The notes under the pieces were generated by a model, which saw only the letters and a list, made by a program, of their open reading frames with translations, was not told the DNA's origin and ran no database searches. Both the position numbers and the translations under genes were made by a program. From assembly GCA_005772955.1 (NCBI GenBank), contig SXID01000132.1, positions 1 to 49,092 on the forward strand: DNA of 49,092 bases, written 5' to 3'. This document shows positions 1 through 49,092 of this stretch, in pieces (the first letter of the stretch is position 1; each line of letters opens with the position of its first letter). This DNA comes from Planctomycetia bacterium. GTDB taxonomy: Bacteria > Planctomycetota > Planctomycetia > Gemmatales > Gemmataceae.

Positions 1-2303
1 ACGGCAATTACAACCGCATCCTGCTGTCGAACGTTCTCAACGGCACGCAAGACGCGAAGGAAATCTTCCTCAACCCACTCGCGTGGTACGAGGAAAACGG
101 CATCACGCTGCATGCAGGAAAGAAGGTCACACGCATCGACCGCGACGCGAAGCGAGTGTACGCGGACGATCTTTCCGTGGATTACGACTACCTCGTGTTC
201 GCGACCGGCAGCCGGCCGTTCATCCCGCCCATTCCCGGAACGCCGCTTCACGGGGTGTTCGCGTTCCGCACGCTTGACGATTGTCGCAACATCGCGGATT
301 ACGCGAAGCAGTGCAAGACCGCGGTTGTGATCGGCGGTGGGTTGCTTGGCCTTGAAGCCGCTAAAGGGCTGATGACGCACAACGTCGAAGTCACGGTTGT
401 CGAAATGGCACCGTGGCTGATGAGCGTGCAACTCGACGAAGCCGGCGGGAAAGTTTTAGGCCAGACCATCGCGAACCTCGGCATTAAAGCGCGCACTGCG
501 ACAAGCACGAAGGAACTGCTCGGGCACGTGAGCGTGACCGGTGTGAAGTTCGGTGACGGTACCGAGATTTCCGCCGACATGGTGGTGATCTCCGCCGGTA
601 TCCGCCCGAACGCGGAACTCGCAAAGGAGTGCGGCATCGTTTGCGACAAGGCGATCGTCGTGGATGACCAACTCCGCACCAACGACCCGGCAGTGTTCGG
701 TGTGGGCGAGTGCGTACAGCACAACGGCATGATCTACGGTCTCGTCGCGCCGCTGTGGGAACAGACGAAGGTACTCGCGAAGGTACTCACCGGCACCGAT
801 TCCACCGCGACCTACGGCGGCTCGAAGATTGCGACGAAGCTCAAGGTGATGGGCGTCGAACTCGCGAGTATGGGCCGCATCAACGACCTTCAACCGACCG
901 ACGAAGTGGTGCAGTTCAGCGAGCCGGCGCGCAACGTGTACTGGAAGGCGATCATCCGCAACGGCCGAGTGAACGCGGCGTGCTTGCTCGGCGATCTCGC
1001 ACCGGCTGACGACCTGATGAGGATGTTCCAGTCCGACGTGCCCGCACCAGAACGCCGTCCCGAACTCTTCTTCGCGGCCGCGTCTGCGAAGAAGGAAGTG
1101 TCCCTCGCAGACCTTCCCGACGCGCACCAAATCTGCGACTGCAACGGCGTCTGCAAAGGCACCATCGTCACCGCGATCAAGAACGGGAAGTGTACCGTTC
1201 CCGCAGTCGGCAAAGCGACGCGCGCCGGTACCGGTTGCGGTTCGTGCAAGAAGCTGGTGAAGGGACTCATCGAAGCGGTCGCGGGCGGAGTGAAGGCAGA
1301 ACCAAGCGAATCGTGGTACGTCGCCGCGGTGCCGCTCGACAAGCCGACGCTGGTTACGGAAGTGAAAGCTCGCGGGCTGAGGAGCGTCTCCGCGGTGCTT
1401 CGCGAACTTGGAACGGCCGACGACGAGAAAAGCCGCAACGGTCTCGCGTCGATGCTCAAAAGCATCTGGGGCACCGAGTACATCGACGATCGCGACAGCC
1501 GGTTCGTCAACGACCGCGTACATGCGAACATCCAGAAAGACGGCACGTTCTCGGTCATCCCGCGCATCTACGGCGGCATCACCTCGGCCGACGACCTCAT
1601 CCGCATCGGCATGGTCGCGAAGAAGTACGCCGTGCCGATGGTGAAGTTCACCGGTGGGCAGCGCATCGACCTGCTCGGCATCAAGAAAGAAGACCTGCCC
1701 GGCGTGTGGGCCGATCTCGGTATGCCGAGCGGCCACGCCTACACGAAGGCGCTGCGCACCGTGAAGACGTGCGTCGGCACCGAGTTCTGCCGCTACGGAA
1801 CCAACGACAGCACCGGTCTGGGCATCGACCTGGAGAAGCGGTTCCAGGGCTTCGAGTTCCCCGCGAAGGTGAAGATGGCGGTGAGCGGGTGCCCGCGAAA
1901 CTGTGCCGAATCCACCGTCAAGGATGTCGGCGTGATCGCCACCGAAGGCGGCGAATGGGAGGTGAGTGTCGGCGGCGCGGCCGGCGCGCACGTCCGCAAA
2001 ACGGACGTACTGTGCCGCGTGACGACGAAAGAAGAGGCCCTTCGCGTGATCGGCCGGTTTCTCATCTATTACCGCGATAACGCGAAGTGGCTCGAACGCA
2101 CCTACGACTTCGCGCCGCGAGTCGGCATCGAGAACCTTCGCGACATCATCGCGAAAGATTCGCTCGGGATCGGTTCGCACCTCGACGCGGAAGTGGAGAA
2201 GACGATGGCGGCCTACGTCGACCCGTGGCTTGAGCGAAATGCGCCGGTGTACGCGGGCCAGTTCGATGAGGTGAAACGTGTGTCGCTACCGGTGATCACT
2301 TAG
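1..2303 (+). CDS. nirB: Assimilatory nitrite reductase large subunit NirB (5' partial)
   Basis: The reading frame is open from base 3, so the N-terminus lies outside the window; about 766 residues are present and the TAG stop is at 2301-2303. NirB reduces nitrite to ammonium in the cytoplasm with NAD(P)H. Order of domains seen: FAD/NAD(P) oxidoreductase with the dinucleotide motif GGGLLGLEAA near base 330, a BFD-like [2Fe-2S] module (CDCNGVC near 1135, GTGCGSC near 1230), the ferredoxin-like nitrite/sulfite reductase half domain, and the siroheme/[4Fe-4S] site with TCVGTEFC near 1770 and GCPRNC near 1890. nirD and nasA follow on the same strand, which supports an assimilatory operon. Identification is firm. 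Confidence 0.95.
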   Translation, partial: GNYNRILLSNVLNGTQDAKEIFLNPLAWYEENGITLHAGKKVTRIDRDAKRVYADDLSVDYDYLVFATGSRPFIPPIPGTPLHGVFAFRTLDDCRNIADYAKQCKTAVVIGGGLLGLEAAKGLMTHNVEVTVVEMAPWLMSVQLDEAGGKVLGQTIANLGIKARTATSTKELLGHVSVTGVKFGDGTEISADMVVISAGIRPNAELAKECGIVCDKAIVVDDQLRTNDPAVFGVGECVQHNGMIYGLVAPLWEQTKVLAKVLTGTDSTATYGGSKIATKLKVMGVELASMGRINDLQPTDEVVQFSEPARNVYWKAIIRNGRVNAACLLGDLAPADDLMRMFQSDVPAPERRPELFFAAASAKKEVSLADLPDAHQICDCNGVCKGTIVTAIKNGKCTVPAVGKATRAGTGCGSCKKLVKGLIEAVAGGVKAEPSESWYVAAVPLDKPTLVTEVKARGLRSVSAVLRELGTADDEKSRNGLASMLKSIWGTEYIDDRDSRFVNDRVHANIQKDGTFSVIPRIYGGITSADDLIRIGMVAKKYAVPMVKFTGGQRIDLLGIKKEDLPGVWADLGMPSGHAYTKALRTVKTCVGTEFCRYGTNDSTGLGIDLEKRFQGFEFPAKVKMAVSGCPRNCAESTVKDVGVIATEGGEWEVSVGGAAGAHVRKTDVLCRVTTKEEALRVIGRFLIYYRDNAKWLERTYDFAPRVGIENLRDIIAKDSLGIGSHLDAEVEKTMAAYVDPWLERNAPVYAGQFDEVKRVSLPVIT

Positions 2304-2319
2304 GCCACCAAATGCGTTA

Positions 2320-2385
2320 TCAACGAGCCGCGACCGCAAGGGAGCGGTTTCGCTTTGCCGCTCCCTTGCGGTCGCGGCTCGTTGA
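2320..2385. repeat. Palindromic repeat, 28-bp arms (family 1)
   Basis: Perfect inverted repeat: arms 2320-2347 and 2358-2385 around a 10-base loop, filling most of the nirB-nirD spacer. The arm core (gagccgcgaccgcaaggga) recurs at 40713-40792, so this is a dispersed element and not only a local terminator. It ends 19 bases before the nirD start. Confidence 0.9.
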
Positions 2386-2404
2386 AGGCGAAAGGAGTAC
2401 ACCC

Positions 2405-2731
2405 ATGGCAGCCACAACCACTCGCGTTTCGCTTTGCACGCTCGACGAACTCCCGCACGGTCTCGGCCGCGCGTTTGACGTGGGCGGGCGCGCGCTCGCG
2501 GTGTTCCGCAGTCGTGGAGGACAAGTGTTTGCCGTTGATGGAAAGTGCCCGCACAAGTCTGGCCCGCTCGCCGACGGGATGCTCATCGGCGAACAGATCG
2601 TGTGCCCGCTGCACGCATTCCGCTTCGATGGCACCACCGGCGCGTGCGATCAAGAGAGCGTGTGCGGCATCGAAGCGTATCCGACCGAAGTGCGTAACGG
2701 CGAAGTGTTCGTCACGGTGCCGGTCGCGTGA
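2405..2731 (+). CDS. nirD: Nitrite reductase small subunit NirD (Rieske)
   Basis: 108-residue Rieske-type [2Fe-2S] protein, the usual partner of NirB in NAD(P)H-dependent nitrite reduction. Ligand motifs CPH (C48, H50) and CPLH (C67, H70) are visible and the length is normal for NirD. Start chosen at ATG 2405 because an AGGAG at 2393-2397 lies at good distance; an upstream in-frame start would read through the palindrome at 2320-2385. The stop overlaps the GTG of nasA in a GTGA arrangement, suggesting translational coupling. Confidence 0.93.
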   Translation: MAATTTRVSLCTLDELPHGLGRAFDVGGRALAVFRSRGGQVFAVDGKCPHKSGPLADGMLIGEQIVCPLHAFRFDGTTGACDQESVCGIEAYPTEVRNGEVFVTVPVA

Positions 2732-4845
2732 GTGCCATCCCACCAATCCCGCTGACCACGCTTGCACCGCAGTCGCTGGGCGTTCGCACGCACTGCCCGT
2801 ACTGCGCGTTCCAGTGCGGCATCCTGATGGGCGAAGACCTCGGCGGCGGTATGCCGCGCGTCAGCGGCGATCCGAACTGGGCGGTGAACAACGGCCAGTT
2901 ATGCATCAAGGGCTGGACCTCCGCCGCGCTGCTAGACCACCCGCAGCGAGTCACGACACCGCAGATGCGCGACGCGCGCGGTGAGTGGCGCGAAGCAAGT
3001 TGGGACGAAGCACTCGACTTCGTGGCCGCCAAACTTCTCGCGATCCGCGAGCGGCACGGCGCGGACGCGAACGGCGTGTTCGGCTCCGGCGCGGTCACGA
3101 ACGAGAAGGCTTATCTGTTGGGGAAGTTCGCTCGCGTCGCGCTCGGCACGGCGAACATCGACTACAACGGCCGGTTCTGCATGTCGAGTGCTGCGGCGGC
3201 AGCGAACCGCGCGTTCGGGCTGGATCGCGGGTTGCCGTTCCCGGTCGCCGACCTCGAACACGCCGAAGTCATCATGCTGGTCGGCGCGAACATCGCCGAC
3301 ACGCTCCCGCCGATGATGCAGTGGTTCGACCGGCAGCGCGCGAACGGTGGGCGGCTCATCGTCGTGGACCCGCGGCGCACCCCCACCGGTCGCGTCGCGG
3401 ACATCTTCCTTCAACTCACTCCGGGCACCGACCTCAGCCTCGCGAACGGCCTGCTCTACGTCGCAATCGAAGAGCGGCTGACCGACGAACGCTACGTCGC
3501 GGATCGCACGAATGGATTCGACGCGGTCCGCGCCCTGGCAATTCAGTATCACCCGGCCCGCGTCGAGCGGCTCACGGGCATTCCCGAATCGCAACTCAGG
3601 AAAACAGCTCGGTGGCTCGCGACTGCACGCAGCGCAATGGTGTTAACCGGGCGTGGGACCGAGCAGCATAGCAAGGGTGTGGACAGCGTTCACGCGTGGA
3701 TCAACCTGATGCTCGCGTTGGGGAAAGTGGGGAAACCGCACAGCGGTTTCGGGACGCTCACGGGTCAGGGCAACGGCCAGGGTGGCCGCGAACACGGTCA
3801 GAAAACGGACCAACTTCCCGGCTACCGGCTCATTGAAGTGGACACGCACCGCGAAGCCATCGCGAAGGTGTGGGGCGTTGAGCCTTCGTCACTCCCGCGA
3901 AAGGGAAAGAGCGCTTACGAACTCCTCGATTCGTGCGGGGAGAGTGTGAAAAGTCTGTTCGTGATGGGGTCAAACGTCGCGGTCGCGGCGCCACATTTGT
4001 CGCGCCTTCTTCCGAAGCTGAAGTCGCTCGAATTGCTTGTTGTGGCGGACGCGTTCCACAACGAAACCTCCGCCCACGCGCACGTCTTCCTACCGGTACT
4101 CCAGTGGGCTGAAGAAGACGGCACGATGACGAACCTCGAAGGCCGCGTGATCCGGCGACGAGTCGTGTCACGCCCGCCCTTCGGACCGCGTAGCGACATC
4201 GACGTGCTGCACCACCTCGCGGCGCGCCTGGGGTGTGGCGAGAAGTTCGCGTTCCGCACCATGGAATCTGTGTTCAACGAACTGCGCCGCGCCACCGCCG
4301 GCGCACCGGCCGACTACTCAGGCATCACTTACGCGAAGATCGAACAGCAAGACGGCGTGTTCTGGCCGTGCAAATCCGATGACGATCCCGGCACGCCGCG
4401 GATGTTTGCGGAACACTTCCACCACGCCGACGGGCGCGCGAAGTTCTTCGCGGTCGAACACCGCGCTGCGGGCGAGGAGCCGAACGCGGAGTTCCCGCTG
4501 TTCTTCACAACGGGGCGCTACAAGGAGCACTACAACTCTGGCGCGCAAACGCGAACCGTCGTGAAGTTGCAGAACGCGCAGCCCATACCGCGACTGGAGA
4601 TGCACCCGCGACTCGCCCGACGGCACCGCGTTGTCACGGGCAGCAAGGTCACTGTCGAGAGCCGGCGCGCCAAGGTCGAGTTCGTGGCCGAAGTGACCCC
4701 CGACATTCGCCCGGACACACTGTTCGCGCCCTTTCACTGGGGCGGGCAAGCCGCGGCGAATCTGCTGACCAGCGCCGCACTGGACCCAACGAGCAGTATG
4801 CCGGAGTTCAAGCTCGCGGCGGTGAGGATTGTGAAAGTAGGTTGA
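2728..4845 (+). CDS. nasA: Assimilatory nitrate reductase catalytic subunit (Mo-bisMGD)
   Basis: 705-residue molybdopterin oxidoreductase that reduces nitrate to nitrite in the cytoplasm. An N-terminal [4Fe-4S] site is seen at C23, C26, C30 and C59 (HCPYCAFQC, QLCIKG). C151 in YNGRFCMSS fits the Mo-coordinating cysteine of Nas/Nap enzymes. The C-terminal molybdopterin-dinucleotide binding part contains FTTGRYKEHYNSGAQTR. No Tat signal is present, in line with an assimilatory and not a periplasmic enzyme. The GTG start overlaps the nirD stop by four bases. The downstream flavoprotein is the likely electron donor. Exact subtype (NasA or NarB) is not decided from sequence alone. Confidence 0.93.
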   Translation: MSAIPPIPLTTLAPQSLGVRTHCPYCAFQCGILMGEDLGGGMPRVSGDPNWAVNNGQLCIKGWTSAALLDHPQRVTTPQMRDARGEWREASWDEALDFVAAKLLAIRERHGADANGVFGSGAVTNEKAYLLGKFARVALGTANIDYNGRFCMSSAAAAANRAFGLDRGLPFPVADLEHAEVIMLVGANIADTLPPMMQWFDRQRANGGRLIVVDPRRTPTGRVADIFLQLTPGTDLSLANGLLYVAIEERLTDERYVADRTNGFDAVRALAIQYHPARVERLTGIPESQLRKTARWLATARSAMVLTGRGTEQHSKGVDSVHAWINLMLALGKVGKPHSGFGTLTGQGNGQGGREHGQKTDQLPGYRLIEVDTHREAIAKVWGVEPSSLPRKGKSAYELLDSCGESVKSLFVMGSNVAVAAPHLSRLLPKLKSLELLVVADAFHNETSAHAHVFLPVLQWAEEDGTMTNLEGRVIRRRVVSRPPFGPRSDIDVLHHLAARLGCGEKFAFRTMESVFNELRRATAGAPADYSGITYAKIEQQDGVFWPCKSDDDPGTPRMFAEHFHHADGRAKFFAVEHRAAGEEPNAEFPLFFTTGRYKEHYNSGAQTRTVVKLQNAQPIPRLEMHPRLARRHRVVTGSKVTVESRRAKVEFVAEVTPDIRPDTLFAPFHWGGQAAANLLTSAALDPTSSMPEFKLAAVRIVKVG

Positions 4846-4892
4846 GCCGCTCGCGGCTTCGCGGGGAATGCGCCCGCGAAGCCGCAAGCGGC
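4846..4892. repeat. Palindromic repeat between nasA and the NasB-like gene (family 2)
   Basis: 20-bp arms at 4846-4865 and 4873-4892 with one mismatch and a 7-base loop; it begins at the base after the nasA stop. The arm (gccgctcgcggcttcgcgg) reappears nested inside the element at 33734-33881, so it is dispersed. Confidence 0.85.
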
Positions 4893-4910
4893 AGCACGAA
4901 CGAGGACCAC

Positions 4911-6326
4911 ATGAAGAAGCGCCTCGCGATCATCGGCAACGGAATGGCAGCTTCACGCCTGCTGGACGAATTGGTACGCCGCAACGCGACCGATTCGTTC
5001 GAGATCTCGGCGTTCGGTGAAGAATCGCGCGGTTCGTACAACCGCATTTTGCTCGGGCGAGTGTTGTCGGGAAGCGACCCGGAAGAGATCGCGCTGAAGC
5101 CAACCTCGTGGTATGCGGCACGCGGCGTGACGTTCCATTCCGGCGTGCGCGTCGCGAAGGTCGATCCGGTTGGGCGTCGCATCACCACGATCACCGGCGA
5201 CCTGCACCCCTATGACGTGTGTGTCTTCGCGACCGGAAGCTCGCCGCTGGTACCGCCGGTTCGCGGACTGAAAGGCGACGACGGTTCGCCTCGCGACGGC
5301 GTTCACGTGTTCCGCACTATCGAAGACTGCATGGCGATCCGCGACCGCGCCCGGCCCGGGAGCAGCGCCGTCGTGGTCGGTGGTGGCTTGCTCGGACTCG
5401 AGGCCGCGAAGGCGCTCTGCGACCTCGGTCTGCACGTTACCGTTCTGCACCTCGACGCGGTGTTGATGAACGCCCAACTTGATAAGTCGGGCGGCGAACT
5501 GCTCCGGCGCGCGATCGAGAAAATGGGCATCTTCGTTCGCACGAGTACCTCGGCCGACGAGATTCTCGGCAACGGGCACGTCGAAGCGGTACGAATGCGC
5601 GCCGGCGATGTGGTGCCGGCGGACCTCGTCGTGTTCGCGTGCGGTATCGTTCCGCGCGTCGAAGCCGCGAAGGCTTCAGGCGTACCAGTCAACCGTGCGA
5701 TTCTGGTGAACGATCTCCTGGCAACTCAAGTGCCCGGCGTGTACGCGGTCGGAGAGTGCGCCGAACACGACGGCAAGGTGTACGGTCTCGTTCAACCGAT
5801 CTGGGAACAGTGCGCGGTGCTGGCCGACGTACTCACCGGCGCGAACCCGCGTGCCCGCTATCTCGGCTCAAAGGTGTACGCACGCCTGAAGGTCGCGGGC
5901 GTGGAAGTCGCGAGCTTCGGCATCACCGACGCGGAGTTCCCGACCGACGAAGTGGTGCAAGTGTTCGAGGAGCGCCGCGGCGTTTACCGGAAGCTCGTGG
6001 TGCGCGACGGCAAACTCGCGGGCGCGATGCTCGTGGGCTGTGCCGAAGCCGCGCCCGCGCTGGTGCAGATGTTCGACCGCAACGAACCGCTCCCACCCAA
6101 CCGCCTTGACGTGCTCGCGACCGGCAACGCACCGACCACCGCGGCCGAGCGCGAGGTGTGTAACTGCAACCACGTAACCGAATCGGCCGTCGTCGAAGCG
6201 ATCCGCGACGGCTGTGATACTCTCCCCGCGCTCTGCGAAGCGACCCGCGCCGGGACCGGTTGCGGGTCGTGTCGCGGGCAACTGACGACTCTCCTGGCGA
6301 ACCATACTCAGACCACCCTCGCGTAG
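4911..6326 (+). CDS. NasB-like FAD/[2Fe-2S] electron-transfer subunit of nitrate reductase
   Basis: 471 residues, colinear with the N-terminal half of NirB: an FAD motif near residue 7 (IIGNGMAASRLL), a central NAD(P) motif VVGGGLLGLEAA, then a C-terminal BFD-like [2Fe-2S] module with C417, C419, C451 and C454 (CNCN and GTGCGSC). The siroheme domain of NirB is absent. Such stand-alone proteins beside nasA (NasB of Bacillus, NasC of Klebsiella) pass electrons from NAD(P)H to nitrate reductase, and that role is inferred here. ATG 4911 is chosen because an upstream start would read through the palindrome at 4846-4892. The stop codon lies inside the next palindrome. The resemblance to NirB 3 kb upstream suggests paralogy. 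Confidence 0.88.
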   Translation: MKKRLAIIGNGMAASRLLDELVRRNATDSFEISAFGEESRGSYNRILLGRVLSGSDPEEIALKPTSWYAARGVTFHSGVRVAKVDPVGRRITTITGDLHPYDVCVFATGSSPLVPPVRGLKGDDGSPRDGVHVFRTIEDCMAIRDRARPGSSAVVVGGGLLGLEAAKALCDLGLHVTVLHLDAVLMNAQLDKSGGELLRRAIEKMGIFVRTSTSADEILGNGHVEAVRMRAGDVVPADLVVFACGIVPRVEAAKASGVPVNRAILVNDLLATQVPGVYAVGECAEHDGKVYGLVQPIWEQCAVLADVLTGANPRARYLGSKVYARLKVAGVEVASFGITDAEFPTDEVVQVFEERRGVYRKLVVRDGKLAGAMLVGCAEAAPALVQMFDRNEPLPPNRLDVLATGNAPTTAAEREVCNCNHVTESAVVEAIRDGCDTLPALCEATRAGTGCGSCRGQLTTLLANHTQTTLA

Positions 6327-6377
6327 CCGCGACGCACAGCGAAGCGATCGCGCTCCGCTGTGCGTCGCGGCTACGCG
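6320..6377. repeat. Palindrome spanning the NasB-like stop codon (family 3)
   Basis: Perfect 22-bp arms at 6320-6341 and 6356-6377, with an additional agcg/cgct pairing inside the loop. The TAG stop of the flavoprotein (6324-6326) is part of the left arm. A related sequence (cgtcgcggctacgc) occurs after the Uma2 gene near 26605. Confidence 0.85.
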
Positions 6378-6401
6378 AGAACACCCAACCCAGGTTTCAT
6401 C

Positions 6402-7784
6402 ATGACCCCAGACCAACTGGCGGCCGGGCAGCGTGCGCGCGTACTGACGCTTTCCACCGTTGCGTTCACGCTGTTGTTTACCGTGTGGCTGATGCTCGGC
6501 ATGTTGAGCATCAAGATCAAACCGGAACTCGGACTCACCAACGGCCAACTCTACAACCTCACGATCGCGACGATCCTCTCAGGCTCGCTCCTGCGATTCC
6601 ACTTCGGCATCTGGACCGACCGCTACGGCGGGCGCCGTGTCATGACCGCGCTCATTTTGCTCACCGTGGTGCCCACGTTCTTCGTGAGCCGCGTGACGAG
6701 CTATTCCGAACTGCTCATCTGCGCGATTCTGTTCGGTGTCGCGGGGAACTCGTTCTCGGTGGGTATCGCGTGGAACGCGGCGTGGTTCCCGAAGGAGCGG
6801 CAGGGGGTCGCACTTGGAGTCTTCGGCGCGGGCAACGTCGGCGCATCGGTCACGAAGCTGTTCGGTCCAATGTTTATCGCGATCGTGCCGGCTGCCGGGA
6901 TCTTCGACGGTGTGATACCAGGCGGCTGGCGGTTCGTGCCGTTCGTGTACGCGGTGTTGTTGGTGACGCTGGCGGCAGCGGTGTGGTTCCTGTCGCCACG
7001 CGAGGACCGCACACCGGCACGCGGGCGGTCGATATCGGAACTCGTCGCCCCGATGAAACATGCCCGGGTGTGGGAATACAGCCTTTACTACGCCGTCGCG
7101 TTCGGGGCTTATGTCGCGCTGTCGGGCGCGCTCCCGCAGTTCTACTTCGGCACGTATGGGAAAGAACTCGCGGAAAGTCTAAGCCTGAACGAAACGCTCA
7201 TCGCGGATTTCGACACCATCAAGGAACTGAAAGGCGAAGCGTACATCGCGTACGCGGTCGCGAACCCGGCCGTACAAAACGACCTCAACTACCTCTCAAA
7301 GTGGATCGGGGTCCTCGCGGCTTTCGGGTTTGTACTCCCGGCGAGTTTGCTCCGCCCAGTCGGGGGGTGGCTGGCCGACCGGTTCGGCGCGCGCACGGTG
7401 TTGGCCGGAGTGTTCGCGGGGATGCTCGCGACCGGCGCTACTCTGGCACTACCACTGGGATTGAGCGTGTGGACGTTCACCGTCACGCTGTTGGTACTGG
7501 GCGCGGCCATGGGAGTGGGGATGGCGAGCGTCTTCAAGATGATCCCGGACCACTTCCCACGCGAAGTTGGTGCGGTTGGCGGGTTGGTGGGGTTACTAGG
7601 CGCAATGGGTGGGGTGGCGCTGCCGTTGGCGTGGGCTTCGCTGCCGGTCAGCACGTTCGCCGCGCTGTTCGTGCTGACCGTGGTGAGCGCCGGATGGTTT
7701 GTTCTGAGCGGTGGTAATCCGGGCGCGGGCGAACCCGCACTCACGGACACACAACGAAAACGCGAAACGTCCCCGGTCAGGTGA
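6402..7784 (+). CDS. narK: Nitrate/nitrite transporter, NarK family MFS
   Basis: 461-residue membrane protein with about twelve hydrophobic segments and an MFS loop motif after the second helix (RFHFGIWTDRYGGRR), repeated in degenerate form in the second half (GGWLADRFGAR). The glycine-rich stretch GNSFSVGIAW fits the nitrate signature of NarK proteins. An extended loop of some 50 residues separates the two halves (around residues 245-300). It closes the nas operon and would import nitrate or extrude nitrite. Start ATG 6402 lies beyond the palindrome. Transport direction cannot be read from sequence. Confidence 0.88.
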   Translation: MTPDQLAAGQRARVLTLSTVAFTLLFTVWLMLGMLSIKIKPELGLTNGQLYNLTIATILSGSLLRFHFGIWTDRYGGRRVMTALILLTVVPTFFVSRVTSYSELLICAILFGVAGNSFSVGIAWNAAWFPKERQGVALGVFGAGNVGASVTKLFGPMFIAIVPAAGIFDGVIPGGWRFVPFVYAVLLVTLAAAVWFLSPREDRTPARGRSISELVAPMKHARVWEYSLYYAVAFGAYVALSGALPQFYFGTYGKELAESLSLNETLIADFDTIKELKGEAYIAYAVANPAVQNDLNYLSKWIGVLAAFGFVLPASLLRPVGGWLADRFGARTVLAGVFAGMLATGATLALPLGLSVWTFTVTLLVLGAAMGVGMASVFKMIPDHFPREVGAVGGLVGLLGAMGGVALPLAWASLPVSTFAALFVLTVVSAGWFVLSGGNPGAGEPALTDTQRKRETSPVR

Positions 7785-7932
7785 ACACCGGTATCACGCC
7801 GTCGGCGCATCCGGCAAGCCCGTGGTCGCGACCCCGCTGTCCGACGACAAACTCACGGACCGCGCCTGCGCCTCAACACCGACGGTTCCGACCCTGATTA
7901 CTCCATCCATGTCCAAATCGCAGACCCTCAAT

Positions 7933-8565
7933 TCACCTATGCGTGTCCTGGTCAGCCAAGTCTAAACTTCGCCACAGGTACCACGACGCGACCGATCGGT
8001 ACGGCTCCCACGGTTTCGCGATCTTGATGAGTTTCTTGGCATCAGGGAGTTTGCGGAGGTTGAACAGGTTCTTCACTGCGACCTTGATCCCATAGTCTCC
8101 GACGGGCCAGACATCGGGTCTCGAAATGCCAAAGATCAGGAGCATGTCCACGGTCCACGGGCCGATACCCTTGATCGCGACGAGTTGCTCCCGGATCGCG
8201 TCGTCTTCGAGGTTGGGAATACTCGGCAGCAACTTGGGGTTGGCCTTCACGTGGTCGATGACCGCGCGGAGTGTGCGCTGTTTCGGCCCAGAGATGCCGC
8301 ACGCTTGGTATTTTGCTTCCGTGAATTTCGACAGTTTCGCGAGCGGCACGGTTGGGGTGCTGAGATGAGACAAGAGTTTGCCGTAGATCGAATCGGCAGC
8401 CTTCGTGGAGATCTGTTGCCCGATCACGCACCGCACGAGGAGCGTGAACGGGTCGTCGCCTTTCGGCACGAGCGTGCACGGCCCGACGCGGTCGATGACC
8501 GGCTTCAGCACCGGGCAGTTGTCGGACAGGTGCTTCCGCACCTTCTTGTAGTGTGGTGTGGACAT
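7933..8565 (-). CDS. DNA-3-methyladenine glycosylase, HhH-GPD family
   Basis: 210 residues. Base-excision repair enzyme of the AlkA type that removes alkylated purines. The helix-hairpin-helix with GIGPWT (about residues 130-141) and the catalytic aspartate D157 in PVGDYGIK are visible; VRCVIGQQIST near residue 45 is also typical. The C-terminal four-cysteine cluster of the Nth/MutY branch is absent, which favours AlkA. Start at 8565; a longer form would add an implausible Arg-rich leader. The gene stands alone, convergent with narK; bases 7785-7932 between them show no supportable gene. Confidence 0.88.
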   Translation of the reverse strand: MSTPHYKKVRKHLSDNCPVLKPVIDRVGPCTLVPKGDDPFTLLVRCVIGQQISTKAADSIYGKLLSHLSTPTVPLAKLSKFTEAKYQACGISGPKQRTLRAVIDHVKANPKLLPSIPNLEDDAIREQLVAIKGIGPWTVDMLLIFGISRPDVWPVGDYGIKVAVKNLFNLRKLPDAKKLIKIAKPWEPYRSVASWYLWRSLDLADQDTHR

Positions 8566-8599
8566 GCGGATAGTATAGGGACTCGCCACACGTTTTCGA

Positions 8600-9691
8600 T
8601 CATCGTGACGCCGCCCTTCTCCATTTGACCAGCGCGCGAGTGACCGCGAACAACGCGACCGCGGCGACCGCACCGAAGTAGATCCATACCGTGCGCATCG
8701 AAATTGGCGGCGGCGGCAAGGGTGCGTCGGGCGTCGCGAACAGCGGTTCGTCGGGGGGTGCTCCTTTCGCGTCTGCGGCCCTGGTCACAGCTTCGCGGTG
8801 TTGCATCAATATCTTGCGGTTGCTGTAGGTGAACGTACTCACGCACTCGTCCATGATCTTCCGCGCCGCGGAGAACTCACTCTTCGCCGCGTAGACCTCG
8901 GCGAGCAGCCAGTAGAGACGCGGGTCGGTTGGGAACCACAGCACGAGTTGCTGAACGATCGCGAGCGAGTCGGACGGCAACTTCGCCTGCTCCGCGGGCG
9001 CCAGTACGCCCGGCTCGTAGACGCCGGCCGCGTTCACGAAGTTCACGTCGAAGATGCGATCTGGTAATTCGCTTTCCGGCGCGGGCTTGGCTCCACGCGC
9101 CTCTTCCATTCGGAGACGCGCGAGCTTCAGTAGTGACCCGGAGTTCAGTTTGAGTTGCCACGCGAGTTGTTGTGGCGTGAGGCCGGGGAACTGCTTTGGC
9201 GGTAGCTCTTCGTTGACGATGCTGAAGAAGTTGAAAGCCCGGCCCCAATCACCCTGAGCCACCGCGATGTGAGCCAGCGTGACGTTCCCCAGGTATCCCT
9301 GTCGATGTTTGGCCACGAGGGCGCCGTCGGCCTCGCCAGGCCGGCCGAATCGGAGTTGATCGACCGCCAGCGCCACGCTTTGCACCTGGGTGCGGTCGCG
9401 GAGTTTCAACCCCTTGTCGATGCGATCCTTTACAATCCCGCGATCGCTCTTGAGCCTCTTCGTGGGGTCGTTTGGATCGGGGCCGTCGAGTGGCCATTGC
9501 GGGTTGCCCGCGTTCAGCAGCACCAACCGGCGGCGGCCGAACTCGTCGAACGGGAGCGGTTCAGGCACGCCCGCGGCGCTCACCAGGACCGCCATCGGGT
9601 CGTCCGGGTGGTGCAGCGATGCGCGCCCTTCCAACAGCGCGAGCAAGGTCGCAACGACGGCACCGAGAGCGAGCATTCCGGGACGGATCAC
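8600..9691 (-). CDS. Membrane-anchored tetratricopeptide-like protein
   Basis: 363 residues. A hydrophobic segment at the N-terminus and another near the C-terminus (VWIYFGAVAAVALFAVTRAL) flank an Ala/Leu-rich helical middle that looks like degenerate TPR units, for example around IVQQLVLWFPTDPRLYWLLAE. The GTG start overlaps the TGA of the upstream gene as GTGA, suggesting translational coupling; an alternative ATG lies five codons further on. The role is unknown, possibly assembly or scaffolding at the membrane. I do not recognise a named family. Confidence 0.7.
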   Translation of the reverse strand: MIRPGMLALGAVVATLLALLEGRASLHHPDDPMAVLVSAAGVPEPLPFDEFGRRRLVLLNAGNPQWPLDGPDPNDPTKRLKSDRGIVKDRIDKGLKLRDRTQVQSVALAVDQLRFGRPGEADGALVAKHRQGYLGNVTLAHIAVAQGDWGRAFNFFSIVNEELPPKQFPGLTPQQLAWQLKLNSGSLLKLARLRMEEARGAKPAPESELPDRIFDVNFVNAAGVYEPGVLAPAEQAKLPSDSLAIVQQLVLWFPTDPRLYWLLAEVYAAKSEFSAARKIMDECVSTFTYSNRKILMQHREAVTRAADAKGAPPDEPLFATPDAPLPPPPISMRTVWIYFGAVAAVALFAVTRALVKWRRAASR

Positions 9692-10095
9692 TTTCGCTGT
9701 CCTTCTGGTGAATTGACACGCGCGAGGGCGAAACCCCTACTCGGCGATTCCACCGCCGCGAGCACGGCCGCGGTGCAGTCTGCTCCACCGCTAATGTTCA
9801 CCCAGACGGCCCACGGGGTCCACAGCAACCCCCACGGGATGCCCCACGGACCCAGCAATAGCGCCAGGAAGCTGTACCACACACCCCAGAAGTATCGCTG
9901 GTGCCAGGAGTTCGTGAGAAAGACTTCGGACTGCCGGCGCACGGTTACGAACACGAGCGAGAAGCAGTATTCGAATCGCACGCAGCGAGCGCCGGCGGCG
10001 ACCCGTGTGCGCAGTTCCTCGGCGAACAGCGGCCGTGTGCCGCGCAGATGGAGGAGTTCCGAAGACGAATGTTGATTCTGGACTGCTGTTTGCAT
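9688..10095 (-). CDS. Small hypothetical membrane protein
   Basis: 135 residues with a Trp-rich hydrophobic segment (YFWGVWYSFLALLLGPWG, then IPWGLLWTPWAVWV). The preceding part, with several Arg and Cys residues, is likely cytoplasmic. Start ATG 10095 is inferred; the frame stays open further upstream but that part is Arg-rich and lies antisense to the BON-domain remnant. Its stop overlaps the start of the downstream TPR-like gene, so the two are probably co-translated. No family recognised. Confidence 0.6.
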   Translation of the reverse strand: MQTAVQNQHSSSELLHLRGTRPLFAEELRTRVAAGARCVRFEYCFSLVFVTVRRQSEVFLTNSWHQRYFWGVWYSFLALLLGPWGIPWGLLWTPWAVWVNISGGADCTAAVLAAVESPSRGFALARVNSPEGQRK

Positions 10096-10114
10096 CGGGT
10101 TCCATCGTCTTTGA

Positions 10115-10370
10115 AAATACGCTTCCGGAACCGCGAGGCACGAAGGGCCGAAGAGTACAACCGCTACGTCGCTACTCGAGATTGTTACGCAAAGCGTTTT
10201 CGACCGGACCAACCGTCGGGTGAAGAACCTCGAAGTCGAAATCGCAACCGGCGGGGACCGCGTTGTCCTTCGCGGTCGGACCAACTCGTATCACGTCAAG
10301 CAACTCGCACACCAGGGCGCGCGAAGCGATTCCGAACGCCCGCCTCGACAACGTTCTCGTCGTCGAGTGA
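10115..10370 (+). pseudogene. Decayed BON-domain gene
   Basis: Reading from about 10115 gives a stretch including LLEIVTQSVFDRTNRRV, then VVLRGRTNSYHVKQLAHQG, which resembles the short BON domain proteins of planctomycetes. Near base 10315 the frame changes and a second frame continues with EAIPNARLDNVLVVE and a stop at 10368-10370. There is no ATG/GTG/TTG at the expected start and an in-frame stop sits at 10112-10114. I therefore read this as a remnant with a lost start and one frameshift. The identification rests on visual motif similarity only. Confidence 0.5.
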
Positions 10371-10380
10371 AAAGCGATTG

Positions 10381-10504
10381 AAAGCAGATTAACCACGAAG
10401 GCACGAAGGGCACAAAGAAGGCAAGAAACAGAAGTGGTTTCAAGAACTACTCTTCGCTTTCGGTCTTCTTTGTGTCCTTCGTGCCTTTGTGGTTAATCCG
10501 CTTT
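10381..10504. repeat. Dispersed inverted repeat, roughly 40-bp arms
   Basis: Arms 10381-10420 and 10465-10504 with a few mismatches, core taaccacgaaggcacgaagg. Sequences of this kind are familiar from planctomycete and related genomes (general knowledge, not checked). The right arm supplies the TAA stop and last codons of queF. Confidence 0.8.
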
Positions 10505-10870
10505 TGTTCTGCTCTCATACTCGCACACCACCTTCGTGGTGATGCCGCCACGCGGTGTCCACACCGACACTACCTTGCACCGCACCGGCTTGCACGTAGC
10601 CACGAAGTCGTCGAGCAGTTGGTTCGTCACCTGTTCGTAGAAGATACCTTGGTCGCGAAACCGTTGGAGGTAGAGCTTCAGCGACTTCAGTTCGACGCAC
10701 GTCTCGCCCGGTGTGTACGTGAACGTGATGACGCCGAAGTCCGGCTGGCCGGTCTTCGGGCACACACTGGTGAACTCCGGGCACACGATCTCGATGGAGA
10801 ACTCCCGGCCCGGTCGCGGGTTCGGGAACGTCTCCAACTGCTCAACGGATGGCGTTTCGGTCGGTTCCAT
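10493..10870 (-). CDS. queF: NADPH-dependent preQ0 reductase QueF
   Basis: 125 residues, the unimodal (short) QueF type. It reduces 7-cyano-7-deazaguanine (preQ0) to preQ1 in queuosine synthesis. The signature [14 protein letters not shown] is intact, with nucleophilic C37 and catalytic D44. The last residues (RTKAD) and the stop come from the right arm of the inverted repeat, so the C-terminus may have been altered by that element. queC, which makes preQ0, diverges 90 bases away; the shared spacer 10871-10959 probably holds both promoters. I saw no clear preQ1 riboswitch there. Confidence 0.92.
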
Positions 10871-10959
10871 GCTGCGGTTCTCGTGGTTACTATCTTGATA
10901 GGCGGAGGGCGAACGAGGTTCTACCCCCAGTGAGCCGCAAGCCGAAGGCGAGCGCGTGC

Positions 10960-11646
10960 ATGAAAGCAGTCGTTCTACTCAGTGGCGGGTTGGACAGCAC
11001 CACGGCGCTCGCGGTCGCGCGAAGCAAAGGCTTCAAGTGTTACGCGCTGTCGGTCGATTACGGCCAGCGGCACCGCGTCGAACTCGACCGCGCAACGACC
11101 GTCGCGAAGGCGCTCGGCGTGATCGAACACCGCGTGGTGAAGCTCGACCTGCGCCAGATCGGCGGATCGGCCCTGACAGCGGAGATCGCGGTACCGAAGG
11201 ACCGGTCCGCGAACGACATGAGCCACGGTGTGCCGGTGACCTACGTCCCGGCGCGCAACACAATCCTGCTGGGCTTGGCGCTGGGCTACGCGGAAGTGGT
11301 GTGCGCGTTCGACATCTTCATCGGCGCGAATGTCCTCGATTATTCGGGCTACCCCGATTGCCGACCGGAGTTCCTGAGTGCGTTCGAGAGCCTCGCGAAC
11401 CTCGCGACGAAGGCCGGGACCGAGGGCGCGGGGCGGTTCCACGTTCACTCGCCACTGTTGAAGATGACGAAGGCGGAGATCATTCAGGAAGGAGTCAGGC
11501 TCGGCGTCGATTACGCGCTGACGTTGAGTTGCTACGATCCCGACGCGACCGGCCGCGCGTGCGGCCGGTGCGATTCGTGTACGCTGCGGAAGAAAGGCTT
11601 CGCCGAAGCCGGCGTACCGGACCCGACGGTGTATCAGTCAGAGTAG
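10960..11646 (+). CDS. queC: 7-cyano-7-deazaguanine synthase QueC
   Basis: 228 residues. ATP-dependent conversion of 7-carboxy-7-deazaguanine to preQ0. The PP-loop motif SGGLDSTT sits at residues 8-15 and a zinc-binding cysteine cluster near the C-terminus ([17 protein letters not shown]) is complete. Start ATG 10960 puts the PP-loop at the usual distance from the N-terminus. Head-to-head with queF, so the two preQ enzymes are genetically linked. The stop codon lies in the left arm of the repeat at 11642-11714. Confidence 0.94.
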
Positions 11647-11714
11647 TAGGCACACGCCATGTGCCTCCGCTTCATGCATCGAATCGCGACGGCACACGGC
11701 ATGTGTCTACTACT
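11642..11714. repeat. Inverted repeat, ggcacacgccatgtgcc family (copy 1)
   Basis: Arms 11642-11665 and 11691-11714 with three mismatches. A second copy of the same sequence family is at 15105-15205. It sits between two convergent genes and could act as a bidirectional terminator. Confidence 0.8.
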
Positions 11715-11722
11715 TTCGAGCC

Positions 11723-12100
11723 TCACTCTTCCTTGCCTTCGCCCTTCTTGCCCTTACCGCCGCCCTTACCCCTCTCACCACCGCCGGGGAACGGGAAGCC
11801 GCCTTTGCCCTTCTCGAAGCCGCCTTTGCCCTTCTCGCCACCACCGGGGAACGGGAAGCCGCCTTTACCGCCGCCGGGGAACGGGAAGCCGCCTTCCTTG
11901 CCGAACTTGCCCTTCATTTCCTTCAGCTTCTCCGGGTCGAACTTCCCGCCGCCGAAGCCGCCGAACTTGCCCTTACCTTCGACCTTCTTCTCGCCCTCGA
12001 CAGCGCGAGGAGCCGGGGCTTCGTCCGCGGCGGCGTTCGCGTACAGCGTGACCGTGCAGGCCAGTACGAACAGACCGGCGGCCAACAACTTGCGTGACAT
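11723..12100 (-). CDS. Secreted Gly/Lys/Phe-Pro repeat protein
   Basis: 125 residues. A signal peptide (MSRKLLAAGLFVLACTVTLYANAAA) is followed by a low-complexity mature part in which GGFPFPGGG recurs three times, separated by Lys/Glu-rich linkers. The mature protein is very basic and disordered in appearance. A modest purine-rich RBS (AGAGGT) precedes the start. The role is unknown; a cell-surface or nucleic acid/polysaccharide-binding function would be a guess. The repeats are also direct DNA repeats, so length variation between strains is likely. Confidence 0.7.
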   Translation of the reverse strand: MSRKLLAAGLFVLACTVTLYANAAADEAPAPRAVEGEKKVEGKGKFGGFGGGKFDPEKLKEMKGKFGKEGGFPFPGGGKGGFPFPGGGEKGKGGFEKGKGGFPFPGGGERGKGGGKGKKGEGKEE

Positions 12101-12229
12101 GAATACCTCTTTGGCTTGGAGAATGGATCAGCAACCGCTACTTGGTAAACACCACAGTAGCCGCCGCGGGACGCGCAATCGTCTGATAAAGCGGTGAGAG
12201 TCACGTTGTTCCGCGACGCGGGTTCATCC

Positions 12230-13144
12230 ATGATCGATCTTGCTGTTTCGCTCGGCCGGCTCACGCTCCGCAATCCGGTACTCGTGGCTAGCGGCACGTT
12301 CGGGTACGCGAAGGAAATGGCCCCATTCGTGGACTTCGCGAAACTCGGCGGTGTGATCCCCAAGACCGTGACGCACGCGCCGCGAGCCGGCAACCGCCCG
12401 CCGCGCACGGTCGAAACTGCGTCTGGCATGCTCAACGCGATCGGTCTCGACAACGACGGCCTCGAACACTTTCTCGCGCATCACCTACCGTACCTTAGCA
12501 CGCTCCCGACCGCGATCATCGGCAACATCGCGGGAAAGAGCGAAGACGAGTTCGTCGCGATGGCCGCGCGTGTTCACGCGAGTAAAGACGGACTCGCGGC
12601 GTTAGAGCTGAATCTATCGTGCCCGAACGTGGCGGGCGGCACCGACTTCGCCAGCGACCCGGAACTCACAAAACGCATCGTCCGCCGCTGTCGCGATGTG
12701 TGCCCGGACTTGCCGCTCATCGCGAAACTCACGCCGAACGTGACCGACATCACGCTCATCGCGCGTGCCGCGGCCGACGGTGGCGCCGACGCCGTGAGCG
12801 CGGTGAATACGTTCGTCGGAATGGCAGTCAATTGGCGAACGCGCAAGCCGATCCTCGGCAACGTGACCGGTGGATTAAGCGGTCCGGCGATCAAGCCTTT
12901 GGCGCTGCGAGCGGTGTGGCGCATCTCGCAGTTGAAGGCGATTCCCGTTATCGCGGTGGGGGGGATCGCAACAATTGACGACGTGATGGACTTTCTCGTG
13001 GTCGGCGCGACCGCGGTTCAGATCGGCACCGCGAACTTCTACTCTCCGACCGCAAGTGTGATGCTCGTGGACGCTCTGCCTGGCGCGATCGAATCGCTCG
13101 GCGTGCGGAGCGTGCGTGAAGTCGTCGGAACGTTGAAGGTGTGA
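12230..13144 (+). CDS. pyrD: Dihydroorotate dehydrogenase, class 1B type
   Basis: 304 residues. Oxidises dihydroorotate to orotate in pyrimidine synthesis; class 1 enzymes are cytosolic FMN proteins. Visible: SGTFGYAKE near residue 21, NLSCPNV with the catalytic cysteine C131, [10 protein letters not shown], and the FMN-phosphate region [27 protein letters not shown] in two halves. The NAD-dependent class 1B form normally needs a PyrK partner, which is not in this window. ATG 12230 is favoured over a GTG at 12194 because homologues begin close to DLAVSLGRL. Confidence 0.93.
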
Positions 13145-13159
13145 GGAGTTTTTGTTTTC

Positions 13160-13182
13160 CCCTCTCCCCTTGCGGGAGAGGG
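13160..13182. terminator. Hairpin between convergent pyrD and the coiled-coil gene
   Basis: 9-bp arms ccctctccc/gggagaggg with a short loop, preceded on + by a T-rich run (tttttgtttt). It may terminate both convergent genes. Similar C/G-rich hairpins recur in this genome. Confidence 0.55.
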
Positions 13183-13194
13183 CAAGAAACAGCG

Positions 13195-14478
13195 TTACGC
13201 GGCCCGATTCGCGAAGTCGAACGCAAGCACCTCATCGCTTTCCGCGTCGCTCGCTTCCGGCACCACGTCGCCCCAGGGCAACTCGGTTGGAGGCAAGTCC
13301 GGCGGTTCTGGCAGGTCCATTTCGAGCAACACCCCGGCCATGCGTTCGACCTCCTCGCGAAGCGCGGCCAGTTCCGCCGGGATTGCGGGCCGTGCGTCGT
13401 TCACTGCCGTCGCGAACGGGATTCCATCGTCGCTCGCCTGGCGCGCGATCAGCGCCTCTTCACGCCGGGCCAGGCTGGCTTCGAGGTGCTCACGCTCCGT
13501 GTGCCATCGCATTTCGAACGCGACCAGTTTCGATTGCCACGCTTCGAGCCGCAACCGGAGTTGCCACAGTTCGTAGGCGTCCTCACGCCGGCGAGCATCG
13601 GCGCGACCGAGGCGGTGCTCGCGGGCGTCAAGTTCGCTCTCGCGGTGTCGAAGCGTGCGGGCGAGGTGTTCCATCTCCACAACGGTGGCTCGCTCGGCTT
13701 CTTGCCACCCAGCGCGAGCGGCGGCGAGTTGCGCGAACTGTTCCGCGAGCAGTCGGCGCCGGTCGTTCAACCCGTCCTTGTCGCGCGCCACGCTGGCGAA
13801 CATCGTCGTGACTGTGGCCCGCTCGACGTTCATTCGGTCTTCTTTCCTGGCGAGTTCATCAGCCCACTTGGTGAGGTCGCGGTCAGTCGCGCGATCGAGC
13901 GCGACGCTCAGTTCCATCGGCGGTTCGGCGCCCGGAACGGGCGCGAGCGCCTCAAACCGCAGTTGTTCGCGTTGGCGTTCGAGTTCGTCCACAACCTGCC
14001 GGGCATTGCGTGATCGTGCGTCGAGCGCGGCGGCTTCTTCGCGAAGCACGGCGACCTCACGCTGAATTTTGATTCGCGCGTCCGCTTCACCTTTCTCGCG
14101 CGCCGCGAGCGCGACAGTGCGGGAATCGATCGCGGCAGTCTGCGCCGCGTGGAAACGATTCGCCTCGTCCCATTCGTCGGCCAGTCGCTGTTGGCGCGCT
14201 GCGATTTCGGCCCACGCGGCACGCTGTCGCTCACGGTCGGCCACGGTTGTGATGTTGAAGTTCGACTGTGCCTCGTTGAACCGTGCATCGCGCGCATCGA
14301 GTTGGGCACGGTCGGCGTCGAGTTGAGCTCGGGCCGTGTCAAGTGTGTGCCGGAGTCGGCGCGCAAGTCGGCTCGCGAGGTTGCGGGCGCGGCTCCGTTC
14401 GCGGTCGGCGGTGCGATGCGCAGCACGGGCCTCTGCAAGCAACCGGTCCCGTTCGCACTCGTTCTGCGTCTGTGACAT
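13195..14478 (-). CDS. Long coiled-coil protein
   Basis: 427 residues, almost entirely Arg/Glu/Ala-rich helix with heptad character from about residue 15 to 370, for example around AQLDADRAQLDARDARFNE. There is no signal peptide or membrane segment. The last 60 residues are acidic and Pro-rich (DLPEPPDLPPTELPWG). It may act as a cytoplasmic filament, scaffold or chromosome-associated protein; nothing specific can be assigned. Start MSQTQNE at 14478 is preferred to an upstream frame that reads through the repeat at 14559-14650. Downstream of trxA on the same strand, but separated by that repeat. Confidence 0.75.
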   Translation of the reverse strand: MSQTQNECERDRLLAEARAAHRTADRERSRARNLASRLARRLRHTLDTARAQLDADRAQLDARDARFNEAQSNFNITTVADRERQRAAWAEIAARQQRLADEWDEANRFHAAQTAAIDSRTVALAAREKGEADARIKIQREVAVLREEAAALDARSRNARQVVDELERQREQLRFEALAPVPGAEPPMELSVALDRATDRDLTKWADELARKEDRMNVERATVTTMFASVARDKDGLNDRRRLLAEQFAQLAAARAGWQEAERATVVEMEHLARTLRHRESELDAREHRLGRADARRREDAYELWQLRLRLEAWQSKLVAFEMRWHTEREHLEASLARREEALIARQASDDGIPFATAVNDARPAIPAELAALREEVERMAGVLLEMDLPEPPDLPPTELPWGDVVPEASDAESDEVLAFDFANRAA

Positions 14479-14558
14479 ACACCACCTGTCGCCGACGGAA
14501 AAACCCTCATTTCTTATCGGCGCGTGGGGGCGGAATCTTAAGATGAAGGGATTCAGAA

Positions 14559-14650
14559 GAGGGGAGAAGGGGAGAAGGGGAGACACGAGAAAGGGAGAAG
14601 CCTCGTCGGGCATTTTCTCCCTATTCTTGTGTCTCCCCTTCTCCCCCTTC
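14559..14650. repeat. Purine/pyrimidine inverted repeat
   Basis: Imperfect arms 14559-14599 and 14615-14650 made of gggagaaggggagacac-type sequence and its complement. It lies between trxA and the coiled-coil gene on the - strand, where it could attenuate transcription. Confidence 0.7.
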
Positions 14651-14657
14651 TTTTCGT

Positions 14658-14987
14658 TTACGTGTACTTGTTGATCAGGTTCGCCAGTTCGTCGGGCGAG
14701 AGGACACCGCTCTCCGTGTGAACGGGTGTGTCGCTGCCCTTGAAGAACAGGATGCGGGGGATGGTCATCACGTCGTACTTGACGGCGAGGCTGGGGTTCT
14801 CGTCCACGTTCAGTTTGCCCACCTTCACCTTACCGGCAAACTGGTCGGCGACAGCGTCGATGGTGGATGCGAGCCGGCGGCACGGTCCGCACCAAGGCGC
14901 CCAGAAATCCGCGACCACCAAGGTTCCGCTGGTTACATGGTCATTCCAGTTGCCCTCGGTGAGTTCGATTACGTTCGGGCTTGCCAT
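14658..14987 (-). CDS. trxA: Thioredoxin
   Basis: 109 residues, full length. The active site WCGPC (C33, C36) is preceded by VVADFWAP, and the cis-proline region MTIPRILFFKG is present. It is a cytoplasmic disulfide reductase; no signal peptide is seen. The loop between C36 and the next helix (RRLASTIDAV) differs slightly from the commonest sequence (KMLAPILDE), which is minor. Monocistronic or followed by the coiled-coil gene. Confidence 0.95.
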   Translation of the reverse strand: MASPNVIELTEGNWNDHVTSGTLVVADFWAPWCGPCRRLASTIDAVADQFAGKVKVGKLNVDENPSLAVKYDVMTIPRILFFKGSDTPVHTESGVLSPDELANLINKYT

Positions 14988-15104
14988 ACGCGAATCCTCG
15001 GTTGGAGCTGTGGAAACGTCCGCGACCCGCGGGCGGTTCGTCTCCCATTCTATTCAGAAGATTGTACCACACCAACGATCTGCGCTTACGACTGCGTGTG
15101 TTTC

Positions 15105-15205
15105 AAAGTAGTCGGCACACGCCATGTGCCGTGGCTTCGCACATCGAGACAGCCGCGCGGTTTTGGCGCGCAAAGCGTCGGCACACGGCGTGTGCCGACT
15201 ACTTT
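15105..15205. repeat. Inverted repeat, ggcacacgccatgtgcc family (copy 2)
   Basis: Arms 15105-15130 and 15180-15205 (aaagtagtcggcacacgcc and complement), one mismatch. Same family as 11642-11714. It lies in the spacer between the trxA start and tRNA-Glu. Confidence 0.8.
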
Positions 15206-15286
15206 GACACACTGGCTTACGACCCCGTTGCCACTCCTCCGTGCCGCTGCTAAGAATGGTGTGTCCTCGGCATCGCCGACTGGTGT

Positions 15287-15359
15287 GGCCCTATCGTCTA
15301 GTGGCCTAGGACACTGCCCTTTCAAGGCAGGAACTGGAGTTCGAATCTCCATAGGGTCA
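15287..15359 (+). tRNA. tRNA-Glu(UUC)
   Basis: Full cloverleaf: acceptor GGCCCTA/TAGGGTC, U8 present, anticodon stem CTGCC/GGCAG with loop CTTTCAA (anticodon TTC at 15321-15323), T-arm TGGAG-TTCGAAT-CTCCA, discriminator A. CCA is not encoded. It looks canonical, unlike most members of the array at 30942-31866. Confidence 0.95.
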
Positions 15360-15367
15360 CTCGCGCA

Positions 15368-15443
15368 GTTGAGAGTGGGCAGTGAGCAGTGGGCAGCGAA
15401 GGCACCTGCCTTTTCTGCTCACGGCTCACTGCCCACGACTCAC
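15368..15443. repeat. Palindromic element right after tRNA-Glu
   Basis: Imperfect arms starting gttgagagtgggcagtgagcag and ending with its complement near 15443. It begins 8 bases after the tRNA discriminator. A relative lies at the same distance from the 3' end of tRNA-Ile (29570-29642). Confidence 0.75.
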
Positions 15444-15459
15444 TTACAGGGGCTTCTCG

Positions 15460-16104
15460 ATGTTCGGTCTCCCGCTGTGGGCCGTGTACGTTATCCTCGC
15501 TGGGCTGGCGTGGGGCACTTACGTTCCGCTCATTTTCTTCGGCGGGCAGATGCTCAGCCCACTTGGCCCGCAGGGGCAAGTGGTCGGCATCGGTGGGCGG
15601 CTCGCGTCCATCCTTTCGGTTGGCGTCGCGTACATGGTCATGGCTGTCGCAATCCCGGTGGCACTGATGGCGACCCGCGAGGACGCCAAGCCGGACTGGC
15701 GCACGGTTGGTCTGGTGTTCAGCGGTCTCGCGGGCATAGTCGGGGCGGTCGGCGCGATCTGCGTCATCTTCGCGAGCAAGGCCGCGGTCGATGAGGCGAA
15801 GTTCGACGGCGTGAACCCGGCGACCTATCGCGTTTACATCGCGCCCCTCATCTTCTGCCTTGCACCGCTCATCAACACGCTCCTCAGCCTCGTCTGGCAC
15901 CCGAACGCGAAGACCGGTGAGTGGGCCGTATTCCATTTCGACATGCCGGGGTGGAAACTGTGGGTCGGGGTTGCGCTCGTCGCGGCAGGCACCTTCCTCG
16001 TGCTGAAGTCGAAGGAAGATGCGGAAGCGTCGAAGGCGAAACCGCCGGCGCCACCCGCGGCCCCGGCCATCGGTACGGACCCCAAACCCGCGCCGACGCC
16101 ATGA
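15460..16104 (+). CDS. Hypothetical polytopic membrane protein
   Basis: 214 residues with about five hydrophobic segments (near residues 5-27, 45-70, 83-107, 127-147 and 166-184) and a Pro/Ala/Lys-rich cytoplasmic-like tail. The start LWAVYVILAGLAWGTYVPLIF with a conserved-looking GTYVP recalls the DMT/RhaT-type transporter fold, but the protein is shorter than a ten-helix transporter. Function unassigned. ATG 16101 of the next gene overlaps its TGA, so the two are probably coupled. Confidence 0.75.
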   Translation: MFGLPLWAVYVILAGLAWGTYVPLIFFGGQMLSPLGPQGQVVGIGGRLASILSVGVAYMVMAVAIPVALMATREDAKPDWRTVGLVFSGLAGIVGAVGAICVIFASKAAVDEAKFDGVNPATYRVYIAPLIFCLAPLINTLLSLVWHPNAKTGEWAVFHFDMPGWKLWVGVALVAAGTFLVLKSKEDAEASKAKPPAPPAAPAIGTDPKPAPTP

Positions 16105-16517
16105 GTCCTGAAGAGGCTGTGCAGCGGTTGAACACGGTCCTCGCGCACGCCTGGATGATCCGCACGTTCCTGAAACACGCGGACGAGATCCAGGAGAACG
16201 AGGACATGCTCGACGTGCCGCGGACGCTCTACGACAGCATCCGCGCCGTCGAACCCGCGTTCCAGCGCGGCGATTACGGCGACTTTCTTCGCCGGCTGAA
16301 GGGCAAGTTGCCGAAACTCCGCCGCGCCGCGGAGTATTTCCGCGATCACTTCAAAGAGTTCTCCCCGCACACCAACTTCGAGATGGCCTCCGCGAGTTTG
16401 CTCGGCGTGGTGCGGCACCTGGAAGAAGTCTTCGCCGCGGTGAACTGGGACGAGGTGCGCACGCTACCGAAGGCGGATCACGACCCGCTCGACGACATCG
16501 AGATTCCCGAAGTGTGA
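16101..16517 (+). CDS. Hypothetical cytoplasmic protein coupled to the membrane protein
   Basis: 138 residues, mainly helical, acidic, with no signal or membrane segment. The ATGA overlap with the upstream gene is strong evidence for the start and for co-translation. Aromatic and charged residues in the middle (LRRAAEYFRDHFKEFSPHTN) suggest a folded helical bundle. No family recognised; short conserved planctomycete proteins of this sort are common. Confidence 0.75.
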   Translation: MSPEEAVQRLNTVLAHAWMIRTFLKHADEIQENEDMLDVPRTLYDSIRAVEPAFQRGDYGDFLRRLKGKLPKLRRAAEYFRDHFKEFSPHTNFEMASASLLGVVRHLEEVFAAVNWDEVRTLPKADHDPLDDIEIPEV

Positions 16518-16710
16518 TTGCCCGCGTTCTGCCGCTTCTTCCGATCGTGCCACAATTCTCGGCTGGGCAAATTGCGGGTTCTCGTTGACTCCGATCCGAA
16601 CTTACCAAATCATCACAGTGTTCCACCGAATGCCCCGGTAGCGGTGCTTCATCTCTACGAACGTTGCTCGCGGAGTTTCCTCCGCCGGAGGCCGTACGGA
16701 AACCGTCTTC

Positions 16711-17229
16711 TTGGTCTGCACGATCCTCGGCGGCACGCTCGTGGTTTGCCTGCTCGCGGCGGGAATGTTCGGCTTCGGCGGTGACCACGACACCGACCAC
16801 GACCACGACGCCGGGCACGGGAACGTGTTCTTCGGAATGCTCTCCGTTCGCGCGATGACTTCCGCGCTGCTGTTCTTCGGTCTGGGTGGGATGACGGCGC
16901 GCTACTACAACGCGGACGAACTCGCCGCTTTCGGCATCGCGGTTGGTTCGGGCGTCCTCACGCTCTACCTCGTCGCGCTGGCGATGAAATCGTTGAAGCA
17001 ACTCAAGGCCGACGGCACGGCCCGCGTCGAGCGCGCGGTCGGTTGTACCGGCACCGTCTACCTGCGGATTCCCGGCGCGAGAGCCGGCGCGGGGAAGGTT
17101 CAACTGATGTTGCAGAACCGCACCGTGGAATACCAGGCGATGACCGCCGGGGAAGAACTGACGACCGGCCGCCCGATCAAGGTTGTCGCGATCATCAACT
17201 CGGACACCGTCGAAGTCGAAGCCGCGTGA
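16711..17229 (+). CDS. NfeD/YuaF-like membrane protein, flotillin partner
   Basis: About 172 residues: a first TM segment, a His/Asp cluster (GGDHDTDHDHDAGHG) that could bind metal, a second TM pair (residues 48-90), then a soluble beta-rich C-terminal domain resembling the OB-like domain of NfeD-type proteins (VGCTGTVYLRIPGAR, GRPIKVVAI). Genes of this kind usually precede a flotillin, as here with 71 bases between them. The start is uncertain: TTG 16711 is annotated, but the GGAGG at 16687-16691 suits a start nearer 16696, where the codon is ACG. Confidence 0.72.
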   Translation: MVCTILGGTLVVCLLAAGMFGFGGDHDTDHDHDAGHGNVFFGMLSVRAMTSALLFFGLGGMTARYYNADELAAFGIAVGSGVLTLYLVALAMKSLKQLKADGTARVERAVGCTGTVYLRIPGARAGAGKVQLMLQNRTVEYQAMTAGEELTTGRPIKVVAIINSDTVEVEAA

Positions 17230-17300
17230 CGCGCCCGGCCTCACAGAGGCCGGAGCGACGAAAGCACATCCACGAACTCCTCGCCTCTTGGAGCCACATC

Positions 17301-19064
17301 ATGCTGTCACTCGCTCTCCTCGCGCAAGCGAAATCCGGCGCCTCGGACATTCCGTGGCCGGTGATCAGTGCGGTCGCGGCCGGGATCGTCGCGTTCGGCC
17401 TGCTCATGCTCATCGTGAAGCGCTACAAGCGGTGCCCCAGTAACCGCGTCCTCGTGATCTACGGCAAGACCGGTGGCGGCAACGCGGCCAAGTGCGTTCA
17501 CGGCGGCGCGGCGTTCGTCGTGCCGCTCATTCAAGACTACTCGTACCTCAACCTCGACCCGATCCAGATCGAAGTTCCGCTCAAGGCCGCGCTCTCGATC
17601 GAGAACATTCGCGTGAACGTGCCCAGCGTGTTCACCGTCGCCATCGGCACCGACGCGGAGACGATGCAGAACGCCGCGATCCGGCTCCTGGGACTCGGCA
17701 CGCAGGAGATCAAGGAGCAGGCCCGCGACATCCTCTTCGGTCAACTGCGGCAGGTGATCGCGTCGATGCGGATTGAGGACATCAACAGCAATCGCGACCA
17801 GTTCTTGGAGAGCGTGCAGCGCTCGCTCGAACCGGAACTGAAGAAGATCGGGTTGGTGCTCATCAACGTGAACATCACCGACATCACCGACGAGAGCGGG
17901 TACATCGAGGCCATCGGCCGGAAGGCGGCCGCGATCGCGATTCAGCAGGCGAAGATCGACGTGGCGGAGCAAGAGAAGAAGGGGCAGATCGGCGTGGCCG
18001 AAGCGGAGCGCGAGCGCGCCATCTCGGTCGCGAACGCGACGAAGGTGCGCGAGATTGGCACCCGCGAGGCGACCCGCGAACAGGCGATCAAGGTTGCTCA
18101 ACTCGACAAGGACCGGCAAGTCGGTGAGCAGACGGCGCTGCTCGAACAGGAAACGCTTATCAAGGAATCGCAGCGGCAACAGGCCATTCGCATCGCCGAA
18201 CTCGACCGCGATCAGAAAGTCGGTGAGCAGCAGGCCGGCTTCGAGCGCGAGTCGCGTATTGCCGAAGCGGACCGTGACAAGCGCGTGCGGTTGGCCGAAG
18301 CCAACGCGACCGCGATCGGCGGCGAAGCGACGGCGCAAGCAACCATCGCCGCGGCGCAGGCCACGCTCGCGGTGAAGAACGCGGAAGCGTATCAACTCTC
18401 CGAAACGAAGACGCGCGAGGCCGAGGCCAACGTTCTCGAAGCGCAAAACAAGGCGATGGCGCGGGCCGCGCTCGCACAGGCCGACAAGATCGAAGCGGAA
18501 CAGCGCGCGGCGCTCGAAGCGCCAGCGAAGGCGCAGAAAGCGAAGATGATCGTGGACGCGGAAGCCGCCGCGGAGCGAGTGAAGCTCGAAGCGCAAGCCG
18601 CGGCTGCGACGATCTACGCGAAGCTCGAAGCCGAGGCTCGCGGGCAGTACGAGATTCTGGCGAAGAAGGGCGAGGGGTTGAAGGTCATCATCGACGCGTG
18701 CGGTAGCCCGCAGGCCGCGTTCCAACTGCTCATGCTCGAACACATGGACGCGCTCGCGGAGGCAAGCGCGAAGGCCATCTCGAACATCAAGTTCGACAAG
18801 GTGGTGGTGTGGGAAGGCGGCGGGAACGCGGCCGGCACGTCGAGTACCGCGGCCTTTCTCAAGGACATGGCCAGGATGATGCCGCCGATGATGCAGGTGA
18901 TGAAGGACATCGGCGGCGTGGAGGTGCCGGAGTACCTCGCGAAGCTCACCGCCGACGCGCCGCCGGCCGCGCCACCGAGCACGAACGGCACGCCCGCGCC
19001 GGCCGGGTTATTCTCTATAAGCACTTCAGGAACGCGACCAAGTCCTTCTTCTCGTCCTCGGTGA
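17301..19064 (+). CDS. Flotillin family protein
   Basis: 587 residues. One N-terminal TM helix (about 20-39), an SPFH/PHB domain (about 45-220, including VNVPSVFTVAIGT), then a long Ala/Glu-rich coiled coil (about 220-460) with repeated AEA/QAI patterns, and a C-terminal tail with MMPPMMQVMKD. Bacterial flotillins organise membrane microdomains, usually with an NfeD-type partner, encoded just upstream here. The last 17 codons overlap the 3' end of the convergent cytochrome gene by 50 bases, and the tail (STSGTRPSPSSRPR) is atypical, so the C-terminus may be a readthrough extension. Confidence 0.92.
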   Translation: MLSLALLAQAKSGASDIPWPVISAVAAGIVAFGLLMLIVKRYKRCPSNRVLVIYGKTGGGNAAKCVHGGAAFVVPLIQDYSYLNLDPIQIEVPLKAALSIENIRVNVPSVFTVAIGTDAETMQNAAIRLLGLGTQEIKEQARDILFGQLRQVIASMRIEDINSNRDQFLESVQRSLEPELKKIGLVLINVNITDITDESGYIEAIGRKAAAIAIQQAKIDVAEQEKKGQIGVAEAERERAISVANATKVREIGTREATREQAIKVAQLDKDRQVGEQTALLEQETLIKESQRQQAIRIAELDRDQKVGEQQAGFERESRIAEADRDKRVRLAEANATAIGGEATAQATIAAAQATLAVKNAEAYQLSETKTREAEANVLEAQNKAMARAALAQADKIEAEQRAALEAPAKAQKAKMIVDAEAAAERVKLEAQAAAATIYAKLEAEARGQYEILAKKGEGLKVIIDACGSPQAAFQLLMLEHMDALAEASAKAISNIKFDKVVVWEGGGNAAGTSSTAAFLKDMARMMPPMMQVMKDIGGVEVPEYLAKLTADAPPAAPPSTNGTPAPAGLFSISTSGTRPSPSSRPR

Positions 19065-20451
19065 GCTTCGTTTCCAGCACCAAGTTGAAGAACTCCACCA
19101 CGTCTTCCAGCGTGAGCAACCGGCCGTCGTGCAGGTACGGCGGGCTGTCCTTGATGCCACGCAGTGGGAACGTCTTGATCGGCCCGTCCATGTTCGCCGA
19201 GCGACCCATCACCGTGATCGGCTTGAAGAACCGCTCGGTCTGGAGGTTGTGCATCGTGTTGTCGGTGTAGTACGGGGCCGGGTGGCATGTCGCGCACTTC
19301 GCTTTACCGCTGAACACCACCTCGCCGCGTTTCTCGCTCTCGGTTGCGGTCGCGTTGAGCTTGCCGAAGATGTCCAGTTTCGGCGCGGGCGGGAAGTCGA
19401 GCAGCGACTGGAACTCGCCCATGAAGTGAACCTGACTGCCGCGTTCGAGGATGTTCACGCCCTTGCGGGTTGCCGCACCGGGGTCGCCATCGAAGTACGC
19501 GGCGCGCTGCTCGAACTCGGTGAAGTCCTCGATGCTTCGCAGCGAGCGCTGCGAGCCGAAGATGCGCTGCACGTTCACACCGCGAAGCGACGGCACGTCG
19601 ATACGGTGCCGGAACTCGTGCGGGCGGATGTCGCCGACGTTGTGTGTCGCGGCGTTGGTGTGCCCGTTCACGTGACAGTCGAAGCACGTCACGCCGCGAT
19701 GCGCCTTCTCGCTCCGCCGGTCCGCGGTCGCGTTGAACTGCGCCTGCGGGAACGGTGTCACGAGCAACCGAAGCCCTTCGAGCTGTTTCGGGTTCAGAAT
19801 GTCCTTGAACAGTTCCTCGAAGTTGTCGCCGGTGACGAGTTTGCCCTTCGACACGTCGCCGAGATCGAGCCGCGTGGTTAGGTACATCGGCGGCGGGAAC
19901 TCCGGCAGGAAGTGGTCTGGCAAGTCGTAGTCGAGATCGAATCTCGTGAGGTCGCGTCCTTCTTGCTTCTTGATTTCGTCGATGAGGAACTTGGGGAACA
20001 GCATCCCGCCTTCAAAGTGGTTCGCGTGCGGCAGCGGGAGGAACCCGCCGGGGAACAGTCCCTTCTCGCGGATGTCGTTCGGCGACATCGCGGCGAGCGC
20101 GGCCCATGTCGTACCGGCAGGGAGCTTCGCGCGTGGTCCGTGCTGCACCGCCTTGCCGCGTGTCATCTTGCTTTCGCCGGACTTGTCCGCGAGGTCGTAG
20201 CGCTCGGCGAGCAGCGCCATGTGCTTCTTCGCCTGATCCGCTTTCGCGGCTTTCATCTTCGCCATCATCGTGGCGAACTCGTTGGCCGCAGCCGGTTGAG
20301 CCGCGACCGGTTGCGCGACAACGGGAGGCGCATCGACGGGCTGCGCCGTCGCCGGCGCGCCAGCGGGCACCAGTTGCCACGCCGCGAGCGCGATCAGCCC
20401 GCCGACAGCGAGTGCCGGCAGCGGCCAGTTGGTGTTACGAACGCGACTCAT
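19015..20451 (-). CDS. Exported di-haem cytochrome c-type protein
   Basis: 478 residues. An N-terminal hydrophobic segment (PALAVGGLIALAAWQLVPAG) and Ala/Pro-rich linker precede two haem-binding CXXCH motifs: CFDCH at 256-260 and CATCH at 386-390. Regions such as PPYLHDGRLLTLEDVVEFF are typical of the cytochrome-c peroxidase/MauG-like fold, though I do not claim peroxidase activity. It would act outside the cytoplasmic membrane. ATG 20451 is preceded by a CGAGGAATC RBS. Its 3' end overlaps the flotillin gene tail to tail. Confidence 0.85.
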   Translation of the reverse strand: MSRVRNTNWPLPALAVGGLIALAAWQLVPAGAPATAQPVDAPPVVAQPVAAQPAAANEFATMMAKMKAAKADQAKKHMALLAERYDLADKSGESKMTRGKAVQHGPRAKLPAGTTWAALAAMSPNDIREKGLFPGGFLPLPHANHFEGGMLFPKFLIDEIKKQEGRDLTRFDLDYDLPDHFLPEFPPPMYLTTRLDLGDVSKGKLVTGDNFEELFKDILNPKQLEGLRLLVTPFPQAQFNATADRRSEKAHRGVTCFDCHVNGHTNAATHNVGDIRPHEFRHRIDVPSLRGVNVQRIFGSQRSLRSIEDFTEFEQRAAYFDGDPGAATRKGVNILERGSQVHFMGEFQSLLDFPPAPKLDIFGKLNATATESEKRGEVVFSGKAKCATCHPAPYYTDNTMHNLQTERFFKPITVMGRSANMDGPIKTFPLRGIKDSPPYLHDGRLLTLEDVVEFFNLVLETKLTEDEKKDLVAFLKCL

Positions 20452-20597
20452 GGGTGATTCCTCGGAGAGGTGAGGTGGTTCGACCGGCACCGCGTCGGCC
20501 GACCCGCAAACCTGACGCGAGTTGTACCACGGATCGCAGAGGTGGTGAACGCGCCAACTTCCAACATGAACGATAGGACGGCAGTATGCGACGCGGA

Positions 20598-21311
20598 TCA
20601 CCGCCGGCGGTTCCACTCGTCGCGTGAGTACTTCTCGGCAAGCAACTCTCGCGCCTTCTCCAGTGGGATGGGGGCGTACTCGCCATCGGGCCGCCACTCT
20701 TCGAGCAGCAGCCGCTTCAATTCCGCCGCGCTTGCGGGCAGATTCGTGACGAACTCGGTGTGTGCGCGTGCGCGCCGGTACTCGGGCTGGCGCTCCGGCG
20801 GGTTGAGGTACTTCGCCACGAGTGCGAGGTCGAAGCCGCACAGGAGCGTGCCGTGGTGCAGGAAATGCTCGCGCTTCCGCTGTTGCGCGTTACCCGAAAA
20901 CTTCACGCCATCGAGTGCGAGGTCACTCAGCCCTTCGACCGCGGCGGGAACGACCGAAGCGAGTGCGTTCACGAGGCGCGCGAGGATATACCGGTTCGAC
21001 GCGGGGATTTCGTTCAGCCTTTGGGCGTGATCGTAGCTGAGTACGAGGCTGAAGCAGAGGCAGCCCGGACCGAGCAGAACGGTTCCGCCACCGCTGGCAC
21101 GGCGCAACACAGGGATGCCGTCCCTCGCGCACGCCGCGAGGCTCACGTCGATAACGACCGAGCCGCCGGAGCCGACGACGACCGCGTACGTCGGCAGTTC
21201 CCAGAGGCGCAGGACTTCGCCGCCGGTGCCGGTTTCAGCCGCGACGAGCAGCGCTTCATCGAGCGCGAGGTTCATCGCGGGATCGGGCAGCGTATAATCG
21301 AGCAGCTTCAT
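20598..21311 (-). CDS. Lipoate-protein ligase A family protein
   Basis: 237 residues. Transfers lipoyl or octanoyl groups to lipoate-dependent enzymes. Motifs: MNLALDEALL at the N-terminus, RRASGGGTVLLGPGCL, and the catalytic lysine region DGVKFSGNAQQRKR. Shorter than E. coli LplA and without its accessory domain, so it could be an octanoyltransferase-type (LipM/LipL-like) protein. The 146-base gap to the cytochrome gene downstream shows no further gene. It diverges from the Dabb gene. Confidence 0.85.
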   Translation of the reverse strand: MKLLDYTLPDPAMNLALDEALLVAAETGTGGEVLRLWELPTYAVVVGSGGSVVIDVSLAACARDGIPVLRRASGGGTVLLGPGCLCFSLVLSYDHAQRLNEIPASNRYILARLVNALASVVPAAVEGLSDLALDGVKFSGNAQQRKREHFLHHGTLLCGFDLALVAKYLNPPERQPEYRRARAHTEFVTNLPASAAELKRLLLEEWRPDGEYAPIPLEKARELLAEKYSRDEWNRRR

Positions 21312-21390
21312 TCAGGCGTTGACGGCAATTAGGGGAAGCGTATTTCAACACCGTTGTTGTACGCGAACGCGAACCGCGAGGTGCTCTCTC

Positions 21391-21705
21391 ATGTCCTCTC
21401 CCCGACTGGCCCATAACGTATTCTTCAAACTGAAGGACGCTTCTCCCGCGAAGGTCCAAGAGCTGGTTGACGCGTGCAAGAAGTATCTGAACGTGCAGCC
21501 CGGCATCGTGTTCTTCGCCGTCGGCGCGCTGTGCGCGGAACTCACGCGTGAGGTGAACGACCGCGACTGGCACGTCGGGCTACACCTCGTGTTCGTGGAT
21601 AAAGCCAGTCACGACGCGTACCAGGACGACGCCACGCACCACAAGTTTGTGGACGAGAACAAGCCGAACTGGGCAGGCGTCCGCGTGTTCGATTCGCTCG
21701 TGTGA
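21391..21705 (+). CDS. Dabb-family protein (stress-responsive alpha/beta barrel)
   Basis: 104 residues, one dimeric alpha/beta barrel domain: LAHNVFFKLKD at the start, HVGLHLVFVDKASHDAYQ in the second half and a closing HHKFVDENKPNW. Family members vary in function from stress proteins to polyketide cyclases, so no reaction is given. A second small gene follows after 10 bases and is probably co-transcribed. Confidence 0.8.
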   Translation: MSSPRLAHNVFFKLKDASPAKVQELVDACKKYLNVQPGIVFFAVGALCAELTREVNDRDWHVGLHLVFVDKASHDAYQDDATHHKFVDENKPNWAGVRVFDSLV

Positions 21706-21715
21706 GACGTTCCCA

Positions 21716-22144
21716 ATGACTGAAATGAACCGCTTGCAACCGCACGAGATCGCGAAGTTCCTCCGGTCGTACCGGCTGGTCGGCGGCCGACTGCGCACGG
21801 TGAAGGTGGTTCACAAGGGCGCGCGTGTGGTCGCGGTGGAGTTCCGCACGCGCGTGCGCGAAGCGATCAGCGATCTGGGCAAAGACCCGCGATACGTGAA
21901 GCTCCGTTTGCGGCTCGACGGCGTGGAGGAGTTCCGTTTCCAGATGCGCCCGTCTCAACCGAAAGCGAAGATCACCGACGCCCGCATCGGCTACCACAAC
22001 GGGCTGTTCTTCGTGACGCTCGACTCCGTTGGCCTGGAACCCAGCGAAGTGGCGCAAGTGTTCGACTTCCGCGCGAGCGAAGTCTACGCCGCGGGTCGCG
22101 AGCTGTTTTGGGACGTGGTCACGCCGAAGGAAAAGGGCGCGTGA
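21716..22144 (+). CDS. Hypothetical protein downstream of the Dabb gene
   Basis: 142 residues, soluble, no signal peptide, rich in Arg and Val with alternating beta-type stretches (GGRLRTVKVVHKGARVVAVEF). It starts 10 bases after the Dabb stop and an alternative ATG is three codons downstream. It may be a small binding or sensor domain; no family recognised. A perfect 38-bp inverted repeat follows within 8 bases of the stop. Confidence 0.72.
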   Translation: MTEMNRLQPHEIAKFLRSYRLVGGRLRTVKVVHKGARVVAVEFRTRVREAISDLGKDPRYVKLRLRLDGVEEFRFQMRPSQPKAKITDARIGYHNGLFFVTLDSVGLEPSEVAQVFDFRASEVYAAGRELFWDVVTPKEKGA

Positions 22145-22151
22145 GGCGCGT

Positions 22152-22239
22152 CTTGTAGGGTGGGTCAAGGCTTTGCGCAGGCCCACCATCTTCGTGTCGC
22201 AATGGTGGGCCTGCGCAAAGCCTTGACCCACCCTACAAG
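22152..22239. repeat. Perfect 38-bp inverted repeat between convergent genes
   Basis: Arms 22152-22189 and 22202-22239, no mismatch, 12-base loop; core gtagggtgggtcaaggc. It starts 8 bases after the upstream stop on + and abuts the galM stop codon on -. It resembles a dispersed element and may serve as a bidirectional terminator. Confidence 0.9.
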
Positions 22240-23430
22240 TCACTTCGCGACGCTGAACTGGTACACGGTTGTCTGCTTGTAGGTCTCGCCGGTCTTCAGG
22301 ATCACGTTCGACTTGTCCTTCCACTCCGGCTTGTTGATCGAATCGGGGAACTTCTGCGGTTCCATGCAGAACCCATTGTACTGCTTGTACACCGCGCCGC
22401 CCTTGCCCTTGTTCGTGCCGTCGAGGAAGTTGCCGGTGTAGAACTGCAACCCGGGTTCGGTGGTTAGCACTTCCAGCACGCGACCGCTCTTCGGGTCGGT
22501 CACGCGAGCCGCCAGTTCCGGGCGCGCCGACGTACCCTTGTCCAGCACGTAGTTCAGGTCGAAGCCGATCGGCTTCCCGCCGGCCTTCTCCAGATCGGTT
22601 CCGATCGTCTTTGCCTTCACGAAGTCGAACACGGTCCCCGCGACCGGTGCAATCTTGCCCGTGGGAATGAGCGTGTCGTCGGCCGGGGTGTAGTTCTTCG
22701 CCGCGATGGTGACCTCGTGGCCCTTGATGTCGCCGGCCGCGTGCCCGGCCAAGTTGAAGTAGCTGTGGTGCGCGAGGTTGCAGAGCGTCGTCTTGGTCGT
22801 GGTCGCGCGGAAGTCGATCACCAGTTCGTTGTTGTCGGTGAGCGTGTACGTCACCTCGACCGCGAGCGCGCCCGGGTAGCCTTCTTCACCGTCGGGACTG
22901 GTACGCTTGAACGTGATGCTCGGGCCGGTCGCGGTGAGCGACGGTTTGCCCTGCCAGAATTTCTTGTCGAAGCCGCTCTTGCCGCCGTGCAGTGTGTGCG
23001 CGTCTTTTTCGTTGCCCTTCGTGACGGTGTACTCTTTATCATCCAGCTTGAAACGCGCGTTCGCGATGCGGTTCGCGACCCGACCGGCGTTCGTGCCGAA
23101 GTACGGGTGGCCGCCCATGTAGCCTTCGAGCTTGTCGAAGCCGAGCACGATGTCCGCGAACTTCCCGTCCTTGTCCGGCACGTGCAACTCGGTGATGATC
23201 GCGCCGTAGTCGATGCACTTCAGCGTCACGCCGTTCTTGTTGATGAGCGTGTACTGGTACACGCCGATGGTCGGCGACTCGTTCTTTTTCTTCTTGTCTT
23301 TCAACTCTTCTGGGCGCGGCATGGTGCCGTACTTGGTTTCCTCGAACGCCGGTCCGGTGCCGGGTCGCGGTTGCGCGGATGCGCTTGTGACAAGTGCGAG
23401 CGTGACGGCGAGTGCGGGGAGAGCGCGCAT
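22240..23430 (-). CDS. galM: Secreted aldose 1-epimerase (mutarotase)
   Basis: 396 residues. A signal peptide (MRALPALAVTLALVTSASA) places it in the periplasm, unlike E. coli GalM. Interconverts alpha and beta anomers of aldohexoses. Signatures: TNAGRVANRIANARF, the catalytic histidine region HTLHGGKSGFDK, NLAHHSYFNLAGH, and FCMEPQKFPDSIN containing the general-base glutamate. A Lys-rich insert follows the signal peptide. It may act on extracellular sugars together with the neighbouring sugar-acid dehydratase, which is inference from position. Confidence 0.92.
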   Translation of the reverse strand: MRALPALAVTLALVTSASAQPRPGTGPAFEETKYGTMPRPEELKDKKKKNESPTIGVYQYTLINKNGVTLKCIDYGAIITELHVPDKDGKFADIVLGFDKLEGYMGGHPYFGTNAGRVANRIANARFKLDDKEYTVTKGNEKDAHTLHGGKSGFDKKFWQGKPSLTATGPSITFKRTSPDGEEGYPGALAVEVTYTLTDNNELVIDFRATTTKTTLCNLAHHSYFNLAGHAAGDIKGHEVTIAAKNYTPADDTLIPTGKIAPVAGTVFDFVKAKTIGTDLEKAGGKPIGFDLNYVLDKGTSARPELAARVTDPKSGRVLEVLTTEPGLQFYTGNFLDGTNKGKGGAVYKQYNGFCMEPQKFPDSINKPEWKDKSNVILKTGETYKQTTVYQFSVAK

Positions 23431-23486
23431 GAATGCTCCGTGAAGCGGGATGGGGTGGGGACATGGTATCCGAGCGTGTAATCTAA

Positions 23487-23574
23487 GGCGAGCGGGGGGC
23501 GTAAGCCCCCTGATTGTTACGCCAATCGTTCACGCACTTGAAACCATCAGGGGGGCTTACGCCCCCCGCTCGCC
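23487..23574. repeat. Inverted repeat upstream of the sugar-acid dehydratase
   Basis: Arms 23487-23514 and 23546-23574 (ggcgagcggggggcgtaag and complement) with a one-base bulge. It ends 11 bases before the downstream ATG, so it occupies the promoter/5' leader position. Confidence 0.85.
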
Positions 23575-23585
23575 AGGAATCACCC

Positions 23586-25541
23586 ATGCCGTCCGACGTT
23601 CTCGACACGCCCGAAGCCGCCTACCAAATCGTTACCACCGGGAGCGGCCCGTCCGGCGCGCTCCCCCTAACCGACGAGCTGCTCCGCCACTCACCGAGCG
23701 GCAACCTGTGCGGCTGGACGCAGAACGTCGGCATGGGCTGGAACCCGGCCCTCATGGGCGGGAAAGAGTTCACCATCCTCAGCACGCACGGCGGGCTTCG
23801 CGCCGAAGACGGCACGCCGATCGCACTGGGCTTTCACTCCGGGCACTGGGAAGTTGGGTTGCTCGTGAAGGCCGCGGCGGAAGAGTTCGCGCGACTGCGG
23901 TGCATCCCGTTCGCAGGCGCGATCACCGACCCGTGCGATGGCCGCACGCAGGGCACCGCGGGCATGTACGACAGCCTGCCGTACCGCAACGATTCGTCGA
24001 TGGTGATGCGCAGGTTGATGCGTTCCCATCCAACGCGGGCCGGCGTGATGGGCGTTGCGACCTGCGACAAGGGCCTCCCCGCGATGATGATGGCGCTGGC
24101 GTCGCAGCACGACCACCCCACGATTCTCGTGCCCGGCGGCGTGATGCTCGCGGGCGAAGCCGAACACGAAGACACCGGGAAGGTCCAGACGATCGGCGCG
24201 CGATACGTTCACGGCGAGATGAGCATCGGGGAAGCCGCGGACGCGGGTTGTCACGCGTGCGCTTCGCCCGGCGGCGGGTGTCAGTTCCTCGGCACTGCGG
24301 CCACGTCGCAAGTCATCGGTGAAGCGCTCGGGCTGAGTCTGCCGCACTCGGCGCTCGCACCGTCGGGGCAACCGATCTGGCTCGACCTCGCCGTGCGATC
24401 CGCACGCGCGCTGTTCCACATGACGAACAGGGGAATTCGCACACCGCACATCCTGACGGAAGCGGCGTTCAAGAACGCGCTCGCGGTGTTCGCGGCGTTC
24501 GGCGGCAGCACGAATCTTCTGCTGCACACGCCCGCGATCGCGTTCCACGCCGGCGTTCGGCGACCCACCATCGAAGACTGGACGTTCTACAACCGCCGGG
24601 TGCCGCGACTCGTGGACGCGCTTCCGAACGGCCCGATGAACCACCCGACGATGCGTGTGTTCCTCGCGGGTGGCGTCCCCGAGGTAATGCTTCACTTGCG
24701 CGAACTCGGATTACTCGAACTCGACGCGCTGACGTCGTCGGGCCAAACCCTCGGCGCGAACCTCGACTGGTGGGCCAAGTCTGAACGCCGCTCGCGGCTT
24801 CGCGAGTTGCTTCGCACGCGCGACAAGGTCGATCCGGACCTCGTCATCATGTCGCCAGAAGTGGCCCGCAAGCGCGGCCTGACCAGCACGGTCACGTTCC
24901 CGCTCGGGAACCTCGCGCCAGACGGGTGCGTCATCAAATCAACGGCAATCGACCCTTCGGTTGTGGACAAGGACGGCATCTACCGGAAGCTCGGTCCGGC
25001 GAAGGTGTTCATCACGGAGAAGGCCGCGATCAAGGCGATCAAGGGCGAAGGCGACCGCAAGGTTGTGCCGGGTGATGTGCTGGTGTTGTGCTGTCGCGGG
25101 CCGCTCGGCAGCGGGATGGAAGAAACCTATCAGGTGACTTCGGCACTGAAGCATCTGAAGTGGGGGAAGCAAGTCGCGGTTATCACCGACGCGAGGTTCA
25201 GCGGTGTATCGACGGGCGCGTGCATCGGTCACGTTTCGCCCGAAGCGCTGGCCGGCGGTCCGATCGGCAAGCTCCGCGACGGCGACCTGATTCAAATCGT
25301 GATCGACCGCAACAAGCTGGAAGGCACGGTAGACCTCGTGGGTGATGTGACCGGCGCTCATGGAGTGGAATGGGGTACGGCTGAGTTGGCTTGCCGCGTA
25401 GCACGCGAAGACCTCGCCCCGGACCCGGCGTTGCCCGCGGACACACGCCTCTGGGCCGCGCTCCAGCACGCGAGCGGCGGCGTCTGGGGCGGTTGCGTGT
25501 ACGACCCCGACCTGATCGCCGCGAAGCTGGTGGGGAAGTGA
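23586..25541 (+). CDS. D-xylonate dehydratase-type IlvD/Edd protein (YjhG/YagF family)
   Basis: 651 residues, similar in order and motifs to E. coli YjhG/YagF throughout: [29 protein letters not shown]-like [56 protein letters not shown] and [16 protein letters not shown]. Cysteines in DPCDGRT, TCDKG and GGGCQF fit Fe-S cluster coordination. It would dehydrate D-xylonate or a related sugar acid in the cytoplasm; the exact substrate is inferred. ATG 23586 follows the palindrome. Confidence 0.88.
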
Positions 25542-25569
25542 CAATCCATTCACCCAGCAAGGAACTGAC

Positions 25570-25890
25570 ATGTCAAAGACGTACATGGCGGTTTCGTACG
25601 AACCTGACGATCCACCGCACCCCATGAGGAGCGCGGTCGTCACGAAGAAGCTCATTACCCTTGAGTGGGAAGAGGGCGACTACCTCGTTGGCCTCAGCGC
25701 CACTTCGACAGACGGGGCGCTGTATGAAGGCACCTACGAGTACCGCGGTTACCCTGACGAAATCTAACACGTTCGTCTGGGCCTCTATCGCGGCCCGAAC
25801 GGGGCGATGTTGCTGTTCGGAGACTGGTGGCAATTCCCGAACGACCCACACCAGCCGTGGCTGATCCATTCAGTTGTCGCGTCCAAGTAA
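25570..25890 (+). pseudogene. Small hypothetical gene broken by one in-frame TAA
   Basis: ATG 25570 opens 65 codons ending PDEI and a TAA at 25765-25767. In the same frame the coding-like sequence resumes at once with HVRLGLYRGPNGAMLLFGD, then WWQFPNDPHQPWLIH, and ends at a second TAA, 25888-25890. The composition and amino-acid character do not change across the first stop. I read this as a 106-codon gene with a single nonsense change. A truncated functional protein or a sequence error is also possible. No family recognised. Confidence 0.6.
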
Positions 25891-25970
25891 GTTCACGTTC
25901 GCGGGTGCTGGGTCGCCAATCTGGTGTTGGGGAAAGAGTGACGCTAAACTTGCGACAGGAGGAAACACCC

Positions 25971-26576
25971 ATGACCGCCAAGCCGCCATCGGTCCCGTCG
26001 CGCCCGGTTCCGCGCCGGCCGTTCCGGTTCACTCGCGAGCAGTATTACGAACTCGGCGAACTCGGCTTTTTTTCGGGAACGCGAGTCGAGCGGATTCGCG
26101 GGGAGATTATCGAGATGAGTCCGATCAACTGGCCGCACGTGGTCGGCTGTCGGAAGACCGCAGTGCTGTTGGAACAGGTGTTTGCCGGAATCGCCTGGGT
26201 GTCGCGAAACGAGCAGCCCTTGTCGTTGACTGATAGCGATCCGCAACCGGATGTGATGGTTGTCGCGGGCCGATTCGAGGACTATTCCGGGCACCCGACC
26301 ACGGCGCTGCTCGTCGTCGAAGTGGCCGACGCGACGCTTTCCTACGACCTGACCACGATGGCCAAACTGTACGCGACCGCGAGTGTGCCCGAATACTGGG
26401 TACTCGACGTCGAGAACCGGCAGCTTCACGTCTTTCGCGATCCGCAAGCGATTCCGCTTCCTCCCGATCTCGCCGCGACCGCGTACCGCACGCACCTCAC
26501 GCTCGCATTCACGGATCACGTGTCGCCGCTCGCCGCGCCGAATGCGTCCATTCTGGTGAGCGATCTTCTGCCGTGA
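25971..26576 (+). CDS. Uma2 family endonuclease-like protein (DUF820)
   Basis: 201 residues with the PD-(D/E)xK nuclease pattern of Uma2 proteins: QPDVMVV (D94), LLVVEVAD (E117) and MAKLYATASVPEYWVLDV (K132). These proteins are abundant in cyanobacteria and planctomycetes and their biological role is mostly unknown. A strong AGGAGG RBS lies at 25958-25963, fixing the start. It follows the broken small gene on the same strand. A palindrome-like stretch (gacgcgcggcg/gctgcgcgtc) follows the stop. Confidence 0.85.
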   Translation: MTAKPPSVPSRPVPRRPFRFTREQYYELGELGFFSGTRVERIRGEIIEMSPINWPHVVGCRKTAVLLEQVFAGIAWVSRNEQPLSLTDSDPQPDVMVVAGRFEDYSGHPTTALLVVEVADATLSYDLTTMAKLYATASVPEYWVLDVENRQLHVFRDPQAIPLPPDLAATAYRTHLTLAFTDHVSPLAAPNASILVSDLLP

Positions 26577-26637
26577 AACGAAGCGACGCGCGGCGAACTT
26601 TACGCTGCGCGTCGCGGCTACGCTTCCTTACTTCACA

Positions 26638-27300
26638 CTACTTCTCGCCATACGCCTTGTACTTGTAGGGCGAAGTCTTCGACTTCAGCGACACTGGCAG
26701 GTCATTTGAAGCCGACGTGCCCGCGGGCGGGATCGTCTGCGGGTCGGCCTTCGGCATTGGAACCGGGTTCGCCGGGCCGCCGTCGTAACGGAACGTGCCG
26801 TCGCCGGGCGCCGCGGGCGGCGCCATTGGCTGCGGGATCGGGCGCGAAAGGCTCGTGCCAAGTGGCACGGCCGGCGCCGCGTTGCCGCCGATGCCGAGCG
26901 TGAAGCCGACACCCGTGCTGCACCCAGAGTAGTACGTCGGGTACACCGGGTACGTTTGATAGTAGGTCGGGTAGTACACGCGCGGGGTGTAATAGTACGC
27001 GGGGCGGTAGTACCCGACGTTGTAGGTGCGGTAGCTGGTGTAGGAGCCGCTGCTGTAGTACCCGCGATACCCGCCGTAGCCGTAGCCACCGCGATAGCCG
27101 CCGTAATAGCGGTAGCCGCGGGCCAACTCGTTGTCCTCGGTCGCGGCCTGCTCCGCGGTGCCCCTTCCGCCAAGCGTCATCGTTGTGCTAGGCGCTCCGT
27201 CGCTCGTGCGCAACGTGTCGCTGTCGTCGGCGCCCGCGGCACCGCTCACCACAAGCACCGCGCTGAGCGTGAGTGCTGGTTTCCAGGTGTTCCAGATCAT
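26638..27300 (-). CDS. Secreted Tyr/Gly-rich protein
   Basis: 220 residues. Signal peptide (MIWNTWKPALTLSAVLVVSGAAGA), then an acidic/Thr-rich stretch, a Tyr/Gly-rich core (GYRYYGGYRGGYGYGGYRGYY) running into YYRPAYYYTPRVYYPTYY, and a Pro/Lys-rich tail. An AGGAGG precedes ATG 27300. Such low-complexity exported proteins are common in planctomycetes and may belong to the cell envelope. No enzymatic motif seen. Confidence 0.78.
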   Translation of the reverse strand: MIWNTWKPALTLSAVLVVSGAAGADDSDTLRTSDGAPSTTMTLGGRGTAEQAATEDNELARGYRYYGGYRGGYGYGGYRGYYSSGSYTSYRTYNVGYYRPAYYYTPRVYYPTYYQTYPVYPTYYSGCSTGVGFTLGIGGNAAPAVPLGTSLSRPIPQPMAPPAAPGDGTFRYDGGPANPVPMPKADPQTIPPAGTSASNDLPVSLKSKTSPYKYKAYGEK

Positions 27301-27463
27301 CAGTTCGTTCCTCCTCGAACCTCCGTCGGAATGGCAATGTGTTCCGCCGGTGCCATTTGGTGTGATTGTACGCTGCCCGCGTGCCGTGTGGAATCGCAAC
27401 ACGAGCGAAAAAGGTTCACGAACGCGGCTGACGACACGCGTGTGCTGCGGATACACTTTCGTC

Positions 27464-28063
27464 ATGCTCACACCCGCCACTACGTCACTGCTCGTCGTGG
27501 ACGTGCAGCGGGGTTTCACCGAACTCTGTCCTGCGGAACTGCCCGTTCCGGGCGGGGTCGCGATCGTTCCCCAGGTGAACGCGCTGCTCGCGATTCCGTT
27601 CGCGCGCGTTGATGCCACCCAGGACTGGCACCCCGCGGATCACCGTTCGTTTCTCCGAAGAGCGGACAACCTCTATCCGCCTCACTGCGTGATGAACACG
27701 CCGGGCGCAGAGTTCCTCCCCGGTCTGCACACAGAGCGTTTCAACGCGATTTGGCGCAAGGGCTACGACCCAAACTTTGAAGCCTACGCGGTGACCACGC
27801 AGCACCCGGGATTCGCACCGTTCCTGTCCGCGTCCGGCATCACGGCGGTGGTCGTGTGCGGCATCGCGACGAACATCTGTTGCTTCTTCGCCGCGCGCGA
27901 CTTGCGTCGCGCCGGCTTCGACGTGTGGCTCGTGGAGAACGCGAGCGCCGGTATCGACGTGCCCGCCGCAGGCCTATTCCAGGCGAAAGCGAAGGAAGAG
28001 GGGCAGACGCTCGGTATCCGCTATTGCACCGTCGTGGAAGTAATGGCGGCACTGCGGGCGTGA
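27464..28063 (+). CDS. Nicotinamidase/isochorismatase family protein
   Basis: 199 residues, most like nicotinamidase PncA, which converts nicotinamide to nicotinate in NAD salvage. Catalytic triad residues seen: D13 (VVDVQRGF), K99 (WRKGYDPNFEAY) and C139 (ATNICCFFAARDL). Metal ligands fit D54, H56 (QDWHP) and H74 (YPPHCV). The neighbouring convergent NUDIX hydrolase ends two bases away, which would fit NAD-related metabolism. Substrate not proven. Confidence 0.88.
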   Translation: MLTPATTSLLVVDVQRGFTELCPAELPVPGGVAIVPQVNALLAIPFARVDATQDWHPADHRSFLRRADNLYPPHCVMNTPGAEFLPGLHTERFNAIWRKGYDPNFEAYAVTTQHPGFAPFLSASGITAVVVCGIATNICCFFAARDLRRAGFDVWLVENASAGIDVPAAGLFQAKAKEEGQTLGIRYCTVVEVMAALRA

Positions 28064-28065
28064 CT

Positions 28066-28545
28066 TCAGACCATCCGATCCGCAAGCCGCGTTCGGACGC
28101 GAGCCAGTAACATCGCGTGGTCGAACGCGAGCGCTGGCAGCTCATCGAGCGCGAACCACCCGACCGCGCTGGCGTCATCGGCCGCCACGGGCTTCACCGC
28201 GTCCGGGGCCACCTGTGCCAGATATGCCACGCTGACCGTCCAGCCACGCGGATCGCGCCCCGGATCGCCAGCCGTGTACAGTTGTTCCAAGTCCGCGACC
28301 GTCACGCCGGTTTCTTCGACCAGTTCCCGCCGTGCAGCGTCCGAAAGCCGCTCGTTCTCCTCGACGAAACCTCCTGGCAGTGCCCAACTTCCGGCGAACG
28401 GGTCTTTTTTCCGCTGGATCAGAAGCACACGCGGCCGGGGTTCGCGCGTCACGATCGCCACATCCACTGTCAAGGCCGGTCTCGGGTATTCGTAAGTGTG
28501 TTTCGGACCATCTTTCGCGGACACGTCAACCCCTCGTCTGGCCAT
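28066..28545 (-). CDS. NUDIX hydrolase, ADP-ribose pyrophosphatase-like
   Basis: 159 residues with an intact Nudix box (GGFVEENERLSDAARRELVEETG, in two overlapping parts, residues 58-80). The preceding RPALTVDVAIV and RKKDPFAGSWALPGG match COG1051-type ADP-ribose hydrolases. It lies tail to tail with the nicotinamidase gene, with two bases between stop codons. Substrate is inferred. Could also be a general nucleotide-cleansing enzyme. Confidence 0.88.
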   Translation of the reverse strand: MARRGVDVSAKDGPKHTYEYPRPALTVDVAIVTREPRPRVLLIQRKKDPFAGSWALPGGFVEENERLSDAARRELVEETGVTVADLEQLYTAGDPGRDPRGWTVSVAYLAQVAPDAVKPVAADDASAVGWFALDELPALAFDHAMLLARVRTRLADRMV

Positions 28546-28753
28546 GATGTTGCGGCAACATTCGCGAACTTACTTGAGTAACTTAGCCGCTTCTCAGCCA
28601 CCTGCCTCCAGCGCGAAAATCGAACCCCCTGGTACAATACTGGTGTTTGCTGGGGAGACCGGAGAAAGCGCAACACTTTCGAGCCGAACCCCAATCTCAA
28701 GCCGCTCGCGGCTTCGTGTGTTTATAGGCGAGAGCGTTAAGGAGAGGTGCTTT

Positions 28754-29569
28754 GTGCAGTCGCAACACGCTGCGCCAGTAAATGATACGGCGCTCCAGAA
28801 AGTCTTTGTGTGGGAAGCGTTCGACGCGACGGACCTCATGACGCAGGCCGCGGCGAAACTTTACGAGCATACGCTGACAGCGGACGAACGGATTCCCTGG
28901 ATGTGGATCGAGCAGTCGGTTCAGGATCGCACAAAGAGTAAACCGCGGTCTGGCGAGTGGAGCCGGCACCTTCTGCTGGCGGCGCCCGAAGGTCGCCAGG
29001 ATGATCCCGACGCGCTCGCGGGTTATGTGTACGGCGCGCTGCTTCCGGGCTACGGCGGTTACCTCTGCTACATTGGCGTCGCGAACTGGGCCCGGCGCAT
29101 GGGCGTCGGCGGTCGGCTCTACGAGCAGTTCTTCAAGGTACTTCGCGTCGATGCCGGGGAACTGGGCGAACCGCTGCCGTTCGTGATCTGGGAGAGTCAC
29201 CGCCCGGACCCGCTCGCGGAGGCGGGCGACTGGGAGAACTGGACCGCACGCACGCGACTCTTCGACCGCGTTGGCGGGCAGTGGGTGGACGGCGTCGACT
29301 TCCTTTCGCCGAACTTCGCGGCGGATGAGGAAGATGACGCGGCGCCACCGGTGCCGCTGCAGTTGTTCGTGAAGCCGCTGGACACGCCGGAAGCCGCGTT
29401 CACACCAGAGCGGTTGCGCGAAGTGGTCGGCGGGCTGCACGAGCGCGTGTACCACAACCTGCCCGGCACGCCAATGTACGACCGCACGCTCCCAGCCAGT
29501 TGCGAACCGCGACTGCGCCCCGCGAGGGCTGCGGGGGTACGTAAGAGCGAACGCGGCGAACTTGTATAA
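28754..29569 (+). CDS. GNAT-like acetyltransferase
   Basis: 271 residues. The segment YIGVANWARRMGVGGRLYEQFF matches GNAT motif A (acetyl-CoA pyrophosphate binding) in two short overlapping parts, following a beta strand (AGYVYGALLPGYGG). A C-terminal region beyond the domain (YHNLPGTPMYDRTLPAS) is conserved-looking but unknown. GTG 28754 is chosen because a GGAGAG lies at 28741-28746; the frame stays open upstream but that part is Ser/Arg-rich and unlike protein. Acceptor substrate unknown. Confidence 0.65.
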   Translation: MQSQHAAPVNDTALQKVFVWEAFDATDLMTQAAAKLYEHTLTADERIPWMWIEQSVQDRTKSKPRSGEWSRHLLLAAPEGRQDDPDALAGYVYGALLPGYGGYLCYIGVANWARRMGVGGRLYEQFFKVLRVDAGELGEPLPFVIWESHRPDPLAEAGDWENWTARTRLFDRVGGQWVDGVDFLSPNFAADEEDDAAPPVPLQLFVKPLDTPEAAFTPERLREVVGGLHERVYHNLPGTPMYDRTLPASCEPRLRPARAAGVRKSERGELV

Positions 29570-29642
29570 GTTGAGAGTCGGCAGTGAGCAGTTGAAGACA
29601 AGGAAGCGTCACCTGTCTTCAACTGCTCTGTCCGCTCTCAAC
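29570..29642. repeat. Palindromic element beside tRNA-Ile
   Basis: Arms 29570-29600 and 29614-29642 (gttgagag...gaagaca and complement). Read on the - strand it starts 7 bases past the tRNA-Ile discriminator, matching the position of the related element after tRNA-Glu (15368-15443). Confidence 0.78.
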
Positions 29643-29649
29643 TATCGAG

Positions 29650-29721
29650 TAGGTCGGGCGGGAATCGAACCCGCGTTTGTGTGCTTATCAGACACACGCC
29701 TTACCACTTGGCTACCGACCT
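29650..29721 (-). tRNA. tRNA-Ile(GAU)
   Basis: Acceptor AGGTCGG/CCGACCT, U8 present, short D-arm GCC/GGC, anticodon stem TGTGT/GCACA with loop CTGATAA (anticodon at 29687-29689 on the opposite strand), T-arm GCGGG-TTCGATT-CCCGC, discriminator A. CCA is not encoded. The acceptor starts A1-U72, unusual for tRNA-Ile, which commonly has G1 or A1 depending on lineage. Confidence 0.88.
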
Positions 29722-29736
29722 GAATATCTCAACTTC

Positions 29737-30951
29737 ATGTCGCGAACGTACACCGCGCGCTACGTGTTCCCCGTCAGCGGGCTTCCCCTTCCGAACGGCA
29801 CCGTCACCGTTGGTGACGAGCGCATCGAGGCGGTGTTACCACACGGCAAGCGCACCCCGGACGAAGACTTCGGCAACGTCGCGATCATCCCTGGTCTGGT
29901 GAACCCGCACACGCATCTCGATCTGAGCGGCGCTCGTGGGTTGATCCCACCGACGGACCCCGACCACTTCACCGACTGGTTGCGCGGCGTGATCACTTAC
30001 CGCCGCACGAGCAACCCGGAGCAAACGCAAACCGACATCCGCGACGGCTTAGCGGAATGCCTGCGTCACGGCACCACACTCATCGGCGACATCGCCAGCG
30101 AGGGCGCATCGTGGGAGCCGCTCGCGGCTTCGCGGCTTCGCGCCGTGGTGTTCCGTGAGGTGATCGGCGTGACGACAGCCGGCGTCGAGCGGTGGACGGA
30201 GGCGGTGCGGTGGGCGATGGACCGGAGCCGTGCGCGAATTCGCGCGGCGTACAGTCCGCACGCCCCGTACAGCGTGAACGCCGACGTACTCGTGAAGTCG
30301 GTCGGGTGCGGGTGCCCGGTCGCGATCCACCTGGCCGAGTCGCCCGCAGAAGTCGAACTACTCGACCGCCGAACCGGGCCGTTCGTCGGGTTCCTTCAGC
30401 AACTCGGTCTGTGGGATGGGGCAGTGCTCCCGTCGTCGCTCGGCGGCATCGTGCCGGACACGGCAAACGCGGGCACGCCGATCCGCGAACCGTACCCGGT
30501 GCTTTACGTTCACGGCAACTACCTCTCACTGAGCACCGAACTGAAGGCGCATCAGTCCATCGTCTACTGCCCGCGAACGCACGCGGCGTTTGGGCACCCG
30601 CCGCACCCCTTCCGAGAGTTCCTCGCGCGCGGTGTTCGCGTGTGCCTCGGTACCGATAGCCTCGCGTCGAACCCTGATCTCGACATCCTTGCCGAAGCGC
30701 GGTTCGTGCGATCGCGTTACCCCGACTTCCCCGGCGATCAGTTGTTGCGGATGGTCACGCTTTCGGGCGCCGAATCGCTCGGCTGGGTCAACGAGTGCGG
30801 TAGCCTCGAAGCCGGCAAGAGCGCCGACTTCGTGGTGGTGCCGCTGCCGGACGCGGACGCGCCCGACCCGCACGAACTGCTGCTCGCGGATCACGCGGGC
30901 GCGCGCCGCACAATGTTTCGCGGACAGTGGCGAACGTCGAGTACCCCGTGA
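29737..30951 (+). CDS. Amidohydrolase (cytosine/aminofutalosine deaminase-like)
   Basis: 404 residues, metal-dependent hydrolase of the ATZ/TRZ superfamily. Visible: the HxH motif at H58/H60 (VNPHTHLDLSG), AIHLAESPAE, LYVHGNYLS and the metal aspartate in CLGTDSLASN, then the C-terminal closing strand ECGSLEAGKSADFVVV. Family members deaminate guanine, S-adenosylhomocysteine or aminodeoxyfutalosine; the substrate cannot be told here. The gene lies on + between - strand tRNA loci; its last ten bases overlap the tRNA-Arg(ACG) acceptor region. Confidence 0.85.
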   Translation: MSRTYTARYVFPVSGLPLPNGTVTVGDERIEAVLPHGKRTPDEDFGNVAIIPGLVNPHTHLDLSGARGLIPPTDPDHFTDWLRGVITYRRTSNPEQTQTDIRDGLAECLRHGTTLIGDIASEGASWEPLAASRLRAVVFREVIGVTTAGVERWTEAVRWAMDRSRARIRAAYSPHAPYSVNADVLVKSVGCGCPVAIHLAESPAEVELLDRRTGPFVGFLQQLGLWDGAVLPSSLGGIVPDTANAGTPIREPYPVLYVHGNYLSLSTELKAHQSIVYCPRTHAAFGHPPHPFREFLARGVRVCLGTDSLASNPDLDILAEARFVRSRYPDFPGDQLLRMVTLSGAESLGWVNECGSLEAGKSADFVVVPLPDADAPDPHELLLADHAGARRTMFRGQWRTSSTP

Positions 30952-31009
30952 AGGAGTCGAACCTTCCAGCCGGGCTTCGTAGACCCAGCACCGCGCCGTC
31001 GGACGGGGC
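30942..31009 (-). tRNA. tRNA-Arg(ACG)-like, aberrant D-arm
   Basis: 68 bases. Acceptor GCCCCGT/ACGGGGT, anticodon loop CTACGAA, T-arm GAAGG-TTCGACT-CCTTC, discriminator A. The D-region is only about 15 bases, begins CC in place of U8/A9 and forms at best a CCG/CGG stem. Last gene of the array in transcription order. Confidence 0.7.
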
Positions 31010-31028
31010 GTAACAAACACATCAACAG

Positions 31029-31101
31029 AGGGCCGGGTGGGAATCGAACCCACTACACGCGGGTTAACAACCCGCTGCTATTCCGTATCAGCTTCCGACC
31101 C
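31029..31101 (-). tRNA. tRNA-Asn(GUU), copy 2
   Basis: Acceptor GGGTCGG/CCGGCCC, anticodon stem GCGGG/CCCGC with loop TTGTTAA, T-arm GTGGG-TTCGATT-CCCAC. Position 8 is A, and the discriminator is U, unlike the usual G73 of tRNA-Asn, so charging may be weak. Confidence 0.82.
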
Positions 31102-31110
31102 AAGAAGCAG

Positions 31111-31180
31111 TACACCATGCGGGAGTCGAACCAGCCAACCGGGCTTCGGAAACCCAGCGCCGCAAACCGTCGGATGGTGC
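31111..31180 (-). tRNA. tRNA-Arg(CCG)-like, aberrant D-arm
   Basis: Acceptor GCACCAT/ATGGTGT, anticodon loop TTCCGAA, T-loop TTCGACT, discriminator A. One mismatch in the T-stem. The D-region starts CC and, like the ACG gene, forms only a weak CCG/CGG stem; the two Arg genes look paralogous. Confidence 0.7.
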
Positions 31181-31184
31181 GCAG

Positions 31185-31256
31185 TCAGGATGGCAGGAAT
31201 CGAACCTACTTGAACGAGTTCCCAAGACGCGCGGCCAGCCAATGGCCCACATCCTG
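31185..31256 (-). tRNA. tRNA-Pro(UGG)
   Basis: C1-G72 pair typical of tRNA-Pro (CAGGATG/CATCCTG), U8 present, D-stem GGCC/GGCC, anticodon loop CTTGGGA with stem CGCGT/ACTCG (one mismatch), T-arm GTAGG-TTCGATT-CCTGC, discriminator A. Confidence 0.8.
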
Positions 31257-31266
31257 ATATCAACAG

Positions 31267-31340
31267 TCGGGAAGACAGGAGTCGAACCTGCGATCTCGCG
31301 CTTCCGACGCGCGCGGCCACTCCACCTGGCCCACTTCCCG
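31267..31340 (-). tRNA. tRNA-Pro(CGG)
   Basis: C1-G72 acceptor CGGGAAG/CTTCCCG, U8 present, D-stem GGCC/GGCC, perfect anticodon stem CGCGC/GCGCG with loop GTCGGAA, T-loop TTCGACT, discriminator A. Loop position 32 is G instead of the usual pyrimidine. Confidence 0.83.
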
Positions 31341-31361
31341 ATGGTGCCAAAACATCAACAG

Positions 31362-31433
31362 AGCGTTCGGCGGGATTTGAACCCGCGCGTCCTGGTTGGG
31401 AACCAGACCGGCTACCGCTGACCTCACGAACGC
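31362..31433 (-). tRNA. tRNA-Gly(CCC)
   Basis: Acceptor GCGTTCG/CGAACGC, U8 present, anticodon loop TTCCCAA on stem TCTGG/CCAGG, T-arm GCGGG-TTCAAAT-CCCGC, discriminator U as expected for tRNA-Gly. Confidence 0.87.
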
Positions 31434-31445
31434 AGTTCTCATCAG

Positions 31446-31518
31446 TCCCGGCGGCTGGAGTTGAACCAGCTCCTCCGCGTTTTCAGCGCGGCGCTACTAC
31501 CGAGTTAGCTTCACCGAG
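31446..31518 (-). tRNA. tRNA-Phe(GAA)
   Basis: Acceptor CTCGGTG/CGCCGGG with wobble pairs and C1-G72 (usual Phe is G1-C72), position 8 is A, D-stem GCTA/TAGC, anticodon stem CCGCG/CGCGG with loop CTGAAAA, T-loop TTCAACT, discriminator A. Confidence 0.8.
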
Positions 31519-31532
31519 TACGTCCAGAACAG

Positions 31533-31605
31533 TACCTCGCCAGGGGATCGAACCCTGCGTCTGCCGGTTAAAAGCCGGCGGCTTCGCCATTGAAGCGTGC
31601 GAGGC
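31533..31605 (-). tRNA. tRNA-Lys(UUU)
   Basis: Acceptor GCCTCGC/GCGAGGT, position 8 is A, strong D-stem GCTTC/GAAGC, anticodon stem GCCGG/CCGGC with loop CTTTTAA, T-arm CAGGG-TTCGATC-CCCTG, discriminator A. Confidence 0.84.
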
Positions 31606-31616
31606 GTCACTCACAG

Positions 31617-31691
31617 TTCCGGGGGCTGGAATCGAACCAGCGACTTCCACCTTCAAAGGGTGGCATCAGTGCCAACACTGAATCCCCCGGA
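31617..31691 (-). tRNA. tRNA-Gln(UUG)
   Basis: U1-A72 acceptor typical for Gln (TCCGGGG/CCCCGGA), position 8 is G, D-stem TCAGT/ACTGA, anticodon stem CCACC/GGTGG with loop CTTTGAA, T-arm GCTGG-TTCGATT-CCAGC. A 32-base segment is identical to the CUG gene next to it. Confidence 0.85.
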
Positions 31692-31704
31692 ATCAATTCA
31701 ACAG

Positions 31705-31779
31705 TTGCCGAGGCTGGAATCGAACCAGCGACTTCCACCTTCAGAGAGTGGCTTCAGTACCAGCACTGAATCCCCGGCA
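31705..31779 (-). tRNA. tRNA-Gln(CUG)
   Basis: U1-A72 acceptor TGCCGGG/CTCGGCA, position 8 is G, anticodon stem CCACT/GGTGG with loop CTCTGAA. The same variable and T-arm as the UUG neighbour point to a tandem duplication followed by anticodon divergence. Confidence 0.85.
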
Positions 31780-31792
31780 TCACGTCAGCGAG

Positions 31793-31866
31793 CAGCGGTG
31801 GTAGGAATCGAACCTACAAATTACGCCTTAACAGGGCGCCGCCTTACCATTCGGCTCCACACCGCT
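31793..31866 (-). tRNA. tRNA-Asn(GUU), copy 1
   Basis: Acceptor AGCGGTG/CACCGCT, U8 present, D-stem GCC/GGC, anticodon loop CTGTTAA on GCGCC/GGCGT, T-arm GTAGG-TTCGATT-CCTAC, discriminator G as expected for Asn. First gene of the array in transcription order. Confidence 0.87.
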
Positions 31867-31879
31867 GTGCGTGCAAAAA

Positions 31880-31926
31880 CACCATCGGCCTGGCATCTCG
31901 TTGCGGAGATACCAGGCCGATGGGTG
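31880..31926. repeat. Hairpin upstream of the tRNA array
   Basis: Arms 31880-31899 and 31906-31926 (caccatcggcctggcatctc and complement, few differences), 6-base loop. It sits 14 bases upstream of the first tRNA of the array. A second weaker inverted repeat is at 32006-32016/32058-32068. The rest of 31867-32121 shows no gene, so the array promoter should lie in or beyond it. Confidence 0.7.
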
Positions 31927-32121
31927 CTGAACCCTGCTCGGTATGGCATCATCCGGTCTGGATGCGAATCGGAGTGCGGAATTGATTCGGGAATTGGTTG
32001 GGTCGATTAAACGGCCCAAACCCGAACCCGCGCGGTTGCGGTCGTTGGGGGTTACGCGGCTGTTTAATGAACCCGGTCATGGCTTGCTCACTGGTATGCG
32101 AAGTCGTCACAACTATTGACG

Positions 32122-32154
32122 CGGCGCACACCCATTGGTTCGCGGTGTGCGCCG
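32122..32154 (-). terminator. Probable terminator of the small secreted-protein gene
   Basis: Perfect 11-bp stem (cggcgcacacc/ggtgtgcgccg) 33 bases downstream of the stop at 32187 on the - strand. No strong U-run follows. Confidence 0.5.
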
Positions 32155-32186
32155 AATTGTTTCCGAATTCTCAACTCGCGGTTCGC

Positions 32187-32474
32187 TTACCATTGGCGTC
32201 CGCGGTCTTCGATCACCTCGACACGAACCCGCAACCCGCGGTCTTCCAGGCGGCACGCGACACGCTCGGCCTCGCGCCGCGTTTCGTACCGGCCATAACG
32301 GTCCCAGTGCCCGTTGTGCCGTACGTACACCACGTAGTCGTGATCGTGCCACTGTTGCAGTTGCGGGACAAACCCGCCGCCCGACCCGCGGAGCGGTTCG
32401 CCGGCCGTCGCGACCTGCCCGCTGACCCCGATCGCCACCACGGCCACCGCCCCGCGAATCAACTTGCGGATCAT
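32187..32474 (-). CDS. Small secreted hypothetical protein
   Basis: 95 residues. Signal peptide (MIRKLIRGAVAVVAIGVSGQVATA) and a mature domain whose end (RREAERVACRLEDRGLRVRVEVI) looks like a small beta-alpha-beta unit of SPOR-like type. A GGAG lies six bases before ATG 32474; an ATG four codons upstream is less well placed. Diverges from the phosphomannose isomerase gene. Function unknown. Confidence 0.72.
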   Translation of the reverse strand: MIRKLIRGAVAVVAIGVSGQVATAGEPLRGSGGGFVPQLQQWHDHDYVVYVRHNGHWDRYGRYETRREAERVACRLEDRGLRVRVEVIEDRGRQW

Positions 32475-32505
32475 CGTTATCTCCATTCCTCACCAGCGTC
32501 AGGAA

Positions 32506-32550
32506 CTTGAGTTGTCTGGCGGTTTTCTTCACCCGCCAGTTGCACTCAAG
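32506..32550. repeat. Hairpin in divergent spacer
   Basis: Arms 32506-32522 and 32533-32550 (cttgagttgtctggcgg against ccgccagttgcactcaag). Lies between two divergent genes; it could be an operator, or a repeat remnant. Confidence 0.5.
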
Positions 32551-32726
32551 TAATGGGCCGCCACGGCCGACTTGCGCCCTACAGTTTTCTTGTTGAGAAA
32601 TTCCCGACCGCGTAGTGTGAGGGGAATGCGATGTACGGCGAAGGGAACGTGGAATCGACCGCCGCCCAACGGGATCAGGATGCCACGACCCGCACCCCGC
32701 TGCCCGCAGTCGGAAGGATGCCGCGC

Positions 32727-33725
32727 ATGACGCGAATACCGCTCTACCCGTTACGTTTCGACCCGATCTTCACCACGAACCTGTGGGGCGGGCGGCGCTT
32801 GCCCGCGTATCTGAACCGCACGGTCGCGCACGACGACCCCGTTGGCGAAGCGTGGGTGTTGAGCGACGTGGACGGCAGCCTCAGTCGCGTCGCGGACGGC
32901 CCGCTCGCGGGGGCCACGCTCCGCGAGTTGCTCGCACACGATCCGTCGCGAATCGTCGGCGCGGCGAAGACCCCACAGGGCCGGTTCCCGCTGTTGCTGA
33001 AGTTTCTCGACGCGCGCCAGGAACTCTCCGTTCAGGTTCACCCGAACGACACGCAGGCCGCGCTGCTCGGCCCTGGAAAGTTCGGCAAGACGGAAGCGTG
33101 GGTTGTCCTCGACCGCGACGCCGCAACCAGCCGCCTCTACGCCGGGTTCGCGGAGGGCGTGAGCGCCGCTGACTTCCGCGCGGCACTCGCGTCGAAGACC
33201 ACGCCCCGTACGCTACACGGTTTCACGCCCAATCCAGGCGACTGCGTGTTCCTCGAAGCGGGCACCGTTCACGCGATCGGCTCGAACCTGCTCCTGTTTG
33301 AAGTGCAGCAGACGAGCGACATCACCTATCGGCTCTACGACTGGGATCGCGTGGACGCGAAAACGAAGCTCCCGCGACAACTTCACATCAACGAAGGTCT
33401 GGCGTGCGCGGACTTCCAGCGCGGCCCGTGTTATCCGGTCGGCCCGGCGGTCGCGGTGCGCGACGGCGTGCGCCACGAAGGTCTGGTGACGTGCGATTAT
33501 TTCACACTGGAACGCCTCACCAGCGCGGTGCCGTTTCGCGTGGGAAGCCCGACCCAGTGCCGCGCGGTCGTGTGTGTGAGCGGAAGCGGCGAACTGGAAT
33601 GCGCCGGCTCGCGGTATCCACTCCGCACTGGGGATGTGTATCTGCTCCCAGCGGAACTCGGCACCGCGATGGTGCTGCCCGCGACCCAACTCACGCTGCT
33701 CGAATGCGGACTGCCCAGCGAGTGA
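32727..33725 (+). CDS. manA: Mannose-6-phosphate isomerase, class I
   Basis: 332 residues, short form of the type I enzyme. Interconverts fructose 6-phosphate and mannose 6-phosphate, feeding glycan precursor synthesis. Zinc ligands are visible: Q103 and H105 in SVQVHPND, E123 in KTEAWVV, and the histidine in EAGTVHAIG; the catalytic Arg region QTSDITYRLYDW is present. ATG 32727 is nine bases from GGAAGG; an ATG at 32718 is too close to it. A compound palindrome follows nine bases after the stop. Confidence 0.93.
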   Translation: MTRIPLYPLRFDPIFTTNLWGGRRLPAYLNRTVAHDDPVGEAWVLSDVDGSLSRVADGPLAGATLRELLAHDPSRIVGAAKTPQGRFPLLLKFLDARQELSVQVHPNDTQAALLGPGKFGKTEAWVVLDRDAATSRLYAGFAEGVSAADFRAALASKTTPRTLHGFTPNPGDCVFLEAGTVHAIGSNLLLFEVQQTSDITYRLYDWDRVDAKTKLPRQLHINEGLACADFQRGPCYPVGPAVAVRDGVRHEGLVTCDYFTLERLTSAVPFRVGSPTQCRAVVCVSGSGELECAGSRYPLRTGDVYLLPAELGTAMVLPATQLTLLECGLPSE

Positions 33726-33733
33726 ATAACACG

Positions 33734-33881
33734 TACCCCCCAGCCCCCTCCCTGAAGGGAAGGGGAGAAAGAGACGCTTGCGGCTTCGCGTGCGTTCGGG
33801 CGCCGCGACTCGCGAAGCCGCGAGCGGCTCAGACAAGCAAGGTTTTGCTCCCCTTCCCTTCAGGGAGGGGGTTGGGGGGTA
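33734..33881. repeat. Nested palindromic element (families 4 and 2)
   Basis: Outer arms 33734-33767 and 33848-33881 (ccctccctgaagggaaggggag and complement, one mismatch) enclose inner arms 33775-33790 and 33811-33826 of the same family as 4846-4892. One element therefore seems to have landed inside another. The outer family also occurs inside the cysteine desulfurase gene. Confidence 0.85.
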
Positions 33882-33972
33882 GGTTATCTTTCGCAGCACT
33901 CGCACTTTTTTCTGAACACCTCCCCGCGTGAGCGGACATGATAGGGGTAGATGCTCGCTGGGAGTGCCCCCG

Positions 33973-35580
33973 ATGTCTGTCCGCGTTCGACTGCCGAACC
34001 CGCTCGCCGCGCTCGATGATCGCGTGCTGTTGAGCCGTTTTGCGGAACAGCACGACCAACCGGCCTTTGAACAACTCGTGAAGCGGCACGGGCGGCTCGT
34101 CTTCGGAGTGTGCCGGCGTGTTGTTCGCGACGCGCACCTCGCGGAAGACGCGTTCCAGGCGGTGTTCCTGGTGCTGGCGCGCAACCCGCGGGGCGCGACG
34201 GAAGCGACCTCCGTGGGCGGGTGGCTGTTCGGTGTCGCGCGTCGCGTTGGCCTCGCGGCGCGGCGTCACGAACAGCGTCGCGAGAAACGCGAACTGAAGG
34301 CGCGCCAACAAGGGGCTGACGCCCTCCCCTCGCCAACAACCGATTTCGATGATCTCCTTCGCGTGTTGGACGAAGAACTCGGCGCGCTGCCGGACGAGGT
34401 TCGCGCGGCACTGGTCGCGTGCTTCCTCGAAGAGCGCACGCACGACGAAGCCGCTCGCGAACTCGGCTGGAGCCTCAGCACACTGCGCCGGCGGGTCGAT
34501 CGCGGGAAGGAACTTCTGCGCTCGCGACTCGCTCGTCGCGGAGTGACGCTCGCGCTGGGGTTGCTCACGGGTGCGATTGCGTCCCCGGCTCGCGCCGCAG
34601 TTCCCGCACTCGCGCCTTCACCCGCAAGTGCCGCACTTGCCGCCGAAGCGTTCAAGCGTGGCATCGGAGCGAAGCTCTCGGCTGCTGTTACCGTGATCGC
34701 CCTCGCGGTTGGCGGAATCGCGTTCGGCCTCGCGAACGAACCAACTGATGCGCCGCTCCCGATCACCGCGAGCGCGGCGCAACCAAAGCCCGTGTTCGAC
34801 GTGGCACCGGCCCCGCGTGCAATCGTGGTGAAGCCCTGGGTGACGGTATCCGGCCGCGTGGTCTTCCCAAAAGACCAAGCGATTCCAGATGTGAAGGTGA
34901 TCACGACCGGCATCAAGGACGCGGAGGTGTGGAAGCCGTTCGCGCCGCTGATGTCCGAGGATGTACTGGTTCATGCGGAGAATCGCGGCATCGCGAACGC
35001 GATGGTGTGGCTGCGCCCGGATTCGGACGACAAGAAGGACGACTTCCCCGCGGAGAGCATTCACCCCGATCTCGCGAACCCGAAGCCGCAAGAACACCCC
35101 GTCCTCGCGGTTCGCGGGCAGTTCCTGCCGCGGGTGCTCGCGGCGCGAGCCGGCGATCGCGTGACGTTTGACAACCGCTTACCGGTCCCGACCAACGTGC
35201 TCTACACCGCGTTCCAACTCGACAACGGCGAGGGGCGAGAGTTCAACGTGCTGGTCGGAAAGGGCATGTCGCACACCGCGAAGCCGCTCCCCGCGATGCG
35301 CTCGCCCGACACGTACACGTCCAGCATCTACCCGTGGATGAAGGGTTACGTGTGGGCGTTCGATCACCCGTATTTCGCGGTCACGGACGCCAACGGCAAG
35401 TTTTCGATCGCGAACGCGCCCGCGGGTAAGTGGCGGCTCGTGGTGTGGCATGAAGCCGTGGGCTACCTCGGCGGCGCACCGGGCAAACTCGGCGCGAAGG
35501 TGACGATTCCCGAAAGCCGTGACGGGAAACTGGAACTCGACCCGCTCCCGTTCAAGAGCGACGACTGGCCCGCTCCGTAA
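33973..35580 (+). CDS. ECF sigma factor fused to a TM helix and a cupredoxin-like domain
   Basis: 535 residues. Sigma-70 region 2 at about 30-95 (LVFGVCRRVVRDAHLAEDAF), region 4 at about 137-187 (HDEAARELGWSLSTLRRRVDRG). A weak hydrophobic stretch at 191-213 and a clear TM helix at 236-255 follow, then an exported beta-sandwich domain at about 288-515. That domain matches the next gene product (DHPYFAVTDANGKFSIANAPAGK) but lacks its likely copper ligands: T407, S450 and Y453 stand where the partner has His, Cys and His; M456 remains. ATG 33973 has GGAG at 33961-33964. It probably senses envelope state directly, without a separate anti-sigma factor (inference). Confidence 0.88.
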   Translation: MSVRVRLPNPLAALDDRVLLSRFAEQHDQPAFEQLVKRHGRLVFGVCRRVVRDAHLAEDAFQAVFLVLARNPRGATEATSVGGWLFGVARRVGLAARRHEQRREKRELKARQQGADALPSPTTDFDDLLRVLDEELGALPDEVRAALVACFLEERTHDEAARELGWSLSTLRRRVDRGKELLRSRLARRGVTLALGLLTGAIASPARAAVPALAPSPASAALAAEAFKRGIGAKLSAAVTVIALAVGGIAFGLANEPTDAPLPITASAAQPKPVFDVAPAPRAIVVKPWVTVSGRVVFPKDQAIPDVKVITTGIKDAEVWKPFAPLMSEDVLVHAENRGIANAMVWLRPDSDDKKDDFPAESIHPDLANPKPQEHPVLAVRGQFLPRVLAARAGDRVTFDNRLPVPTNVLYTAFQLDNGEGREFNVLVGKGMSHTAKPLPAMRSPDTYTSSIYPWMKGYVWAFDHPYFAVTDANGKFSIANAPAGKWRLVVWHEAVGYLGGAPGKLGAKVTIPESRDGKLELDPLPFKSDDWPAP

Positions 35581-35613
35581 CGTTTCCAGGTTCCATTACC
35601 TCAAGGTGTTCCC

Positions 35614-36405
35614 ATGCGACTACTGTTGTCGTGCGTGTGCTGCTGCGCGCTCGCGTCCGTCATGACCGCGCAAGAGAAGTGGGTGACGGTCAAGGGGCAG
35701 GTGGTGTTCCCGGCTGACAAGGAAATTCCAAAGCGCGCGGCGCTGAAGGTAGACGGCCCCGACAAGGTCGCGTGTCTCGCGAAGGGGGCAATTCTCGACG
35801 AGACGGTTCTGGTGAACCCGAAGAACCGCGGGATCAAGAACGTGGTCGTGTACCTGCGCCCGGATAACGCCAACAACCTGAAGGCCGAGTTCGCCGCGAA
35901 CGAGATTCATCCCAACGACGCGAACCGCAGAGCCGTCGACGTGGTGATCGACCAACCGTGTTGCATGTTCGTGCCGCGCGTGACGTGTGCGCGTGTGGGC
36001 GACACGATTGTGGTGAAGAACCCGGCGGCGTTCGCACACAACTTCTTCTGGGACAGCGTGAACAACGGCACGCACAACCCAAACATCGCTGCGACCGCGA
36101 ACTGGAAGATGCCGAACGCGCTGGTGAAGGAAAGCACGCCGATCCAGTACAAGTGTACGATTCATCCGTGGATGACCGGCTACGTGCGCATCTTCGACCA
36201 CCCGTACTACTCGGTGACTGACGAGGACGGGAAGTTTTCGATTGCGAACGCGCCGGCTGGGAAGTACCGCATCGTGTACTGGCACGAGAACGGCGTCCGC
36301 GGTGGCGCGAAGGGGCGTGCCGGCGACGTGGTCGCGATTGCAGGGCCGCAAGGCGCCAAGACGATGGAGATGAAGCCCACCGACTTCGACGTGAGTCCGA
36401 AGTAG
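35614..36405 (+). CDS. Secreted cupredoxin-like protein
   Basis: 263 residues. A signal peptide (MRLLLSCVCCCALASVMTAQ, perhaps lipid-modified or not) precedes a single beta-sandwich domain. H142 (AFAHNFF), C181, H184 and M187 (CTIHPWM) form a plausible type-1 copper set. The C-terminal KFSIANAPAGKYRIVYWHE part is shared with the upstream sigma fusion, only 33 bases away. The two are probably co-transcribed and paralogous. Electron transfer or metal binding is inferred from the ligand pattern only. Confidence 0.85.
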   Translation: MRLLLSCVCCCALASVMTAQEKWVTVKGQVVFPADKEIPKRAALKVDGPDKVACLAKGAILDETVLVNPKNRGIKNVVVYLRPDNANNLKAEFAANEIHPNDANRRAVDVVIDQPCCMFVPRVTCARVGDTIVVKNPAAFAHNFFWDSVNNGTHNPNIAATANWKMPNALVKESTPIQYKCTIHPWMTGYVRIFDHPYYSVTDEDGKFSIANAPAGKYRIVYWHENGVRGGAKGRAGDVVAIAGPQGAKTMEMKPTDFDVSPK

Positions 36406-36429
36406 CCCGCCGCTTGCGGCGTAGCGGGC
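36405..36429. terminator. Bidirectional terminator-like hairpin
   Basis: gcccgc/gcgggc stem with an inner cgc/gcg pairing, starting on the last base of the upstream stop and ending next to the stop of the convergent cysteine desulfurase gene. Confidence 0.55.
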
Positions 36430-36430
36430 G

Positions 36431-37618
36431 TTATGGGGCGCGCATCGTTCGCACGCACTGAACGACACACGCCGCGGCCTCGTCGATCTCCTCGACGGAC
36501 TGGCTCGGCGCGAAGCTAAAGCGGAGCGCCGACCGCAGCACCTCGTCCGAAACGCCCATCACGCGAAGCACCGGGCTGGGCAACAGGCTACCGCTCGAAC
36601 ACGCGGACCCGGTCGAACACGCGACCCCTGCGAGGTCGAGTGCCATCAGGAGCAGGTCTGCACGGCAGCCTGGGAATGATACGTTCAGCGTGGTCGGCAC
36701 CACGTCCGGCGTGCCGATCTCCGGGCCGTTGAGCACGACCGGTTCGCACTCGCTTTGCAGTGCGTTCCAGAACCGGGCGCGGAGCGTTTCGAGTTGGGTG
36801 CGGTTGTTGTCCAGGTTGCGCACCGCGAGTTCCAGCGCGGCGGCCATTCCGACCGCGAGCGCGACCGGTTCCGTGCCCGGCCGCCGGCCGCTTTGCTGGT
36901 GCCCGCCGAATGTGCGCGGCTCCAGGTGCGTGCCGCGCTTCGTGAGCAACACGCCCACACCCTTCGGCCCGCCGAACTTGTGTGCGCTCGCGGTGAGCGT
37001 GGTCGCGCCAAGCGCGCGGAAGTTCACCGCGATCTTGCCCACGGCTTGCACCGCGTCGCAGTGGAGTCGCGCGCCTTTCGGCAGTGACAGCGCGATGTCA
37101 CGCACCGGCTGAATCGCACCGGTCTCGTGGTTCGCGAGCATCACGCAAACGAGATTCACGTTCTCATCTGGAACGCGCCACTCGATCACGCCGCGCGCGT
37201 TCGCGGGCAGCCATTCGACCGCGACGCCAAGTGATTCGAGGTGTCGAAGGGGTTCGATCACGCACGGGTGTTCGAGTAAAGAACCTACCCCCCTCCCTTC
37301 AGGGAGGGGAGCTTTGTCTGTCTCCCCCCTCCCTGAAGGGAGGGGGGTTGGGGGGGTAGGTTGCCTTCCCACCAACCCAAACACCGCGAGGTTGTTCGCC
37401 TCGGTCGCACCGCTGGTGAACGTCACTTCGTCGGGGTGTGCCCCCAATAGCGATGCGATCTTCTCTCTCGCGTCTTCGAGTGCCTGACGTGATTTGCGCC
37501 CGACTGCGTGCGCCGACGACGGGTTACCATAGGTTTCCTCCATCAGTGGGCGCATCGCGTCCCACACGCCGGGCAACAGTGGTGTGGTCGCGTTGTGGTC
37601 GAGGTAGATTGGTCGCAT
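36431..37618 (-). CDS. Cysteine desulfurase (NifS/IscS type) carrying an in-frame palindromic insert
   Basis: 395 residues. PLP enzyme that moves sulfur from cysteine to Fe-S cluster or thio-cofactor assembly. Seen: [30 protein letters not shown], the PLP lysine K214 ([10 protein letters not shown]) and the mobile catalytic cysteine in [10 protein letters not shown]. Residues 86-113 ([12 protein letters not shown], then APLPEGRG) are encoded by the 81-base palindromic element at 37282-37362 and replace the usual short segment before the PLP-stacking H117. The frame is kept, so the gene is probably functional. Confidence 0.92.
37282..37362. repeat. Palindromic element inside the cysteine desulfurase CDS (family 4)
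   Basis: About 30-base arms (aacctacccccctccc and complement) around cttt/tgtct; total 81 bases, exactly 27 codons. The same family makes up the outer arms of 33734-33881. Confidence 0.88.
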
Positions 37619-37769
37619 CGTACCATCTTACGCCGTCGAGGATTTGCGGAATGAACTTGCGACCGTACTCGCATTTGAGGATACTCAACTCTCCTCGCTG
37701 ACCGTTCGGCCGCGCGCTGATCTGATTCGTTTCCGTCGATTCCTCGTCAATTCTCGATGGGGGGATGTC

Positions 37770-38798
37770 ATGTGTCGGTTTTGTCGTTCCCCGCGTTTCG
37801 TGCGGGGTGGGTTCACGTTGATTGAGTTGTTGGTGGTGATTGCGATTATTGCGATCCTCATCGGGTTGTTGCTCCCGGCGGTTCAGAAGGTGCGTGAGGC
37901 CGCCTCGCGAACGCAGTGTACGAACAACCTCAAGCAAATCGGGCTGGCCGCTCACAACTACCACGACGCGTTTGGGAAGTTCCCGTCTGGCTCGGAGAAC
38001 GCCGCCGTTTGGGGACCGTCTCCGCACGCGTACCTGCTGCCCGTGATCGAACAGGGGAACGTCTCGGCGCTGATGACGCAGTCCTTCGCGCACGGGGCCA
38101 GCGCCCAGGGCGGGACCGGGGCGCCTGTGACCAACCACGAATCGGGATCGACGACGCGGCCGAAGGTGTTCGTGTGCCCGTCCGACCCGAACACGTTCGC
38201 CGGTCTGGTGTATGGGTTCACCAACTACCACACCAACTACGGGCGGTGGGTGGGCCTTGAGAGCAAGTGGGACGGCGTGTTCGGAACGAACTTCGTCCCC
38301 TACGGGAGCGTCCCCGCGATGGCCGCGACAACGATCGTCGGCATCACAGACGGAACCAGCAACACGGTGTCGTTCGCTGAGGTGGCCAACGGGGCCAGTG
38401 GCACGTCCCCGACTCCGCGTGACGCGCGACGCGACTGTTTCGACGGCGGCGCCATTCCTGTCAACACGAACAACCCGACGACGGTTCGGAACTATTTGTT
38501 GGGGTTGAACATGCAGACCGCGGGGACGCTCGGCTGGAACTGGCGCGGCTACCCGTGGCGCGAGGGGTCAATCTGGCGCAACGGGTTTAACACCATTCTC
38601 CCACCGAACAAGCCCTGCTATCGGCCCAATAGCGGCGAGTGGTGGCAACTGGTCACTCCCGCGAGCAGTTTCCACAGTGGTGGGGTGAACGTGTGCCTGG
38701 CAGACGGGTCCATCCGGTTCATCACCGATTCCGTAAACCCCGACGCCTGGACCGCGGCCGGCTCCCGGGCCGGCGGCGAATCCCTCCCGCTGAACTGA
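37770..38798 (+). CDS. DUF1559 protein with type IV pilin-like N-terminus
   Basis: 342 residues. The prepilin motif [19 protein letters not shown] begins at about residue 13, followed by [21 protein letters not shown]; the C-terminal H[12 protein letters not shown] pattern of this planctomycete family is present ([15 protein letters not shown]). These proteins are usually exported pseudopilins and are strongly expanded in planctomycetes. Start ATG 37770 has a G-rich RBS (gatggggggat). It diverges from the cysteine desulfurase over 151 bases. Confidence 0.93.
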
Positions 38799-38943
38799 GA
38801 GCAGAAGAGGGAAGAGAAGGTTTCGCGTTCACCCAGAGGGGCGATGAGGCGTTGCCCAGTCGAGGCGTCTCTGGCCCCTGCGGGTCCAACGCTACACTTC
38901 CTACCTCTTCTGTCCCCTGCTCCCGCCTTCTGCTCTCTTCACG
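38797..38943. repeat. Degenerate inverted repeat between DUF1559 and lipoprotein genes
   Basis: Outer gagagcagaag/cttctgctctc arms with inner gaggggcg and ctggcccctgcggg segments; imperfect. It fills the spacer. Similar sequence lies after the gene ending at 46576. Confidence 0.5.
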
Positions 38944-38953
38944 AGGTCACACC

Positions 38954-39130
38954 ATGTTGTGCGCCCTTCGCATCGCGCTACTCGTCTCCACTGCGATGGT
39001 CGCAGGCGGGTGCGGGAGTGCGGAACCAACTGCACCGAAAGAAGAACTCAACGACAAGGAGAAGTTGCAAGTGAAGGATCTGAACGAGCAGCGCAAGGAG
39101 GAATGGCAGAACACCAAGACGAAGAAGTGA
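38954..39130 (+). CDS. Small lipoprotein
   Basis: 58 residues. Signal peptide with lipobox VAGGC (cysteine 20) followed by a short, highly charged Lys/Glu-rich tail (KDLNEQRKEEWQ). Placed directly after a DUF1559 gene, as such small lipoproteins often are in planctomycetes (general knowledge). Bases 39131-39284 beyond it hold no gene I can support. Confidence 0.75.
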   Translation: MLCALRIALLVSTAMVAGGCGSAEPTAPKEELNDKEKLQVKDLNEQRKEEWQNTKTKK

Positions 39131-39284
39131 GCCGGGTGTTGCGAACCCCGCGCCTGTGGGCGATAATCTCCGTTGACCTTTCGAGGGAGTGTTGTGACAA
39201 GCAGAAGAGTACGTTCTCCGGCTCGCAGTTGTTTTCTCGCGCCGGGTACAGCACACTGATGGGATTCCCGCTGTGAGAACCGCC

Positions 39285-40706
39285 ATGCCCACATTTCGCC
39301 ACCCCACTCTATCCCGCCGAACCGCCATTCAAGCCGGGGCCGTCGGGCTTCTCGGTCTCGGACTCGGTGAACTCAACACGCTGCGTGCCTCATCGAAGCA
39401 CAGCGCGAAGTCGGTCATTTACGTCTTCCTATCGGGCGGGCTGGCGCAGCACGAGAGCTTCGACCCGAAGCCGGACGCGCCCGACGCGATCCGCGGCGAG
39501 TTCGGCACCACCGCGACCAAGACGACTGGGTTGCGCATCACGGAGCATCTGCCGAAGCTCGCGGCGTGTTCGGACAAGTGGTGCGTCGTCCGCTCGCTCA
39601 CGCACAAGTCGAACGACCACTCGCTGAGCCACCACATCATGTTAACCGGGCGCAGCGATGCGCCGGTGGGCTTCAACCCGAGTTTGCCGAAGCCGAGCGA
39701 TCATCCGAGCCTTGCGGCTATCGCGGGCGCGGTCACGAAGGCACGCAACAACCTGCCGCCCGCGATCGTGCTGCCGGACCGGATCGTCCACAACACCGGG
39801 CGTGTGATACCGGGGCAGTTCGCCGGTGTGATGGGCCGCGCCCGCGACCCGTGGTTCCTCGAAGCCTCCGCGTTCGAGCCGAAAGCGTACGGCGCGTACC
39901 CAGAGTACGAGTTCGACCACCAGCAGCGTCCCACCGAGTTCAAGCGGAAGACGTTCACGATCCCCGATTTGAGCCTGCCGCAGGGCGTGGACGGCGACCG
40001 ATTCGGCGCGCGGCTCGACATTCTCAAGCACCTTGACGCACAGCGCAAGACACTCGAAGACAACGCGAACGCGGGCGCGTTCAGTCGCTCGCGCGCGGAC
40101 GCGGTAAGCCTGCTGACGGACGCTCGCGTGCGGGTCGCATTCGACCTGAACCGGGCGCCCGCGAAAGACCTCGAGCGCTACGGCAACAACGCGTTCGGTT
40201 GGTCGCTGCTGATGAGCGCGCGACTGGTCGAAGCCGGGGTGAACCTCGTTCAAGTGAATCTCGGTAACAACGAGACGTGGGACACACACGGCAACGCGTT
40301 CCCGCACCTGAAGGACAAACTTCTCCCGCCGACCGACAAGGCGCTCTGCGCGCTGCTCGACGATCTCGAACAACGCGGGTTGCTCGATTCTACCCTTATC
40401 GTGATGGCGGGCGAATTCGGGCGCACGCCACGGCTGAGTACGTTGGGGCAGTTCTACAAGGGTCCGGGCCGCGACCACTGGGGGTCGGTGCAATCGGCGT
40501 GGCTCGCGGGCGGCGGCGTGAAGGGTGGGCGCGTGATCGGCTCGTCCGACAAGACCGGCGGCTACCCCGCGACGGACCCGCAATCGCCGGAGAACTTCGC
40601 CGCGACGATCTACAGCGCGCTGGGCCTCCCGAAGACGGCCGCGTGGACGGACGCCGAGAGCCGCCCGCACCACCTCTACCACGCCGACCCCATGCCCGTC
40701 GGGTGA
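39285..40706 (+). CDS. DUF1501 exported protein (sulfatase-like fold)
   Basis: 473 residues. Twin-arginine signal LSRRTAIQAGAVGLLGLGLG directs export. Motifs shared with the family: SVIYVFLSGGLAQHESFDPK, HKSNDHSLSHHIMLTG, NLGNNETWDTHGNAF and VMAGEFGRTPRL near the end, with conserved Asp/His. DUF1501 relates to the alkaline-phosphatase/sulfatase superfamily; enzymatic activity is unproven. These genes usually pair with DUF1549/DUF1553 genes, which are absent here. Confidence 0.92.
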   Translation: MPTFRHPTLSRRTAIQAGAVGLLGLGLGELNTLRASSKHSAKSVIYVFLSGGLAQHESFDPKPDAPDAIRGEFGTTATKTTGLRITEHLPKLAACSDKWCVVRSLTHKSNDHSLSHHIMLTGRSDAPVGFNPSLPKPSDHPSLAAIAGAVTKARNNLPPAIVLPDRIVHNTGRVIPGQFAGVMGRARDPWFLEASAFEPKAYGAYPEYEFDHQQRPTEFKRKTFTIPDLSLPQGVDGDRFGARLDILKHLDAQRKTLEDNANAGAFSRSRADAVSLLTDARVRVAFDLNRAPAKDLERYGNNAFGWSLLMSARLVEAGVNLVQVNLGNNETWDTHGNAFPHLKDKLLPPTDKALCALLDDLEQRGLLDSTLIVMAGEFGRTPRLSTLGQFYKGPGRDHWGSVQSAWLAGGGVKGGRVIGSSDKTGGYPATDPQSPENFAATIYSALGLPKTAAWTDAESRPHHLYHADPMPVG

Positions 40707-40712
40707 CCGAAG

Positions 40713-40792
40713 CCCGCTCCTTGCGGTCGCGGCTCGGTGTGGTTGTGCGAGATACGAGAACGCTCAACGAGCCGCGACCGCAAGGGAGCGGG
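40713..40792. repeat. Palindromic repeat (family 1, second copy)
   Basis: Arms 40713-40736 and 40768-40792 match the arms of 2320-2385 (gccgcgaccgcaaggga), with a one-base deletion in the left arm and a longer loop. It ends eight bases before the next ATG. Confidence 0.85.
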
Positions 40793-40800
40793 ATGCCTCC

Positions 40801-41382
40801 ATGAAGTACGAAGTGCGGTGCGCGTGCGGGAAGACGCACGCCGTGAGCGCCGCGGATGCCGGCGTGTCACTTCGCTGCGCCTGCGGGCGCACGGTCGAGG
40901 CGCCGGCCTTGCACATGCTCCTCGCGTCCGCAGGTGAAATGGGCGTGTCGCCGGTTGTGCAACTTCAGGCGATGCTTCTTCAGAACGAGTTGCCCGGTAC
41001 GAACGACTGCGATTGCTGTCACCGCGGCACGGAGCATTTGATTCGCGTGTCGGTTGTGTGTGAGCGCCTCATCGTGAAGGATCAGTCGAGTCCGGGGGTG
41101 GCGTTGCTCGGCTGTGCGCTGCTCGGTCTGCTCGCGGGATTGGCGATTTACATCTCCCGCTTCGGTGGGACACCGACCGAACGTGGAGCAGAAGTTTCTT
41201 TCGTGCTTCCGGTACGTGTGTGCGAGGTGTGCGAACGTGACGTGACTGCCCCCGGAGCGGTGCGCCAGGTCTTGCGGACGACCCCCCATCTACGCGGCCC
41301 TCTTCGATCAGTACCCGAACGCGATCGTCCGCAAACTCGGCTGATTCGCACTTCACTTGTCTGGCTCACTTCGCTTGCTTAG
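40801..41382 (+). CDS. Zinc-ribbon-like membrane protein, probably frameshifted at its C-terminus
   Basis: 193 residues as read: an N-terminal Cys-rich part ([15 protein letters not shown]; then DCDCCHRG), one TM segment ([18 protein letters not shown]) and CEVCERD. After VLRTTP the frame loses protein character ([16 protein letters not shown]). Removing one C from the six-C run at 41282-41287 gives [18 protein letters not shown] and a stop at 41342-41344, which looks native. So the gene is probably 180 residues with a C-run frameshift. Function unknown. Confidence 0.75.
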
Positions 41383-41443
41383 ACTTCTCGCTAGCACAGA
41401 ACCCGACTCAGGATACTCAGCTTCGCGTGGAGGAACCCTTATC

Positions 41444-42436
41444 ATGGCCACTGACACCAGCTTTCGCGGACACGTCTACGACGACATCACGCAGACCTTC
41501 GGCAACACCCCGTGCATTCGGCTTCGCAAAGTGGTGGGCGACGCGAAGGCCACCGTCATCGGGAAGTTGGAGAACTTCAACCCGCTGTGGTCGGTGAAGG
41601 ACCGCATCGGGGTCGCGATGATCGACGCCGCGGAGAAAGCGGGAAAGATCCGCCCGGAAACCTTGATCATCGAACCGACCAGCGGCAACACCGGCATCGG
41701 TTTGGCGTTCACGTGCGCGGCTCGCGGGTACAAACTCGCGGTGACGATGCCCGAAAGCATGTCGCTCGAACGTCAACGGCTTCTGAAGGCGCTGGGTGCA
41801 CAACTGATCCTCACGCCGCGCGAACTCGGCATGAAAGGGGCGGTGTCGCGTGCGATGGAACTGTTCCAGGAGTACGGCGGCGAGCCGAAGGCGTTCATCC
41901 CGCAGCAGTTCAAGAACCCGGCGAATCCTGAGATTCACCGCAAAACGACCGCTGAGGAAATCTGGCGCGCGACCAGCGGCACGATCGACATTCTCGTGAG
42001 CGGCGTCGGCACCGGCGGCACGATCACCGGGTGCGGCGAAGTGCTGAAGTCGCGTAAGCCGTCGGTGAAGTGCATCGCGGTGGAGCCAACGCAAAGCCCG
42101 GTGCTGACGCAGCACATCGTGCAGGGCATTCCGAAGGATCAGGTGAAGCCGCTCGGACCGCACAAGATTCAGGGCATCGGGGCCGGGTTTATTCCGGACG
42201 TGCTGAACTGCGCGATCATCGACGAAATCGTTCAGGTAACCGACGACGAGGCGTTCGAGATGGGTCGTCGTTTGGCGAAGGAAGAGGGCATGTTGTGCGG
42301 CATCTCGTGCGGTGCCGCCGCGAGCGCCGCGGTGAAAGTGGCGCACCGCCCGGAGAACGCCGGCAAGGTGATCGTGGTGATCCTGCCCGACCTCGGCGAA
42401 CGCTACCTCAGCACCGCGCTCTACCCGCAGGAGTAG
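41444..42436 (+). CDS. cysK: Cysteine synthase
   Basis: 330 residues, PLP-dependent O-acetylserine sulfhydrylase. K52 in SVKDRIG is the PLP lysine; [12 protein letters not shown] and [13 protein letters not shown] are classic. Start ATG 41444 with GGAGG at 41429-41433. The protein is close in size and motifs to CysK/CysM; substrate preference (O-acetylserine, O-phosphoserine) is not decided. No riboswitch or regulator site was recognised upstream. Confidence 0.93.
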
Positions 42437-42442
42437 GAGAAA

Positions 42443-43573
42443 CTACGATTCCGTTTCTGGCTCGACCGTCGATGCTTGGCGCAAAGCCAGAAACGCTTGC
42501 TTGAGAGCGAAGCTCACCGCGCTATCTGCCTCGCTCAACACAAGGGCTTGGTACGCGTCGACAAATGCGATGCGGTGCCGATGGAACAGATGAAGGAAGT
42601 GCCGCAGGAAGCCCACGCAATCCAGAATTGCGAACTCAATGCCGTTGGTTGTTTGGTAGACACTGGAAGCGTACTCGCGCACCGTGGGGTCGATGGCATC
42701 CGTCGTCACGAAGATGTAATTGTCGATTGAAGGCAGGCGCGGCAACTTCTCGATTGCGTGGTTGATGTCCCAGGTTGTCACAGCCTTTCGCTTCATCTCG
42801 TAGACCGTGAGAACTTTCTCGTCGGAAGTCAGGCAGATTTCAACGTCTCCTCCGGCGCCCGTTTGTTCGTCGGCAGCGTTGTGGGACGAGAGCGGCTTTG
42901 CCTGCTCCCCGAGTAGCGCGCAGACGGCCTGGTAAGCAGCGCACACGATGAGAACAGGCAACCGACTGGAGTGTGGGCAAGCGAGATGCTGTTGGAGGAG
43001 ATTAACGATACCTTCGGAGGAGAGTGGAATTGTCGCGCCCGTTGGGCGCAGCGAAGCTTGCAACGCGGCGAGTTGTGCGTCTCTTTCTGCACGGAGTCGC
43101 AGCAGCACGCGAAACGTATCGAGCAGCACCGCTTCCGCCGTTTCACGGTCTTCCGCTACTTCTTCGAGAAGATGGAGCGCATCAGCGTACAACGCTCGCG
43201 GGCGTCCGATTACCGCTTTGTCGGGCGTCAGGGTGTAGTCGATGTTGCGAAGCGCCGGAGTCAGGAATGCGGTTGTGGAGTTGACTGGTAGCCGGTGCGA
43301 TTGAATGAACGCCGACAAGTAGCCCTCGTCGTAGGAGCGGCCGGAGAACGTTCCAGGTTCCGATATTTCCGTGTAGGGCCGGCGCGGATCAACTATGGGT
43401 TGATGTACCTTCGCCAGCATGCACGACATAACCAAGCGGACGCAGGCTCGGTTTCGCGTATCTCGTGCGACGCGGTCGATTCGGTCCCGGTTTTCTTGCT
43501 CGATAACTGCCCAAGCGTCTGGATCGGCTTGGGCCGTCGCGAGTATCTCTTCAAGCAATTCACTCGGCGTCAT
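42443..43573 (-). CDS. Type II restriction endonuclease (possibly SacI family)
   Basis: 376 residues. A PD-(D/E)xK-type site fits D243-x-E245 and E259-x-K261 (GGDVEICL, VYEMKRK). A conserved-looking block earlier, GRSYDEGYLSAFIQ followed by LPVNSTTAFLTPALRN, reminds me of the SacI restriction family, but this is from memory and uncertain. The start overlaps the methylase stop by 14 bases, so the nuclease is made after the methylase from one message. Stop lies six bases from the convergent cysK stop. Confidence 0.8.
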   Translation of the reverse strand: MTPSELLEEILATAQADPDAWAVIEQENRDRIDRVARDTRNRACVRLVMSCMLAKVHQPIVDPRRPYTEISEPGTFSGRSYDEGYLSAFIQSHRLPVNSTTAFLTPALRNIDYTLTPDKAVIGRPRALYADALHLLEEVAEDRETAEAVLLDTFRVLLRLRAERDAQLAALQASLRPTGATIPLSSEGIVNLLQQHLACPHSSRLPVLIVCAAYQAVCALLGEQAKPLSSHNAADEQTGAGGDVEICLTSDEKVLTVYEMKRKAVTTWDINHAIEKLPRLPSIDNYIFVTTDAIDPTVREYASSVYQTTNGIEFAILDCVGFLRHFLHLFHRHRIAFVDAYQALVLSEADSAVSFALKQAFLALRQASTVEPETES

Positions 43574-44474
43574 CGAACAACCCTTTGGGTTCTTGCTTGT
43601 GTCGGTGAATTGCGACTGATTTCGGGTCGTAATTCGTCCACAACACTTCGATGCGCGTGTCTTTTGTCGAGTGAATGGTACGTGCTTCCGAAACGTGCTT
43701 CATCCAACGCGCCTTCGGGTACAACTCGCCCATGAGTGGGCAATCGTAATTTGAGATCGCGACCAATCCTTTGGCCGCGTTGAGGCCCGCCGCGAGCGCA
43801 CGATGGGCGTGGTCGGTCATCTCGTAGCCGTAGGCTTTGTCGTCGCCGCGCGTTTCGTGGATGTACGGCGGGTCGCAGTAGAACAACGTCGTCGGTGAGT
43901 CGTAAAGTCGGATGACATCGAGCGCGGGGCGGTTTTCGATCTGCACGCGAAGTAACCTATCCGCGATTTCCGGCAACTGTTCGACGCCACCGAGCCAGCG
44001 GCTCACAACGCCGCTCATCCCCGCTCGACTCGTATCCTTGCAATTTGCCCAACGACCGAGGCTGGCGGTTTGAGCCAGACCTGTGCGCACCTGCCGCGCT
44101 CGAACGTAAAAGCGGCGGGCGCGTTCGAGCGCCGTCAAGGATTGGTCAACTTCGCAGGCGAGTCCGAATTCCTCGCGCGAAAATGGTGTCAGCCCGATCT
44201 TTTCGACCAGTGCCTCTTTGTCGTCGCGAAGGACGCGAAAGAAATTCGCGACTTCGCCATCGAGGTCGTTGTACGTCTCGACTGGCGAAGATGGTCGGTT
44301 GATGAGGACGGCGCCCGATCCGGCAAACGGTTCGCAGTAGTGGTGACACGTCGGGAGCAGCGGCAGGAGCCATTCGAGGTGCGAGTATTTTCCGCCGTAC
44401 CAGCCGAAGGCGATGAGTTTTCGTCCGTTTCGGGCTGTCGCGACTGGTGGCGGCGCGTTCCGTCTGCGAGCCAT
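43560..44474 (-). CDS. DNA adenine methylase, D12 class
   Basis: 304 residues. N6-adenine methyltransferase protecting host DNA. Visible: WYGGKY (residues 25-30), the SAM motif PFAGSGAV (49-56) and catalytic DPPY (201-204). The order SAM motif before DPPY is that of Dam-like enzymes. Forms a compact restriction-modification unit with the overlapping downstream gene. Recognition sequence unknown. Confidence 0.9.
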   Translation of the reverse strand: MARRRNAPPPVATARNGRKLIAFGWYGGKYSHLEWLLPLLPTCHHYCEPFAGSGAVLINRPSSPVETYNDLDGEVANFFRVLRDDKEALVEKIGLTPFSREEFGLACEVDQSLTALERARRFYVRARQVRTGLAQTASLGRWANCKDTSRAGMSGVVSRWLGGVEQLPEIADRLLRVQIENRPALDVIRLYDSPTTLFYCDPPYIHETRGDDKAYGYEMTDHAHRALAAGLNAAKGLVAISNYDCPLMGELYPKARWMKHVSEARTIHSTKDTRIEVLWTNYDPKSVAIHRHKQEPKGLFDDAE

Positions 44475-44523
44475 TCTTGTACTCCGTCACGAGCCCCGAC
44501 GCGGATCTCTACCGCGACAGTTT

Positions 44524-44910
44524 AACACAACCCACTCCGGCGCCGGTATCTCGTTTCCAGACACCACCTCTCGGCTTCTCACCACTCTGAACATCGCCGG
44601 GCAGAACTTCGCGTACGGCACCGCGAACTACCCCACTGCCCCGACTCTGCTCTTCGAGTACGGCGAATTTAAAGGGATGGACTTCGCGCTGACTCCTGGG
44701 GCGGGCTTCGCGTACAAGTCGATCGTCGGCAGTCTCGACACTCTCGGCGACAACATCATCACGGCCATCCAGGCCGGCACCGCGCAGCAGTTCGTGGCCG
44801 CGCCCGTGCCCCAACAGTTCGTTAAGTTCGATTTCACGGGTGTGGCGACGGGAAGCGATTACGTCAACAAACTGACTTTCGCAGATGGCAGCAATAAGGA
44901 GATCGTGATC
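44524..44910 (+). pseudogene. Remnant of a gene truncated by the restriction-modification pair
   Basis: An open frame with no stop and protein-like composition, for example NIAGQNFAYGTANYPTAPTL and FDFTGVATGSDYVNKLTF, runs from about 44524 into the next gene in frame. There is no convincing start: the only upstream ATG lies antisense inside the methylase. I read it as a 5'-truncated gene, possibly cut when the R-M pair arrived, though readthrough of non-coding high-GC DNA cannot be excluded. Confidence 0.45.
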
Positions 44911-45270
44911 ATGTTTTCGGTAATTCTTCCGGCTGTTCTGGCGGCAATGCCAGCCACCTACGAGTTGGACTACAGCGCGCTGCCCGCAGCGAACACAACT
45001 GCCGGCTACAAGTACGTTATCGTCTTCAGCTACAAGGGCGAACCCGATGTTCGGGTCGAAACCTACCACAGCGGCAAGTCCACACCGCAGAAGGTCGCGG
45101 ACGACTTCTGGGAGTCGCTGGACGATCCGACTTGGCGGATCAATCGGGACGGGTTGCGGATCACCATTTACGGGTACGACGACGTGCGCATTGCGAAGTT
45201 GGTGGTGGAAGGCAACGGGCCGAAGCCTCTGGTGCGCCGCGTTCTTGTGATCCCGGAAAAGAAGAAGTAA
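44911..45270 (+). CDS. Small secreted hypothetical protein
   Basis: 119 residues from ATG 44911, preceded by AAGGAG at 44896-44901. A short hydrophobic start (MFSVILPAVLAAMPA) fits a signal peptide. The mature part is beta-rich with YKYVIVFSYKGEPDVRVETY. The frame is continuous with the remnant upstream, so a longer fusion product cannot be ruled out. A strong terminator hairpin follows. Function unknown. Confidence 0.65.
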   Translation: MFSVILPAVLAAMPATYELDYSALPAANTTAGYKYVIVFSYKGEPDVRVETYHSGKSTPQKVADDFWESLDDPTWRINRDGLRITIYGYDDVRIAKLVVEGNGPKPLVRRVLVIPEKKK

Positions 45271-45278
45271 CCTCCGCC

Positions 45279-45309
45279 CGAGGGCGCCGCACTCATCGCG
45301 GCGCCCTCG
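45279..45309 (+). terminator. Rho-independent-like hairpin
   Basis: Perfect 12-bp stem (cgagggcgccgc/gcggcgccctcg), 7-base loop, eight bases after the stop. The following run is ttccccc instead of a U-tract, so efficiency is uncertain. Confidence 0.6.
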
Positions 45310-45445
45310 CTTCCCCCACCTCACCCTTCTGGTCACTTCTCGCCCCTGTGTGGTCAGCGATTGTCCATTCCCCACCCCGCTGTGCGCGCGTACTCTAGGT
45401 GCATAGCCACTTCCGCTTTCGCTCCACGAACTCAAGAGGTTTCGC

Positions 45446-46576
45446 ATGTCTTCGCTAAACCGCCGCCAGTGGTTGAAGGTCGCCGCTGTCACGCCCGCTG
45501 CGCTCGTCGCGTTCCCACACATCACGTTCGCCGCGCCGAGCGCCGACGATGTGAAGACCCTCGTCGATAAGGCGCTGGGGTTCCTCAAGACCGCGCAGAA
45601 GGAAGACGGCAACTTCTTCGACAGCCCACAGGCCGAACCGGGACTCACCGCACTCATCGCCGCGGCACTCGTGCGCAACGGCGTTCCAGGCGATAACCCG
45701 GTCGTCGCGAAGGCGGTCAAGTACCTCGAAAAGAACGTGCAGAAAGACGGCGGCGTGTACGTGAAGGGCATGTCCAACTACATGACGTGCCTCGCCATCG
45801 TCGCGTTCAAGGAGATGAACAGCGACAAGAAGTACGACAAGGTAATCGACGCCGCCGCGAAGTACGTGAAGTCTCTCCAATTCACTGACGGCTTGACCGA
45901 GAAAGACGCGAACTTCGGTGGGGCCGGCTACGACAAGCCGGGCACACGCGGCGGACCCGACATGTCGAACACGCACTTCATGGTCGAGGCGCTGCTCGCG
46001 GCTGGCGTGAGCAAAGACGACCCAAGCATCAAACGGGCGCTCACCTACATCAGCCGCAGCCAGAACCTCAAGAGCGAGTTCAACGACCAGCCGTTCGCGG
46101 CGAAAACCGACGACGCGAACAAGGGCGGGTTCGTGTACAACATGGCCGCACAAAACGACCCGAAGAGCGACAAACGCACGGACGCTGGTGGTCTCCGCAG
46201 CGAAGGCGGTATGACCTACGCCGGCCTCAAGAGCTTCCTGTACGCGGGCGTCGGTAAGAAGGACGAGCGTGTACTCGCCGCAGTGGACTGGATCCGCAGG
46301 AACTACACGGTCTCCGAGAACCCCGGCATGAAGGAGAAGGACTCCGGCATTTTCTACTACTACCACACCTTCGCAAAGGCGATGGACGCGCTCGGTGAAG
46401 AGCCGTTCGTGGACGCGAAGAAGGTCAAGCACGACTGGCGGCAGGAACTGTTCGACGAGTTGAAAGGGAAGCAGAAGGCGAACGGCAGTTGGATCGGCAC
46501 CCGCGCGTTCCTGGAGAACGAACCGTCGCTGGCCACCGCGTTCGCGGTACTCGCGCTGAGCTACTGCAAGAAGTAA
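45446..46576 (+). CDS. Exported prenyltransferase/squalene-oxidase repeat protein
   Basis: 376 residues. Tat-like signal (NRRQWLKVAAVTPAALVAFP), then an alpha-barrel of terpenoid cyclase-type repeats (ALGFLKTAQKEDGNFFDSP, SPLTALIAAAL-like PGLTALIAAALVRNG, SLATAFAVLALSY). The DXDD catalytic motif of squalene-hopene cyclase is not seen, so it is more likely a structural or binding member of the superfamily. Common in planctomycetes as exported proteins. Confidence 0.88.
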   Translation: MSSLNRRQWLKVAAVTPAALVAFPHITFAAPSADDVKTLVDKALGFLKTAQKEDGNFFDSPQAEPGLTALIAAALVRNGVPGDNPVVAKAVKYLEKNVQKDGGVYVKGMSNYMTCLAIVAFKEMNSDKKYDKVIDAAAKYVKSLQFTDGLTEKDANFGGAGYDKPGTRGGPDMSNTHFMVEALLAAGVSKDDPSIKRALTYISRSQNLKSEFNDQPFAAKTDDANKGGFVYNMAAQNDPKSDKRTDAGGLRSEGGMTYAGLKSFLYAGVGKKDERVLAAVDWIRRNYTVSENPGMKEKDSGIFYYYHTFAKAMDALGEEPFVDAKKVKHDWRQELFDELKGKQKANGSWIGTRAFLENEPSLATAFAVLALSYCKK

Positions 46577-46580
46577 TCAG

Positions 46581-46695
46581 CAGAGGACTGAAGGCAAAGG
46601 GCAGTTGGTTAGCGTTCGCCCCGGAGGGGCGAAGCAGCATTTCCCCGTTCAAAGGCTCAAGGCCCCTGCGGGGCCTCCGTAAACTCTGTCCTCTG
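46581..46695. repeat. Compound palindrome between convergent genes
   Basis: Outer cagaggac/gtcctctg (46581-46588, 46688-46695) with two inner hairpins, ttcgcccc-gga-ggggcgaa (46615-46633) and aggcccc-tgc-ggggcct (46660-46676). Confidence 0.65.
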
Positions 46696-46699
46696 CCAG

Positions 46700-46891
46700 T
46701 TAGAACCCAACGGCGGGGCCGTCGTCGCGCGCCGGCGTGCGGCGCGGCTTGTGGGGCGTGGTCCGTTCGTCGCGGGCTTCCGCCATGACCGCCGCGAGGT
46801 GACGCCGGGCTGCGGCCTCGCGCACCGCTTCGTCGGCCGTCAGGCACGGGTCGAGCAACAGCATCGTCAGCACGTCCAGTTCGTGGTCCAT
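46700..46891 (-). CDS. Small hypothetical protein
   Basis: 63 residues. Helical N-terminal part (DVLTMLLLDPCLTADEAVREAA) and a basic tail. AAGGAG lies eight bases before ATG 46891, which supports expression. No signal peptide or known family; perhaps a DNA-binding or adaptor peptide, but that is a guess. Confidence 0.55.
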   Translation of the reverse strand: MDHELDVLTMLLLDPCLTADEAVREAAARRHLAAVMAEARDERTTPHKPRRTPARDDGPAVGF

Positions 46892-47021
46892 GGCGGGTTC
46901 TCCTTGTGGGTGGGTCACTCGTCTCGTTAACCTCAGAATGGTCTCCGAAGGGTCGTTTGCGCCGGAACGGCCCGTTTGCTTCGCGTAAGAACTACACTCG
47001 CGGTCGTAAACTCTGAAAGGG

Positions 47022-47189
47022 TTACACGGCCAGCGATCCCGGCAGATTAACGCTCCCGATATCAAGCCACCAGTCACCGTCGTCCGGGTTCGCGTCGATG
47101 ACGGCGTCGAGGAAGAATCGGGGGGCTGTAACGTCGGTCTGGGCGGGTTGCGCCGTGTCGGGAAGGGTGTTGAGCGGAGTCATCGCCAT
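47022..47189 (-). CDS. Possible very small hypothetical protein
   Basis: 55 residues from ATG 47189 (MAMTPLNTLP), acidic with FFLDAVIDANPDDGDWWLDIG. A longer form starting at 47270 is possible. Weak ribosome-binding context; reported with low confidence. The 229 bases between it and the paiB remnant show no other gene. Confidence 0.35.
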   Translation of the reverse strand: MAMTPLNTLPDTAQPAQTDVTAPRFFLDAVIDANPDDGDWWLDIGSVNLPGSLAV

Positions 47190-47418
47190 TCTCGGTCTGT
47201 ATATGTTGCCGGCCCACGAACCGTTCGTGGGTTGGCGGAGATGGTAACGCAGAGGCCGTGCCATCGGCATGTCGGGGCGGGTCCAAAATGCGCAACGACT
47301 TCGTACGCGGCGGCAGAACCCGCAGCGGTTACGCCGCTTCTCCCGGTGTGCCAGGTTCTCTACGCTTCGCGGGAGAGCCCGTCGCGCGAAACGTCAATTG
47401 TGATCCAGGAGGTTGCTG

Positions 47419-47576
47419 ATGTACCTACCGCCACACTTCGCCGAAACCGACCGCGATGCGCTCCATGACCTCATCGAGCGGTACAGTTTCGGGTTGCTCG
47501 TGTCGCAGGTCGATGGCACCCCGTTCGCCACGCACCTGCCCTTTTTGCTCGACCGTGACGCGGGTCGCTCCCGGAG
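47419..47576 (+). pseudogene. Truncated paiB (FMN-binding negative regulator)
   Basis: About 50 residues match the start of PaiB (MYLPPHFAETDRDALHDLI, then FATHLPFLLDRDAG), a family that normally spans about 200 residues. A complete AGGAGG RBS (47406-47411) is kept. After base 47576 the frame continues as unrelated sequence antisense to the dus gene and stops at 47629-47631. So the gene was cut off by a deletion or rearrangement that joined it to the dus 3' end. Confidence 0.75.
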
Positions 47577-47587
47577 TGACGACCTCC

Positions 47588-48559
47588 TCATGCGGGGTGT
47601 TCGAGTGCCGCGAACAGTTCGCTCACGGTGACGGTCCGCTTGATCGCGTCGAACCGCGCAAAGTTCCCGAACTGCGATGCGAGTCTCAGCCACTGCTTTA
47701 GGCGGCTCACGTTCTTGTCTGACTGCATCATGTCGAATCGGTGAGACCAGTCCACGAGTTGCCGTAATTGCGAGGACCAGTCGAACGGCTCACTCAATTC
47801 TTCTTCGCGGGGCACAAGCCCGAGTTCGGCGGCGACGCGGCGTGCCAGACGCGGGTCCGCGAGCGCGCCGCGCCCGAGCATGAAGTGCCGGCACCCGGTC
47901 GCGTCGCGGCACCGGCGGAAGTCGTCAAGCGTCCAGATGTCGCCGTTCGCCACAACCGGAAGCCCCAACCGTTCGCGCACCTTCCCGATGGGCGACCAGT
48001 GAATCGGCGGCGCGTACCCCGCAACGCGTGTGCGCCCGTGGATCGTGAGCCACGCCGCGCCGCCCTCGGCGGCCATCGCGGCGTTCTCGTGGATCGCGTC
48101 GATGCCGTCCCAGCCGAGCCTGAGCTTGGCCGAAACCGGCACACTCGGCGGCAACGCCGCGCGGATGGCGCTCACGATCTCGCGAATGCGCTTCGGGTGG
48201 CGGAGCAGGGCGGCCCCGCCGTCGTGCCGGTTCACGGTGGGCGCGGGACACCCGAAATTGATGTCGATCGCGGTCGCGCCGAGTTCGTGCGCGCGCACTG
48301 CTGAAGCCGCCATGCGGCCCGCGTCGCCGCCGAGCAGTTGCACCTGCACCGGCAGCCCGGTGAGCGTGACCGCGCCACTGCGAAGTTCGGGGACGTGATC
48401 GTGGAAGACGTGCCGGGGCGGAACCGCGTGGCTAACGCGCAGGAACTCCGTGACCGCGAACGTGAACGCGCCCACACCGCCCTGAACCGCCCGCATCGGG
48501 GCGTCGGTCACGCCCTCCATCGGCGCAAGTATTAGTGCGGGTACGTCGGCGTGTAGCAT
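47588..48559 (-). CDS. dus: tRNA-dihydrouridine synthase
   Basis: 323 residues, FMN TIM-barrel enzyme that reduces uridine to dihydrouridine in tRNA D-loops. Seen: LAPMEGVTDAPMR at the N-terminus, catalytic C104 in INFGCPAPTVNRHDGGAAL, LRLGWDG, TIHGRTR, and ANGDIW. Length fits DusC/DusA-like enzymes. The upstream small gene ends 18 bases before it and may be co-transcribed. It is of interest that many tRNAs in the array have unusual D-arms, though no link is shown. Confidence 0.92.
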   Translation of the reverse strand: MLHADVPALILAPMEGVTDAPMRAVQGGVGAFTFAVTEFLRVSHAVPPRHVFHDHVPELRSGAVTLTGLPVQVQLLGGDAGRMAASAVRAHELGATAIDINFGCPAPTVNRHDGGAALLRHPKRIREIVSAIRAALPPSVPVSAKLRLGWDGIDAIHENAAMAAEGGAAWLTIHGRTRVAGYAPPIHWSPIGKVRERLGLPVVANGDIWTLDDFRRCRDATGCRHFMLGRGALADPRLARRVAAELGLVPREEELSEPFDWSSQLRQLVDWSHRFDMMQSDKNVSRLKQWLRLASQFGNFARFDAIKRTVTVSELFAALEHPA

Positions 48560-48577
48560 CGTGATAGTTTAGCAGAC

Positions 48578-48814
48578 TCATGCCGGCACCGCGACGAACC
48601 CGCCGCCCGCGCGCACGACGAGCGGTTCCGCTAACTCGACCCACCCGCCAGAGCCGACCACCGCTTTCGCCAGCACACGCGATGTCGCGCCGGTTTCAAC
48701 CAACTCGAAGACGGTGATGCGGCGCCCAACTTCGATGCCTTCGAGGTGGAACCGCGGAACGATCCGATCTTCCGCGAAGCGGAAGGTGAAGTGCGTGTCG
48801 CGGTAGAGGTTCAT
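48578..48814 (-). CDS. Small hypothetical protein upstream of dus
   Basis: 78 residues: RDTHFTFRFAEDRIVPRFHLEG, then GRRITVFELVETG and a Gly-rich end. GGAGCGG just before ATG 48814 gives a close RBS. It looks like a compact beta domain; no family recognised. Spacer 48815-48953 upstream shows a weak ccgggtcg/cgacccgg inverted repeat and no gene. Confidence 0.65.
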   Translation of the reverse strand: MNLYRDTHFTFRFAEDRIVPRFHLEGIEVGRRITVFELVETGATSRVLAKAVVGSGGWVELAEPLVVRAGGGFVAVPA

Positions 48815-48953
48815 CCGCTCCACTCTTACCGAGGAGGAGATCGACGACCCAGCACCCTCGCGTGAGTGACAGCCGGGTCGCGGCAGTGGTTCAGGATATC
48901 GTCGTTTTCGCAGACGACATCCGCGAGGATCGGCATCGCTCCCGACCCGGCGT

Positions 48954-48998
48954 GAAACGACACGACCCACGAGCGAAGCTCGTGGGTCGTGTCGTTTC
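48954..48998. repeat. Perfect 21-bp palindrome
   Basis: Arms 48954-48974 and 48978-48998 with loop gaa (gaaacgacacgacccacgag and complement). It lies 12 bases after the stop of the partial gene on -, so it may terminate it. Confidence 0.8.
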
Positions 48999-49010
48999 CA
49001 TCATCTCAGG

Positions 49011-49092
49011 TCAGTCGGAGATGTTGGCGAGGTAGTCCTCGTACTTCTTGCGGGCCTTGAACTCGTCGGACACGACCGTCTTCTGCTTGGCG
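49011..49092 (-). CDS. 3' end of an unidentified gene (partial)
   Basis: Read on the - strand, the last 26 codons end EFKARKKYEDYLANISD and a TGA at 49011-49013. Lys/Glu-rich and helical. Too short for assignment; the gene continues beyond the window. Confidence 0.7.
   Translation of the reverse strand, partial: AKQKTVVSDEFKARKKYEDYLANISD

Follow-up and report, generated by a model that had tools for sequence, protein, structure and literature searches.

Why genomes carry large tRNA arrays has long been a puzzle, since they may be junk, mobile cargo or a reserve. The array described here lies in a window of 49,092 nucleotides (the whole stretch of DNA analysed). Degenerate tRNA clusters are already known in planctomycetes; the portion of the source consulted calls them partially degraded, often acquired by horizontal gene transfer and perhaps dispensable, and describes no regulation for them (PMC4807772). 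They are probably the same kind of arrays in other genera. In the present case the genome itself hints at the purpose of the array, because the switch upstream of it is tuned to the array's own anticodons. Judging from its sequence, the array is very probably an inducible spare tRNA operon under ribosome-mediated transcription attenuation of the trp/his type.

Eleven non-canonical tRNA genes and a second tRNA set

In the interval 30941-31866 ARAGORN called eleven tRNA genes and no others (array 1). All of them lie on the minus strand, separated by spacers of 3-20 bases, and the calls confirmed both the eleven-gene array and the amino acids given in the initial annotation. The ARAGORN calls are as follows.

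31792..31866, minus strand, tRNA-Asn(gtt), first gene of the array
31704..31779, minus strand, tRNA-Gln(ctg), without U8
31616..31691, minus strand, tRNA-Gln(ttg), without U8
31532..31605, minus strand, tRNA-Lys(ttt), without U8
31445..31518, minus strand, tRNA-Phe(gaa), without U8
31361..31433, minus strand, tRNA-Gly(ccc)
31266..31340, minus strand, tRNA-Pro(cgg)
31184..31256, minus strand, tRNA-Pro(tgg)
31110..31180, minus strand, tRNA-Arg(ccg), short D region, without U8
31028..31101, minus strand, tRNA-Asn(gtt), second copy, without U8
30941..31009, minus strand, tRNA-Arg(acg), short D region, without U8
29649..29721, minus strand, tRNA-Ile(gat), possible outlying array member (by position only)

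The stop codon of a convergent amidohydrolase ORF overlaps the 3' end of tRNA-Arg(acg), and tRNA-Ile(gat) was located 1.2-1.4 kb downstream of Arg(acg) in seven genus genomes read. When the genes were scored with Rfam, as had been proposed, 8 of the 11 exceeded the gathering cut-off at 40-55 bits, and the two other tRNAs of the window scored 60 and 71 bits. The array tRNA-Lys reached 27.5 bits, and both Arg genes were absent from the Rfam matches up to E = 1. The reported absence of U8 from seven of the eleven genes was borne out, and the two Arg genes are short (69 and 71 nt). Elsewhere in the same genome, U8 was present in 39 of 39 tRNAs, in a count that leaves out contigs C110, C5, C150, C258, C268 and C27; on the last four of these, 6 of 7 tRNA genes lacked U8, including lone Ser genes classed as odd. 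In the complete same-genus genome G002, U8 was present in 51 of 54 non-array tRNAs. The lack of an encoded CCA, also noted earlier, holds for the array and is ruled out as a sign of oddity, given that none of the 75 tRNA genes listed for the genome encodes CCA. The array also suggests that tRNAs without U8 and with reduced D regions are functional in bacteria.

Array 1 belongs to a pair of arrays that together make up most of a second tRNA set, which exists alongside the canonical set. G002 carries canonical-looking copies elsewhere for every array-1 and array-2 anticodon except Gly(ccc), whose sole copy elsewhere is an isolated gene with a low score. The array's own draft genome yielded no canonical Asn(gtt), Pro(cgg) or Arg(acg), which is probably a gap in the draft. 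The initial annotation had named beforehand, as the outcome that would count against it, a housekeeping cluster holding the sole canonical copies. Such a cluster is ruled out by the copies in G002 (all but Gly(ccc)) and is also contradicted by the lack of canonical structure, with U8 missing in 7 of 11 genes. The annotation was right in that these tRNAs are extra, non-canonical and selected.

Leader ORF and putative hairpin switch upstream of the array

Just upstream of the interval described in the initial annotation, and missed by it, lie a predicted leader peptide and attenuator, with the following elements.

32118..32143, minus strand, promoter-like element GCGAACC-N14-GCGTC, motif match in the window
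31949..32080, minus strand, leader ORF of 43 codons, MTGFIKQPRNPQRPQPRGFGFGPFNRPNQFPNQFRTPIRIQTG followed by the stop codon, with composition and codons matching array 1
31908..31950, minus strand, antiterminator, in which region 2 (31931-31950) pairs with region 3
31874..31923, minus strand, intrinsic terminator, an 18-bp hairpin (31882-31923) with a T-run

The intrinsic terminator stands between the leader ORF and the first gene, and its hairpin ends 15 bases before the first tRNA. Region 2 begins at the leader stop codon, where the duplex starts, and the stop codon sits in a strand able to form the antiterminator and exclude the terminator. The antiterminator and terminator are predicted to be mutually exclusive, and a ribosome at the stop codon would mask the former. 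In a structure alignment of 10 of 15 array-1 leaders, those sharing one layout, 97.2% of cells were paired in the terminator (30-49% when slid) and 95.3% in the antiterminator (36-48% when slid), both structures being drawn from the same sequences used to score them. The covariation score was reached in 3 of 500 shuffles for the antiterminator and 7 of 500 for the terminator, and the pairs changed on both sides (three and two, respectively) were not above shuffles (154/500 and 330/500). Taken singly, 8 of 29 leaders had a 2:3 duplex that beat shuffles at 5%, and array 1 of G002 had no clear T-run (weak). The leader does not qualify as a T-box riboswitch, since Rfam gave no hit to that family up to E = 1 in 30700-32100. 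Weak Rfam matches near the array (Plastid-ycf2, mir-2765, Tymo tRNA-like and Na+ riboswitch) were below their gathering scores and were rejected; the mir-2765 match overlies the terminator hairpin.

Of 30 leader regions from the two arrays, 29 contain the promoter-like element, which we take to belong to the ECF-sigma-like -35/-10 class; none of 30 regions upstream of the top-scoring non-array tRNAs of G002 contains it. A looser pattern gave 4 matches on both strands of the window, where 6 matches at ≤1 mismatch were found against 1.8 expected. The whole of G002 contained 22 exact matches, two of them at the two arrays, compared with 2 for the reversed pattern.

The leader ORF was present at array 1 in 15 genomes. 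Most residues of array-1 leaders are Asn, Gln, Lys, Phe, Gly, Pro or Arg, and array-2 leaders are composed mainly of the other amino acids. Composition was counted in 15 leaders of each array (leaving out G022, which has a GTG start, G010, G023 and G024 for array 1, and G012, G010, G024 and G025 for array 2). In array-1 leaders, 474 of 571 residues belonged to the array-1 set, compared with a fraction of 0.36 in six window proteins; in array-2 leaders, 710 of 762 belonged to the array-2 set, compared with 0.72 in the same six proteins, this set omitting Arg despite the presence of Arg(tcg) in many array 2s. Adding G022 and G012 changed little (486/589 and 751/805, respectively). The true split of amino acids between the leaders ranked 1 of 4368 when pooled, and was best in 12 of 13 single genomes (rank 5 in G007). 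The set fraction was 0.83 (array 1) and 0.93 (array 2) in frame, versus 0.32-0.64 and 0.54-0.66 in the other five frames. With pooled pN/pS of 0.35 (array 1) and 0.47 (array 2), the leader is, by this measure, under purifying selection. These counts support, at the sequence level, a leader rich in regulatory codons.

For several amino acids each leader matches its own array down to the isoacceptor codon. In array-1 leaders, all 58 Gly codons were GGG or GGA (background 0.34) and 16 of 17 Lys codons were AAA (0.22), while in array-2 leaders 21 of 21 Lys codons were AAG (0.78), 61 of 62 Ser codons AGY (0.43) and 39 of 40 Val codons GTY (0.44). Enrichment was also seen for a number of codons that end in U and are decoded through G34 wobble (GAT, TAT and AAT). 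No excess over background was seen for Pro in array-1 leaders (61/94 readable), and readable codons in array-2 leaders showed no excess or fell under background for Leu (106/120), Thr (99/109) and Arg (9/35). Pro CCC and the Ile/Thr codons of array-1 leaders are misfits to array 1.

The layout, the codon match, the mutually exclusive conserved hairpins and the selection on leader and tRNA bodies can all be read from the alignments and counts; from these we infer transcription, leader translation, the direction of the response and tRNA charging. Transcription would start at the ECF-like promoter, and a ribosome would then translate the leader peptide. Stalling on a leader codon would leave region 2 free to pair with region 3, and the polymerase could then read into the array and supply tRNAs for those very codons. 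Array 2 would respond through its own leader to the other amino acids. Because the leader is composed of the codons of the spare tRNAs and adjoins an RNA switch, synthesis of these tRNAs is probably confined to times when ribosomes stall because the tRNAs are short. The natural trigger may be loss of tRNA through nucleases, antibiotics or starvation.

The attenuator might instead sense general amino-acid starvation through uncharged tRNA, with the array tRNAs acting as stringent-response or scavenging RNAs and not as replacements. Amino-acid operon attenuators share this leader architecture in the portion of the source consulted (PMC1183508), and the listing of many amino acids in one leader and the enrichment of GAT, TAT and AAT fit such a sensor. 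A lack of amino acids is, however, not cured by more tRNA, and the isoacceptor-level match (Lys AAA versus AAG, Gly GGR in array 1, Ile ATA) points to tRNA supply; we regard starvation sensing as unlikely.

Conservation in the genus and the question of decay

All 19 genomes of the genus, the array's own among them, gave DNA matches to both arrays, so array 1 is not a chance arrangement. The array was found on contigs of up to 10.1 Mb, and in the loci read the tRNAs largely follow the same order, apart from losses and occasional shifts; in G002, for example, the two Gln genes are swapped and an Arg(acg) is located elsewhere.

A degenerate, horizontally acquired and dispensable cluster, as planctomycete clusters are described in the consulted part of PMC4807772, would account for the low covariance scores and missing U8, for a decaying partial duplicate of the array on contig C150, and for G010 and G024, where the array survives only as decayed, shrunken remnants. 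It would also fit the faster divergence of array tRNAs, whose mean identity between G000 and G002 was 0.86 against 0.94 for canonical tRNAs (some slots being mismatched). Decay, implied by the "degenerate cores" of the initial annotation, is nevertheless not supported, because throughout the genus the loss of U8 is for the most part fixed in particular slots, and the stems are kept. In the array tRNAs, 4628 of 5016 stem cells were paired and 99 of 384 pair positions had changed on both sides; this comparison drops slots with <6 genes, uses a canonical set without the contigs bearing odd lone genes, and fails in anchoring for some His, Tyr and Thr genes. Together with the match in all 19 genomes, the broadly kept order, the selection on the leader and the absence of mobile genes from ten nearby ORFs, this makes a dispensable cluster very improbable, and the idea is largely refuted already.

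The suggested link to phages, plasmids or integrative elements likewise found no support. The phage and plasmid matches listed were short, single-tRNA hits covering at most 8% of the array, and no record of any kind among the matches listed covered 80% of it. A scan of ten nearby ORFs, 6 of which had Pfam matches, revealed no phage, integrase or transposase domain. On the short matches (best listed 8%), the lack of mobile genes among those ten ORFs and the long contigs, up to 10.1 Mb, that bear the array, we reject a mobile-element tRNA array.

It is also very improbable that the hairpin is only the terminator of an upstream ORF (32187-32486, same strand as the leader, no Pfam match) and that the small ORF is spurious. 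In the window the upstream ORF and the leader are separated by a promoter-like motif, which is found ahead of 29 of 30 array leaders; the codon match, the frame and the pairing at the stop codon are specific; and the layout recurs in arrays elsewhere in the class.

Relation to known systems and occurrence in other families

We found no published report of this tRNA-array switch. In the consulted part of PMC1183508, trp/his attenuators share with the array a leader ORF rich in regulatory codons with its stop codon beside region 2, exclusive 2:3 and 3:4 hairpins, and a terminator before the first gene. The array switch differs in controlling tRNA genes and not enzymes, in a leader that would report many amino acids at once together with specific isoacceptors, and in an output that is the same tRNA whose lack is sensed. 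Attenuation would in this case act on tRNA genes and respond to many amino acids together. T-box leaders similarly sense tRNA shortage in cis before translation genes; the T-box binds uncharged tRNA directly, whereas in the array switch a ribosome would read codons.

The trn operon of Anabaena (26 tRNAs on a megaplasmid), normally silent and induced by translation inhibitors, is likewise an additional tRNA set alongside the housekeeping genes, but is plasmid-borne and under the RHH repressor TrcR; the main text of that report contains none of the terms "leader peptide", "attenuat-" and "terminator" (PMC10272220, consulted in part). Mycobacteria, phages and plasmids carry tRNA array units, for which an anti-defence role has been proposed and which also contain redundant, divergent and clustered tRNAs; they differ in occurring on plasmids, phages and other mobile DNA besides chromosomes, and the main texts consulted contain neither "leader" nor "attenuat-" (PMC5966550, PMC12803027). 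The present array, too, has many dense tRNA genes redundant with chromosomal ones. The size threshold of such units is about 20 genes, and array 1 alone (11 genes) is smaller.

On balance we favour a broader picture in which Planctomycetia possess a dedicated tRNA-shortage response: a second set of structurally divergent tRNAs, which may withstand tRNA-cutting toxins, stays off until a ribosome fails a codon checklist in the leader. The supply of tRNA would feed back directly and negatively on its synthesis, isoacceptor by isoacceptor, and in one genus an ancestral single array and its checklist would have split in two. So-called degraded tRNA clusters would then become a testable stress circuit, and natural leaders would be on offer for sensing tRNA depletion.

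Arrays sharing this layout were found in 12 families. Outside the genus, ATA occurred in 16 of 17 leaders of arrays with Ile(tat) and in 2 of 13 leaders of arrays without it (P = 1.5e-5), in a set chosen for readable leaders and with P values that overstate independence because the sequences are related. One of the two exceptions (L245) has an ambiguous Ile/Tyr call. The other codon groups there were not significant (8 of 9). TTA was weakly associated with Leu(taa) (12/17 versus 20/47 overall), in a test where a single fixed tRNA list served for the 15 array-1 rows, and showed no link outside the genus. Distinct-codon richness reached P < 0.05 in 14 of 30 outside-genus leaders, which is at most suggestive.

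By an automatic criterion, a terminator, a leader and a pairing run of at least 6 near the stop codon were found at 56 of 83 arrays (a count that omits arrays with <300 bases upstream), compared with 2/30 and 1/22 canonical tRNAs; the terminator alone was found at 64/83 versus 5/30 and 2/22 controls. The 27 arrays failing the automatic test comprised 19 without a terminator, one without a leader and 7 with a pairing run <6, and included the decayed arrays of G010 and G024. In four of the 27 (array 1 of G002, G012 and G022, and array 2 of G012), a hairpin and leader were visible by eye.

A second set of tRNA genes

ARAGORN calls eleven tRNA genes in the array of the window (array 1), in the order Asn, Gln(ctg), Gln(ttg), Lys(ttt), Phe, Gly(ccc), Pro(cgg), Pro(tgg), Arg(ccg), Asn and Arg(acg), in agreement with the number and amino acids of the initial annotation, and 8 of the 11 pass the Rfam tRNA cut-off. 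The array and the elements upstream of it are as follows.

30941-31866, minus strand: array 1, eleven tRNA genes (ARAGORN)
31874-31923, minus strand: terminator, a hairpin (18 bp) with a T-run, upstream of array 1
31949-32080, minus strand: array 1 leader ORF, 43 codons, MTGFIKQPRNPQRPQPRGFGFGPFNRPNQFPNQFRTPIRIQTG, before the hairpin

A convergent ORF for an amidohydrolase runs with its stop end into the 3' end of the final tRNA gene (window 30941-30951).

A second array (array 2) lies on contig C5 of the same genome with at least 16 genes, and has 19 genes in the complete genome of a relative in the genus (G002). Arrays 1 and 2 jointly cover 18 amino acids in G002, where Cys and Ile are represented by lone genes outside both; the odd pair Arg(gcg)-Cys constitutes a mini-array. 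For each anticodon of the two arrays, G002 has a canonical-looking copy elsewhere, Gly(ccc) excepted, of which there is one copy, lone and low-scoring. Searches with the tRNA model gave 77 matches in the own genome at E <= 1 and 75 at E <= 0.05, the threshold at which 12 other genomes of the genus have 55-86 and eight genomes of other families 34-49.

Leader ORFs and their codons

The residues of the window's leader are mostly amino acids served by array 1, and the array 2 leader, which a terminator likewise follows, is composed of the other amino acids (G002 sequence, MTLWHASTELQATSDAVAAKATYLAAGWEAGYALGLGLDTAARLEVEVEAALSGLSDTSG). Among 15 leaders of each kind, own-array residues account for 474 of 571 in array-1 leaders and 710 of 762 in array-2 leaders; for residues unique to one set, the counts are 399 own vs 65 of the other set and 613 vs 48, respectively. 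The true amino-acid split ranks best of 4368 possible splits with the leaders pooled and is also best in 12 of 13 single genomes (rank 5 in G007), and no composition match to the arrays was seen in the other reading frames of the leader DNA. Pooled pN/pS values of 0.35 (32 pairs) and 0.47 (19 pairs) point to purifying selection on the leaders, with one exception among the listed pairs (G021-G026, 1.66).

For some amino acids, the match between leader and array extends to isoacceptors. Array 1 holds Lys(ttt) and Gly(ccc/tcc), and its leaders use AAA for 16 of 17 Lys codons and GGG or GGA for all 58 Gly codons; array 2 holds Lys(ctt), Ser(gct) and Val(gac), and its leaders use AAG for all 21 Lys codons, AGY for 61 of 62 Ser codons and GTY for 39 of 40 Val codons. 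The codon excess was small or absent for Pro and Arg in array-1 leaders and for Leu, Thr and Arg in array-2 leaders. Within the same family, Leu(taa) occurs in three partial arrays, and the leader of each has a TTA; across 64 leaders this link is weak (12/17 vs 20/47, p = 0.044), and most other codon groups are strong (e.g., GAR, 42/42 vs 1/22). Outside the genus, ATA follows Ile(tat) (16 of 17 leaders with this tRNA vs 2 of 13 without), and the eight other codon groups tested showed no significant link to array tRNAs; in the 30 leaders there, ATA counts 19 vs 2.2 expected and TTA 22 vs 3.1 expected.

Putative attenuator and promoter

The best 2:3 duplex, a predicted antiterminator that pairs region 2, from the leader stop codon, with region 3 and is mutually exclusive with the terminator hairpin, begins within 3 bases of the stop codon in all 29 leaders that were tested; in only 8 of them does it outperform shuffles at the 5% level. 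In 10 array-1 leaders, 97.2% of terminator cells are paired, vs 30-49% when slid, and 95.3% of antiterminator cells, vs 36-48%; both-side changes (2 and 3 pairs, respectively) are not above shuffles, though just 7/500 and 3/500 shuffles reached the covariation score. Beyond the genus, the leader commonly has its stop codon within TGAC..CGG, which is complementary to the terminator arm (CCCGGTGTCA). By an automatic criterion, terminator, leader and pairing run occur together at 56 of 83 arrays, vs 2/30 and 1/22 canonical tRNAs. A canonical Ile(gat) locus (G002:C1:2020325-2020492, with Ala(tgc); G000:C80:14695 in the own genome) also passes the terminator-leader test, through either chance or similar control.

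The arrays are shrunken in two relatives whose genomes are smaller, at 4.8-4.9 Mb (G010, L141 and L214; G024, L142 and L215), array 1 being reduced to remnants. The tests run on their arrays found no attenuator, and array and switch seem to have been lost together.

The motif GCGAACC-N14-GCGTC, which we take to be similar to an ECF-sigma promoter, stands upstream of 29 of 30 leaders and is absent before the 30 non-array tRNAs that score highest in G002; a relaxed version of the motif has four occurrences on the window's two strands. GCGAACC is also found ~40 bases upstream of the first tRNA in three lone odd pairs, at which no leader was seen.

L148 1145-1589, L131 4359-4808 and L034 5761-5922: odd pairs of tRNA genes standing alone (Arg(gcg)-Cys and Ser-Arg), each preceded by GCGAACC

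The window also encodes, some 2 kb upstream of array 1 (33928-35580), an ECF-like protein of 550 aa that carries sigma-70 regions 2 and 4 and is a candidate sigma factor for the array promoter.

At the sequence level, control of the arrays by attenuation, a mechanism described in PMC1183508, is strongly supported; the role of the array tRNAs after synthesis is one that we infer. The Anabaena trn operon is described as TrcR-repressed and induced by translation-targeting antibiotics (PMC10272220). Our search, outside which most subscription literature lies, found no report of leader-peptide or attenuator control of tRNA operons, genes or clusters; the one paper that it brought up, a review of pyrrolysine, deals with something else in the passages matched. 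A report elsewhere is possible.

Distribution and conservation of the arrays

All 19 genomes of the genus, the own one counted, have DNA matches to array 1 and to array 2. Leaders of the same layout occur in 12 families including the own one, each with at least one array passing the automatic test. With the long array of G226, from another family, as query, matches at E <= 1e-8 occur in 234 of the 397 genomes searched in the class, those of the own genus counted, some of them perhaps through ordinary tRNAs. In a phylum sample, 11 of 294 genomes match at E <= 1e-25, all from the same class; distant arrays would escape this search because the own genome has no match at that threshold.

For tRNA arrays or clusters in planctomycetes, our literature search found PMC4807772 and, among the matches listed, nothing on their control. 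According to that paper, many Planctomycetes have degenerate tRNA clusters, which were often acquired by HGT and may be dispensable. The initial annotation termed the array cores degenerate, noting that seven genes lack U8. That count holds (7 of 11), but decay is not borne out, as stems are kept and the presence or absence of U8 is mostly slot-specific. Among the 32 array slots with at least six genes, the acceptor and T stems are paired in 4628 of 5016 cells, and 99 of 384 pair positions in these stems have changed on both sides. U8 is missing from every array 1 Arg gene (24) and from every array gene for Lys(ttt) (16), Met (15) and Ser(gct) (14), and most remaining slots are close to uniform in either having or lacking it. 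It is present in 48 of 143 array-1 genes and 191 of 275 array-2 genes, and in 39 of 39 canonical tRNAs of the own genome, a set without the lone odd genes, and 51 of 54 of G002. Mean identity between the own genome and G002 is 0.86 for array tRNAs vs 0.94 for canonical ones.

Real decay is exemplified within the own genome on contig C150, where part of array 1 is duplicated (L149, 306-550; Gln-Lys-Phe, 93% identical over 242 bases): in this decaying copy, an anticodon has changed (read as His) and the Phe 3' end is broken. The anticodon has shifted within the array 1 Arg slot, which has TCG or TCT in other genomes and TCA, which would read UGA, in genome G003 (L147, 269-341).
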